Assembly: GCA_024275975.1 (NCBI GenBank)
Contig: JAJRYC010000021.1
Location: forward strand, 1-44,837
Length of the DNA: 44,837 nucleotides
Direction: 5' to 3'
From: Nitrospirota bacterium
Lineage (GTDB): Bacteria > Nitrospirota > Thermodesulfovibrionia > Thermodesulfovibrionales > UBA6898
In this document: positions 1-44,837 of the stretch, piece by piece
Numbering within the stretch: position 1 is the first letter of the stretch
How the letters are laid out: the number at the start of each line of letters is the position of its first letter
Position numbers and translations under genes: made by a program
Notes under the pieces: model-generated
Database searches by the model: none
What the model saw: the letters and a program-made list of their open reading frames with translations, nothing else
What the model was told of the DNA's origin: nothing

Positions 1-148
1 GGCTAAAACTATATATCGTGTGCCTACAACTTTTGGCCTCCGCTTATCTTGTCGCTTTTGTAACTGCTCATTTTTTCTATGCTTTTTTGCGGGACTACCC
101 CCAGATTACCAGAAATTAGCTTACATTTCCCAAACGTCAGTATAATAA

Positions 149-457
149 ATGCAAATAAAAAGTCAGATAACATTAAGAGAAATAATAGATTTAATTAGAT
201 CCCTGAAAGAAGATATAAGAACGGAATATAGAGCAGAGGTTGTGGGAACATTCGGCTCATTTGTTCGTGGAGAAGAGAACGAGACGAGTGATATCGATGT
301 TCTTGTGGAATTTGATGAAGATGCAGACCTTTTTAATTTTGTTGGTCTCTCCATCTTTCTTGAGGAAAGACTGGGCAGAAAGGTTGATGTTGTTCCCCGT
401 GATACAGTAAGACCCGAGTTGAAGGAGAGAATATTAAAGGAGGCTGTCTCTGTATGA
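149..457 (+). CDS. MNT-type nucleotidyltransferase (antitoxin-like)
   Basis: A 102-residue minimal nucleotidyltransferase. The motif GSFVRGEENETSDIDVLVEF (about residues 36-55) is the GS-x10-D-x-D active-site signature of the MNT/Pol beta superfamily. A third acidic residue probably lies in KVDVV near residue 80. In MNT/HEPN modules such proteins modify, usually AMPylate, a HEPN ribonuclease partner and so act as the antitoxin. The next reading frame starts in an ATGA overlap with this stop and begins like a HEPN/DUF86 protein, but it ends after 15 codons, so the enzyme seems to have lost its partner. The ATG has no clear ribosome-binding site. The fold is certain; the present role without a toxin is unknown. 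Confidence 0.9.
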   Translation: MQIKSQITLREIIDLIRSLKEDIRTEYRAEVVGTFGSFVRGEENETSDIDVLVEFDEDADLFNFVGLSIFLEERLGRKVDVVPRDTVRPELKERILKEAVSV

Positions 458-501
458 GGGAGTCTAAATTCTTGCTCAAAGACATCCGGTTCCCCAGATA
501 A
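454..501 (+). pseudogene. Truncated HEPN (DUF86-like) toxin remnant
   Basis: The ATG overlaps the MNT stop as ATGA, the usual coupling in MNT/HEPN pairs. The frame reads MRESKFLLKDIRFPR and then stops. MRESK-LLKDI resembles the opening of DUF86 HEPN proteins, which normally run to about 110-140 residues and carry an R-x4-6-H RNase motif; nothing like that follows. I see no HEPN continuation in the roughly 90 bases before the convergent permease gene, so the rest appears deleted. The HEPN identity rests on position and a few residues. Confidence 0.5.
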
Positions 502-591
502 AATCTTCGCTCCCAAAAATACTGGAAGATCAATAAGAGGAAAGACTTCCCGGCGGTATTTTCGTCCGGTTTCCTCCTGTCACGTCCATTC

Positions 592-1701
592 TTACAGTAT
601 CTTTTTTTTAAACCGCAGAGAGCTTGAGGTGACGACCACTATACTGAGAACAAGAAGCGATAATGTCTGGGGCCAGAGAATGTCCATACCGCTGCCCTTC
701 AGGAATATCCCCCTGATGATCACAAGAAAATACCGGAGAGGGTTGATGTACGTCCCGTACTGTATGACCTGGGGCATGTTCTCAATGGGGAACATGAATC
801 CTGAGAGGAGCACCGCCGGGACATAGAAAAGGAACGTCGCCATCATAGCCTGCTGCTGTGTCCTCGATATGGTGGATATGAGAAGTCCCATTCCGAGGAC
901 CGAAAGGAGATAGACTGCCGTGTTGAGCGCGAGCCAGGGAAGGGAACCCTGGATCGGAATTTCAAACCAGAAGACCGCCACTGTTGTGACGACAAGCATA
1001 TCGAAAAACCCTATGGCGGCAAAGGGTATAGTCTTGCCGAGCATGAGTTCTATGGGCCGTAACGGAGTGACCATCAGCTGCTCCATTGTCCCGATCTCCC
1101 ACTCTCGCACCACGGCCATGGAGGTGAGCAGCAGGCAGGTGAGCATTATAACGATCGCTATAACACCGGGGACATTGTAGTTTTTACTTCTCAGGTCAGG
1201 GTTATACCATGCCCGCGCGCGGAGGTCGATCATCGGGTCCGGTGGCCTGATATTCCTGCTTAAATCACCGGAATATTCCATGATGATCCTGTTTATATAC
1301 TCCATGGCCACGGTGGCGGTGTTTGAGTCGGTGCCGTCCACAATCACCTGTATGGATGTGGGAACTCCCTTCTTCAGGTCTCCTGAAAAGCCGCTGTTTA
1401 TCCGGATGGTCGCGATGACCTTACCCCTTTAAAGAAGGTCCTGTATCTCGTCGGCCTGCTCCACATGGACTTTCACTGTAAAATATCCAGAGGACTCAAG
1501 CCGCCGCACCAACTCCCGGCTTTCAAGGGACTTATCAAGGTCATATACGGCTGTCGAGATGTTGTTTACGTCAGTGGTGGCGGCGTAACCAAAGGCGAGC
1601 ATCTGGATCACCGGCGTGATAAAAATGATGGCCAGCATCCTCCTGTCCCTGAACACCTGAATGAACTCCTTGACGATCATCTCTTTTATCCGAAGAAACA
1701 T
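592..1701 (-). pseudogene. ABC-2 type permease, broken by one in-frame TAA
   Basis: Last gene of the efflux operon, a membrane permease of the YbhS/YbhR (ABC-2) family. The frame is continuous from ATG at 1701 to TAA at 592, except for a TAA at 1429-1431 (codon 91). Counting that codon, the length is 369, the same as the upstream paralogue at 1704-2813. The two align throughout: MFLRIKEMIVKEFIQVFRDR at the N terminus, the extracellular VIVDGTDSNTATVA motif, then REWEIGTMEQLMVTPLRP and a run of membrane segments. The paralogue has Asp at the stop position (YLDRGE against LL-stop-RGK), so one substitution from a sense codon such as GAA would explain it. It is a recent pseudogene, a sequence error, or a read-through site. 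It starts 2 bases after the paralogue ends. Confidence 0.85.
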
Positions 1702-1703
1702 GG

Positions 1704-2813
1704 CTATTCAATCCTCTTTTTAAATTTTTTGTTGGCTATGCCAAAGACCACCAGGCCGAAGATACCGAGAAGTGCCGTCTCGAAAAGCAGCATATGCAAT
1801 GGATTGCCTTTCAGGAAGATGTCCTTCAGCATGCTCACAAAATAACGTGCCGGTATGGCATAGGTGATTATCTGGAGGGGCCTGGGCATGTTCGGGATGG
1901 CATACATGAAGCCGGAAAGCAGGAAGGCGGGCAGAAAAGTCGCCACCATGGCTATCTGGCTCGCCACCAGCTGGGACTTTGCAACGATAGATATTAGCAT
2001 CCCGAGGCTGAGTCCGCCAAAGAGAAACAGGGATGAGAGCCCTGCAAGCAGAAACAGGCTCCCCTTCATCGGCACATCGAATAAAAAGACTGCCAGAAGC
2101 ACTGATACCAGCATATCAATAAAGCCGATCAGGAAGTACGGTATGAGTTTTCCGAGGATGAACTCCGGGGTCTTCACAGGCGTTGATATGAGCTGCTCCA
2201 TGGTCCCCCTCTCCCACTCGCGCGCAACAGTGAGGGAGGTGAGAAGTGCCGCGATAACGGACATGATCACCGCAATAAGACCCGGGATGATGTAATTTCT
2301 GGATTCAAGCTCCTCATTGAACCAGACCCTCATACGTGTGTCTATAAGAGGGGGTCGCTGCCTGACGGCAATCCTTTTGGAAAAAAGCCCGGTCACACCG
2401 GATATATATCCGAGCGCAATGGTAGCTGAATTTGAATCGCTTCCATCGACTATCACCTGAAGCTCCGCCGGTCTCCCTTTCTTTATGTCTTCAGAGAAGT
2501 CCTGTGGAATGGTAATAGCCACCAATGCCTCGCCCCTGTCAAGATATCCGTCTATCTCTCTCTGGCTGTAGACATGGTCTATGATTGTGAAATACTCTGA
2601 TTCGCCGAATTCCGCCACGAGTTCCCTGCTGAGCGTGCTCTTGTCGAGGTCGCAGACTACCGTCTCCAGGTTATTTACATCCAGAGTTATTGCATAGCCG
2701 AAGATAAACAGGAGCATCACCGGCATCAGAAAGGCCATGGCAAGACTCAGCGGGTCACGCCGGATCTGTATCAACTCCTTTTTTGCAATCGCTTTAATTC
2801 TCGATATTTTCAT
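1704..2813 (-). CDS. ABC-2 type permease (YbhS/YbhR-like)
   Basis: A 369-residue ABC-2 permease of the drug/ion exporter kind. It has one N-terminal membrane anchor (residues about 22-43), a large extracytoplasmic domain with the family motif VIVDGSDSNSAT, then about five membrane helices from residue 175 on. The cytoplasmic coupling region AREWERGTMEQLISTPVKT is diagnostic of this family. It would pair with the downstream paralogue as a heterodimer energised by the two upstream ATPases. It starts 1 base after the ATPase stop and is followed after 2 bases by the second permease. With that partner interrupted, this one would have to work as a homodimer or the pump is dead. Substrate unknown. 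Confidence 0.93.
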   Translation of the reverse strand: MKISRIKAIAKKELIQIRRDPLSLAMAFLMPVMLLFIFGYAITLDVNNLETVVCDLDKSTLSRELVAEFGESEYFTIIDHVYSQREIDGYLDRGEALVAITIPQDFSEDIKKGRPAELQVIVDGSDSNSATIALGYISGVTGLFSKRIAVRQRPPLIDTRMRVWFNEELESRNYIIPGLIAVIMSVIAALLTSLTVAREWERGTMEQLISTPVKTPEFILGKLIPYFLIGFIDMLVSVLLAVFLFDVPMKGSLFLLAGLSSLFLFGGLSLGMLISIVAKSQLVASQIAMVATFLPAFLLSGFMYAIPNMPRPLQIITYAIPARYFVSMLKDIFLKGNPLHMLLFETALLGIFGLVVFGIANKKFKKRIE

Positions 2814-2814
2814 C

Positions 2815-3744
2815 TCACGCGCTCTCTATCAGCGTCACGAACACGTCTTCGAGTGACGGCATGATTTTATCGACCCTGATTACTTTAATTCCTGCTTTTC
2901 CAAGCTCTCTTTCGATCTCAGGTGTCGCGGTCTCTACATCATCGACAACAGCGTGGAGCAGGCTCCCGAAGAGCGCGGTCTCAATGCCGCTCCGGCCCAG
3001 GACCTCAAGTGCCTCAAACGTCCTGTCCGTCTCTATCTCGAGGACGGAACGACGCATATACTGCACCTTCAATTCAGTGGGCGTCCCCTCGGCAATGATC
3101 TTTCCCCTGTAGATGAGGGCAAGCCTGTCGCAGTACTCTGCCTCATCCATGTAGTGAGTGGTGACAAAGACCGTGGTGCCACCCTTTGCCATCTCATAAA
3201 TGAGACTCCAGAAATTCCTCCTTGAGACAGGGTCCACCCCTGAGGTGGGCTCATCGAGGAATAATACAGGGGGCTCATGGAGCAGGGCGCATCCAAGTGC
3301 AAGTCTCTGCTTGATTCCTCCCGGCAGGGTCTTTGTGATCACAGCCCGCCTGTCCTTAAGTCCGGACATTTCAAGGACCCACTCCTTTCGCTCTTTCCTG
3401 GTCTTTCCGGTGACACCGTACATCCCGCTGAAGAACGTGATGTTTTCCTCTACCGAGAGGTCATCGTAGAGCGAAAATTTCTGTGACATATAGCCGATGG
3501 TCTTCTTGATTTTTTCCGATTCCCTTACAATATCAAAGCCCCCTACTGTGCCGTCCCCACCCGTAGGCTGCAGGAGGCCGCAGAGCATCTTTATCGTGGT
3601 GGATTTGCCTGCGCCGTTCGGCCCGAGGAAGCCGTAAATCTCCCCCCTGCTCACCGAAAAACTTATACCCTCCACTGCCGTGAAGTCGCCAAATGTACGG
3701 GTGAGACCCTCTACCGTTACGGCTATGTTCTGCTCATTCATCAC
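2815..3744 (-). CDS. ABC transporter ATPase, second of two (YbhF C-terminal half-like)
   Basis: A 309-residue ATP-binding subunit. Walker A GPNGAGKST is at residues 41-49, the Q-loop lies in YMSQKFSLYDDLSVEENI near 95, and Walker B is VLFLDEPTSGVD, followed by an H-loop (VTTHYMDEAE). The signature is LPGGIKQRL rather than LSGGQ/LSGGMKQ, so the serine that contacts ATP is replaced; this could make one composite ATP site weaker. In E. coli YbhF two such ATPases are fused in one chain; here they are separate genes. The start overlaps the previous ATPase by 11 bases, suggesting translational coupling. It energises the ABC-2 permeases just downstream. Confidence 0.95.
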   Translation of the reverse strand: MMNEQNIAVTVEGLTRTFGDFTAVEGISFSVSRGEIYGFLGPNGAGKSTTIKMLCGLLQPTGGDGTVGGFDIVRESEKIKKTIGYMSQKFSLYDDLSVEENITFFSGMYGVTGKTRKERKEWVLEMSGLKDRRAVITKTLPGGIKQRLALGCALLHEPPVLFLDEPTSGVDPVSRRNFWSLIYEMAKGGTTVFVTTHYMDEAEYCDRLALIYRGKIIAEGTPTELKVQYMRRSVLEIETDRTFEALEVLGRSGIETALFGSLLHAVVDDVETATPEIERELGKAGIKVIRVDKIMPSLEDVFVTLIESA

Positions 3745-4663
3745 CGGCCACCATCGTTATGAATATATCTTCAAGGCTGGGGACAATCTTTCCATAACTC
3801 TTCATCTCTATTGCCGCGGCCTGAAGCTCAGATGCTATCGTCTCTGTCAATTCCAAGCTTTCAAGGGCGATATGGAGCCTGTCGCCATAAATGCTTATAT
3901 TTTTTACGCCTGGAACTATTTTTAATACTTTCATAGCTCCCCTCGGGTCATCAGCCCAGAGGGCGATCATTGGATAACCGAAGGACTTCTTCATTGCCGC
4001 CGGATCGTCCTCTATCAGGAGCTTACCCTTATGTATAAGCCCTACCCTGGTGCAGCGTTCCGCCTCATCGAGATAGGCCGTGGATACGAAGATCGTGACG
4101 CCCTCTTTCAGCAGGTCATAGAGTATCTTCCAGAAGTCTCTCCGGGAGACTGGATCAACACCGTTTGTCGGCTCATCAAGGAAGAGGACTTCCGGGGTAT
4201 GAATGAGGGCGCAGGCAAGGCCGAGTTTCTGCTTCATGCCGCCGGAGAGCTTTCCGGCAAGCCTTGATTTAAAAGGTGTAAGGTTGCTGAAGCCAAGAAG
4301 TCTCTCGATCTTTTCAGGCCTTTCTTTCCGGGGTACATCGTATAAGTCGGCGTAAAAGATGATGTTCTCCATCACAGTAAGGTCCTCGTAGAGACCGAAC
4401 CTTTGCGACATGTAGCCAATCTTTTCCTTGACTGTCTCGCTTTCGGTTATCACGGAATGCCCCGCCACCCAGGCCTGCCCGGAATCCGGCTCCATAATCG
4501 CTGTCAGAAGCCTCATCAGGGTGGTCTTGCCCGAGCCGTCCGGTCCCACCAGGCCGTAGATCTCACCTCGCTTAATCTCCAGATCGAGGCTGTCAACCGC
4601 CCGGTAGTCTCCGAAGGATTTCATGAGTTTTTCCGTTCTTATTGCAACCGCTTCGTTATTCAA
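3734..4663 (-). CDS. ABC transporter ATPase, first of two (YbhF N-terminal half-like)
   Basis: A 309-residue ATP-binding subunit with Walker A GPDGSGKTT (about residues 39-47; an Asp variant also typical of the first half of YbhF), a YMSQRFGLYEDLTVMENI Q-loop region, a canonical signature LSGGMKQKLGL and Walker B VLFLDEPTNGVD. It ends in a DrrA-like C-terminal extension (PSLEDIFITM). The canonical signature contrasts with the LPGG of its partner, so the pair probably forms one consensus and one degenerate ATP site. It overlaps the membrane-fusion gene upstream by 8 bases and the second ATPase by 11 bases, so the three genes are one translational block. Confidence 0.95.
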   Translation of the reverse strand: MNNEAVAIRTEKLMKSFGDYRAVDSLDLEIKRGEIYGLVGPDGSGKTTLMRLLTAIMEPDSGQAWVAGHSVITESETVKEKIGYMSQRFGLYEDLTVMENIIFYADLYDVPRKERPEKIERLLGFSNLTPFKSRLAGKLSGGMKQKLGLACALIHTPEVLFLDEPTNGVDPVSRRDFWKILYDLLKEGVTIFVSTAYLDEAERCTRVGLIHKGKLLIEDDPAAMKKSFGYPMIALWADDPRGAMKVLKIVPGVKNISIYGDRLHIALESLELTETIASELQAAAIEMKSYGKIVPSLEDIFITMVAGDE

Positions 4664-5642
4664 GAAGAATCCTCACATCAGCAGGCATACCGGGTTTCAG
4701 TTCATCCCCGTCATTATTTACGCTGACCTCTACTCCAAAGACAAGCTTCACCCTCTCTTCTTTGGTCTGGACATTCTTGGGAGTAAACTCCGCCTTCGAT
4801 GATATCCGGGTGATTGTTCCATCGTAAATCTTCTCCGGGTAGGAATCCGTTCTGACCTCCGCCTTCCGGCCCAGTTTCACAAGCCCCAGCCTGCCTTCCT
4901 TTATATAGATCTTTACCCAGGGATGTTTGAGATCGCCAATGGTGTATACAGGCATCCCCCCTGCAACCGTCTCCCCGATTTCAATATATTTCCTTAGTAT
5001 CACACCTGATACCGGCGCATAAATCATGGTCTCTTTCAATCTGTCTTCAGATGCCCTGAGTGCTGCCTCGGCCTGCCGCACCCTGATTTCCTGTGCCTGC
5101 AACTTCTCTTTTCTCGGTCCCTCCCTGACAAGGCTCAAGACCTCACCGGCTTTCCTGAAGCTGGAGAGCGCCATCTGGTACGCCTTCTCGGAGGCATCCA
5201 TCTGCCTGGCGGATATGGCGTCATTTTCAAAAAGAAACTGATCTCTTTCATAATCATTTTTGGCTTTACTGAAGACCGCTTCGGCATAACCGAGATCAGC
5301 CTTTGCCTTCCCGATCTCCTGCGGCCTGGAGCCGGCCCTGAGCTCCTCGAGTTTCACCACGACCTCATCCAGCCGGGCCATGCGCTCACGGACCATGTTT
5401 TCAAGTTCAGACTTGTCAATCATTGCGAGTATCTGCCCCTTTTCAACACTCAGTCCTTCATCGGTATAAAGCTCAGTAACTCTACCCGGATGTTTAAAGC
5501 CCATGTCCACTTCCCTGACTTCCACATTTCCCGATGCGATAATGACCTTTTCTCCTGGTTCATGCCTGAGCTGAATCGCCAGGGAGATAGCCAATGCGGT
5601 GATGGCGATGACAAGCCCTGCTATCAAAAGTCGTTTCTTCAT
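4656..5642 (-). CDS. HlyD-family periplasmic adaptor (YbhG-like)
   Basis: A 328-residue membrane-fusion protein. An N-terminal membrane anchor (residues 5-23) is followed by a lipoyl/barrel-sandwich half-motif (GNVEVREVDMGFKHPGRV). A long coiled-coil hairpin (about residues 85-200; repeated heptads such as ARLDEVVVKLEELRAGSRPQ) leads back to the second lipoyl half (YAPVSGVILRKYIEIGETV) and a beta-barrel ending in GMPADVRILLE. It bridges the inner-membrane ABC pump and the TolC-like channel encoded just upstream. The ATG overlaps the tolC-like stop as ATGA (5639-5642). E. coli YbhG is the nearest named relative by architecture and neighbours. Confidence 0.94.
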   Translation of the reverse strand: MKKRLLIAGLVIAITALAISLAIQLRHEPGEKVIIASGNVEVREVDMGFKHPGRVTELYTDEGLSVEKGQILAMIDKSELENMVRERMARLDEVVVKLEELRAGSRPQEIGKAKADLGYAEAVFSKAKNDYERDQFLFENDAISARQMDASEKAYQMALSSFRKAGEVLSLVREGPRKEKLQAQEIRVRQAEAALRASEDRLKETMIYAPVSGVILRKYIEIGETVAGGMPVYTIGDLKHPWVKIYIKEGRLGLVKLGRKAEVRTDSYPEKIYDGTITRISSKAEFTPKNVQTKEERVKLVFGVEVSVNNDGDELKPGMPADVRILLE

Positions 5643-6973
5643 TCCGAAACCTCCTTATACCTGTCCCTGCCAATAGCTTTATCCAGAGCGGCGATGGCAA
5701 TGTCTTTATCATAAATGCCCTGGTAGTACTCAACCCTGGCCCTGAGCAGAGCAGTCTGCGCGTCAATGACATCAGTGCTCGTACCCGCCCCTGCTCCGTA
5801 TTTCAGACGTTCTATTCTCAGAGTTTCCTCCGCGGTCTCAATTGCCTTTGTCAGGACCTCTATCCTCTCCCGTGCGTTGTCAATCCCCAGGTGGGCGTCT
5901 TTTATCTCCCTGAGAATTTTGAGGCGAACAGCCCGTTCCTCTTCTTTTATCTTCTCCAGTTTCTTCCTCTCTCTGTTTATCCTGGTCTTTGTTACCCCTC
6001 CGTCAAAAATCGGCATCGTCAGCCTGAGGGAAACAAGCCAATCTTCCCTGAAATCAAAATCATTCCCGGAGTTCCCGGTGTATTCACCATAGAGATTAAC
6101 GGACGGAAGCCTTTCACCTGACATCAGTCCCACCCGTTCATCAGCCATTTCCTGCTTCTTCAGGACGACACTGTAATCAGGCCTGAGGGAAAAGGCTTTT
6201 TCCCTGCTTTCCCGGATATCGGGATATCTCCGTTTCATAGTTTCAGGGACAACCGGGATTTCCATATCCGGATCTTCGATACCCATGAAATTCTTCAGCA
6301 ATTCACGGGCGCTTTCGAGGTTATGTTTCACAATCAGGGCGCTATACCTGGCATGGGCAAGCCCGGTCTCGGTGTTTAAGAGATCAACTCTGGGGACATT
6401 GCCCGCCTTAAGGAAAAGTTCCACATCCTTTTTATGCGTCTCGAGCTGAATCACTCTCTTCCAGCTTGCATCAAGGACCCTCTCAAGTTCGAGAATCCTG
6501 TAATAAATGCTGGTCACGTTAAAGACAAGCTCCTGTCTGTCAAAGGTTAAGCCATCCTCGGCTATGGACTTGCTTATCTCAGCAATCTTCACCCGCCGGA
6601 TGAGTCTTCCGCCCATATATACCGGAAGGCTGAAGGATAACCCGATCTCATAAACCGGGTTATCAAACTCCGGGAAACCGCCTTCAAAGGGCGAGCCTGT
6701 TATGGGCAGGACCGGAAGATCATAGCGGGACCCCGTTGTACTGCCTATCAGGTTCAGACTGGGAAGCCTGCCTCCCTTTGCCTTGTCAATGTCATAGTTT
6801 TCAATCTCTATGTCGATACGCAATGCCGCAAGCCCGGGGTTGTTTTCGAGGGCGTATTCAACGGCCTCCGAAAGAGTATATGGCCCCTTCCTCATCTCCC
6901 CATGGGCGGGATGTCCCGAGGCCAAATTTCCTGCGAAAACAGCACACGTAAGAAGCATTATAATTTTCTTCAT
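5639..6973 (-). CDS. TolC-family outer-membrane efflux channel
   Basis: A 444-residue outer-membrane factor with a Sec signal peptide (MKKIIMLLTCAVFAGNLASG, likely cut near residue 20-25) and two OEP repeats with long alpha-helical coiled coils (YALENNPGLAALRIDIEIEN and IDNARERIEVLTKAIETAEE). The pairs SVNLYGEYTGNSG and SLRLTMPIFDGG mark the beta-barrel strands typical of TolC homologues. It would form the exit duct of the pump. It is the first structural gene after the regulator, with a 157-base leader that holds a perfect stem-loop and a copy of the TetR operator. Having the outer-membrane gene inside the operon differs from the E. coli ybhGFSR locus, which relies on an unlinked tolC. Confidence 0.94.
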   Translation of the reverse strand: MKKIIMLLTCAVFAGNLASGHPAHGEMRKGPYTLSEAVEYALENNPGLAALRIDIEIENYDIDKAKGGRLPSLNLIGSTTGSRYDLPVLPITGSPFEGGFPEFDNPVYEIGLSFSLPVYMGGRLIRRVKIAEISKSIAEDGLTFDRQELVFNVTSIYYRILELERVLDASWKRVIQLETHKKDVELFLKAGNVPRVDLLNTETGLAHARYSALIVKHNLESARELLKNFMGIEDPDMEIPVVPETMKRRYPDIRESREKAFSLRPDYSVVLKKQEMADERVGLMSGERLPSVNLYGEYTGNSGNDFDFREDWLVSLRLTMPIFDGGVTKTRINRERKKLEKIKEEERAVRLKILREIKDAHLGIDNARERIEVLTKAIETAEETLRIERLKYGAGAGTSTDVIDAQTALLRARVEYYQGIYDKDIAIAALDKAIGRDRYKEVSE

Positions 6974-6990
6974 TTTCAGTCTCCTATAAA

Positions 6991-7024
6991 CTTGCTCGAA
7001 AATGTAAACTCATTTTCGAGCAAG
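6991..7024. promoter_or_regulatory. Perfect 14-bp stem-loop in the tolC-like leader
   Basis: CTTGCTCGAAAATG (6991-7004) is followed by a 6-base loop and its exact reverse complement (7011-7024). In the mRNA of the efflux operon the stem would end about 10 bases before the ribosome-binding site (AGGAGA) and the ATG at 6973. There is no T-tract behind it on the minus strand, so it does not look like an ordinary terminator for the regulator gene. It may be a translational control hairpin, an RNase barrier between regulator and pump messages, or a second protein-binding palindrome. Confidence 0.6.
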
Positions 7025-7027
7025 CAC

Positions 7028-7045
7028 TAAGTAAATATTCACTTA
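7028..7045. promoter_or_regulatory. TetR operator copy 2 (efflux operon)
   Basis: TAAGTAAATATTCACTTA is the exact reverse complement of the core of the palindrome in front of the TetR gene (7742-7759). The 18 bases are conserved while the surrounding sequence is not. The site sits 55 bases upstream of the tolC-like start codon, where a repressor could block a second, internal promoter for the pump genes. Confidence 0.75.
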
Positions 7046-7130
7046 TCCCAAAGCTAAATAGATTCTGTGTATAAACTCAACAATGACGGCATTCATCTTA
7101 TCCATACAATTCACGGAAGAGCCAAATAAA

Positions 7131-7730
7131 TTAATTTAATTTCAGACATTTCTCATAGTCCTTCCAGAGCTTCATCCCCTCATCCACCAGAGAGAAGGAG
7201 AACCCGCTCAGGGACCATTTAAGTGTCGTTACCTGCACCATGCCGATCAACATCAAAGAAAGAGCAGGGGGGTTTAATTCCTTCCTGATCAGTCCACCCT
7301 TCTGTCCTTCCTTAATTATCCCGCTCAGCTTGAGGGAGTAGGCATTGATCTTCCCTAAAAGCTTTTCCCTTATATGGGGCTGTCTCATGTGGAGTTGCTC
7401 TGAAAAAACAAGTCGGGGAATCCCGTCATTTTTTTCTATATATTCGAGATGCAGCTTATATATCTTCTTTAGTCGCGCAACAGGTGGCCCGGTCGTCACG
7501 CCACTCAGGTTCTCCTCAAGCCCCGCGCCGATCTGTTCAGTCATGGCGTTAAGAATTTCGTCCTTGTTTTTAAAATGCCTGTAAAGGTTGGCTTCCGATA
7601 TCCCAACCTCTTTGGCTATTGCTGCGGTAGTAAGTGCCCCCACACCCCGGCTACCAATAATCCTGAGGGCAGCCTGAGCAATCTGCGCTCTCCTTGTTTC
7701 CCCATCAAGCTTTTCAGCTCTTTTCTTCAT
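7131..7730 (-). CDS. TetR-family regulator of the efflux operon (CecR/YbiH-like)
   Basis: A 199-residue TetR regulator. The N-terminal DNA-binding domain (residues about 12-58) has the classic helix-turn-helix TTAAIAKEVGISEANLYRHF followed by KNKDEILNAM. The rest is a helical ligand-binding and dimerisation domain. E. coli CecR (YbiH) is encoded beside ybhGFSR, which this locus resembles. The start is supported by AGGAGA seven bases before the ATG. It lies directly downstream of a good promoter whose start region is covered by a near-palindromic operator; the same operator recurs before the pump genes. It probably represses both itself and the pump until a toxic ligand binds. The ligand cannot be read from sequence. 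Confidence 0.95.
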   Translation of the reverse strand: MKKRAEKLDGETRRAQIAQAALRIIGSRGVGALTTAAIAKEVGISEANLYRHFKNKDEILNAMTEQIGAGLEENLSGVTTGPPVARLKKIYKLHLEYIEKNDGIPRLVFSEQLHMRQPHIREKLLGKINAYSLKLSGIIKEGQKGGLIRKELNPPALSLMLIGMVQVTTLKWSLSGFSFSLVDEGMKLWKDYEKCLKLN

Positions 7731-7740
7731 CGCGTCTCCT

Positions 7741-7760
7741 GTAAGTGAATATTTACTTAC
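7741..7760. promoter_or_regulatory. TetR operator copy 1 (autoregulation)
   Basis: GTAAGTGAATATTTACTTAC is a 20-bp palindrome with a single mismatched pair. It begins immediately downstream of the -10 hexamer of the regulator gene and ends 11 bases before its ATG, so a bound dimer would block initiation. The inner 18 bases recur inverted at 7028-7045. Confidence 0.8.
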
Positions 7761-7789
7761 ATTGTGCCGCCGATAAATTTATTTGTCAA
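7761..7789 (-). promoter_or_regulatory. Promoter of the TetR gene
   Basis: On the minus strand a perfect -35 TTGACA (7789-7784) is followed after exactly 17 bases by CACAAT (7766-7761), which matches the -10 consensus in four of six positions. The operator starts at the next base. This is the best sigma-70-type promoter in the window. Confidence 0.65.
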
Positions 7790-8008
7790 TTTTTTTTATT
7801 CACGGGGAGACCGGCCGCAGGAGTCGCGACCCGTTTTTTTAAAAAAATCGAGAAAATTAAAGGCATTATGCGCCTGATTTTCATCGCGCCGATGATACAT
7901 GCTATAATTAACGCGTTGTTAGGCTGAAAAAGGTAGAAGAAAATATTACTGCTCCACCTGTTCATCCCGAGCGCCGTATAATACATAGACTATTCAGAGG
8001 AGATTATC

Positions 8009-9109
8009 ATGAGTTTAAGTATAGGTATCGTCGGCCTCCCGAATGTTGGGAAATCGACACTGTTTAATGCGTTCACAAAAGCCCAAAACGCCGCTGCGGC
8101 GAATTACCCGTTTTGCACCATAGAACCTAACAAGGCAATCGTTGAAGTTCCCGACAAGCGTCTTGATCAACTGTCGGAAATTGTAAAGCCCCAAAAAGTA
8201 CAAAGCGCGATTGTGGAGTTCACCGACATTGCCGGGCTTGTACGGGGAGCTTCAAAGGGCGAGGGACTCGGCAATCAGTTCCTTTCGCATATAAGGGAAA
8301 CGTCGGAAATTGTGCAGGTCGTACGATGTTTTGAAAGCGACTCGATCATACACGTTGACGGCTCCGTTGACCCACTGCGCGATATTGAAGTTATCAACAT
8401 GGAGCTGGTACTTGCCGATATTCAGACACTCAAAAAAAAAACATCACGTCTTGAGAAACAGGCAAGATGAGATAAAAAACTTCAGCCCCTGCTTGATATT
8501 GCCAGGGAGGCGCAGGACCATCTTAACACCGGCAAGCCCGCAATCAGTTTTACCGGACGTGAATCCGATGCGTTCATGGAGCTAACAAAAGATATGCGCC
8601 TCATCACTTTAAAGCCGATGATATACGCTGCCAATGTTGATGAAGACGGTCTTGCTGAAGACAACGATCATGTGAAGGCTGTTCATAAGTTTGCAGCAGA
8701 GCAGAATTCAGAGTCAGTAAAGATCTGCGCAAAGATCGAGGAGGAAATGTCCGGGATGAGCGATGAAGAGCGCATTGAATTTCTCGAATCCCTTGGGGTA
8801 TCTCAAAGCGGGCTGGACCTGATAATTCGCCGTGGTTATCATGCACTCGGTCTGATCAGTTATTTTACCGCCGGGGTGAAAGAGGTCCGCGCATGGACAA
8901 TTCAGCATGGATGGAAGGCGCCGAAGGCCGCCTCTGTAATTCATGATGACTTTGAACGCGGTTTTATTCGGGCAGAGGTTATGGCCTATGACGATTTCAT
9001 TCAGCATGACGGAGAAGCCGGAGCACGCGCCGCAGGCAAACTAAGCACAGAAGGCAAGGAATATGTCGTCTGCAACGGCGATGTGATGCACTTTCTTTTC
9101 AATGTGTAG
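8009..9109 (+). pseudogene. ychF: YchF/EngD ATPase, broken by one in-frame TGA
   Basis: YchF is a ribosome-associated Obg-family ATPase. The reading frame is continuous from ATG 8009 (ribosome-binding site GAGGAG) to TAG at 9107-9109, 366 codons as expected for the family, except for TGA at 8468-8470 (codon 154). Before it are the P-loop GLPNVGKST (residues 8-16) and the G3 motif [10 protein letters not shown]. After it come the YchF-specific base-recognition motif (YAANVDEDG, replacing NKxD) and the TGS domain, ending NGDVMHFLFNV. The interrupted context reads QAR-stop-DKKLQ, where glycine (GGA) is common in this linker, so a single G-to-T change is the simplest origin. If translation stops there, nucleotide recognition and TGS are lost. 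No start signal is seen before the next ATG (8576). Confidence 0.9.
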
Positions 9110-9231
9110 ATGAGTTGCCCTCACCCACAGCCTGTTGAACTATTGCTCTTTTGCACATCTGCGCTATTCCCCTTCCGCTCTTCTCTATTAAGTGATACAA
9201 TATTATAAAAGTAACACTTAAGGAGGCTGAA

Positions 9232-9693
9232 ATGAGTGGTTTTGAAGAGGCATTCAGGAAGATCTTTAATGGTGTTTTTGTTATAACTACGAAAAAGGGT
9301 GAGAAGGTCAACGGGATGACCGCGGCATGGGTATCACGGGCGTCCTTTAAGCCTCCCCTGCTGTCCGTCTCCATCGGCAAGACGCGGTACAGTCATGACC
9401 TTATCAAAGATAGCGGTGTCTTTGCCGTGAACGTGCTTTCGGACAAGCAAATAGCCGTGGGTAAGCATTTCGGGTTCAAGTCCGGCAGGAAGACCGACAA
9501 GTTCAAAGACATTGAATATGAAACACGCAAGACAGGCTCCCCCATACTCCCGGACACAGCCGGGTATTTCGACTGCAAAGTAGTCAAAACATGCGATGCC
9601 GGAGATCACACGATATTTATAGGAGAGGTCGTTGACGCGGAGGTCTATGAAAACAATCATCCGCTCCTGCACAGGCACAAGGACTTTTTTTAG
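9232..9693 (+). CDS. Flavin reductase-like FMN-binding protein (flavoredoxin type)
   Basis: A 153-residue protein of the flavin reductase-like split-barrel family. The N-terminal GVFVITTKKGEKVNGMTAAW and SFKPPLLSVSIGKTRYSHDLI are the FMN-contacting strands, and the C-terminal GDHTIFIGEVVDAEV closes the barrel. Members bind FMN and serve as small electron carriers (flavoredoxin) or as the reductase of two-component oxygenases. In a probably anaerobic host an electron-transfer role is the more likely. The start is set by a strong AAGGAGG seven bases before the ATG. It stands alone, with no operon partner. Confidence 0.9.
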   Translation: MSGFEEAFRKIFNGVFVITTKKGEKVNGMTAAWVSRASFKPPLLSVSIGKTRYSHDLIKDSGVFAVNVLSDKQIAVGKHFGFKSGRKTDKFKDIEYETRKTGSPILPDTAGYFDCKVVKTCDAGDHTIFIGEVVDAEVYENNHPLLHRHKDFF

Positions 9694-10027
9694 GAACGAT
9701 TTTCGGGGCCATAGACTATAAGCCCCGTGCCCATCTGTTTATAATTCAAGAAAAAAGAGACAGGGGCGTATGCATTTGTCCGTACAAGATGAGGACACCT
9801 TGTTGTTCAATATCCCGCATACAAGCCAGTACAACCGCTGGAAGAAAAATGATAATATTATACGAGATCAAGTCTAAATTACATAAAAAGGTCATTTTTT
9901 ATAAATCTTAAACTCGATTACACACATAATTTTTTCATTAAATTTTTTAGTTGACAACAATATCCATAAATGCAAGAATATAATTAGCTCATCTGCCATG
10001 TGTAGAAGTAGTAAAGATGTCGTCCCC
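9694..10027. other. 334-base gap between the flavin reductase-like gene and the defence island
   Basis: A small inverted repeat (CGGGGC at 9704-9709, GCCCCG at 9722-9727) follows the flavin reductase-like stop and may help end transcription, though no T-run follows. A 35-codon open frame (9770-9877, plus strand) has no recognisable product or ribosome-binding site. The rest is AT-rich with no homology I recognise. Confidence 0.4.
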
Positions 10028-10525
10028 TTAAAGGGCGACATTAGCTTTTTTATACCGTTGATACTCCCTTTCCAATTTCCTTTTCTGATGATCCCTGGTG
10101 ACCAAATAAGCTGTCCAGGGAAGAATATATTCCTTACGATCAGCTAATACAACAAGATACTCCTCTTGTTCAAGCCATATTAGAATTCGGGTCTCTAACT
10201 TTCTCTTGTTCTCCCATACTTTAACGGCAGGATCACCATCATTTTCAATAACCGGCCTTGGCCAGCGAATACGTTCACAGCGCCTTAAATCAGGAATTCT
10301 TTCCTCTTCTTCCTTGCCTTCTGAAATCAAATGCCAGAACGTGGCCTCTTTACCATGCTCAACCGGATGTTTCTTAAGCCCTAATCTACTGCCTTTAAAA
10401 TAAGGTTTGCTGTCAATAAAATCATTCTTAAAGAAGGAATACAGAGCTTCAAGATATTTATCCCAGTCACCGCCATACTTGTCAAAGGGCTCAAGTTCAG
10501 GCAACCACTCTGGAGGCCCGCTCAT
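10028..10525 (-). CDS. Small basic protein, possible BECR-fold RNase-like partner of DUF3800
   Basis: A 165-residue soluble protein. The N-terminal half is acidic and aromatic (PEWLPELEPFDKYGGDWDKY). The second half alternates predicted strands, RILIWLEQEEYLVVLADRKE then ILPWTAYLVTRDHQKRKL, and ends in a basic helix. That C-terminal pattern reminds me of Barnase-EndoU-ColicinE5/D-RelE-like (BECR) nucleases of the phage-associated kind, with HQKRK and T as possible active residues, but this is an inference from pattern only. The start overlaps the DUF3800 stop as ATGA, so the two are made together. Such a coupled pair at the edge of a defence island suggests a toxin-antitoxin or abortive-infection role. 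Confidence 0.5.
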   Translation of the reverse strand: MSGPPEWLPELEPFDKYGGDWDKYLEALYSFFKNDFIDSKPYFKGSRLGLKKHPVEHGKEATFWHLISEGKEEEERIPDLRRCERIRWPRPVIENDGDPAVKVWENKRKLETRILIWLEQEEYLVVLADRKEYILPWTAYLVTRDHQKRKLEREYQRYKKANVAL

Positions 10526-11229
10526 ATGCCCACCTCACTGGCATGCCACTTAAACAAATTAAACTTTCTTTCCATCAGAAGTGTTGTCTTAGTTAAATCA
10601 TACCCGGACCGTTTTCTTATTCTGTCAATTATGCCCTGTTTAGCAGCACTACCGGATAACCCTCTATTAACATACGCTACAGCCCCTATAAGCACATCAG
10701 CAAGCTGCGAGATTTCAACTTCATGCGACCTGATTACCTGTACTCTCTCAATAATATTTCTGTGAAAGTCATATACGCTATTACGTAAGACATCTTGCAG
10801 CTTTTTTACTTTCAATGCGCCCTTGGAATCCTTGATATCTAAATAAATACGTTGGCAGTCTTCAGGGCTAAGTATTACCTTGAGCATGTCGAAATACATT
10901 TTGTAATACCAAGTATCATGATCCTGGTTATAGTATTCGTGCTGCAGTTTTGATTTATCCGGAACTATTAATGCTCTAAAATGGAGGAAATCATTATCAA
11001 AAAAGTAATCTATAAGATCAATGTAAAAATCTATTTTTGCGGGTGACACTTTAGTCCATTTAATTTCAAAATTCCGACTCAACCCGTGACGAACCTGAAT
11101 TTCCCGTATTCTTGCATTGATTAAACGCGTTTTATCTGCCAGGCACCATACAGCACCGAGCACCATAACTTTCTGGTGATCATTTTCCAGATGGCAGCTT
11201 TCGTCGCAGTATATATTGTAAGTACTCAT
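10522..11229 (-). CDS. DUF3800 protein (RNase H-like fold)
   Basis: A 235-residue DUF3800 protein. Diagnostic points are YCDESCHLENDHQKVMVLGA at residues 6-25 (the family's N-terminal DES motif), FEIKWTKVS near 55, the acidic YLDIKDSKGALK near 125 and SQLADVLIGAVAYVNRG near 175. The conserved acidic residues suggest a metal-dependent nuclease of RNase H-like fold, but catalysis is not established for the family. DUF3800 genes are frequent in defence islands and on mobile elements. The start is strong (AAGGAGG, then ATG). It is the first gene of a two-gene unit with the small protein downstream and lies just after the relic of a type III methyltransferase gene. Confidence 0.85.
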   Translation of the reverse strand: MSTYNIYCDESCHLENDHQKVMVLGAVWCLADKTRLINARIREIQVRHGLSRNFEIKWTKVSPAKIDFYIDLIDYFFDNDFLHFRALIVPDKSKLQHEYYNQDHDTWYYKMYFDMLKVILSPEDCQRIYLDIKDSKGALKVKKLQDVLRNSVYDFHRNIIERVQVIRSHEVEISQLADVLIGAVAYVNRGLSGSAAKQGIIDRIRKRSGYDLTKTTLLMERKFNLFKWHASEVGI

Positions 11230-11257
11230 GAGTCACCTCCTTTCCCCATTCAGCATA

Positions 11258-11644
11258 TTAGATACTCTTCACCTCAGTCCCCGGTGATATGAGCTTGAGT
11301 ATTTGCTCAACGTTTATCTTCACACTGTCGTTTGCAGAGCCGGAGTCGCGGAATACCACGCGCAGCAGCTTTCGCGCGGCAAGTTCTTTAACCATCTCCT
11401 CGCTAATGTCCGGCTCAAAGCATGCGTACTATTCCACTCATACGACAACTCACATTCGCATATCATCAAGGAATTCCGATGCCGGATCAAGGTCGCGATT
11501 GCGGCGCTCGTAGGCAACCCGAATAGGGCTCTGCTCATCCTTCCGCATTACTGACTGGAACTCGGCAGTAGGGATGTTTTTGCGGCTCGCGTCCTCGTGC
11601 TTGAGGGTGGCTATGGTTTTTTTAGATGAGTTCTTTTTAGCCAT
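11258..11644 (-). pseudogene. Type III DNA methyltransferase (mod) relic: N- and C-terminal ends only
   Basis: The first 64 codons (11644 to 11450) are a clean N terminus of a type III-associated adenine methyltransferase: KKTIATLKHEDASRKNIPTA and QSPIRVAYERRNRDLDP are hallmarks of a Mod subfamily different from the intact mod at 18298-20379. After several stops the same frame resumes as CFEPDISEEMVKELAARK and RVVFRDSGSANDSVKINVEQ, ending at TAA 11258-11260; this matches the C terminus of the intact Mod. The whole catalytic middle (DPPY and FxGxG motifs) is missing. It is either one gene with a large internal deletion or a hybrid made by recombination with the other mod. It cannot encode a working enzyme. 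Confidence 0.85.
11266..11425. repeat. 160-bp direct repeat (copy 1) shared with the end of the intact mod gene
   Basis: This stretch matches 18304-18464 in the same orientation, with roughly 15 differences by eye. It encodes the last about 50 codons of Mod in both places. The copies bracket about 7 kb holding the Res, DUF1016, DUF4062 and four-helix-bundle genes, so recombination between them could delete or duplicate that block. Confidence 0.85.
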
Positions 11645-11758
11645 TATCTTTATGCCTCCGACGCAAAAGAAGTGTGAAGTGAGAAGTTAGAAGAGTGAAG
11701 TAAAAAACAATGAACTTTTAGTTCACTTAACTTTACTTTATGGCTCATGTGTTACACC

Positions 11759-12133
11759 TCATATTTTTTGTTTTGTTTTTTTTATTATTGTTGTCAGGAT
11801 TGCTATGAGTTGGTTTGATTCTTCGATTAAGTCTTTCAGCTTTGGCTCTTTAACGATATCTGATGCTGCAAGCAGCCGCAACCAGTAGTTCGTTTCTCTT
11901 GCTTCCTTGCAGGCAATTGAATATTTGGACACAAAATCCGCCCGACTTTGCCCTGCCTGACCTTCTTCAACATTGGCACCAATAGAAGTACCGGATCGGA
12001 GCAGTTGATTTGCCAGAGTCCTACTCACACCATTGCCTTTATCAAGTGCCTGACATAGCAAAACCACCCGGCATGCAAACTCAAAAGTCCGCTCCGGCAA
12101 ATCCCGTCTTGGCTGTTCCATTTCACACTTCAC
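11759..12133 (-). CDS. Four-helix-bundle protein (23S rRNA intervening-sequence family), copy 1
   Basis: A 124-residue four-helix-bundle protein of the S23/IVP family. The signature LLRSGTSIGANVEEGQAGQS and YSIACKEARETNYWLRLL are both present. Members were first found encoded in intervening sequences of 23S rRNA, but most, as here, are free-standing and of unknown function, often next to restriction or repeat-rich loci. The start given is GTG at 12133; ATG at 12121 (MEQPRRDL) is equally possible and neither has a good ribosome-binding site. The GTGAAGTGTGA around the start resembles the ATGAAGTATGA that forms the start of the second copy, so a short repeat seems to supply both starts. It sits between DUF4062 and the mod relic. 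Confidence 0.88.
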   Translation of the reverse strand: MKCEMEQPRRDLPERTFEFACRVVLLCQALDKGNGVSRTLANQLLRSGTSIGANVEEGQAGQSRADFVSKYSIACKEARETNYWLRLLAASDIVKEPKLKDLIEESNQLIAILTTIIKKTKQKI

Positions 12134-12153
12134 TTTTCACCCTTCTTACTTCT

Positions 12154-13614
12154 TCATGAGCCCTTTGAGCCCTTTATGAGCCCTTTGCGATCAAAGACAT
12201 AGTATGTCCCCTTGCCTGTTGTTCCTATCTTCTCTAAAACGCCTTTTCTGACCATCTCCTCCAACTCCCTCGATGCGGTCGGTTTTGAGACGCTAAAAGC
12301 CTTCTGGTAATCCCGGTTGCTCAGGCGTTCGCTTGTCTTGGCAATCAGCACCGCTTGTCGTTGCCTGTCATTGAGCGCAAGAGATTCAATAACCTTATCC
12401 GTCAGCCAGTCGCGCCAGACCATGCTCGTAAACTCTCCACCTCGCTGTACAAAATCAGGCTCAGGCAAGGCATGGGCAAGGCTCTCCCGGATCATCATGA
12501 GTGTGCCGGTGCCATATTTTTCAATGTAACGAGCAAGAAAGAGCGCCTCGCAGATACGGGGGTTACGGGCAATTGAGCCATGGGGATGGCGCAGACTTTC
12601 CGGGGTAAGTGGTGGAGTTAGTCTGCCCGGATTCCATACTTCCACACGGTCGGCAAAGACGGAAACCTGCACAACCCCAGCCGATGAATAGTCACGGTGG
12701 GCGATGGCATTGACAACAGCTTCTCGTATTACATCAGGTGGAATCTCATAACGGACGGGGGCCTGCATGCTTTCGGCACGGGTTCCGACACTGCGATTGA
12801 TTTTTGACATAACAAAGTCTACAGCCATGTCAACCTGTTCGAAGAGCATACCCTTGAAGATGCGGTAGAACGGTACGGGGCGCTGGATCTCAGTGCCGTG
12901 AAAGTGCATACAACGCACTTCGGTTGCAGGAAGAAAGCGCTGAGGATCGCGTCCAAAAAGGAGTATTGCCGCATTCGTGGGATGATTATCATAGAGCAGG
13001 TGCAGGTGAGCAAGAACATCAGCGGTGGGAGTCTTGAGTGAAAGCGGGAACTGACGCTCACTCCTGGCCAGACGTACAAAGTCCGATACAGCCTGAGCAT
13101 CTATATCGTCCAGAGTTGCTTCAGGACAGGGTCTCTCCTCAAAGGGGCGATTTTGAATAATGCCGCACACTTCGAGATAATCCACAAGGCTTGAATAAAG
13201 AACGGTCGTCAATTCGGGAATGCTGACAAAACGTTTCCGAATCAGCTGTTGGCCGGCCCTTCGGATTAGTGACTGCATCTTTGACTGGCGGACTTTATCA
13301 TCATTACCCTTTACAAAGATAAGCCGGGGTTTACCTGTAGCTGTGGCAAGGTCAAACTCGCGCTCTGTTGGCGAGATACCCTCGGCATCTTCAAAACCGT
13401 ATTCATTTCCGAATAGACCAATGTAAACAGCAGCGTGCTCAACCTCGGTGAGATAAACAGCATCTGCATGCCTATCGCTTGCCGGTAGTTCCTCGAACAG
13501 AAAGAGATCGAAAAAGCGGCTTAATAAGGGGTCATTGCGGATAAAATCTGCAACAGCATGGCGCTCTTCGGCCATCTCCTTTTGCACGCTGCTTATGAAT
13601 ATCCTAATTTTCAT
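12154..13614 (-). CDS. DUF4062 - GHKL-type ATPase - winged-helix protein
   Basis: A 486-residue three-part protein. Residues 1-110 are DUF4062 (MKIRIFISSVQKEMAEERHA), a TIR/Toll-like alpha-beta fold often at the N terminus of defence-type proteins. The middle (about 180-400) is the ATP-binding domain annotated as RecG C-terminal-like/HATPase_c_4, with REAVVNAIAHRDYSSAG and DRVEVWNPGRL. The end (about 415-480) is a winged helix (NRDYQKAFSVSKPTASRELE). It lacks the helicase domains of true RecG. The ATG overlaps the stop of the res relic as ATGA, so it was built into that type III operon. Three GAGCCCTTT repeats at its 3' end encode the tail GLIKGSKGS. It appears intact although both R-M genes around it are dead. 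Confidence 0.85.
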   Translation of the reverse strand: MKIRIFISSVQKEMAEERHAVADFIRNDPLLSRFFDLFLFEELPASDRHADAVYLTEVEHAAVYIGLFGNEYGFEDAEGISPTEREFDLATATGKPRLIFVKGNDDKVRQSKMQSLIRRAGQQLIRKRFVSIPELTTVLYSSLVDYLEVCGIIQNRPFEERPCPEATLDDIDAQAVSDFVRLARSERQFPLSLKTPTADVLAHLHLLYDNHPTNAAILLFGRDPQRFLPATEVRCMHFHGTEIQRPVPFYRIFKGMLFEQVDMAVDFVMSKINRSVGTRAESMQAPVRYEIPPDVIREAVVNAIAHRDYSSAGVVQVSVFADRVEVWNPGRLTPPLTPESLRHPHGSIARNPRICEALFLARYIEKYGTGTLMMIRESLAHALPEPDFVQRGGEFTSMVWRDWLTDKVIESLALNDRQRQAVLIAKTSERLSNRDYQKAFSVSKPTASRELEEMVRKGVLEKIGTTGKGTYYVFDRKGLIKGSKGS

Positions 13615-14065
13615 CCTCCACTCTTTAAACTTTTTTCGATCATGTTATTAAATTCAGCTTCTACTTTTTTCTCAAAGTCAGCCTCTATCTGGTAGACTTC
13701 TGTGAATTCAGCAAAGGCCCATCGGCCATACTTGCCAAGGTCGTTAACTCCGGGTACCCAATAGGTTTCCATAGTTGCCTTTTTGTCCTTCGCGTCCTCT
13801 CGTCGATACCCCTTGATCTCAACGATCAGGTGCAGCGGATCTTCATGTCCGTCGTCGATCAGGACAATAAAGTCAGGCGCATCCTGGTTTCTAACCGGTA
13901 ATAGTACTCAAGACTCTTCTGTCCACGATAATCCCATACAAATTCAACCGTCCCTGCATCAATGTCGTACACCAAAGACTCATATTTGTGGCCTTTGGCT
14001 ATCAACTTCTCATCCACTCCAATGTGGCTGGGTATCCGATGCTCCTGTCGCTCACGGACACACAC
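13611..14065 (-). pseudogene. Type III restriction subunit (res) relic: nuclease domain only
   Basis: Two frames of one former gene. From 14065 the frame reads HKYESLVYDIDAGTVEFVWD and on to KSLEYYYR; a frameshift near 13895 moves the coding to NQDAPDFIVLIDDGHEDP, then LHLIVEIKGYRREDAKDKK and TMETYWVPGVNDLGKYGRWA, ending at TGA 13611-13613. PD...EIK is a PD-(D/E)xK nuclease motif and the WVPGVN-LG-YGRWAFAEF tail is typical of Res proteins that travel with the KNIPTAE-type Mod seen at 11450-11644. The helicase part is gone; the fragment abuts the stop of the intact Res. The end overlaps the DUF4062 start (ATGA). Confidence 0.85.
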
Positions 14066-17000
14066 CTACCGCACCAGCTCCATCAGCTTCCCATAGCTGT
14101 CGACGACATCGTATTTGACCTGGTCAGATGTGATCTTGGCAAAGAATTTTCTGGCGCAGTCTATTTTTGATTTTTCGATTTCACGGAGGTCCATCGTTGA
14201 CATAGAGCCTTTTGTCTCCGCGACAAAGTAAATATGCTTTACCTTGCCTTCTTTAAAGGCAATGGCCCAGTCGGGATTATAGTTGCCGACGGGTGTCGGA
14301 ATGAAGAAGCTCCGAGGCAGCTTGGCGTAGACAACGACTTCAGTGCTTTTATCGAGTTCTTTGACAAAGGTGCGCTCATTTTGGGAATCTGTGAAGACGT
14401 AGTCGTAAATATGCCGGTCGGCCTTGAAGGCTTTGTTGAAGTCTTCCTTTTGCTTCTCCTGGGTGAAGATGTCGATATGATGTATCTCATCCACAGGGTC
14501 ATAAGCGAGGTGCTGGACGATCACTGTGGCCTTTTGCTCGTTGATGATTCGTGCGGCCTTCTGGATGAAGTCTTCGGGATTGCTTTTATACTGGTTGAAA
14601 ACAGCCAGATTGATCTCCCCGAGAATATGCGCGATTGTGCTCCTGGTCAGTTGAGTCTCCTTGGCCACTTCTCCGATGAGATCGTACGGAACCGCGGAAT
14701 GGATCGAGTTCGAGTGGTAGGCAGTCTCGTTTTCCCTGACCTCAAAAGATTCTCCCTTTTTCAATGATTCATAAGTAGTCTGGTCGGATTGTTCGCCTCT
14801 CTGAATCGTGTATTGAAGCGGACTGACTTTTAGCTCCTTATCAATTGCCGTGACACATTTATTTATCAGCTCCTCTGTCTCAAAATGTACAGTATAGGCA
14901 GCCTTGCGGTTGATGCGGTTCCAGAGTTCTTTAAATTCTTTCTTTTCAAAGTTTGCACTCAGAGGGTTTGTTTTAGCTTTCCGGTCGTCTCCGATCTCGG
15001 GCATCTGGGCATCACTGAAGACACTGTCAATAAGTTGAAATACCTGTTCAGCATGTGGTAGCAGCTCCGGGGGAAGTTCCGCAAGCTGGCCTTCTTTCTT
15101 TGCATCGTGATACTCCTTGGTAATTTTATCGTCATCGTCTGTGTAGTCGTTTTTCAGAAGATACTTATAAATTTGCTTTGCCATCTTTGCATCCACCTCT
15201 ATATCACCTTCTGCTGTCTTGAGCACTTTACCGGCAAAATACGCCTCATCAGCAACACGCGGGCGGGAGGAGAGAGATTCGCTGATATCACGCTGCAGTG
15301 CAGTAACAAAATCCCTGTAACTTTCACTTGCAACAACCGTAAGGACATTAACCTGATGCACGGTAGCCGGATTATCCATGCGATCCCCTGTCTGGTTGAC
15401 TGATATACGCATTCCACGCCCGACCTCCTGACGGCGGGAGATTGTATTGTCGCTGTGCTTCAGGGTGCAGATTACAAAGACATTCGGATTGTCCCATCCT
15501 TCGCGAAGAGCGGAGTGGGAGAATATAAACCTGACCGGCTCATTTAGAGATAACAGACGCTCCTTGTCTTTGAGGATCAAGTCATATGCGTCAACGTCAT
15601 CCGTTTCAGTGGATCTTGCGCCGGTCTTAGGATCAACAAAGTGTTTACTTTTCTTGTCAATTGAGAAATAGCCGTTGTGAGGTTTCGCAGTTTCTATGCT
15701 TTTGAGATAGCGATTGTAGGGTGTATCTTCCAATAGCGGGATTTCATTAAGATACTGGTTGTATTCTTCTTCAAAAATTTGTGCATATTCACCGGGTATC
15801 GCAACATTGTCATCATACCGGCGATACTTGGCAACTTCGTCAATGAAAAAGAGGGAGAGAACTTTGATGCCTTGATTAAACAATACCTGTTCTTTCTCAA
15901 AGTGGGCCTTGATGGCTTCACGGATCTGAATGCGCCGGAGGGTTGATTCATTCACATCACCCGTGACCTCTCCTGCTTTCAGTTCCTCCCCATTGGTAAA
16001 ACTAACAGTGTCTCTGTAGGCGTCAATGTCGGCGACGACAAACCCTTTGTACTGGTTGAGCCCATCTGATTTATCGAAGAGATTGTCATTTTTACCCAGC
16101 TTGCGTATCACACGTTTTATCCCGTTTACCTGTTTAATCTCCATCTCCATGCGGGCGACCGGCGGCTTGCTGGCTGACACCCCGATAGATTCCAGGTATA
16201 AGTATGCGTTTGTGCCGCTGAGTCCCTTCACGGATACTCCACGTACCGCGATTTTCTTGACCAGCTTCTGATTGTAAGCATCCAGCGCGTCAAGCCGGTG
16301 GACCTTGTTATATTCGGTCTTATGTGTAGCGGAGTAGCGCAGTATCATTAGGGGATTAAACTCTTTCAAAGAGTCCAGCGTCTTTCCACCCTCCATCTTC
16401 TGTGGCTCGTCGAGGATAAGAACCGGGTGATTACTCTTGATTACATCAATAGGACGTCGTGACTGAAAATCATCCAGCTCTTCATAGATGCGCCGGGCAT
16501 CCTTGCCCCGGGCATTGAAGGCCTGAACATTGATGATCATCACATTGAGACCTGCGTCAGAGGAAAAACTCTCCAGATTGTGCAGTTGCTTCGAGTTATA
16601 GATGAAAAATCGGGTCCGCTTGCCGTATTGTTCAAGAAAATGCTCGGCAGTGATTTCAAGGGCTTTGTAAACGCCTTCGCGGATAGCAATGCTCGGTACT
16701 ACCACAATAAACTTGCTCCAGCCGTAGCGCTGATAAAGCTCAAACATTGTTTTGATGTAACAATAGGTTTTACCGGTGCCGGTCTCCATCTCAATATCAA
16801 GGTTGACCGGGCAGACCTTGTTACTGACCAGTACATTGGAGATCGGCAGGTTCTGGCGGCGCTGAACTGTTTGAATATTCTCAAGCACTTGTGAGTGAGG
16901 TATGGCGATATCACCATTTTTAAAGCCGGAGTCATCAAGCATTTTCTGCTGTAGGTCAGCTTCAACCCGTCCGGGGTCAATGCGGTATTTGGCGCCGCTG

Positions 17001-17083
17001 CTTTTGGGTTGTCCAGTAAAGCAGTCTGTAACGGACTCCACGGCATTTGTCTGATATTGCTGTTTTTTGAATTTAAGTTTCAC
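14066..17083 (-). CDS. res: Type III restriction enzyme Res subunit (DEAD-like helicase/nuclease)
   Basis: A 1005-residue Res protein, full length for the family. It would translocate on DNA with Mod and cleave near unmodified sites. Helicase motifs are Walker A METGTGKT (99-106), the DEPQ box [12 protein letters not shown] (225-228), RYSATHK (motif III, about 250) and [15 protein letters not shown] (motif VI). The C-terminal endonuclease is complete: NPDWAIAF (D938), then FVAETKGS (E956, K958), a PD-x-ExK site. It ends in TAG, directly followed by the nuclease piece of another res. The ATG at 17083 lies 84 bases after the DUF1016 stop. The usual partner order mod-res is interrupted here by the DUF1016 gene. 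Confidence 0.95.
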
Positions 17084-17140
17084 CGGAGGCCTCCATTATT
17101 GACCATGGAATGTATTGAAGGCATAGAATATTTATTTGCC

Positions 17141-17166
17141 CACGAAAGGCACGAAATATACGAAAT
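17141..17166. repeat. Short ACGAAA repeat, 9-base period
   Basis: ACGAAA occurs at 17142, 17151 and 17160 in the 84-base gap between the DUF1016 stop and the Res start. This resembles short tandem CACGAAA-type intergenic repeats seen in many environmental genomes. No role is evident. Confidence 0.5.
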
Positions 17167-17167
17167 T

Positions 17168-18301
17168 CTACTCGTCACCCTCTGTCTCCTTGTCGAGTTC
17201 ATGCTCTATCTCTTCAATAGAAGGCAGACTTGGCATCAGGTCCTCCGGCAGAGAATCTGTTATCTGCTGTTCCCATTCGGCTACACCGATAGGTTTGGTG
17301 TAGCCCGCAAGAGCATATTTGACAACAGTGTGATTCTTTTCTTTAACGAGCAAAAGCCCGATTGTTGACTTGTCATCGTGATGCCTAAGCATCTCATCCA
17401 CAATATTCATATACATGGTAAGCTGGCTTACATGGCCGGGTTGGAACTTGCCTGACTTTAGTTCTACTACTACATAACAGCGCAATTTCAGGTGGTAGAA
17501 CAAAAGGTCTATATAAAAGTCATCACCACCAACTTCAATGTGAACCTGTCGCCCAACAAATGCAAAGCCCTGACCAAGTTCAAGAAGAAACTTTTCCAGA
17601 TGCTCGATGAGTTTATTTTCAAGTTCCGCTTCTTTACGAACTTCTGCCGTGCCCAGAAAATCGAACAGATAAGGGTCCTTAAAAATCTGGTTTGTCATGT
17701 CGGACTCAGCCGGAGGCAGCGTAAGCTCAAAATTATTGGCTGTTTTTCCGAGTCGATTATGGAGGTTAGTGTCTATCTGTATTGCCAGGATGTCTTTGCT
17801 CCATCCATTTTCAATGGTTTGTTGAGCATACCAGAGACGCAGTTCAGGCTCTTTAAGTTTTTCCAGCAGGGTCAAGTTGCTGCGCCACGGGATTTGTGCA
17901 ACGGTACGTTGCACGATTTCCCTGTCCGGCCAGGCCTCAGCAAACTTCCTCATATATTTGAGGTTCCTGGCGGAGAAACCGTTCATTTCAGGAAAGGCTT
18001 CTTTCAGGTCTGCTGAAAGCCGGTCAATCACCTTAGCACCCCAACCAGCCTTTTCCTGTTTTTCCAGAATATCCTTGCCTGTATCCCAATACAGAAGAAT
18101 TTGAGCCGCATTAGCAGACAGGATAGTTTTCAGCCGTTCTGTCTGAATCCGCTTTTTAACCTGCAAAAGAAAGCCGGCGTAATCTTCAGGCAATTCAATT
18201 GAGGTTGCGGGTATGGGCATAATCACCGCCTCATCTCTGCTATTATCACGCCTTTTCCTGTTTTTGTTTTCGTTCTTTTTGTGTGCCTCGCTGTTGCTCA
18301 T
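17168..18301 (-). CDS. DUF1016/YhcG-family PD-(D/E)xK nuclease
   Basis: A 377-residue YhcG-type protein. After a basic, low-complexity N terminus (KKNENKNRKRRDNSRDE) comes the DUF1016 N-terminal domain (about 55-190, with WDTGKDILEKQEKAGWG and GFSARNLKYMRKFAEAWP). Then the nuclease domain follows: DDFYIDLLFYHLKLRCYVVV gives D265, and VVVELKSGKF gives E280 and K282, a complete PD-(D/E)xK site. Proteins of this family are linked to type I and III R-M loci, and one related group is the GAPS/RNA-processing type; the substrate here is unknown. The start overlaps the mod stop as ATGA (18298-18301). It looks like an accessory nuclease inserted between mod and res. Confidence 0.9.
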   Translation of the reverse strand: MSNSEAHKKNENKNRKRRDNSRDEAVIMPIPATSIELPEDYAGFLLQVKKRIQTERLKTILSANAAQILLYWDTGKDILEKQEKAGWGAKVIDRLSADLKEAFPEMNGFSARNLKYMRKFAEAWPDREIVQRTVAQIPWRSNLTLLEKLKEPELRLWYAQQTIENGWSKDILAIQIDTNLHNRLGKTANNFELTLPPAESDMTNQIFKDPYLFDFLGTAEVRKEAELENKLIEHLEKFLLELGQGFAFVGRQVHIEVGGDDFYIDLLFYHLKLRCYVVVELKSGKFQPGHVSQLTMYMNIVDEMLRHHDDKSTIGLLLVKEKNHTVVKYALAGYTKPIGVAEWEQQITDSLPEDLMPSLPSIEEIEHELDKETEGDE

Positions 18302-20379
18302 ATGACCTTCACCTCAGTCCCCGGTGATATGAGCTTGAATATCTGCTCAACGTTTATCTTCACACTGTCGCTTGCAAAGCCGGAGTCGCGAAATACCACA
18401 CGCAGCGGTTTTCGTGCGGCGAGTTCTTTGACCATTTCTTCACTTATGTCCGGCTCAAAGCATGCGGCCAAGGCGTTGTTGTCTACGAAGAATACTTCGT
18501 ATTCTCTAAAGGATGAAGTATGAGGGATGAAGTATGAACCATCAGTCTTTTTATCCTTTGCTTTTCCTTCATACTTCATACTTCCTAATTCATACTTTAC
18601 TCTGATGATTTCTTTAGAAATCGGAAGAGTAAGGTCAACGCCCCAGTCGAGCAGTACCTGAAATAGCAAATCTTCAGATATGCGGTCCTCGCGGATATTG
18701 TCGGCATAGTCAAAAAGGTCATCCTGTTTAACAGCATCAGGAGCGTAATAAACATCCTTCATGTTAGAGCTATCGACTTTTAGGACGCGGAAACCGATGT
18801 CTAAATTATGAAGGATGAGGGATGAAGGATGAGGTTTTTCATCTTTTGTCTTTTTTTCATACTTCATACTTCCTAATTCATCCTTTATCTTCTTCCCCGC
18901 CCGACGAATACGCTCTTTACCAATATCCGCTATAGTCTTGTAGCCAGCCCTAAAGGCTTCACTCTTTTCATCGCAGTTCTCGGGGAGTTGCACCATGATA
19001 AATTTGCGGTTACCACCGTCCTCGGCGTTGAGGGCTATAACTGCGTGGGCTGTGGTCGCAGAGCCAGAAAAGAAGTCGAGGATTATGTCTTTATGCTTAG
19101 TTGACATAAGCAGGATTTCAATTAAAGTATCAACCGATTTTGGTGATTGGAATATTTTTCCTTTCACATTGAAAAGCTCATTAAAAGAGGCCTGACCTTT
19201 TTCCGTATGAAATCGCTTATCTGACCATATTGATTTAACCTGCTTAGTAACCTCACCATTATCACTCAGAGCATAATTCTTTCTGTATATTTTCCAGTGC
19301 CCCTTTACTCTACGTGCTACAAGTTCATCAAGTTGTTTAGTCGCTTTATCTTCCCCCCATGTCCAACACCCTTCAAAGCCATCGTCCCAATTTGGATATA
19401 CCGCTGAAGATCCAGATGTAGGAATAATCGAAATTCCTCCTTTATCGTTTATATAAAATGGATAGTATAGATTTTTTCTATTATGTCGTCGAAACTCTCT
19501 ATGCGTGTTTCTAAGTTCTATCTCACGATATAGACCCTTCAAATCTTTAAGTCTATAGTTCTTTGAAATCTCATCTTTGGGCTTTGGAACATTTAATAGA
19601 CCTTTATCTATGGGATTCCTTGCATAAGCTAGTAGGTATTCGTGACAGTTAGCAATGTATTTATCTTGCGAACGTCCCTTCGGATTGCATAGTACTGTTA
19701 TTTGACCAATAAAGTTCCCTTCACCAAACACTTCGTCACATACTTTTTTGAGATTTTCAACTTCATTATCATCAATCGAAATAAAAATCACCCCATCATC
19801 TTTGAGTAAATTCCTTGCCAGCTTCAACCTCGGATACATCATCGTCAGCCAATCCGAATGAAACCTCCCATTAGATTCAGTATTAGCCACCATCCTGTTC
19901 CCCTCCTCATCCTTCTGGTTAGACCGCTGAAAATAGGCCTCGGTATCCTCTTTAAAATCATCATCATAAACAAAATCATTCCCCGTGTTATATGGCGGAT
20001 CAATATAAATCATCTTCACCTTATTAAGATAAGTCTCCTGAAGCAGCTTGAGGGCATCAAGATTATCCCCTTCAATAAACAAATTCTGTGTCGTATCAAA
20101 ATCCACACTCTCCTCCCGGCAGGGCCGGAGTGTCTTTGCAATAGGCGCATTGGCAGCAAGTAGGGCTTCGCGCTTACCCGGCCAGTTAAGCTGGTATCGC
20201 TCACGAGGGCCGTCAATAACTGAGGTGGAGAGTTCCTGACGGAGCTGGTCAAAGTCTATGGCCTTCTTAAGCTTTCCTTCATCATCTCGTGATTCAGTTA
20301 CGCAGTTGGGGAAAAGCTCGGCGAGCTTTCTGATATTCTCATCAGTAAAGTCAGGGGTGTGCATTTTTAATTTATCCAT
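18298..20379 (-). CDS. mod: Type III DNA adenine methyltransferase (Mod)
   Basis: A 693-residue Mod, beta-class adenine methyltransferase. The catalytic motif MIYIDPPYNTGND (DPPY at 127-130) precedes the SAM-binding motif DFFSGSATTAHAV (436-442); the region between is the target-recognition part. N-terminal IEGDNLDALKLLQETY and C-terminal FFVDNNALAACFEPDISEEM are family landmarks. Two stretches do not belong to the family: about 500-524 (ELGSMKYEKKTKDEKPHPSS) and about 594-627 (KYELGSMKYEGKAKDKKTDG and then YFIPHTSSF). They are encoded by related palindromic repeats that keep the frame open. GAGGT lies just before the ATG. The stop overlaps the DUF1016 start. The enzyme probably methylates for the Res at 14066-17083. 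Confidence 0.95.
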   Translation of the reverse strand: MDKLKMHTPDFTDENIRKLAELFPNCVTESRDDEGKLKKAIDFDQLRQELSTSVIDGPRERYQLNWPGKREALLAANAPIAKTLRPCREESVDFDTTQNLFIEGDNLDALKLLQETYLNKVKMIYIDPPYNTGNDFVYDDDFKEDTEAYFQRSNQKDEEGNRMVANTESNGRFHSDWLTMMYPRLKLARNLLKDDGVIFISIDDNEVENLKKVCDEVFGEGNFIGQITVLCNPKGRSQDKYIANCHEYLLAYARNPIDKGLLNVPKPKDEISKNYRLKDLKGLYREIELRNTHREFRRHNRKNLYYPFYINDKGGISIIPTSGSSAVYPNWDDGFEGCWTWGEDKATKQLDELVARRVKGHWKIYRKNYALSDNGEVTKQVKSIWSDKRFHTEKGQASFNELFNVKGKIFQSPKSVDTLIEILLMSTKHKDIILDFFSGSATTAHAVIALNAEDGGNRKFIMVQLPENCDEKSEAFRAGYKTIADIGKERIRRAGKKIKDELGSMKYEKKTKDEKPHPSSLILHNLDIGFRVLKVDSSNMKDVYYAPDAVKQDDLFDYADNIREDRISEDLLFQVLLDWGVDLTLPISKEIIRVKYELGSMKYEGKAKDKKTDGSYFIPHTSSFREYEVFFVDNNALAACFEPDISEEMVKELAARKPLRVVFRDSGFASDSVKINVEQIFKLISPGTEVKVI
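18304..18464. repeat. 160-bp direct repeat (copy 2), end of mod
   Basis: Same orientation as 11266-11425 and about nine bases in ten identical. It encodes the mod C terminus up to near its stop. Copy 1 belongs to the mod relic. Confidence 0.85.
18508..18596. repeat. In-frame palindromic repeat inside mod, insertion 2
   Basis: One arm holds GGATGAAGTATGAGGGATGA, the other CATACTTCATACTTCCTAAT; together they can fold into a long stem. The 25 bases at 18569-18593 are identical to 18857-18881 in insertion 1. The insertion adds about 34 residues between EIIRV and EYEVFFVDNN without breaking the frame. Confidence 0.8.
18803..18887. repeat. In-frame palindromic repeat inside mod, insertion 1
   Basis: The same repeat family as at 18508-18596: one arm with ATGAAGGATGAGGGATGAAG, the other ending in CATACTTCATACTTCCTAAT. 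It inserts about 25 residues between AGKKIK and NLDIGFRVLKVD, two blocks that are contiguous or nearly so in typical Mod proteins. Confidence 0.8.
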
Positions 20380-20393
20380 AATGACCTCTATTC

Positions 20394-20463
20394 AAAATTA
20401 TGAAGGATGAATTATGAAATATGAAAATAAGGAGCTTCATCCGTCATCAATTATACTGTATCA
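20394..20463. repeat. Palindromic ATGAAGGATGAA-type repeat before mod
   Basis: The 84-base gap between the four-helix-bundle gene and mod is filled with the same motif (ATGAAGGATGAATTATGAAA) and a partial inverse (GCTTCATCCGTCATCAATTA). A further piece covers the DUF4391/four-helix-bundle junction (20821-20847), where ATGAAGTATGA provides the start codon of the latter. At least four copies therefore lie between 18.5 and 20.9 kb. Confidence 0.7.
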
Positions 20464-20829
20464 TTAGTTAATCTTACTTTTCAGCTTTGATTTTTTTGAA
20501 ATTGTGGTGAAAATTGCAAGAAGCTGATTTACTTCATCCTGTAGATTTGCAAGCTTGTCTTTGCCTGCGGTTTCACTCTCCACCAGCAGCTCCAGCCAGT
20601 AACCGGTTTCATCAAGTTCCTTAAGGCAATCGCCAAGTTTGGCGATAAATTCAGCTTTGCTCCGGCTTCTATACGCCTCCCGGTAGTTCGCTCCGACAGA
20701 TGTTCCTGATCTCAGTACCTGCTTACCCATAACCTGCGCAATAACAGTTTCAGGCAAACTCCCATACATCCGAACAACCCTCAAAGCAAACTCTTTAGTC
20801 CGCTGCCGTAAATCAGTATCATACTTCAT
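20464..20829 (-). CDS. Four-helix-bundle protein (23S rRNA intervening-sequence family), copy 2
   Basis: A 121-residue S23/IVP-family protein: DLRQRTKEFALRVVRMYGSL, VLRSGTSVGANYREAYRSRS and LGDCLKELDETGYWLELLVE are the conserved helices. It shares this pattern with copy 1 at 11759-12133 but is not a recent duplicate. The ATG overlaps the DUF4391 stop (ATGA) and the first codons ATGAAGTATGA are themselves a unit of the local palindromic repeat. No 23S rRNA is near. A repeated association of this gene type with repeat-bearing R-M genes suggests the gene and the repeats may move together, but no mechanism is known. Confidence 0.92.
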   Translation of the reverse strand: MKYDTDLRQRTKEFALRVVRMYGSLPETVIAQVMGKQVLRSGTSVGANYREAYRSRSKAEFIAKLGDCLKELDETGYWLELLVESETAGKDKLANLQDEVNQLLAIFTTISKKSKLKSKIN

Positions 20830-21503
20830 AATTCATCCTTCATACTTAGTTCCTCAATCTTCCGCTTAATCGCATTTAACTGACCATTCATTTCCACCAT
20901 GCGGTTAAACTGTTTTTCCTTATTTATCCGGCTTTCAAGCTTGCGGCATTCTATTTCTCTACTCCGAATCTGCATCATTCGTTCGACCTGGTCTTTAAGT
21001 AACTCCTTCGGGCGCGGGGGCATTGAAATATGCTTGCGCAGCATCTGTTCGTAGAGTTTGTTCATATCGAGCGCAACAGGGAGTTCCGGGCGTTCAATGT
21101 CGACTGATTGCCATGGGGTGTCGAAGTATGCGCTAACTACCCATTTATCATGATCTGCTTCGCTCGGGCGCTTGTAAGCGGCAATACTCTTAATCTGATC
21201 TTTAAATCTTAGTACATAAAAAATCGGTACCGGAACGGCTTTGTCAATGCTCCGCAAAACTTCTTCATTCACGTCCTTTGTCCTGAGACTTATTTCAATA
21301 ATCGCAATCTCTTCAACAGGCTTTCTGATCGGCAGATTAATTGTTCGTGTTGCCAGGACATATTTCCATACGATCTGATCAATCTGCTTTACAAAGCAGT
21401 CACGTACAGCTCGGCGGGGCCGGGCCTGTTCATAGATTTTACTTTTTGGAAGCACTTTATTGTAAGCCGCTTGTTTGGGATATTTGAACATAGCCTGGAT
21501 CAT
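20826..21503 (-). CDS. DUF4391 protein
   Basis: A 225-residue DUF4391 protein. Landmarks are the N-terminal FKYPKQAAYNKVLPKSKIYE, FVKQIDQIVWKYVLATRTIN, EISLRTKDVNEEVLRSIDKA and YFDTPWQSVDIE. The C-terminal 50 residues form a charged coiled coil (about 170-220). Function is unknown; the family is commonly found with SNF2-type helicases and type III-like methyltransferases, as here, so it is probably an obligate part of that machine, perhaps an adaptor. The ATG overlaps the helicase stop as ATGA and its stop overlaps the next gene. Its last codons (SMKDEL) come from a local repeat unit. Confidence 0.88.
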   Translation of the reverse strand: MIQAMFKYPKQAAYNKVLPKSKIYEQARPRRAVRDCFVKQIDQIVWKYVLATRTINLPIRKPVEEIAIIEISLRTKDVNEEVLRSIDKAVPVPIFYVLRFKDQIKSIAAYKRPSEADHDKWVVSAYFDTPWQSVDIERPELPVALDMNKLYEQMLRKHISMPPRPKELLKDQVERMMQIRSREIECRKLESRINKEKQFNRMVEMNGQLNAIKRKIEELSMKDEL

Positions 21504-24500
21504 TCAACCTCTTGAACTACAAGGAAGGTAATGAGCTCAAAGTCATCGAGGCCTTTGATCGTATTAGCGAGCGCCGTTGTACGGCCGCCGCCAGTAAAGA
21601 GGCTCTCTATATCTTTATCTTCCTTTAGATTGATCATTGAGCGGATGGCCTGGTCAAGCAGATTAGAATAAACCTCCATTTTCCGTCCATCATCCGTTGT
21701 CTGGTTGAAAATATGACAGACATCCGGGAGCGGTAGACTGCGATCCTTGCAGGCCGAGCGAACCAGATCAAGCAGGTGCTTTACCTCTGTGTGATTGCTG
21801 ACTACACTGCCATCCTGCCCGATATAGATAAGGTAGTATGGATGGAGGCGGTTTTGTTGGTTGATATTAACCCCTTGATTACGGTTACGCAAGGTGAAGA
21901 TAACCCCAGATGGAAGGCCACGATCTGGATCAGCGGGAACAACGGCATGCATTCCACTCGGCACACCGGCCAGGTTTCCATTGGCCTTTACATAGTTGAG
22001 CAGATCCATGCGGAAATCATTGAGACCAAGGTCGGTAATAGAGACGCCGGTTTTGAGGTCTTCCATTTCAATAACCTCTTCCTGCAGGCGGCGCAGTTGT
22101 TCTTTGCGGTATGACATATCGTTGGATTTTGCATTTAACACATTATCATCGCCGGTAGCAGTAACATCGGCAATAACCATGCGGTTTTCAACCCGTTCCT
22201 TGAGATTGATATATTCGTCCAATGTTATATCCGGCCAGTAGTTGACAAGCTGAATGCATGTATTATGTGAGCCGATACGGTCGATTCGGCCAAAGCGCTG
22301 GATAATGCGAACAGGGTTCCAGTGAATGTCGTAATTAATGACGTAATCACAGTCCTGAAGATTCTGGCCTTCTGAAATACAGTCGGTGCCTATGAGAATG
22401 TCAATTTCTCCGGGTTCATCAGGAAGGATAGCGGCTTTTTCCTTAGAACGCGGGGAGAAGAGAGTTAGCAAGGAGTGAAAGTCGTAGCGTTTCCTGAGTG
22501 TGGACTTCGGACTCCCAGAGCCGATGACCATGCCGGTGTGAAGCTGGCGGGTATCCAGCAGACTATCAGCGAGGTTCTTGTAAAGATAATTGGCCGTGTC
22601 CGCAAAGGCAGTAAAAATCAGGACTTTCTTGTTCCCCGGATTTATGGGAGATGCAAGCTTGCTGCCGATCTGGATTTTCAGGTGCTGGAGTTTGGCGTCG
22701 TCTTTAGTAGTGATCTTAAGCATTTCAGAAAGAAGCGTGTCTATCACAGCAAGGTCAGCCTTTAAATCATGCCCCCAGGAGGTTAAGTCCATATCTGATA
22801 AGCTGATCTGTACCTTACCGCCAATCCTGTCATCATCGGGCTCGGGAAATTCGTCTTCGTCAGGCTCGGCATTTTCATACGCAGCGGCTAGGTCAGAAAA
22901 ACTTGCATCACTTCCAGTCCGTTTGAACGCCTCGATCTTTGAGAGTGTGTTCTGATGATTGTTTTTAAGGCGTTGCAAAGTTAGCCGGAAAGCTTCAACA
23001 GAACTCTCAAGGCGTTTGAGCAGGTTCACCGTCATGAGGGCCTGGAGACTTCTTTCCCTGTCAACCTGCTTAAGCCTGCCCCTGCCGCCTCCGACCTCGG
23101 TGTCGTAGAGTTCTTCATATTTAGCAAGACGGCTCGGAAGGATGTAGTTGACCGGTGCATAAACGGCCATCTTCAATAATGACAGCTGAGCGAAAATGTC
23201 ATTAAATCCGATGACGTCCGTCCGATGCGTCAGCTGACAATGGAATGATTGCGGCTTAAGTCGTTCAGGGAAATGGCCTATTTCATTCGTATCGTAAAAA
23301 GTCTCAATATGCCTGCGCGATCGGGCGATTGTTACGCTGTCAAGCAACTCGAAAAAATCAAAATCCAGCGCATTAAGAATGGTAGCTGCTGTGCGCTCTT
23401 CCGGAGGCAACGTAGTCCATTTATTAAAGGTGGCCTGTGCTTTACGGAATATTTCTTCAATATTTTTCCCGGTGCGAAGCTTCTCGCTGAGATTTTCGGA
23501 CTCCCCTTCGTAAGCGAGTGCGAGCTGGTTGCGCAGGTCATTAAAACGATTATTGACCGGCGTGGCTGAGAGCATCAGGACTTTGGTCTTGACGCCTTCT
23601 TTTATTACGGCGCGCATCAGCTTCTGATAACGTGTTTCCCTGTCTTTAAATACATCGTTATTGCGAAAGTTGTGTGATTCGTCGATCACTACGAGGTCGT
23701 AATTACCCCAATTTATACGATTGAGCGGTGTGCCGAATGATTCACCTCTGGTTCTTTGAAGGTCGGTGTGACACAGGACATCATAATTAAACCGGTCTTT
23801 GGCAAAGATGTTCGTTTTCAGATTTCGATTATAGTTCAGCCAGTTGTCAGCGAGTTTTTTGGGACAAAGAACAAGGACAGAGCGGTTACGCAATTCATAA
23901 TATTTAATGACTGCAAGGGCGGTAAAGGTCTTTCCGAGCCCTACGCTATCGGCAAGAATACAGCCGCTGTAGGTTTCCAGTTTATTGATAATGCCGGTGG
24001 CGGCGTCTCGCTGAAAGTTGAAGAGCTTTTGCCAGATGAGACTGTTTTCATAGCCAGTAAGATCATTTGGCAGTACATCTTCACTAATATCCGCTAAAAA
24101 CTCGTTAAAGATATTGTAAAGCATCAGAAAATAGATGCGCTCAGGGGAGTTTTCCTGATAAACCGAGGCGATGTGATCACACAAGCGTGATGTGACGTCT
24201 TCGATCTTGTCCGGATCGTTCCAGATTTGATCGAAGAGGTTCAACCATACCCCTGTCGTTGATGGTTCGTCCATTTTATTGACGATATTCGATACGGCAT
24301 CTCCCTGCTGGTAGCCAAGGTCAACTGCAGTGAAACCGTGAAGTGGAAGGTAAACGGCTACGGAATCGGCAGTTTTAACGCATGCGAACTGCTGCATGGG
24401 AGCCTTGCCGTGGTTGGAGCGAAATGTGGCCTTGCGGCGCATCCAATCTGCACATTCTTTGGCAATGGCGCGCTGGGTGAGTTTGTTTTTGAGCTGTATT

Positions 24501-24775
24501 TCAAATTCGCTACCATAGAAACTCCGCTCACGATCTTTCTGGGGAATATGAAACTCACGGCGTTCTTTTTTTATTTGATCGGTGACTTCATCCGGCACAA
24601 AGGTCGGCGAGGTAAAAATAAATTCAAGAGACTCGATGCCCTCCAGCTCCTCCTTGAGGGCTTCAAAGGCGTAGATCGAGAAACATGATGCTGCAATCTT
24701 CAGCTTCGCTCCGGAGGTAACGGTCTGCTTCAGGTTGTCGCCGAGCAAATGATTTATGTTATCAATTATTTCCAT
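21500..24775 (-). CDS. PLD-like/SNF2 superfamily 2 helicase of the defence island
   Basis: A 1091-residue helicase. The N-terminal 100 or so residues follow the phospholipase D-like fold seen in this family (SGAKLKIAASCFSIYAFEAL), but I find no HxKxxxxD catalytic motif. The SF2 motor has Walker A LADSVGLGKTFTAL (275-282), DESH in LVVIDESHNFRN (365-368), MLSATPVNNRFNDLRNQL (403-406) and, in the second lobe, TDCISEGQNLQDCDYVINYD and IIQRFGRIDRIGS (about 827-836). A long charged insertion (about 600-650, EPDEDEFPEPDDDR) separates the lobes. It probably remodels or translocates on DNA for the system. It is the first gene of the run; its stop overlaps DUF4391 (ATGA). No good ribosome-binding site precedes the ATG. 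Confidence 0.93.
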   Translation of the reverse strand: MEIIDNINHLLGDNLKQTVTSGAKLKIAASCFSIYAFEALKEELEGIESLEFIFTSPTFVPDEVTDQIKKERREFHIPQKDRERSFYGSEFEIQLKNKLTQRAIAKECADWMRRKATFRSNHGKAPMQQFACVKTADSVAVYLPLHGFTAVDLGYQQGDAVSNIVNKMDEPSTTGVWLNLFDQIWNDPDKIEDVTSRLCDHIASVYQENSPERIYFLMLYNIFNEFLADISEDVLPNDLTGYENSLIWQKLFNFQRDAATGIINKLETYSGCILADSVGLGKTFTALAVIKYYELRNRSVLVLCPKKLADNWLNYNRNLKTNIFAKDRFNYDVLCHTDLQRTRGESFGTPLNRINWGNYDLVVIDESHNFRNNDVFKDRETRYQKLMRAVIKEGVKTKVLMLSATPVNNRFNDLRNQLALAYEGESENLSEKLRTGKNIEEIFRKAQATFNKWTTLPPEERTAATILNALDFDFFELLDSVTIARSRRHIETFYDTNEIGHFPERLKPQSFHCQLTHRTDVIGFNDIFAQLSLLKMAVYAPVNYILPSRLAKYEELYDTEVGGGRGRLKQVDRERSLQALMTVNLLKRLESSVEAFRLTLQRLKNNHQNTLSKIEAFKRTGSDASFSDLAAAYENAEPDEDEFPEPDDDRIGGKVQISLSDMDLTSWGHDLKADLAVIDTLLSEMLKITTKDDAKLQHLKIQIGSKLASPINPGNKKVLIFTAFADTANYLYKNLADSLLDTRQLHTGMVIGSGSPKSTLRKRYDFHSLLTLFSPRSKEKAAILPDEPGEIDILIGTDCISEGQNLQDCDYVINYDIHWNPVRIIQRFGRIDRIGSHNTCIQLVNYWPDITLDEYINLKERVENRMVIADVTATGDDNVLNAKSNDMSYRKEQLRRLQEEVIEMEDLKTGVSITDLGLNDFRMDLLNYVKANGNLAGVPSGMHAVVPADPDRGLPSGVIFTLRNRNQGVNINQQNRLHPYYLIYIGQDGSVVSNHTEVKHLLDLVRSACKDRSLPLPDVCHIFNQTTDDGRKMEVYSNLLDQAIRSMINLKEDKDIESLFTGGGRTTALANTIKGLDDFELITFLVVQEVE

Positions 24776-24846
24776 AGTACGCAGGTACAGTTGTGTTCGA
24801 TTCTATTTTGAACATAAAATTAAGAGGTTATCCCTTAAAAAAATTC

Positions 24847-25102
24847 GTAACCGTTCACAGGCAAAAAAACCACAACAGCAACAGCTAAAAGAAACAGTAA
24901 CCGTTCACAGTTGTCAGTTTACGGTTTACATTAAAAACCAGTAACTGTAAAGAGTTACCATATTTTATTCCTCTTCCAATAACTCCCCCGGCCCCTCTTA
25001 ACCTAAGAGGGGAGAATTGCCTCCCCCTTAGGTTAAGGGGGATTGAGGGGGTTATTAATTCGTAACGCTTTATAGTTTAAACCAGTAACTGTGAACGGTT
25101 AC
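24847..25102. repeat. Composite palindromic repeat between the defence island and mazG-like gene
   Basis: This region fills most of a 333-base gap. GTAACCGTTCACAG occurs at 24847-24860 and 24897-24910, and its exact complement CTGTGAACGGTTAC at 25089-25102. Inside lies a 79-base near-perfect palindrome (arms 24978-25007 and 25027-25056, built from CCCCTCTTAACCTAAG and CTTAGGTTAAGGGGG). ACCAGTAACTGT occurs on both sides of it (about 24938 and 25081). The arrangement looks like a miniature mobile element; no protein is encoded. Any promoter of the helicase operon would have to lie at its edge (24776-24846), where I see no clear -35/-10 pair. Confidence 0.8.
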
Positions 25103-25108
25103 AAAAAT

Positions 25109-25462
25109 TCAATACTCGCTATACTTCCTCGCATCCCCTTTAACAACTTCTGAAGGATATTTAATTTTATTTAAATCCATCTTCTCATTCGCCGCCCGCA
25201 CAAGATCAACCCCCAGCTTATCAGCAATCCTGACCAAATAAATCAGAATATCCGCAAGTTCCTGCTCAACTTCTTCGAGCTTGTCCGCGGGCAGATTGCC
25301 GCTTTCTTCCTGCGTAATCCACTGGAAATGCTCAATCAATTCCGCCGCCTCAGCGATTAAAGCCATTGAAAGGTTCTTGGGAGAATGGAAGCGGTCCCAG
25401 TCACGCTCGCTTGCAAACTTTTGCAGACGTATCTTTAAGTTTTCAAGAGAATCATTATTCAT
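25109..25462 (-). CDS. MazG-like nucleotide pyrophosphohydrolase
   Basis: A 117-residue all-alpha NTP pyrophosphatase of the MazG/RS21-C6 type. The metal-binding pattern is visible: MALIAEAAELIEHFQWI, then EEVEQELADILIYLVRIADK, giving the E-x-x-E...E-x-x-D set. Such enzymes hydrolyse (d)NTPs, often house-cleaning modified dCTP-like nucleotides, to the monophosphate. The protein has about the expected length and stands alone. A role in phage defence by dNTP depletion is possible for MazG-like genes near defence islands, but nothing here demands it. No clear ribosome-binding site is seen. Confidence 0.92.
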   Translation of the reverse strand: MNNDSLENLKIRLQKFASERDWDRFHSPKNLSMALIAEAAELIEHFQWITQEESGNLPADKLEEVEQELADILIYLVRIADKLGVDLVRAANEKMDLNKIKYPSEVVKGDARKYSEY

Positions 25463-25650
25463 AACATTAAATAAGCTAAGAGGGTAATTTCCTGATATTT
25501 TAATTAGCCCACCTATTCAGGATGTTTCATTTTAACGAAAAACAGGTTATTCGGCAAGAACATAATTGAAATAGAATGAACATAAGTTTATATGGATAGT
25601 AATTGAATCGCACCTTGCCCCAGTGGTATATTTTTTCAGGTTTGATCTGT

Positions 25651-26169
25651 TCATTTAATAGCGGATGGTGACCAGACTGTAATGTCCGGCACTGTAGCAA
25701 AATCAGAGTCTTCCGTGACAATATGATGGATCGATCTTCTCACCATGACCGCAAGATGGGCCGCATCCGCCGTTATAAGCCCATTATCTTTTGCGAGCCG
25801 GGCGGCATCTCTAATGTCGCTGCCTTTGAGATCGATAACAACCATGCCTGCTTCCCGCAGCTTATCAATATAATCCATATATTCGATAAGAGGAGACAAT
25901 ACCTTTGCTCTGTGTTTCCGGTTTTCGAGAAAGTTTTTGACATGCCTGACAGTCACTCTTTCGATAAAATTGGAGGCGGACTGCATCATTATCTTATATG
26001 AGACCTCTTCCAGCACCAGGGCAGACGTATATGCTTTAATTTTTGATGTTTCTATCCGGCTGAGGAATTCTACTGATACAGGGTTTGAATCAAAGGCATG
26101 GTGAAGAAAAATAGTCGCATCTACAAAAACAGTGCTGCTGCCACTGTAGTCTCTAAGATTTTTCAGCAT
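25651..26169 (-). CDS. PIN-domain ribonuclease toxin (VapC-like)
   Basis: A 172-residue PIN protein. Acidic active-site residues are seen in STVFVDATIFLHHAF (near 17), LVLEEVSYK (about 54), LITADAAHLAVM (about 135) and IVTEDSDFATVP (about 155), in the order of the PIN nuclease site. It is longer than classical VapC (about 130) because of a basic helical insertion (ERVTVRHVKNFLENRKHRAK). It overlaps the AbrB-type antitoxin gene upstream by 17 bases, the standard toxin-antitoxin arrangement. The toxin probably cleaves RNA when the antitoxin is degraded; the target is unknown. Confidence 0.92.
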   Translation of the reverse strand: MLKNLRDYSGSSTVFVDATIFLHHAFDSNPVSVEFLSRIETSKIKAYTSALVLEEVSYKIMMQSASNFIERVTVRHVKNFLENRKHRAKVLSPLIEYMDYIDKLREAGMVVIDLKGSDIRDAARLAKDNGLITADAAHLAVMVRRSIHHIVTEDSDFATVPDITVWSPSAIK

Positions 26170-26374
26170 AAAGGTCTTCCAGTTCCTTCATTGATAATTT
26201 GCCCTTGATTATCCCTTTGAACTTCTCAGTATAGGTTTTCCTGATTGGTGTAACTACGATGCCTTTCGGGGTTATTTGCACATCGACCTTGTCACCGGTA
26301 TGTATATTCGCCTTTTCTCTTATTTCCTTCGGGATTACAATCTGTCCCTTTGCAAGAACCGTTGCCATCGGCAT
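26153..26374 (-). CDS. AbrB/SpoVT-type antitoxin (VapB-like)
   Basis: A 73-residue antitoxin. The N-terminal 45 residues are a swapped-hairpin AbrB domain (ATVLAKGQIVIPKEIREKAN, then GDKVDVQITPKGIVVTP); the C-terminal tail (KGKLSMKELEDLYAEKS) is the part that would bind the toxin. ATG at 26374 is preferred because GGAGGT lies five bases ahead; ATG at 26368 is an alternative. The gene is first in the pair, and upstream are a promoter and a 15-bp direct repeat probably bound by this protein with the toxin. Confidence 0.93.
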   Translation of the reverse strand: MPMATVLAKGQIVIPKEIREKANIHTGDKVDVQITPKGIVVTPIRKTYTEKFKGIIKGKLSMKELEDLYAEKS

Positions 26375-26390
26375 ATCACCACCTCCAGCG

Positions 26391-26422
26391 TATTTGTTTA
26401 ACTAAATTATTTGTTTAACTAA
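26391..26422. promoter_or_regulatory. Two 15-bp direct repeats, probable operator of the AbrB/PIN pair
   Basis: TATTTGTTTAACTAA occurs exactly at 26391-26405 and again at 26408-26422, a 17-base step, between the promoter and the antitoxin ribosome-binding site. Toxin-antitoxin complexes usually autoregulate from such tandem sites. Confidence 0.6.
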
Positions 26423-26429
26423 TAATTAA

Positions 26430-26458
26430 GTATTACCACAGAAAGCTTTAATTGTCAA
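26430..26458 (-). promoter_or_regulatory. Promoter of the AbrB/PIN pair
   Basis: On the minus strand a perfect -35 TTGACA (26458-26453) is followed after 17 bases by TAATAC (26435-26430), a weak -10. The direct-repeat operator lies just downstream. Confidence 0.5.
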
Positions 26459-26713
26459 TTTGTTTTATCTTCGCGCGGAGATTAGCCCATAGCTTGCCAC
26501 GTTTGTCATGCCGGCGAACACAGCCTGTGTCACAATACTTTACAGACATATTTGCAAGTCTTTGTCATTAGGGATTGACTGTTTGGTGGATTACGGGAAA
26601 GGCTAAGAGAATGACTGCGACAAATCAGGTGATAAATGCTGAATATATACCCACAGATAAGCCTGATGAACCTGAAAATATTAACTAATAAAAATGGATT
26701 GAATCAACTTGCG
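26459..26713. other. Non-coding gap between the toxin-antitoxin pair and gatB
   Basis: With the promoter region this is a 339-base gene-free stretch between convergently unrelated units on the same strand. I see no open frame with a recognisable product, no hairpin followed by T-residues and no repeat shared with the rest of the window. Confidence 0.4.
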
Positions 26714-28141
26714 TCAGGTGAGCTTCTTTTTTAACAATTCATTCAATATCTTAGGGTTGGCTTTGCCCTTTGTCGCCTTCATCACCTGGCCCACAAAGAA
26801 TCCCAGGAGTTTCTCCTCACCGGCTCTGAACCTCTCGACCTCATTGGGGTGATTCGCGATAATATCATCAACGGCCTTCTCTATTGCCGATTCATCACTT
26901 ATCTGCAGAAGGCCTTTTTCTTTCACTATTGTCTCCGCGTCTTTTCCCGAGACGTACATCTCTTTAAAGACGGTCTTTGCGATCTTGCCGCTTATTGTAC
27001 CGTTGTCTATGAGTTTGAGCATATCCGCCAGATGCTCCGGTCTCAACGGGCAGGCATCTATTGTCTGGTTAGTATCGTTGAGAAGCCTCGATAGTTCGCC
27101 GTTTATCCAGTTCGATACAGCCTTTGGCTGGCCGCCTGCACCGACAGCCTCTTCAAACCACCCGGCAAGCGATCTTTCGGATGTGAGAAGGTCTGCGTCA
27201 TATTCAGGAAGACCGAACCCGGACACAAAGCGCGCCCTCTTTGCATCGGGAAGCTCGGGAAGCGATGATTTTATCTCATCTATCCATGCCCGGTCTGGTA
27301 TTATCGGCGCGAGATCTGGTTCAGGGAAATATCTGTAATCATGCGCCTCTTCCTTGGAGCGCATCGATTCCGTTACGCCTTTTGCCGAATTCCAGAGCCT
27401 CGTCTCCTGTATGATCGTGTCTCCATTTTCGACTCTCTTAATCTGCCTCTTTATTTCATATTCAAGCGCCTTTTCGACAAACCTGAATGAGTTGATGTTC
27501 TTTACTTCAGCCCTCGTCCCGAATTCGTTCTGCCCTTCCGGCCTTACGGACACATTGGCATCACACCTCAGAGAACCCTCCTCCATGTTTCCGTCACAGA
27601 CTCCCAGATACCTGAGTATGGCCCTGATTTTCTTCATATATTCGGATGCCTCTTCCGGGCTCCTGATATCGGGTTCGGAGACTATCTCCATCAATGGGAC
27701 TCCTGTCCTGTTCAGATCAACAAAGCTGTAATTCCCCGCGCCCTCATGGATATTCTTTCCGGCGTCTTCTTCCATATGGATTCTCGTTATGCCTATTCTC
27801 CTGATTTTATCGTCCAGAACGATTTCGATATGCCCATGCTCGCATATCGGGTGTTCATACTGGCTTATCTGATAGCCTTTCGGGAGATCGGGATAGAAAT
27901 AGTTTTTCCGCGCGAACCGGCTGTATGCCGATATATCGCAGTTCATCGCGAGCCCTGTCCTTATCACAAACTCCAGCGCCTTTTTATTAAACACGGGAAG
28001 GACACCGGGCATCCCTATGCATACAGGGCATGTCTGGGTGTTGGGCCCGGAGCCGAACTTTGTGGAGCAGCCGCAGAATATCTTTGTATCGGTCAGCATC
28101 TGGGCATGGACTTCCAGGCCGATCACGACTTCGTATTTCAT
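26714..28141 (-). CDS. gatB: Asp-tRNA(Asn)/Glu-tRNA(Gln) amidotransferase subunit B
   Basis: GatB binds the misacylated tRNA and phosphorylates its side chain before amidation by GatA. The family opening [13 protein letters not shown] is followed by the zinc-site cysteines (FCGCSTKFG and CPVCIGMPG), [19 protein letters not shown] and, at the C terminus, the helical YqeY-like tail ([20 protein letters not shown]). ATG at 28141 is chosen: it overlaps the gatA stop as ATGA, has GAGGA about ten bases ahead and gives the family N terminus (475 residues); an in-frame codon 24 bases upstream would lie inside gatA. It is co-transcribed with gatA. Confidence 0.97.
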
Positions 28142-29592
28142 AAGTCCGGTTTCCTCATATGCCATTCAGTGGACTGTTCATAGGCGTATGCCGCCTTTAA
28201 AATTGTCCCCTCGTCAAAATGTTTTCCGATCATCTGTAATCCTACCGGCAGATTTCCGGATGTAAAGCCGCACGGGATAGAAATCGCCGGCACACCAGCA
28301 AGGTTCACGGAGATAGTGAAGATGTCCGCAAGATACATCTGCATCGGGTCAGCGGTCTTTTCACCGAACTTGAACGCGGGCGTCGGTGTAGTCGGGGTCA
28401 CCACAAGGTCAACAAGCCCGAATACATCGTCAAAATCCTTTTTTATAAGCGTCCTCACCTGCTGTGCTTTTCTGTAATAGGCGTCATAATATCCCGATGA
28501 CAGCGTGAAGGTACCGAGCATTATCCTGCGCTTCACCTCTGCACCAAAGCCCTGGGCCCTTGTCTTCATATACATTTCCATCAGTTCCCCGGCTTCAGCC
28601 CGGAATCCGTATTTGACGCCGTCGTATCTGGCAAGGTTCGAGCTGGCCTCGGATGTTGCAAGCACATAGTATGTCGCAACGGCATAGCCGGTGTGAGGGA
28701 GTGAGACCTCAACAGGTATCGCCCCGAGTGATTCCAGTTTCCTTACGGCATTTTTAACCGATTTATCGACTTCAGGATCCATACCCTCGATAAAATACTC
28801 CTTTGGTATACCTATCTTCAGGCCTTTTATATCTTTGCCTATGAATGATGTAAAGTCAGGCGCCTCAACAGGCGCTGAGGTCGAGTCGAATCTGTCCCTG
28901 CCCGAAATTATATTCAACAGAAGGGCGGAATCCGACACATTCTTTGTTATCGGACCTATCTGGTCCAGTGAAGACGCAAAGGCAACAAGACCGTATCTCG
29001 AAACCCGGCCATAGGTCGGTTTAAGGCCGACGACACCGCATAACGCGGCCGGCTGTCTTATCGAGCCGCCCGTGTCTGATCCGAGCGCGGCGATACACTC
29101 GTCAGCGGCAACAGCCGCGGCAGAGCCGCCGCTCGAACCCCCGGGTATTCTCTCTATGTCCCAGGGATTACTTGTCTCATGGAGTCCTGAATTTTCGGTG
29201 GATGAACCCATTGCAAACTCGTCCAGATTGGTTTTGCCTGTCAGGACATACCCGTTTGCCGCTAATTTTGTCGTAACAGTACTCTCATAAGGAGGTATGA
29301 AATTACTCAAAATCTTTGACGCGCATGTAGTAAGAATGCCTTTGGTGCACATGTTGTCCTTGATGGCCATTGGAATGCCTGAAAGGGGTTTTTTCCTGCC
29401 TGCCGCTATCTCTCCGCCCGCCTTTTCAGCCATCTCCCCTGCCTTGTCCCCGGTCAAGGTTACATATGCCTTTATCCTGCCTTCGACCGCATTGATTCTC
29501 CTGAAGACTGAAGCTGTGACCTCACTGGCGGAGACTTCCCCCTTGTCAATCATACTGCGCAGTTCTGAAATACTTAGACTGAAGAGCTCCAA
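28138..29592 (-). CDS. gatA: Asp-tRNA(Asn)/Glu-tRNA(Gln) amidotransferase subunit A
   Basis: GatA is the amidase that releases ammonia from glutamine for tRNA-dependent Gln/Asn synthesis. The Ser-cisSer-Lys triad is complete: [14 protein letters not shown] (Lys), [14 protein letters not shown] (cis-Ser) and [16 protein letters not shown] (nucleophile Ser). The C terminus [19 protein letters not shown] is typical. TTG at 29592 gives [16 protein letters not shown] as the N terminus, 484 residues as in the family, with GGAGG four bases ahead; a longer frame to GTG 29637 adds 15 atypical residues. gatC, usually adjacent, is not found in the 270 bases upstream. Confidence 0.95.
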
Positions 29593-29865
29593 AAAACCTC
29601 CGGAATGGATAAAATTAAAGTGTAATGAGTTTAGCACCCGTTATTAAAAGTTTTCAAGTAATCCAGAAGATTCCGGATTCACATAACAGTCGCATAAAAT
29701 AAAGGACAAGAACACCCTCCCTCTGAAGTAACGTTAAGGGTTATACTTGCAAAGACGGTCGATGAGCATCTATTATTTCAGTATTGCGCCAGATGCCCCG
29801 CATAACCGGCTGTTTATGATAAACAAACCGTTAATACATAAAAACAGGAAGATAAGGGCCAAACT

Positions 29866-31515
29866 ATGAACCGGATTTCAGGCAATATTGTAGACGTTCT
29901 AAATTCATCCGTTTATTCTGGCACGATCGGGATCAGGGACGGAAGAATCGCTGAAATAGTAAAAGATGATAAGAGATATGATACGTACATCATCCCCGGA
30001 CTGATTGATTCACATATACATATCGAAAGCTCTATGCTGGTACCCTCGGAGTTTGCCAGACTGGCGGTCGTCCACGGCACGGTTGCATGCCTGTCGGATC
30101 CCCACGAAATCGCCAATGTACTTGGGATTGACGGTATAAACTTCATGGTAGAGAACGGGAAGACCGTCCCATTTAAGTTCTATTTCGGAATACCTTCCTG
30201 CGTGCCGGCAACCGATTTTGAGACATCCGGGGCAAGACTGGATTCCGGGAAGATTGAAGAACTGATGAAGAGAGAAGACTTTAAATTCCTGGGCGAGATG
30301 ATGAACATCCAGGGGGTTTTGTCAGGGGAACCAACAGTCATGGCCAGGATAGAGCTGGCAAAAAAATACGGCAAGAGGATAGACGGGCATGCCCTGGGGC
30401 TCACGGGTGAAGACCTGAGAAAATATACGGGAACAGGCATAACCACGGACCATGAGACACTCGATTATGAAGCGGGGCTGGAAAAACTGCGCTCAGGCAT
30501 GAAACTTCAGATCAGGGAGGGTTCGGCGGCAAAGAATTTCGACGCGCTGATCGGCCTGGTTAAAGACTATCCGGACGACTGCATGTTCTGCAGCGATGAC
30601 AAATACCCGGAAGATCTGCTTAACGGGCATATCAATGACCTTGTCAGGCGGGCAATGGACCTTGGCATCGACAGGATGTCGGTCCTCAGGTGCGCCTGCC
30701 TTAATCCGGTAAAACATTATGGACTGGATGTCGGGCTCCTGCAGGCAGGTGATCATGCCGATTTCGTGGTCATCGATAATTTCAGGGAGTTCAATATCCT
30801 TAAAACTTATATAAACGGAGAAATTGTTGCGGAAAACGGCAGGGCATTGATGCCTGAGACCGCCGTCGATATCGTGAACAATTTCAGCGCGCGGGAAAAA
30901 GGACCTTCGGACTTCGAGGTGAAGGTAGAAGGCGACCGGATAAACGTAATTGTGGCTGTCGACGGCCAGATAATTACGGGGAAGACCGTGGAAACACCCA
31001 AAATCAGCAACGGCCTGGTGGTCCCGGACATTAACCGGGACATACTGAAACTGGTTGTCGTTAATCGTTATCAGGACGCCCCTCCTGCCGTCGGTTTCGT
31101 AAAAAACTTCGGCCTTGAAAAAGGGGCGATCGCATCATCTATATCCCATGACTCTCATAATATCGTGGCTGTCGGGGTCTCCGACGATGATATTCACGCC
31201 GCCGTAAATCTGATAATAGAGAACAGAGGCGGTCTGGCGGTCGCGTACAACGGCGACCGGCAGTTTCTGCCGCTGCCTATAGCCGGTCTCATGTCGGATG
31301 AAAATGGCTGCAGGGTCGCCGGGCGAAGTTCGGAGATGGACAGACTCGCCAGGGAACTTGGATCAAAACTGAGGGCCCCTTTCACCACACTCTCTTTTAT
31401 GTCTCTCCTGGTGGTCCCTGAATTAAAACTCAGCGATAAAGGGCTCTTTGACGTCGAAAAATTTGAACTTATAAACTTATTTGAAAACAGGATTATCCTG
31501 AATCCCGGGGGCTGA
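29866..31515 (+). CDS. ade: Adenine deaminase
   Basis: A 549-residue Ade-type (bacterial, amidohydrolase-fold) adenine deaminase converting adenine to hypoxanthine for purine salvage. The metal-binding motif is in YIIPGLIDSHIHIESSMLVP (HIH); further ligands lie in HGTVACLSDPHEIANVLG, RIDGHALGLTG and DDKYPEDLLNGHIND (Asp). The C-terminal domain (GRSSEMDRLARELGSKLRAP) is that of the family, and the length is about average. A stretch of 273 bases separates it from divergent gatA, and it is not in an obvious operon. AAGGG lies before the ATG at a slightly long distance. Confidence 0.95.
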   Translation: MNRISGNIVDVLNSSVYSGTIGIRDGRIAEIVKDDKRYDTYIIPGLIDSHIHIESSMLVPSEFARLAVVHGTVACLSDPHEIANVLGIDGINFMVENGKTVPFKFYFGIPSCVPATDFETSGARLDSGKIEELMKREDFKFLGEMMNIQGVLSGEPTVMARIELAKKYGKRIDGHALGLTGEDLRKYTGTGITTDHETLDYEAGLEKLRSGMKLQIREGSAAKNFDALIGLVKDYPDDCMFCSDDKYPEDLLNGHINDLVRRAMDLGIDRMSVLRCACLNPVKHYGLDVGLLQAGDHADFVVIDNFREFNILKTYINGEIVAENGRALMPETAVDIVNNFSAREKGPSDFEVKVEGDRINVIVAVDGQIITGKTVETPKISNGLVVPDINRDILKLVVVNRYQDAPPAVGFVKNFGLEKGAIASSISHDSHNIVAVGVSDDDIHAAVNLIIENRGGLAVAYNGDRQFLPLPIAGLMSDENGCRVAGRSSEMDRLARELGSKLRAPFTTLSFMSLLVVPELKLSDKGLFDVEKFELINLFENRIILNPGG

Positions 31516-31650
31516 ATTGACAACCGTCCCTGATTATGGCGGCGGCAACCTTTCTGAACATGCTTGATAAGATAAATATAGATCAGCGGACATTAATGAC
31601 TCAATGACATCTTCCCCAGGGATTCATGAATCAGTCACCGCAATATTTAC

Positions 31651-31677
31651 TTGCATTTTTCAGTATGTTATTATAAT
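31651..31677 (+). promoter_or_regulatory. Possible cysK promoter
   Basis: TTGCAT (31651-31656) and a perfect TATAAT (31672-31677) are separated by 15 bases, shorter than the ideal 17. The position, 40 bases before the cysK start, is suitable. Confidence 0.35.
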
Positions 31678-31717
31678 CGCAACAGTTTGCAACTGCCTGC
31701 TCTTTTTTTAAGATATT

Positions 31718-32662
31718 ATGAAAAAACCTTTCTTTTACAAAGAAGCCTCAGAGTCTGTGCTGGACATAATCGGGAATACCCCGATGGTGAAGATCAACAG
31801 TTTAACGGATAAAGACTCAGCCGAGATTTACGGCAAAATAGAGTTCTTCAATCCATGCGGTTCGATCAAGGACAGGATATGCCTTTCGATGATCGAGGCT
31901 GCGGAGAGGGACGGAAAAATAAGGCCGGGGGACACGATCGTCGAGCCGACATCAGGGAACACCGGAATCGGTCTGGCCTTTGTTGCTGCGGCAAAAGGGT
32001 ACAGGCTCGTACTGACAATGCCCGAGACGATGAGTGTGGAGCGGAGGAATATAATGAAGTCCTTTGGCGCCGAATTAATCCTGACGGATGGAAGCATGGA
32101 CATGACCGGCGCTGTTGAAAAGGCGGCGGAACTGGTGGAAAGCAAGGGCTATTTTCAGCCCCAGCAGTTCAGCAGCCCGGCAAACCCCGAAACCCACAGA
32201 AAGACCACCGCCCGGGAGATACTAAATCAGATCGGAAGCCTCGACGCCTTTGTGGCCGGCGTAGGGACCGGAGGGACCATCACCGGAGTGGGTGAAGTGC
32301 TGAAGAAAGAACTGGGCGGTAAGGTGCTGGTTATAGCTGTCGAGCCTTCAAAAAGCCCCGTGTTTTCAGGAGGAAAACCGGGCCTCCATGAGATCCAGGG
32401 GATAGGGGGAGGTTTTGTGCCGGATGTCCTCAACAGGGAGATAATCGACGATATAATCACGGTCTCGGATGAAGACGCCTATAGTATGACAAGGCAGCTT
32501 ATAAGAAAAGAAGGCATATTATGCGGCATATCATCAGGCGCGAACTTTTTCGCCGCCCTGCGGACGGCAAAGAAAATCGGGAAAGGCGGAAAGGTCGTGA
32601 CCATATTCCCGGATACCGGCGAAAGATACTTAAGCACAAGACTTTTTGATAACCAGGAGTAA
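31718..32662 (+). CDS. cysK: Cysteine synthase A-type
   Basis: A 314-residue PLP enzyme (fold type II) that makes cysteine from O-acetylserine and sulfide. [18 protein letters not shown] contains the PLP lysine (about residue 51); [13 protein letters not shown] is the substrate loop, [16 protein letters not shown] the phosphate-binding loop, and [12 protein letters not shown] closes the site. It matches the CysK/CysM family over its whole length. It is followed after 10 bases by a second, divergent cysteine synthase, then by a JAMM peptidase, in the same direction, so the three probably form an operon. Confidence 0.95.
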
Positions 32663-32672
32663 ACGCTTTGAG

Positions 32673-33590
32673 ATGAAAAGCTCCATGATAAATATATTAA
32701 ACAATAATATCTTCGAGACAATAGGAGGTACCCCCCTCCTCCGTATTAAAAAACTTGCCGGACATCTCGGACGGGATGTCTCTGTCTATGCAAAACTTGA
32801 GCGCTTTAATCCCTGCGGCTCTGTAAAAGACCGTCCCGCCTTCCAGATGATTAAAGACGCGGAGGAATCCGGCCTGCTGACAAAGGACAGGACCATACTG
32901 GATGCGACTTCCGGCAATACGGGTATCGCGTATGCCATGATTGCGGCGGTCAAGGGATACAGGACAGAAATCGTGCTTCCGAAAAACGCCAGCATCGAAA
33001 GGAAGAAGATCATAAGGGGTTTTGGCGCTGAAATCGTATATTCAAGCCAGTTTGAGGGCTCGGACGGGGCCATCAGGACAGCAAAGAAGATATACGAGGA
33101 AAATCCGGATAAATACTTTATGCCGGATCAGTATAACAACCCGTCTAACTGGAAGGCCCATTATCTCACCACCGGCCCCGAGATTCTTGAGCAGACAAAA
33201 GAGAGGATCACACACTTTGTCGCGACCGTCGGGACCGGGGGAACGATTATGGGGACGGGACGGGCATTGAAGGAGTTTAATCCGGACATTAAAGTTATAG
33301 CCGTCCAGCCCGATGACGCCATGCATGGCATAGAAGGGCTTAAACATATGGAAAGCTCGATTGTCCCTGGGATATATGACCTGAATTTTCCGGACAGGAC
33401 AATTTTTGTGAATACCGACAAGGCCTATGACATGGTTAAAAAGCTGTTGACCATCGAGGGTTTGGCAGTCGGGCACTCCTCGGGCGCCGCACTGGTAAGC
33501 GCGTTAACCATCGCGGAGGAGATCAGGGAAGGATTGATAGTGGTCGTATTCCCTGACGGCGGCGACAGGTATCTCAGCCATGAGATTTAA
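32673..33590 (+). CDS. cysM: Second cysteine synthase (CysM-like)
   Basis: A 305-residue PLP enzyme. GSVKDRPAFQMIKDAEESG has the PLP lysine, then DATSGNTGIAYAMIAA, VATVGTGGTIMGTGRALK and GLAVGHSSGAALVSAL. It resembles CysM proteins that work with a protein-bound sulfur donor; the downstream JAMM peptidase supports this, as in the mycobacterial CysO-CysM-Mec set, though O-acetylserine use is equally possible. ATG at 32673 is chosen over an in-frame TTG inside cysK; AGGAG lies 14 bases ahead, a long distance, and ATG 32685 is an alternative. The stop overlaps the peptidase gene by 11 bases. Confidence 0.9.
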   Translation: MKSSMINILNNNIFETIGGTPLLRIKKLAGHLGRDVSVYAKLERFNPCGSVKDRPAFQMIKDAEESGLLTKDRTILDATSGNTGIAYAMIAAVKGYRTEIVLPKNASIERKKIIRGFGAEIVYSSQFEGSDGAIRTAKKIYEENPDKYFMPDQYNNPSNWKAHYLTTGPEILEQTKERITHFVATVGTGGTIMGTGRALKEFNPDIKVIAVQPDDAMHGIEGLKHMESSIVPGIYDLNFPDRTIFVNTDKAYDMVKKLLTIEGLAVGHSSGAALVSALTIAEEIREGLIVVVFPDGGDRYLSHEI

Positions 33591-34044
33591 GACATATATA
33601 AGCAGAGAGGCGATGGACAGGATATCCGGTCACGCGGAAAGGGAATATCCCGATGAGTGCTGCGGCATAGTAACACAGAATGCAGAGCGGCAGACCGTCC
33701 ACGAATGCAGAAACATCCAGAACCGGCTCCATAACGAAGATCCAGTTACTCATATCAGTGACGCGCGCACAGCCTATGTTATCGACAGGAGTGAGGCTGA
33801 AGCCATCTTCTCGTCCGCAAAAGAGAGGGGTGATAAGGTCATGGCCTTTTATCATTCGCATACCGACCATGACGCCTACTTTTCCGAAACCGATGAGGCG
33901 GCGCAGACCGTCTTCGGCGAACCGGAATTCCCTGACGCGCTCCATATCGTCGTATCGGTCAAAAATGGAAAAACAAGCCATTTCAGGGCCTTCATGTGGG
34001 ACGGGAAAGAGATGGCCTTCCGCCCTGTTGATCTGACAACCTGA
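33580..34044 (+). CDS. JAMM/MPN+ metallopeptidase (Mec-like)
   Basis: A 154-residue M67-family protein. The zinc site is complete: E in EYPDECCGIVTQ (about residue 24), then FYHSHTDHDAYFSETDEAA, giving the H-x-H-x7-S-x2-D motif. In mycobacteria Mec removes cysteine from the carrier CysO after CysM has made it there. The 11-base overlap with the cysM-like gene supports the same use here, but no CysO/ThiS-like gene with a terminal Gly-Gly is found in the window. Another role, such as deconjugation of another ubiquitin-like carrier, is possible. Confidence 0.92.
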   Translation: MRFKTYISREAMDRISGHAEREYPDECCGIVTQNAERQTVHECRNIQNRLHNEDPVTHISDARTAYVIDRSEAEAIFSSAKERGDKVMAFYHSHTDHDAYFSETDEAAQTVFGEPEFPDALHIVVSVKNGKTSHFRAFMWDGKEMAFRPVDLTT

Positions 34045-34236
34045 TTACTTGCCCCTGTTATTCAAAAATCATTTTAAACCTTGCATAAGCAGGCGGAACG
34101 ACAGCACCGCATATTTATCCTCCGGTCCGGAATAAATATTATTGTTGTTATGACTTTTCTGTGATAAGCTTAATATATATTTCAGCAACCGACGGATATT
34201 GGGTTAACAAAAAAATGTGGGACAATGGAGGTGCTT

Positions 34237-34404
34237 ATGCCTGCATATGAATATCTCTGCAAGGACTGCAAAAGAGATTTTATGGTATTCCTTTCGCTCA
34301 AAGAATTTGACGAAAAGCCAAAGATCACATGTCCACATTGTCAGAGTGATAACGTCCAGAAACAGATCGTGGGTTTCTATGTCAAAACAAGCAAGAAATC
34401 ATAA
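34237..34404 (+). CDS. FmdB-type zinc-ribbon protein, 55 residues
   Basis: A small gene reading MPAYEYLCKDCKRDFMVFLS at the N terminus, then KITCPHCQSDNVQKQIVGFY to the TAA. Two CxxC pairs (YLCKDC and TCPHC) form a zinc ribbon of the FmdB/CxxC family, whose founding member is a putative regulator next to amidase genes. GGAGGT stands four bases before the ATG. Length and motif spacing are normal for the family. It follows the sulfur cluster after a 192-base gap, and I cannot tell whether it is related to it. Confidence 0.9.
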   Translation: MPAYEYLCKDCKRDFMVFLSLKEFDEKPKITCPHCQSDNVQKQIVGFYVKTSKKS

Positions 34405-34449
34405 ATAAAGATATTCCCAGCGCTTGCACCGGCTTCATCTTTTCCAGGT

Positions 34450-35691
34450 TTAAACCGTAACCGTCTGGAAAGGGGCTTTTCTTATGAAATTGATATATCC
34501 TAGATTTCCCTTTATCGCTTCTTCTTTCAGCCTGCCGACAGGGATTTTATTCTTTATAAGGTTTGTATAGATGCCGGCATTAGTCAAATCACCGATGAAG
34601 ATGATGCCGACAAGAAAATCATCCCTAAAAACAAGCTTCCTGTAACTGTCAATACGGTCATCGGTAATCACTTCATAACCCTCTGTAGCCGGCTCAATAA
34701 GCCCGACTGCTATCACCGGTACACCGGAGATGTCCGTTGCGTTCATCACACTGAGAAATCCTCCATATCTTATGTTTTCGCCGGTCATGTTTTTGCCGGC
34801 GAGCCTGCCCATCTCTTCGGCGTTTGTCCAGAGGGCGTTTACGGAAGGCATGCCGGTGATCAGGTCCCGATATTCAACCACATCACCCGCAGCATAAATA
34901 TCAGACATACAGGTCTGCAGGTATTCGTTTATCAGTACGCCGTTGCCGGTTTCTATCCTGGAGTTTTTCAGGACATCGACATTAGGTTTTACACCAGCCG
35001 CGACAATAACAATATCGGCCTTAATGACTTTTCCGGAAGAAAGCCTGACCGCTTCAACCATGTCCCGTTTTCGTATCACCTCTTTAATTGTATTATCGGT
35101 TAACACTCCGATATCTCCGTTCAGCAAGACTTTTGAAATAATCCGGGAACCCCTTTTATCAAGCCTCTGATCAAGGATCTCCTCAAGTTTTTCGATGATC
35201 GTTACATTAAGGCCTGAATGCTTTAGCGAGATTGCGATCTTGATCCCGACAAGTCCGCCGCCCAATACAACGGCATCTTCCCTGCCCCTGCAATACTCCC
35301 TTATTCCGAGCGCGTCTTCCATCGTCCTAATTGTAAAGACACCTTTTCCTCCGAGACCTGGAATATCGGGCATCACCGGACTGCTGCCGGTCGCGATGAG
35401 GAGCTTATCGAAATTGAGCCTTTTGCCTGAAGACAATATCACCTCTTTTGACTTGGCGTCAACACCCGCCGCCTTTTCATAGATGACCCCGATTCCGTAT
35501 TTTTCGACCGGGTCTTCAGGGAAATTTATATCCATTCCATCTTTTTCTATCAAATACGGTATCATCGGCCTGTAATAAGCATTCACCTTTTCTCCGGAAA
35601 TCATCGTGATCTCCGCGTCTTCATCCCTGCCGCGTATCGCCCTTGAAGCCGATATTCCGGCGATGCCGCCGCCGATAATTATATGACGCAT
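34450..35691 (-). CDS. FAD/NAD(P)-dependent oxidoreductase linked to CO dehydrogenase (FNOR)
   Basis: A 413-residue flavoprotein of the pyridine nucleotide-disulfide reductase class II/NADH:rubredoxin reductase type. FAD-binding HIIIGGGIAGISASRAIRGR opens the chain; AVVLGGGLVGIKIAISL (about 142-158) is the NAD(P) Rossmann motif; SDIYAAGDVVEYRDL is the second FAD motif. There is no redox CxxxxC. It follows cooF with no gap in the order cooS-cooF-FNOR, a known arrangement in anaerobes, where it probably passes electrons from CooF to NAD(P)+. GGAGGT lies inside the end of cooF. The electron acceptor cannot be fixed from sequence. Confidence 0.92.
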   Translation of the reverse strand: MRHIIIGGGIAGISASRAIRGRDEDAEITMISGEKVNAYYRPMIPYLIEKDGMDINFPEDPVEKYGIGVIYEKAAGVDAKSKEVILSSGKRLNFDKLLIATGSSPVMPDIPGLGGKGVFTIRTMEDALGIREYCRGREDAVVLGGGLVGIKIAISLKHSGLNVTIIEKLEEILDQRLDKRGSRIISKVLLNGDIGVLTDNTIKEVIRKRDMVEAVRLSSGKVIKADIVIVAAGVKPNVDVLKNSRIETGNGVLINEYLQTCMSDIYAAGDVVEYRDLITGMPSVNALWTNAEEMGRLAGKNMTGENIRYGGFLSVMNATDISGVPVIAVGLIEPATEGYEVITDDRIDSYRKLVFRDDFLVGIIFIGDLTNAGIYTNLIKNKIPVGRLKEEAIKGNLGYINFIRKAPFQTVTV

Positions 35692-36183
35692 CTATACCTC
35701 CCTCTCTGTCCCGGCAAGTACCAGCCTATGCCTTTTTTCCTGCTGAAACTGATCAATATCAACTAACACCAGCGCCCCCGTGGGGCATGAGCGTACGCAC
35801 GCGGGCATATCAAGCTTATAGCAGCCGTCGCATTTGACCGCGATATGTTTCTCCCCGTCCCTTGTTATTACTCCGAAAGGACAGACCATCACACATGTCC
35901 AGCAGCCGATGCAACGTTCTTTCCGTCGCCTCACAAGACCCTTTTCATCCCTGTAAAGACATCCGCTTATACAAGCATTAAGGCATGGAGCATCCTCACA
36001 GTGCCTGCATAAGACCGGCATCATTATCTCTTCCGTTGCCTCCAGAAACAGCCTCTTCATCGGTGGCGGCGACTGCAAGACTGCGGAAAAGAGATCCTTA
36101 TCCTTTGAGTGCTGAACAGCGCACCCTATTTCACAACTCCTGCATCCCATGCATTTTTCCGGCTTGACGAATATCTGTTTCAT
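35692..36183 (-). CDS. cooF: CooF-like 4Fe-4S electron-transfer protein
   Basis: A 163-residue polyferredoxin of the CooF/HycB/DmsB type. Four cysteine clusters are visible: CMGCRSCEIGCAVQHS, CRHCEDAPCLNACISGCL, CIGCWTCVMVCPFGV and CDGCYKLDMPACVRSCPTGA. This is enough for four [4Fe-4S] clusters, as in CooF. It would carry electrons from the CO dehydrogenase CooS to the FAD oxidoreductase. It starts 15 bases after the cooS stop with GGGGGGTGAC ahead and ends directly next to the flavoprotein ATG. No membrane segment is present. Confidence 0.94.
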   Translation of the reverse strand: MKQIFVKPEKCMGCRSCEIGCAVQHSKDKDLFSAVLQSPPPMKRLFLEATEEIMMPVLCRHCEDAPCLNACISGCLYRDEKGLVRRRKERCIGCWTCVMVCPFGVITRDGEKHIAVKCDGCYKLDMPACVRSCPTGALVLVDIDQFQQEKRHRLVLAGTEREV

Positions 36184-36198
36184 GTCACCCCCCTACGA

Positions 36199-38100
36199 CT
36201 AAAGCCCGAGACCCTTACGTCTCTCGCCTATAACCGAGATGAGGGTTTTCGCTGCCTTAACCGGATCGGTCTCAACAATGAAATAGCCCCCGAAGAGGTC
36301 TTTTGCTGTTGATGTCAGGACCTCTGTAACAAGCTTGCTGCCCAATACAGGCGGAACAACACCCAAGTGGGTTGGAATTCCCGCGGCAACAGCCCATGTG
36401 CCGATGGCAACCGCCTTTTCCGTGACCGCTTCCGGCGCCGAGGCAACAATTGGGAGTTTGTCCAGATCGACCCCGAGTTTGTCCGCAATAGCAACTGCAA
36501 GATCCGCCGCCCTTGAGGTGTCAACGCATGAGCCCATATGGAGCACAAGGGGCAGAGGCCCGCCGAGACCCGCAGCCTGACCGATTGCAGTAAGCACTGC
36601 TTTCAGTCCGGGGCCCGCGTATTTTTCCGTTGCCTCGGGCGTCATGAACCCGTGCCTTGCGAACGCTCCTGATGCACAGCCTGTCGCAAGTATCAGGACA
36701 TTGTTCTTTGCAAGCTCCCTGATCATCGCCAGGTAGTTTGCATCCTGCGTTACTTTTACTGTATTACATCCCGCAAAAAGGCAGACACCGTAAATATTGC
36801 CGGAAACTATATTGTCTATTAATGGCTTTAAAGGGTCTTCCCTGTCAAGAAGCGAAAGGGCGGAAAGGATTGCTTCGACCGAAAACCCGGCAAACGCAGT
36901 ACTGGATATGTCCGGTATGTTTATTCTGCCGGAGTCTCTTTTCTTAAACGCCACGATAGCAGCCTCTATTATCTTCCTCGCGCACTCCTTTGCGTCCGGC
37001 TCATGGAATTCTATATGCTCCGCTTTCGGGATCTTTGCGATAGGCATGGTTGTTATTAATTTGGTATGAAAGCATTCCGCGATACCGGCAAGCGACGGCA
37101 TAATGCACTGATAGTCAACTACCATGGCATCAAGCGCTCCTGTGAGAATCACGGCCTCCTGGGAGACAGAGCTCGTTGCCATGGGGATCTTGTGCCTCAT
37201 CATTATCTCATTACCCGTACAGCAGACACCCACAACATTTATTCCGTCAGACGCGCCCGCGGCCTTTGCACTGTCGTTAAGGACCTTTTCACCGGCAACC
37301 TGCACGAGAATGTCACTTAAAAGCGGGTTGTGTCCGTGAAGAGCTATGTTTACGGCATTTTTATTAAGCACTCCGAGATTGGCACGAGTTGCAACAGGAG
37401 AAGGCGTTCCGAACAATATGTCCGCAATATCCGTTGCGATATGGCATGCCGCATAGTCAGCCAGTGCGCATTTAACGGCGCCGAGGATGATATTTACCGG
37501 GTCTGAATCAACACCATATGTTGTCCTGTGCATGGATTCGGCTATGGAACTGTCAATGCCGGTCGGGACAACCCCGAGCTTCAGGAACGTATCGACCCGG
37601 CCTTTTGTGACTGTTGTCACGGCCCACGTCAAGGGAGTTTCCTTCTCGGAAAAATCTTCCAGTGCCTTCATCGCCACATCTTCAGCTATCTCGTTTATCT
37701 CTCTGCCGTCAACGCTGACGCCGATCCTGGCGGCCACTGCCTTTAATTTGTTCTCGTCCCTGATCGGGTAATCAGGCGCTTCTCCTTTTGCCGCCTTCAG
37801 CAGTGTATGCGCCATATGCTTTGCGTGGGCGCCATGAGAAGCCGTGCCGGCGGCAATAGCCCTCGACAACCCCCTGGACACCATTATATCGGCATTAGCG
37901 CCGCATACTCCCGTCCTGGGTCCGTCTTCAAAGGGACTGATCCTGCACGGCCCCTGCAGGCAGTGTCTGCAGCAGAGACCTGCTTCTCCGAAGCCACACT
38001 GGGGCACTTGAGCGGCACACCTGTCCCATACAGTGCTGATTCCGGCCTTTTCAGCGCTTTCAAGAGCTGAAAGCGTCGCCTTGTCAATAGATCTTTCCAT
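36199..38100 (-). CDS. cooS: Anaerobic Ni-Fe carbon monoxide dehydrogenase catalytic subunit
   Basis: A 633-residue CooS that oxidises CO to CO2 at a Ni-4Fe-4S C-cluster. The N-terminal cysteines for clusters D and B are in VPQCGFGEAGLCCRHCLQGP. C-cluster ligands are expected in HGHNPLLSDIL (His), GVCCTGNEIMMRH, LFAGCNTVKVTQD, LATGCASGAFARHGFM and LHMGSCVDTSRA, all present. ATG 38100 is chosen because AGGAGG lies six bases ahead and the protein then begins MERSIDKATLSALE; a longer frame to 38127 has no signal. It heads the three-gene unit cooS-cooF-FNOR; no Ni insertion gene (cooC) or hydrogenase is nearby, so the module probably feeds CO electrons to NAD(P) or serves as a CO/redox balance enzyme. 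Confidence 0.96.
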   Translation of the reverse strand: MERSIDKATLSALESAEKAGISTVWDRCAAQVPQCGFGEAGLCCRHCLQGPCRISPFEDGPRTGVCGANADIMVSRGLSRAIAAGTASHGAHAKHMAHTLLKAAKGEAPDYPIRDENKLKAVAARIGVSVDGREINEIAEDVAMKALEDFSEKETPLTWAVTTVTKGRVDTFLKLGVVPTGIDSSIAESMHRTTYGVDSDPVNIILGAVKCALADYAACHIATDIADILFGTPSPVATRANLGVLNKNAVNIALHGHNPLLSDILVQVAGEKVLNDSAKAAGASDGINVVGVCCTGNEIMMRHKIPMATSSVSQEAVILTGALDAMVVDYQCIMPSLAGIAECFHTKLITTMPIAKIPKAEHIEFHEPDAKECARKIIEAAIVAFKKRDSGRINIPDISSTAFAGFSVEAILSALSLLDREDPLKPLIDNIVSGNIYGVCLFAGCNTVKVTQDANYLAMIRELAKNNVLILATGCASGAFARHGFMTPEATEKYAGPGLKAVLTAIGQAAGLGGPLPLVLHMGSCVDTSRAADLAVAIADKLGVDLDKLPIVASAPEAVTEKAVAIGTWAVAAGIPTHLGVVPPVLGSKLVTEVLTSTAKDLFGGYFIVETDPVKAAKTLISVIGERRKGLGL

Positions 38101-38130
38101 CGGATGCCTCCTGTTATTCAAAAGCAATAA

Positions 38131-38162
38131 GTATTATAACCGGTATAACCGGGGAATTCCCC
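38131..38162. promoter_or_regulatory. Palindromes upstream of cooS
   Basis: GGGGAATTCCCC (38151-38162) is a perfect 12-bp palindrome. Next to it ATAACCGG is repeated (38137-38144 and 38146-38153 region), with a TATAAT on the minus strand at 38138-38133. No TTGACA-like -35 is seen. The layout suggests an activator-dependent promoter of the CO dehydrogenase operon, but the elements do not match the CooA consensus I know (TGTCA-N6-CGACA). Confidence 0.4.
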
Positions 38163-38252
38163 TCATGAATTCTTCTTAACTATAAAACCATAAAAAACAA
38201 AAGTCAAATGCTATAATTAATACAGAATCAGGAAAACATAGAGGGTGGAAAG

Positions 38253-39497
38253 ATGACCGGATACATGATAATTATATTATTCAGTTACCTGCTTGTCCAG
38301 GGAGTTGAATACTGGCTCAAGCAGATCAATCTCAGGTATATGAGGCGGCACGGGATGAAAATTCCTCTCGGGTTTGAAGGCTTCATCGATAAATCAGTGC
38401 TGAAGAAGACCATTGACTATACAATGGAGAAGCATTCACTTTCCCTTATCGAATCCCTCTTCAGCAACGCAGTCCTCCTGGTTTTTCTTTTCGGAGGACT
38501 GCTTGATACTTACAATTCATGGATACTGTCTCTGGACCTGCCATTTGTCCCGAGCGGCGTTCTCTTTTTTCTTTTATTGACTTATGCCGGCACACTTGTT
38601 TCGATTCCTTTCAACCTTTACAGTACGTTCAGGATCGAAAACAGATACGGCTTCAACACAATGACACTGAAACTGTGGCTTGCGGATTCAGTGAAATCCC
38701 TGCTTATTTCTTCTGTTATAATCGGCCTGATACTATCCGGCGGATTCTGGATCATCCAGAAGAGTCCGGATTACTGGTGGCTCTCCATATGGGGATTCTT
38801 CTTCGCCTTCAGCATCTTTATGATGTATATCGCGCCATACGTGATCGAACCGCTTTTCAACAAGTTCACTCCTCTTGAAGGCGGTGAGATTGAAGAAAAA
38901 ATAAGGGCCATCATGAAAAAAGCCGGCATTAAAGTAAGTAGGGTCTTCAAGATTGATGCATCAAAGAGAAGCCGGCATACAAACGCGTACTTTACCGGCA
39001 TAGGAAAGGTAAAGAGGATTGTACTGTACGACACGCTTATCCGGAAAATGAACACGAACGAGATACTCGCCGTGCTCGCGCATGAAGCAGGCCACTGGAA
39101 AAAGAAACATGTCCTGAAACGAATAATCGTCCTTGAGCTGCTCTCTTTCATCGGGGCATATATATCATTCGCGATCCTAAAAACTGATTTGCCCGGAATT
39201 ATTTTCAACATACAGAACCCGACATTCTTTTCCAGCTTAATCATACTCGGGTTTATTTTCAGTATTGCCGCGGCCCCTTTTACGCCCCTGTTCAGTTATA
39301 TCTCACGAAGGCATGAATACGAAGCGGACAGATTCGCCCGCGAATTGACTTCAGATCCTGAAAGCCTGGCCACTTCTCTTATCAAACTATCGAAAGACAA
39401 CCTCTCCACGCTCCATCCCCATCCGCTCTACGCGAAGGTCTTTTACTCGCATCCCCCTGTTGTCGAGCGCGTCAGGAAGCTGAGGAAAAGCACGTAA
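38253..39497 (+). CDS. M48-family (Ste24/HtpX-like) membrane metalloprotease
   Basis: A 414-residue integral membrane zinc protease. It has four or five N-terminal membrane helices (about 3-20, 70-90, 102-125, 148-168, 175-200). The catalytic helix is ILAVLAHEAGHWKKKH (HEAGH 277-281). Two further helices (about 290-310 and 325-345) follow, then SRRHEYEADRFA, whose Glu355 is the third zinc ligand. The order and spacing are those of CAAX prenyl protease 1 (Ste24) homologues; in bacteria these degrade damaged or misfolded membrane proteins. GAGGGTGG precedes the ATG. It diverges from cooS across 152 bases. Confidence 0.94.
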   Translation: MTGYMIIILFSYLLVQGVEYWLKQINLRYMRRHGMKIPLGFEGFIDKSVLKKTIDYTMEKHSLSLIESLFSNAVLLVFLFGGLLDTYNSWILSLDLPFVPSGVLFFLLLTYAGTLVSIPFNLYSTFRIENRYGFNTMTLKLWLADSVKSLLISSVIIGLILSGGFWIIQKSPDYWWLSIWGFFFAFSIFMMYIAPYVIEPLFNKFTPLEGGEIEEKIRAIMKKAGIKVSRVFKIDASKRSRHTNAYFTGIGKVKRIVLYDTLIRKMNTNEILAVLAHEAGHWKKKHVLKRIIVLELLSFIGAYISFAILKTDLPGIIFNIQNPTFFSSLIILGFIFSIAAAPFTPLFSYISRRHEYEADRFARELTSDPESLATSLIKLSKDNLSTLHPHPLYAKVFYSHPPVVERVRKLRKST

Positions 39498-39536
39498 TGG
39501 TCAGGCATTAAGAACAGGCGGAGACAATTATGATTA

Positions 39537-39660
39537 AGAAAATCTCCCCCAACCCCTCTGATATGCCAAAGAGGGGAAGAGAAAAACAGGAACGGTAGGA
39601 AGGGAGAGAGGGGAAGAAATAATCCTCATTTCCAAAGAGGGGAAGAGAGGAACCCGGGAT
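39537..39660. repeat. Purine-rich CCAAAGAGGGGAAGAGA repeat
   Basis: CCAAAGAGGGGAAGAGA occurs exactly at 39566-39582 and 39632-39648, and AACCCCTCTG (39551-39560) is an inverse of its core, able to pair with the first copy. The composition resembles the CCCCTCTTA palindrome at 24978-25056, so both may be members of one intergenic repeat family. No coding signal is present between 39498 and 39708. Confidence 0.6.
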
Positions 39661-39708
39661 TGACCCACTCAATTGCACAAAGACTCATTTTATCTATGGA
39701 GGTTATTT

Positions 39709-40431
39709 ATGCATAACAGCAAAAAGAGATTAATTTCAGAAAAACCCGGCTACTGTCTGGCCTTATTACTGTCTTTGATCATCGTTTCGGCAATATCAGG
39801 CTGTAAAAGCAGGGAGAGCTACAGGGAGGAACTCGAACAGAAAGGGATACCGTATTCCGTTGAGAGTTTTTTGAGTGAGACAGGAAAAGGAAATTCAGAG
39901 ACAATAGAATTATTCTTAAAGGCCGGAATGGATATTAGCGCTAAAGGCCCGAAGGGTTATTCAGCCCTGATATCCGCTTCGCAGGTTAACAACATCAGGA
40001 CCATGAAGCTGCTGATTGATAACGGCGCCGACGTTAACGCCGGTGGAAACCAGGGGGAAACCGCCCTGATGTTCGCTTCACTAAGCAATAATATCGACGC
40101 AATAAAGCTGCTGATTAAAAACAACGTTGATGTTAACGCAAAAAACAACAAGGGGTACACAGCCCTGATGTTTGTTTCATCCACAGGAAACCCCGAAGTG
40201 ATGAAACTACTGATCGAAAATAGCGCCGATGTTAACGCGAAAAACAGTAAGGGGGAGACCGCCCTGATGTTCGCTTCACTGAACGATAACATCGAAGCCG
40301 TAAAACTGCTGATCGAAAACAGCGCCGATGTTAAGGTAAAAAACAACAAGGGGGAAACCGCCCTGAAATACGCGTTCCTCAATTCCAGTATCGCGTCAAT
40401 ATTACGGGAAGCCGCTTCAGGCGAAAAATAA
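39709..40431 (+). CDS. Ankyrin-repeat lipoprotein
   Basis: A 240-residue protein. After KKR comes a hydrophobic stretch and a lipobox (VSAISGC, Cys near 37), so a lipid-anchored, periplasm-facing product is expected. About six ankyrin repeats follow, strongly alike: three units contain GETALMFASL or GYTALMF, followed by VKLLIENSADVNAKN or variants. Ankyrin arrays bind proteins. ATG 39709 is chosen because GGAGGT stands five bases ahead and the signal peptide begins there; an upstream TTG at 39673 would add 12 residues before it. The last repeat ends with a short charged tail. Confidence 0.9.
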   Translation: MHNSKKRLISEKPGYCLALLLSLIIVSAISGCKSRESYREELEQKGIPYSVESFLSETGKGNSETIELFLKAGMDISAKGPKGYSALISASQVNNIRTMKLLIDNGADVNAGGNQGETALMFASLSNNIDAIKLLIKNNVDVNAKNNKGYTALMFVSSTGNPEVMKLLIENSADVNAKNSKGETALMFASLNDNIEAVKLLIENSADVKVKNNKGETALKYAFLNSSIASILREAASGEK

Positions 40432-40443
40432 TCTCTATTAAAC

Positions 40444-40499
40444 CGGACCATGGGGAAGAGACGCTTTGATATAAAGCCCCTCTTGCCGGAAATGGTCCG
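40444..40499. terminator. Long imperfect hairpin between convergent genes
   Basis: CGGACCAT (40444-40451) pairs exactly with ATGGTCCG (40492-40499), and inside it GAAGAG/CTCTT and GCTTT/AAAGC can pair further. It sits between the converging ankyrin and TPR genes, where a two-way terminator is expected. It lacks T-runs on either side, so it may act only as an RNA 3'-end barrier. Confidence 0.4.
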
Positions 40500-40528
40500 C
40501 CGGCAAAATTCCGGGGAGACCGCCTGTC

Positions 40529-41227
40529 TTAACTCTCTTTTTTCTCTCCAAGCCTGGACTCGGCTTCCTGAAAGAAAGGCGAACCGGGAAATTTGCCGGT
40601 AAGTTCCCTGTATTTAGCTTCAGCCTCTTCTTTTCTGCCCTCTTTTTCCAGGATTCTTGCCGATTCAATCAGTGCAAGGTCTTTATATATGGCGGTGTTG
40701 GCTTTATACATGGCATCGAATATCTTAAGCGCTTCTTCCTGATTGCCGGTTTTAATCTGTATCATGGCCATTTTACTGAATGCAAGAGGGAGCAGATCTT
40801 CTTTATCCGCATATCGCTTCACAAAGTCATTAAGGATCTTGAGCGCATTGTCATATTCGCCGAGTTCATAGTATGAGCTTGAGATATACAGCAGAAGACG
40901 CGGGGACTTCTTTTTATCATATGCCTGCTGGAAGAGCTCCAGGGTTTTCCGGAACTGTTCTTCTTTCGGCAATGCGGCATTTTGATACATGTTGTAGTAA
41001 ACCTTATACGCCTCATACTCAAGCTTCCTGGATTTCTGGTTCGAGGTGTAATTATAAACCAGCAGTGCGGCTACAACCAGGACAACAGTCAATACAAGCA
41101 CGCCATACGCAAAAACAGTCTTCTGTTTCTGCAGGAAGACATCTTTTATATCAAAAAACTTTTCCTTTACCTCTGTTTCCGTGGTGGCTGCTTTCTTCTT
41201 TACCCTTTTCTTTATCGCTTTTGGCAT
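40529..41227 (-). CDS. Single-pass TPR membrane protein (YfgM/BamD-like repeats)
   Basis: A 232-residue protein with a basic cytoplasmic N terminus (MPKAIKKRVKKKAA), one membrane helix (about residues 40-59: YGVLVLTVVLVVAALLVYNY) and a periplasmic array of three or four tetratricopeptide repeats (e.g. YISSSYYELGEYDNALKILN and SARILEKEGRKEEAEAKYRE). This matches the YfgM/ancillary SecYEG translocon group or outer-membrane assembly TPR proteins; I cannot choose between them. Its ATG overlaps the PHP gene stop by one base (TAATG), with AAGGAGG just before, so the two genes are translated together. Confidence 0.85.
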   Translation of the reverse strand: MPKAIKKRVKKKAATTETEVKEKFFDIKDVFLQKQKTVFAYGVLVLTVVLVVAALLVYNYTSNQKSRKLEYEAYKVYYNMYQNAALPKEEQFRKTLELFQQAYDKKKSPRLLLYISSSYYELGEYDNALKILNDFVKRYADKEDLLPLAFSKMAMIQIKTGNQEEALKIFDAMYKANTAIYKDLALIESARILEKEGRKEEAEAKYRELTGKFPGSPFFQEAESRLGEKKES

Positions 41228-41883
41228 TAAATCCTCCTTAGAGCTTTTTCAATCAGAAATTTTGAGTTTTCAAATACAGAATCAACGCCCGAATTATCAA
41301 TGCCCGCCCCAAGCAGAATCCACCTCGCCATCTCTTTTGTTATCAGGTCCGAAGGGCTATGGCTGTCTGTATTGATACATAGAGACGCCCCTGAACGCAT
41401 CGCCTCCCTTGCTACATAGCCATTGGATAATGAGTGGCCTTTTCGGGAAGTAATCTCGAGGAGCACGTTCTTCTCTTTAGCGAAGAGAATATCATCGTAC
41501 GATATCAGGCCGGGATGGGCGAGTATGTCCGCAGCGGCATTTATGGCCGCACGGTTGGTGCCTTCCTTTACAGGTTCGACAATGGTCTCTCCATGTACTA
41601 CGACAATCTGCGCGCCAAGCAGACGGGCCTCTTTCACAAGCTCATGTATCAATCCAGGAGGAGCATGCGTTATTTCAGCCCCCGGCAAAACTTCAATCGG
41701 GACCATATCACGAATCATTTTAACGGCCTTGACTATCCTCGGGACAATAAAGTCGATATTGGATGCATCAACATGGTCTGTTATTGCCAGGGCGTTGTAT
41801 CCGGCAAACTCAGCCCTCCTTATTAATTCGAAAGGTATGAGTTCCCCGTCACTGAAAATACTATGAGTATGCAAATCAATCAT
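41227..41883 (-). CDS. PHP-domain phosphoesterase
   Basis: A 218-residue PHP protein. Metal-site residues are in MIDLHTHSIFSDGELIP, AITDHVDASN, LPGAEITHAP, VVVHGE, ILAHPGLIS and INTDSHSPSDL, the usual order for the histidinol phosphatase/polymerase PHP family. It is shorter than bacterial HisK (about 270) and substrates can range from nucleotides to sugar phosphates. ATG 41883 begins right at the first motif; a longer frame to 42018 would overlap the kinase gene and is unlikely. The ribosome-binding site is weak. It follows the kinase by 43 bases, and the TPR gene follows at once. The hisD gene nearby is on the other strand, so a link to histidine synthesis is weak. Confidence 0.88.
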   Translation of the reverse strand: MIDLHTHSIFSDGELIPFELIRRAEFAGYNALAITDHVDASNIDFIVPRIVKAVKMIRDMVPIEVLPGAEITHAPPGLIHELVKEARLLGAQIVVVHGETIVEPVKEGTNRAAINAAADILAHPGLISYDDILFAKEKNVLLEITSRKGHSLSNGYVAREAMRSGASLCINTDSHSPSDLITKEMARWILLGAGIDNSGVDSVFENSKFLIEKALRRI

Positions 41884-41926
41884 TCTAAAAGATACTAAAA
41901 TACAAGGAAAAATGTAAAGCATGATG

Positions 41927-43738
41927 TTAGCAGTTCGTACAGGCAGGCAGTCTGACGGTAAAAACGGTCTCTGATCCATTATTGGATAAATCAACCTCTC
42001 CGGCAAGAGACTGAACAAAGCGGAAGACGATATTCAACCCCCTGCCTGTCACTTCACCAGAGCGTATTTTATTGATATGTTCTTCGTCTATGGAGCCCGT
42101 GTTTATAATCTCGATCTGGACATTTTCCCTGTTTCTGAAGCATCTGGCGCGCAGGACGCCGCCTTCACCCGGCACGGCCTGCGCGGCGTTCATAAGAAGA
42201 TTGTCTAAAATGCGTTCCAGTTCAAAAGGCACACAGTAGACAAACAGTCCGTCTTCAATATCCAGCAATTCAGCCTGGATGTCCGTTCTGCCCAGCCGTC
42301 TCGCTGCTTCGACATTAAGCCTGAAACGCCGTTTTAACGTCTCACCCACGTCTACAGGCCGTTCACGCCCCTCGATGACGGCGCTGGTGGAAAGGTTCTG
42401 TATTTTGTCGGTCTCTTCCGCCACAATATTCAGGGCCTCACGGATCTTGTCGCGGACCGAATCAAGGTCTTCATTGTCCAAAAGTTTCAGCGCCCTTCTG
42501 GCAAATCCACCGATAGCGACCGCAGGATTCTTAATATCATGCAGTATGTCGTCAAGGCGCTCCATACGGAGGGCCTTCATAACCTCTTTGCCGAAAAAGG
42601 TGAGCAGATCGATCTCCCCTTCTGTAAACTCCTGCCTGATGTCAGCAGTATAAAAAACCATAAAGTATCGCACCTCCGCCCGCCCTCTCAGCGGAATCAG
42701 CAGCACGGAGTTAAGCTTGTTTGCGCGCATATAGGAGACAAGCGCCTCGTTCGACAGCCAGCTGGTTGCCGGGTCCTTTATAAGCACATAGGAGGGATCG
42801 ATCCGTTCGGTCTCTGTGTCCATATTCTCCTGATTTTCCTGAAGAAGGGCCATCATGTAGGGATGCTCTGATACACTGAAGGCATGGCCGACCTTGCCCT
42901 GAGTCTGCTCCATGGGATAACTAATCTCGAGCCAGGCGGTTTCCCTGTCCGGGGAGAGTGAAAACAGGGCGCAGCTCTGTATCTCGATTATACTAACCAG
43001 TTCAGGCACCATAAGCTTAAAAAGATCCCTCAGCTTTATGCCCTCCCGGTTGCTGAGTTTCAGGAAAATCTTCTCAACAAGCTTCTCCTTCCTGAGGTTC
43101 AGCTGTGAAAGGTCGATTATTCGCTTCCGCGCCACCACATGGCTTATTCTGCGGGCCAGCACCTCCGCGTGTGTAACCTCAAGGGGATCAAATTGGCGGT
43201 TTTTCTCCCGGTAGTATATCTGGAGCGCCCCACGGATTTCGGTCTCGGTCTCAAGGAACCGGGGTATGTATATGGGAACTGCTAGAAGGGAGTTGAGACC
43301 CAGCCGAAAGACCACATCCTTGTCCCGGTACAGCGGCTCCGCCAATATGTCAGGGACTATGTAGCTCTTGCCGCTCCTGACCACTAATCCGGCAATGGAA
43401 TCCCCCAGTGGTATGCTCGGGATTCGGGCATAGTAGTGAAACTGATGGGATCCGAAAGCGACCATGTTGCCTGTTTCAGGATCATACAACCGGATCGAGC
43501 CGGCATCCGCCCCGAGGTATTTTACGATCTTCTGGGCGCCGACCTCCAGTATCTCCCTCCAGTCAAGCAACGGGCTTATGCCCATCACATCCTCGATCTC
43601 CACCACTATTCCGCCCAGGTATTCGGCGAGAAAACGCTTCTCCACCTGGTAGGCAAGCAGCTCCATCTCATCGTCGCTGAAGCTGCAACGGCTGAGCAGC
43701 TCATTCTCCTTTAGAAAATTAACCAGGCTTTTCTGCAT
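41927..43738 (-). CDS. GAF-domain sensor histidine kinase
   Basis: A 603-residue soluble kinase. A first GAF domain (about 60-205, GADAGSIRLYDPETGNMVAF) and a second (about 235-395) sense unknown ligands. The H-box is ILHDIKNPAVAIGGF with His400. The N-box NLLMNAAQAVP (about 513-523) and the G-box GRGLNIVFRFVQS follow in the HATPase domain. No membrane segment or response-regulator domain is present, so it phosphorylates a partner encoded elsewhere. Its H-box has DIKNP in place of the common HELRNP, so its histidine-kinase status rests on context and the ATPase motifs. No clear ribosome-binding site is seen. It diverges from hisD. Confidence 0.9.
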   Translation of the reverse strand: MQKSLVNFLKENELLSRCSFSDDEMELLAYQVEKRFLAEYLGGIVVEIEDVMGISPLLDWREILEVGAQKIVKYLGADAGSIRLYDPETGNMVAFGSHQFHYYARIPSIPLGDSIAGLVVRSGKSYIVPDILAEPLYRDKDVVFRLGLNSLLAVPIYIPRFLETETEIRGALQIYYREKNRQFDPLEVTHAEVLARRISHVVARKRIIDLSQLNLRKEKLVEKIFLKLSNREGIKLRDLFKLMVPELVSIIEIQSCALFSLSPDRETAWLEISYPMEQTQGKVGHAFSVSEHPYMMALLQENQENMDTETERIDPSYVLIKDPATSWLSNEALVSYMRANKLNSVLLIPLRGRAEVRYFMVFYTADIRQEFTEGEIDLLTFFGKEVMKALRMERLDDILHDIKNPAVAIGGFARRALKLLDNEDLDSVRDKIREALNIVAEETDKIQNLSTSAVIEGRERPVDVGETLKRRFRLNVEAARRLGRTDIQAELLDIEDGLFVYCVPFELERILDNLLMNAAQAVPGEGGVLRARCFRNRENVQIEIINTGSIDEEHINKIRSGEVTGRGLNIVFRFVQSLAGEVDLSNNGSETVFTVRLPACTNC

Positions 43739-43855
43739 TTTTTTAATTTACTGTTATTGTGGTGATATGCTTATACTCACATTTTACAGGAAAAATCCGC
43801 TTGTGGCAATTAGAAAACTTGAATAATTAAACGGTCAATCTTTAGAATTAAAGGG

Positions 43856-44837
43856 ATGCGGATAATAAAAAAGAAGAAAGATATATCGGAATTCCTGGAA
43901 AAGATCCGGTCCCGTCAGACGGATACCGGTCAGTCCGTAGAGAACGCGGTCAGCAAAATCCTGATGGATGTGAGGAAAGACGGCGACGACGCGGTGCTCA
44001 AATACACCCGGAGATTCGATCACAAAAAGGCCCGGAAGTTAAGACTTGGCGCCTCCGAGATAACCAAACTGTCGGACAAGGCGGACCCGAAAGTTGTGAA
44101 GGCGCTTGAGTTTTCGGCAAAACGGATAAGAAAATTCCATAAAATGCAGATAAGCTCCTCCTGGTTTTTCACCGAAAAAGAGGCGATTCTCGGCCAGATT
44201 ATACGGCCGGTCGGAAGAGTCGGCGTTTATGTGCCGGGCGGAAAGGCTGCATATCCCTCGACAGTATTGATGAACGTCATCCCCGCGCAGATCGCCGGCG
44301 TGAAGGAAATTGCCCTGTGTGTTCCGGCGCCGGGCGGAGAGATCAACCCCTATGTAATGGCCGCAGTGAAAATGCTTGACGTCAAGGAAGTATACGGGAT
44401 CGGAGGGGCGCAGGCGATAGGCGCGTTGGCATACGGGACAAAAAGCATAAAAAGGGTGGATAAGATCGTGGGACCCGGCAATATATATGTAGCAACGGCA
44501 AAAAGAATGGTTTTCGGATCGGTTGATATAGATATGATTGCGGGGCCGAGCGAAATACTGATTATCGCCGATCAATCCGCAGACGCCTCGTTTGTGGCTT
44601 CAGACCTTCTGAGCCAGGCGGAACATGACGAACTCGCCTCATCCATTCTAGTTACAAACTCCCGGGACCTCGCGGACAGGGTCTCGGAAGAGGTTTAAAT
44701 ACAGATGTCGAACCTTAAAAGGAGAAAGATCACAAGGTCTTCCATTAATAATTACGGGACCATAATAATCACAAAGGACCTGGAGGAGGCCGTGAAACTT
44801 TCGAGCCTGATAGCGCCCGAACACCTGGAGATAATGA
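43856..44837 (+). pseudogene. hisD: Histidinol dehydrogenase, broken by an in-frame TAA; end lies outside the window
   Basis: HisD oxidises L-histidinol to histidine with NAD+. From ATG 43856 the frame has the family blocks VGVYVPGGKAAYPSTVLMN, GIGGAQAIGALAYGT, KIVGPGNIYVATAK, IDMIAGPSEILII and LLSQAEHDELASS, then TAA at 44696-44698 after 280 codons. The same frame continues past the stop (IQMSNLKRRKITRSSINNYG and so on) into LIAPEHLEIM, which holds the conserved histidine, to the window's edge. Complete HisD is about 430 residues. The stop is at a position usually Glu, Lys or Gln, so one base change from GAA, AAA or CAA would restore it. No ribosome-binding site is well placed. Confidence 0.9.

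Follow-up and report, generated by a model that had tools for sequence, protein, structure and literature searches.

In-frame heptamer palindromes in a Nitrospirota type III DNA methyltransferase gene and their likely relation to an S23-bearing hairpin element

The IVS in the 23S rRNA of Coxiella burnetii is 428-444 nt long, contains an S23 ORF and forms a 28-bp stem with a folding energy of -143 kcal/mol (PMC4990558). Tandem heptamers precede the start of its S23 ORF, and RNase III excises the IVS (PMC4990558). Short palindromes inserted in frame into protein-coding genes have been described in Rickettsia (RPEs) as dispersed families of ~150 bp with a conserved peptide. Tandem units of seven bases form the heptameric STRR, GGGAATC and TAACTGA repeats of Nostoc, Xanthomonas and Beggiatoaceae, which two papers treat as mainly intergenic and do not connect with S23 ORFs (PMC4692102, PMC4679880); convergent inverted heptamer pairs have been noted in Xanthomonas. 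MITEs and REP/RAYT systems include small copies that derive from a larger element, have inverted ends and lack an ORF.

We know of no function of S23 proteins outside their relatives that are accessory to retroelements. Here, we analysed a stretch of 44,837 nucleotides from a Nitrospirota bacterium (contig JAJRYC010000021.1; the window), in which a restriction-modification operon contains an S23 element and the type III methyltransferase gene mod carries two palindromes. The S23 element resembles the 23S rRNA IVS in its S23 ORF, its length of about 430-450 nt, its terminal inverted repeats and its stem of 26-28 bp, and the Coxiella IVS also in its folding energy near -143 kcal/mol and the tandem heptamers beside the S23 start. 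Unlike the 23S rRNA IVS, it is located in a restriction-modification operon and not in rRNA, its two arms both consist of heptamer arrays, and ORF-less copies lie in frame within a protein. The inserts in mod share with RPEs that they are short palindromes in frame in a protein-coding gene, with the heptameric repeats the 7-base tandem unit, and with MITEs and REP/RAYT the small ORF-less copies with inverted ends. They differ from RPEs in being neither dispersed nor conserved and in their link to S23, which also sets them apart from the STRR-type repeats. In contrast to MITEs and REP/RAYT, S23 elements have no known transposase, and the presence of S23 does not track reverse transcriptase.

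Heptamer repeats, S23-bearing IVSs and protein-coding palindromes are thus each already known; a literature search of mainly open-access journal papers yielded no paper joining the three, and their joining may be new here. For S23 together with heptamer repeats, only the Coxiella IVS paper (PMC4990558) was found, and an earlier description is possible.

The palindromes in mod and the S23 element beside it

The type III restriction-modification locus lies on the minus strand of the window. The features discussed here are:

11666-12156 (-): second S23 element, with a GTGAAGT-type unit, around ORF 11759-12133 (-)
14066-17083 (-): Res subunit
17168-18301 (-): YhcG/DUF1016 nuclease
18298-20379 (-): mod, type III DNA methyltransferase, 693 aa, holding both inserts
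18507-18599 (-): insert 2, ORF-less heptamer hairpin with arms 18507-18538 and 18568-18599
18568-18593 (+): 26-base core in insert 2, with the sense arm on the reverse strand
18800-18888 (-): insert 1, ORF-less heptamer hairpin
18856-18881 (+): 26-base core in insert 1
20391-20850 (-): complete S23 element, heptamer arm + S23 ORF + heptamer arm
20464-20829 (-): S23/four-helix-bundle protein, 121 aa (PF05635, E 2e-19)
20826-21503 (-): DUF4391 gene, its final codons (MKDEL-stop) supplied by the left arm of the S23 element
21500-24775 (-): HKD/SNF2-type helicase

Mod matches PF01555 (E 4e-33), the PDB entries 6k0w, 4zcf and 7dsu, and the PADLOC model MTase_III (E 2e-224), whose 621 positions cover all residues 1-693. 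The best match of the helicase is the PADLOC HKD+Snf2 model C3a139, and the gene may belong to an additional defence system attached to the type III operon.

Both inserts are imperfect palindromes, inserted in frame as RPEs are, and an earlier note on this DNA had described them as two related palindromic elements that add peptides to Mod with the frame intact. This description was confirmed: the inserts are 81% identical over 84 nt (18516-18599 versus 18804-18887), lie 288 bp apart and leave the 693-aa ORF unbroken. They share the core TTCATACTTCATACTTCCTAATTCAT, which comprises 26 identical bases and not 25 as counted before; for a 24-base version of it, shuffled sequences gave an expectation of 0 matches. 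The building units of both are the heptamers ATGAAGT, ATGAAGG and ATGAATT, and the inverted arms of insert 2 (18516-18599) measure 32 nt with 84% complementarity. Insert 1 encodes the peptide KDELGSMKYEKKTKDEKPHPSSLILHN (aa 499-525), and insert 2 approximately RVKYELGSMKYEGKAKDKKTDGSYFIPHTSSFREYE (aa 593-628). As RNA, the two hairpins fold with z-scores of -2.4 and -2.8 relative to shuffles. No remnant of an S23 ORF was found in either.

The palindromes are present where the earlier note had placed them, between 18508 and 18887, but the repeats extend past this interval and recur at 20391-20428 (+) and 20818-20850 (-). These two arrays, 1.5 kb from the inserts in mod, are inverted around the S23 ORF, whose start codon lies within the left arm; in the lag-7 scan they span 20396-20428 and 20818-20848. 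Tandem direct units of seven bases, as in the heptameric STRRs, are a feature of the window, with lag-7 arrays at seven places, one array at lag 5 and none at lag 6 or lags 8-11. The proposal that the core might recur inside other genes was not borne out: copies of core or heptamers with 0-1 mismatch were found nowhere in the 2.5-Mb genome outside 18507-20850, and weaker heptamer matches elsewhere were no commoner than those of a reversed control pattern.

When transcribed, the S23 element forms a 26-bp arm-arm stem (MFE -142.6 kcal/mol, z -4.6). With its PF05635 ORF and complementary ends joined in a long stem, it has the features of an S23-bearing IVS; it is not situated within 23S rRNA but between DUF4391 and mod, and the window gave no Rfam match. 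The genome with the nearest Mod homologue, a Nitrospirae groundwater MAG (L035), provides an empty site, with about 20 bp between the end of DUF4391 and the start of mod and a DUF4391 homologue that terminates in ENLSA-stop. L035 lacks the S23 element as well as insert 2 and carries insert 1. A clear target-site duplication was not found at this one empty site.

The ORF of the second S23 element likewise matches PF05635 (E 7e-21), and a lag-7 array lies at 11666-11700. This element adjoins a fragment of a second mod C-terminus (11264-11431, minus strand), 88% identical to Mod 637-692, which seems to be left over from a restriction-modification locus that was duplicated or replaced. A further S23 ORF of this genome (G000:C2:121-524) has a ATGAACCC-type heptamer array ~75 bp downstream.

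Homologues, structural model and reading frame

We aligned Mod with 46 homologues, a few of which are truncated. Insert 2 was found in none of them, and insert 1 only in L035 (64% aa identity), so that of the two gaps expected from the earlier note, that of insert 2 appeared in all homologues and that of insert 1 did not. In the L035 DNA, the site of insert 2 is cleanly uninserted, and against it the net gain in the window is about +32 aa. The L035 copy of insert 1 differs from that of the window by an indel of 6 nt that keeps the frame. Among the other homologues, the site-1 loop differs in length.

In an AlphaFold model of Mod (mean pLDDT 77), both inserts have values near 50 and are flanked by well-predicted elements. 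Insert 1 links helix 483-503 to strand 530-537, and insert 2 lies in the turn between the strands E587-596 and E623-632. A different, G/C-rich repeat encoding peptides like LTPPSPPLLKGGKGG occurs, apparently in frame, in the Mod of locus L090 and the QueC of L258; in the former it sits near the site of insert 2.

The suggestion that the units are open in several frames and are tolerated for this reason did not hold, as only one of the six frames, that of Mod, is open in each insert and the other five contain stops. Exact ATGAAGG/T/ATGAATT arrays have a TGA in every frame each 21 nt, and the only stop-free strand of the heptamers is CCTTCAT/ACTTCAT, opposite ATGAAGG and ATGAAGT. The sense arms of both inserts, including the copy in L035, read TTAGGA, whereas the arm of the S23 element and those of the related locus L132 read TTATGA. 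In Mod, TTATGA would be an in-frame stop; at the S23 site, its TGA serves as the stop of DUF4391. The TTAGGA variant is consistent with selection for translation, although the sites are too few for a selection test.

S23 loci and ORF-less hairpins in other genomes

S23 loci were sampled from the order of the window (inferred as Thermodesulfovibrionales, Nitrospirota) as well as from plasmids, among them cyanobacterial and chloroflexotal ones. A common arrangement, both in related genomes and across other phyla, is an S23 ORF enclosed by inverted arrays of 6-9-base units. Arrays on both sides had a period of 7 at 36 and a period of 8 at 14 of the 119 S23 loci with full flanks, compared to 0 of 774 control (dummy) intervals in the same genomes, with thresholds set by the author and related loci counted as independent, here as in the comparisons below; over half of the S23 loci showed no detectable arrays on both sides. 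Where arrays were present on both sides (n=56), the arms matched inverted, i.e. at 17 or more of 20 positions, within the same element in 62.5% of cases and across elements in 3%. Therefore, each element has its own unit.

Homology was limited to the ORF and arms in 31 pairs of S23 loci, while ten were also similar in their flanks. In 81% of the pairs sharing only the element, compared to 1.3% of random pairs, one member's 5' arm matched the other's 3' arm in reversed form, and the unit therefore travels with the S23 lineage. It was shared in 92% of S23 pairs that are at least 70% identical. Sharing was seen only above about 55% S23 identity, and over all S23 pairs the Mantel test lacked significance (r 0.03). 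Copying of the unit from each new target was considered and abandoned, since related S23 elements share their unit at different places. The nearest relative of the window's S23 protein is that of a Chlorohelix locus (L101; 62%), on a Chloroflexota plasmid between genes for a helicase and a DNA methylase. Both this locus and L132, at 52%, use the same ATGAAGG/ATGAATT unit. Comparison of the S23 loci shows that ORF and arms are mobile as a unit; transposition within a single strain was not observed.

We counted 27 ORF-less heptamer hairpins, too short to hold S23 and some of them in overlapping pairs, within 388 kb surrounding S23 ORFs; 324 kb of control sequence taken from these genomes contained 0. 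L132 combines a partial S23 element with two of these hairpins, whose left arm is nearly identical to the arm in the window; they lie in a pseudopilin operon, where leader peptides are formed. As in MITEs, the ends of the hairpins in mod correspond to those of a larger related element: they have the same heptamers as the S23 element and L132, and an arm nearly identical to theirs. Conserved proteins of related genomes carry in-frame insertions too, one of about 40 aa in a GDP-fucose synthase and others in a DNA methylase and in a histidine kinase. Heptamer arrays were seen within TsaD, QueC, CbiD, a helicase and a NuoG/formate-dehydrogenase-like protein. Compared with solved structures, the peptides in GDP-fucose synthase, TsaD, QueC and CbiD are alignment gaps. 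In an Akkermansiaceae mod gene (L071), a complete S23 element with a different heptamer occupies the loop of insert 1. The mod frame stays open across this element as far as an assembly gap in the right arm, and L071 is the only S23 locus in which another forward frame besides that of S23 is open across the ORF.

Several loci show further associations. In L146, L151 and L181, an ArsA-like ATPase begins in frame with the octamer arm of an S23 element; L146 and L151 differ there by six units (48 nt), and the frame is kept. S23 elements repeatedly adjoin cas1/cas2 genes or CRISPR-like repeats (L100, L103, L126, L132, L145), and others sit between genes of restriction or defence operons. L117 and L154 have homologous flanks with dissimilar S23 ORFs and arms at one place, which suggests either repeated use of one site or replacement.

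Searches of viral contigs with peptide patterns confirmed no S23 relatives. Reverse transcriptase was present in 34 of 80 S23-bearing genomes and showed no association with S23 (Fisher p 0.27), so dependence on it was rejected. Y1 transposase was associated with S23 (p 1e-4), yet 16 S23-bearing genomes had no match to it; both association tests ignore phylogeny and genome completeness. Neither enzyme was matched in 12 S23-bearing genomes, many of which are drafts.

Origin of the inserts and alternative explanations

We consider it likely that an S23 hairpin element of the rRNA-IVS type gave rise to the palindromes in mod, as ORF-less, MITE-like derivatives that are translated as loop extensions. 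For the S23 element itself, the best explanation is a mobile hairpin of roughly 450 bp, the counterpart in a protein operon of the 23S rRNA IVS. That the hairpins share the heptamers but hold no ORF remnant counts against this derivation, which we infer in preference to an independent assembly from the same heptamers. The missing target-site duplication, the many S23 loci without arrays on both sides and the variable length of the site-1 loop in Mod also speak against it. The copies in mod would have arisen through loss of the ORF or through trans-mobilisation of the arms, and insert 2 probably descended from insert 1, as their 26-base core, TTAGGA variant included, is identical. The inserts appear to be tolerated and translated rather than removed, because they are in loops between secondary-structure elements, have a length that is a multiple of three and lack an in-frame TGA. 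It may be speculated, as the weakest step, that the S23 protein recognises the repeat hairpin of its own lineage and aids the spread of the element.

The inserts could instead be plain heptanucleotide microsatellites of the STRR kind, grown by slipped-strand mispairing in tolerant loops, with S23 a coincidental neighbour. Heptamer arrays do occur in cyanobacteria, Xanthomonas and Beggiatoaceae without a reported link to S23 (PMC4692102, PMC4679880), and some of the in-frame arrays in TsaD, QueC and CbiD are single-armed. Inverted arms with element-specific units, the absence of the entire 450-bp unit from the empty site in L035, homology limited to ORF and arms, and the count of 27 hairpins near S23 against 0 in control make this explanation unlikely. 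Removal of the inserts from the RNA, by analogy with the RNase III excision of the 23S rRNA IVS, would yield a Mod protein without the peptides; it is suggested by hairpins that fold better than shuffles and by the likeness of the folded S23 element to the excised Coxiella IVS (PMC4990558). We regard it as very unlikely, given that a cut by RNase III without religation breaks the mRNA, and that the open frame, the stop-avoiding base and length changes in multiples of three, among them the 6-nt indel in L035, have all been kept.

An independent family of RPE-like palindromes, unrelated to S23, would produce the same outcome, since RPEs are in-frame palindromes in unrelated proteins (PMC10969869). 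To this extent the comparison with Rickettsia made in the earlier note is apt, but the inserts have no RPE-type conserved sequence or peptide, are not dispersed in this genome and are tied to the S23 ORF by units common to the S23 element of the same operon and to the elements of its nearest S23 relatives, which renders such a family highly improbable. The variable length of the site-1 loop among homologues would fit ordinary segments of Mod. This reading is barely tenable, as both inserts consist of inverted heptamers and insert 2 is found in no homologue, L035 being uninserted at that site. With insert 1 confined to the nearest homologue, the earlier view that the peptides are not ordinary protein segments was upheld.

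The derivation from an S23 hairpin element would link the S23 proteins of rRNA IVSs, the heptanucleotide repeats of many bacteria and Rickettsia-like protein-coding palindromes, which have so far been viewed as separate matters. More tentatively, and with somewhat less than even confidence, S23 may be the marker of widespread mobile hairpins outside rRNA, with lineage-cognate arms of 6-9-base units and no known transposase or reverse transcriptase, whose ORF-less copies repeatedly extend loops of conserved proteins in frame and would thus be a continuing source of new protein sequence. If the derivation from an S23 hairpin element is right, S23 proteins can be tested for a role in binding the repeats of mobile hairpins, and a source of recurrent in-frame peptide insertions into enzymes such as TsaD, QueC and DNA methyltransferases would be identified.
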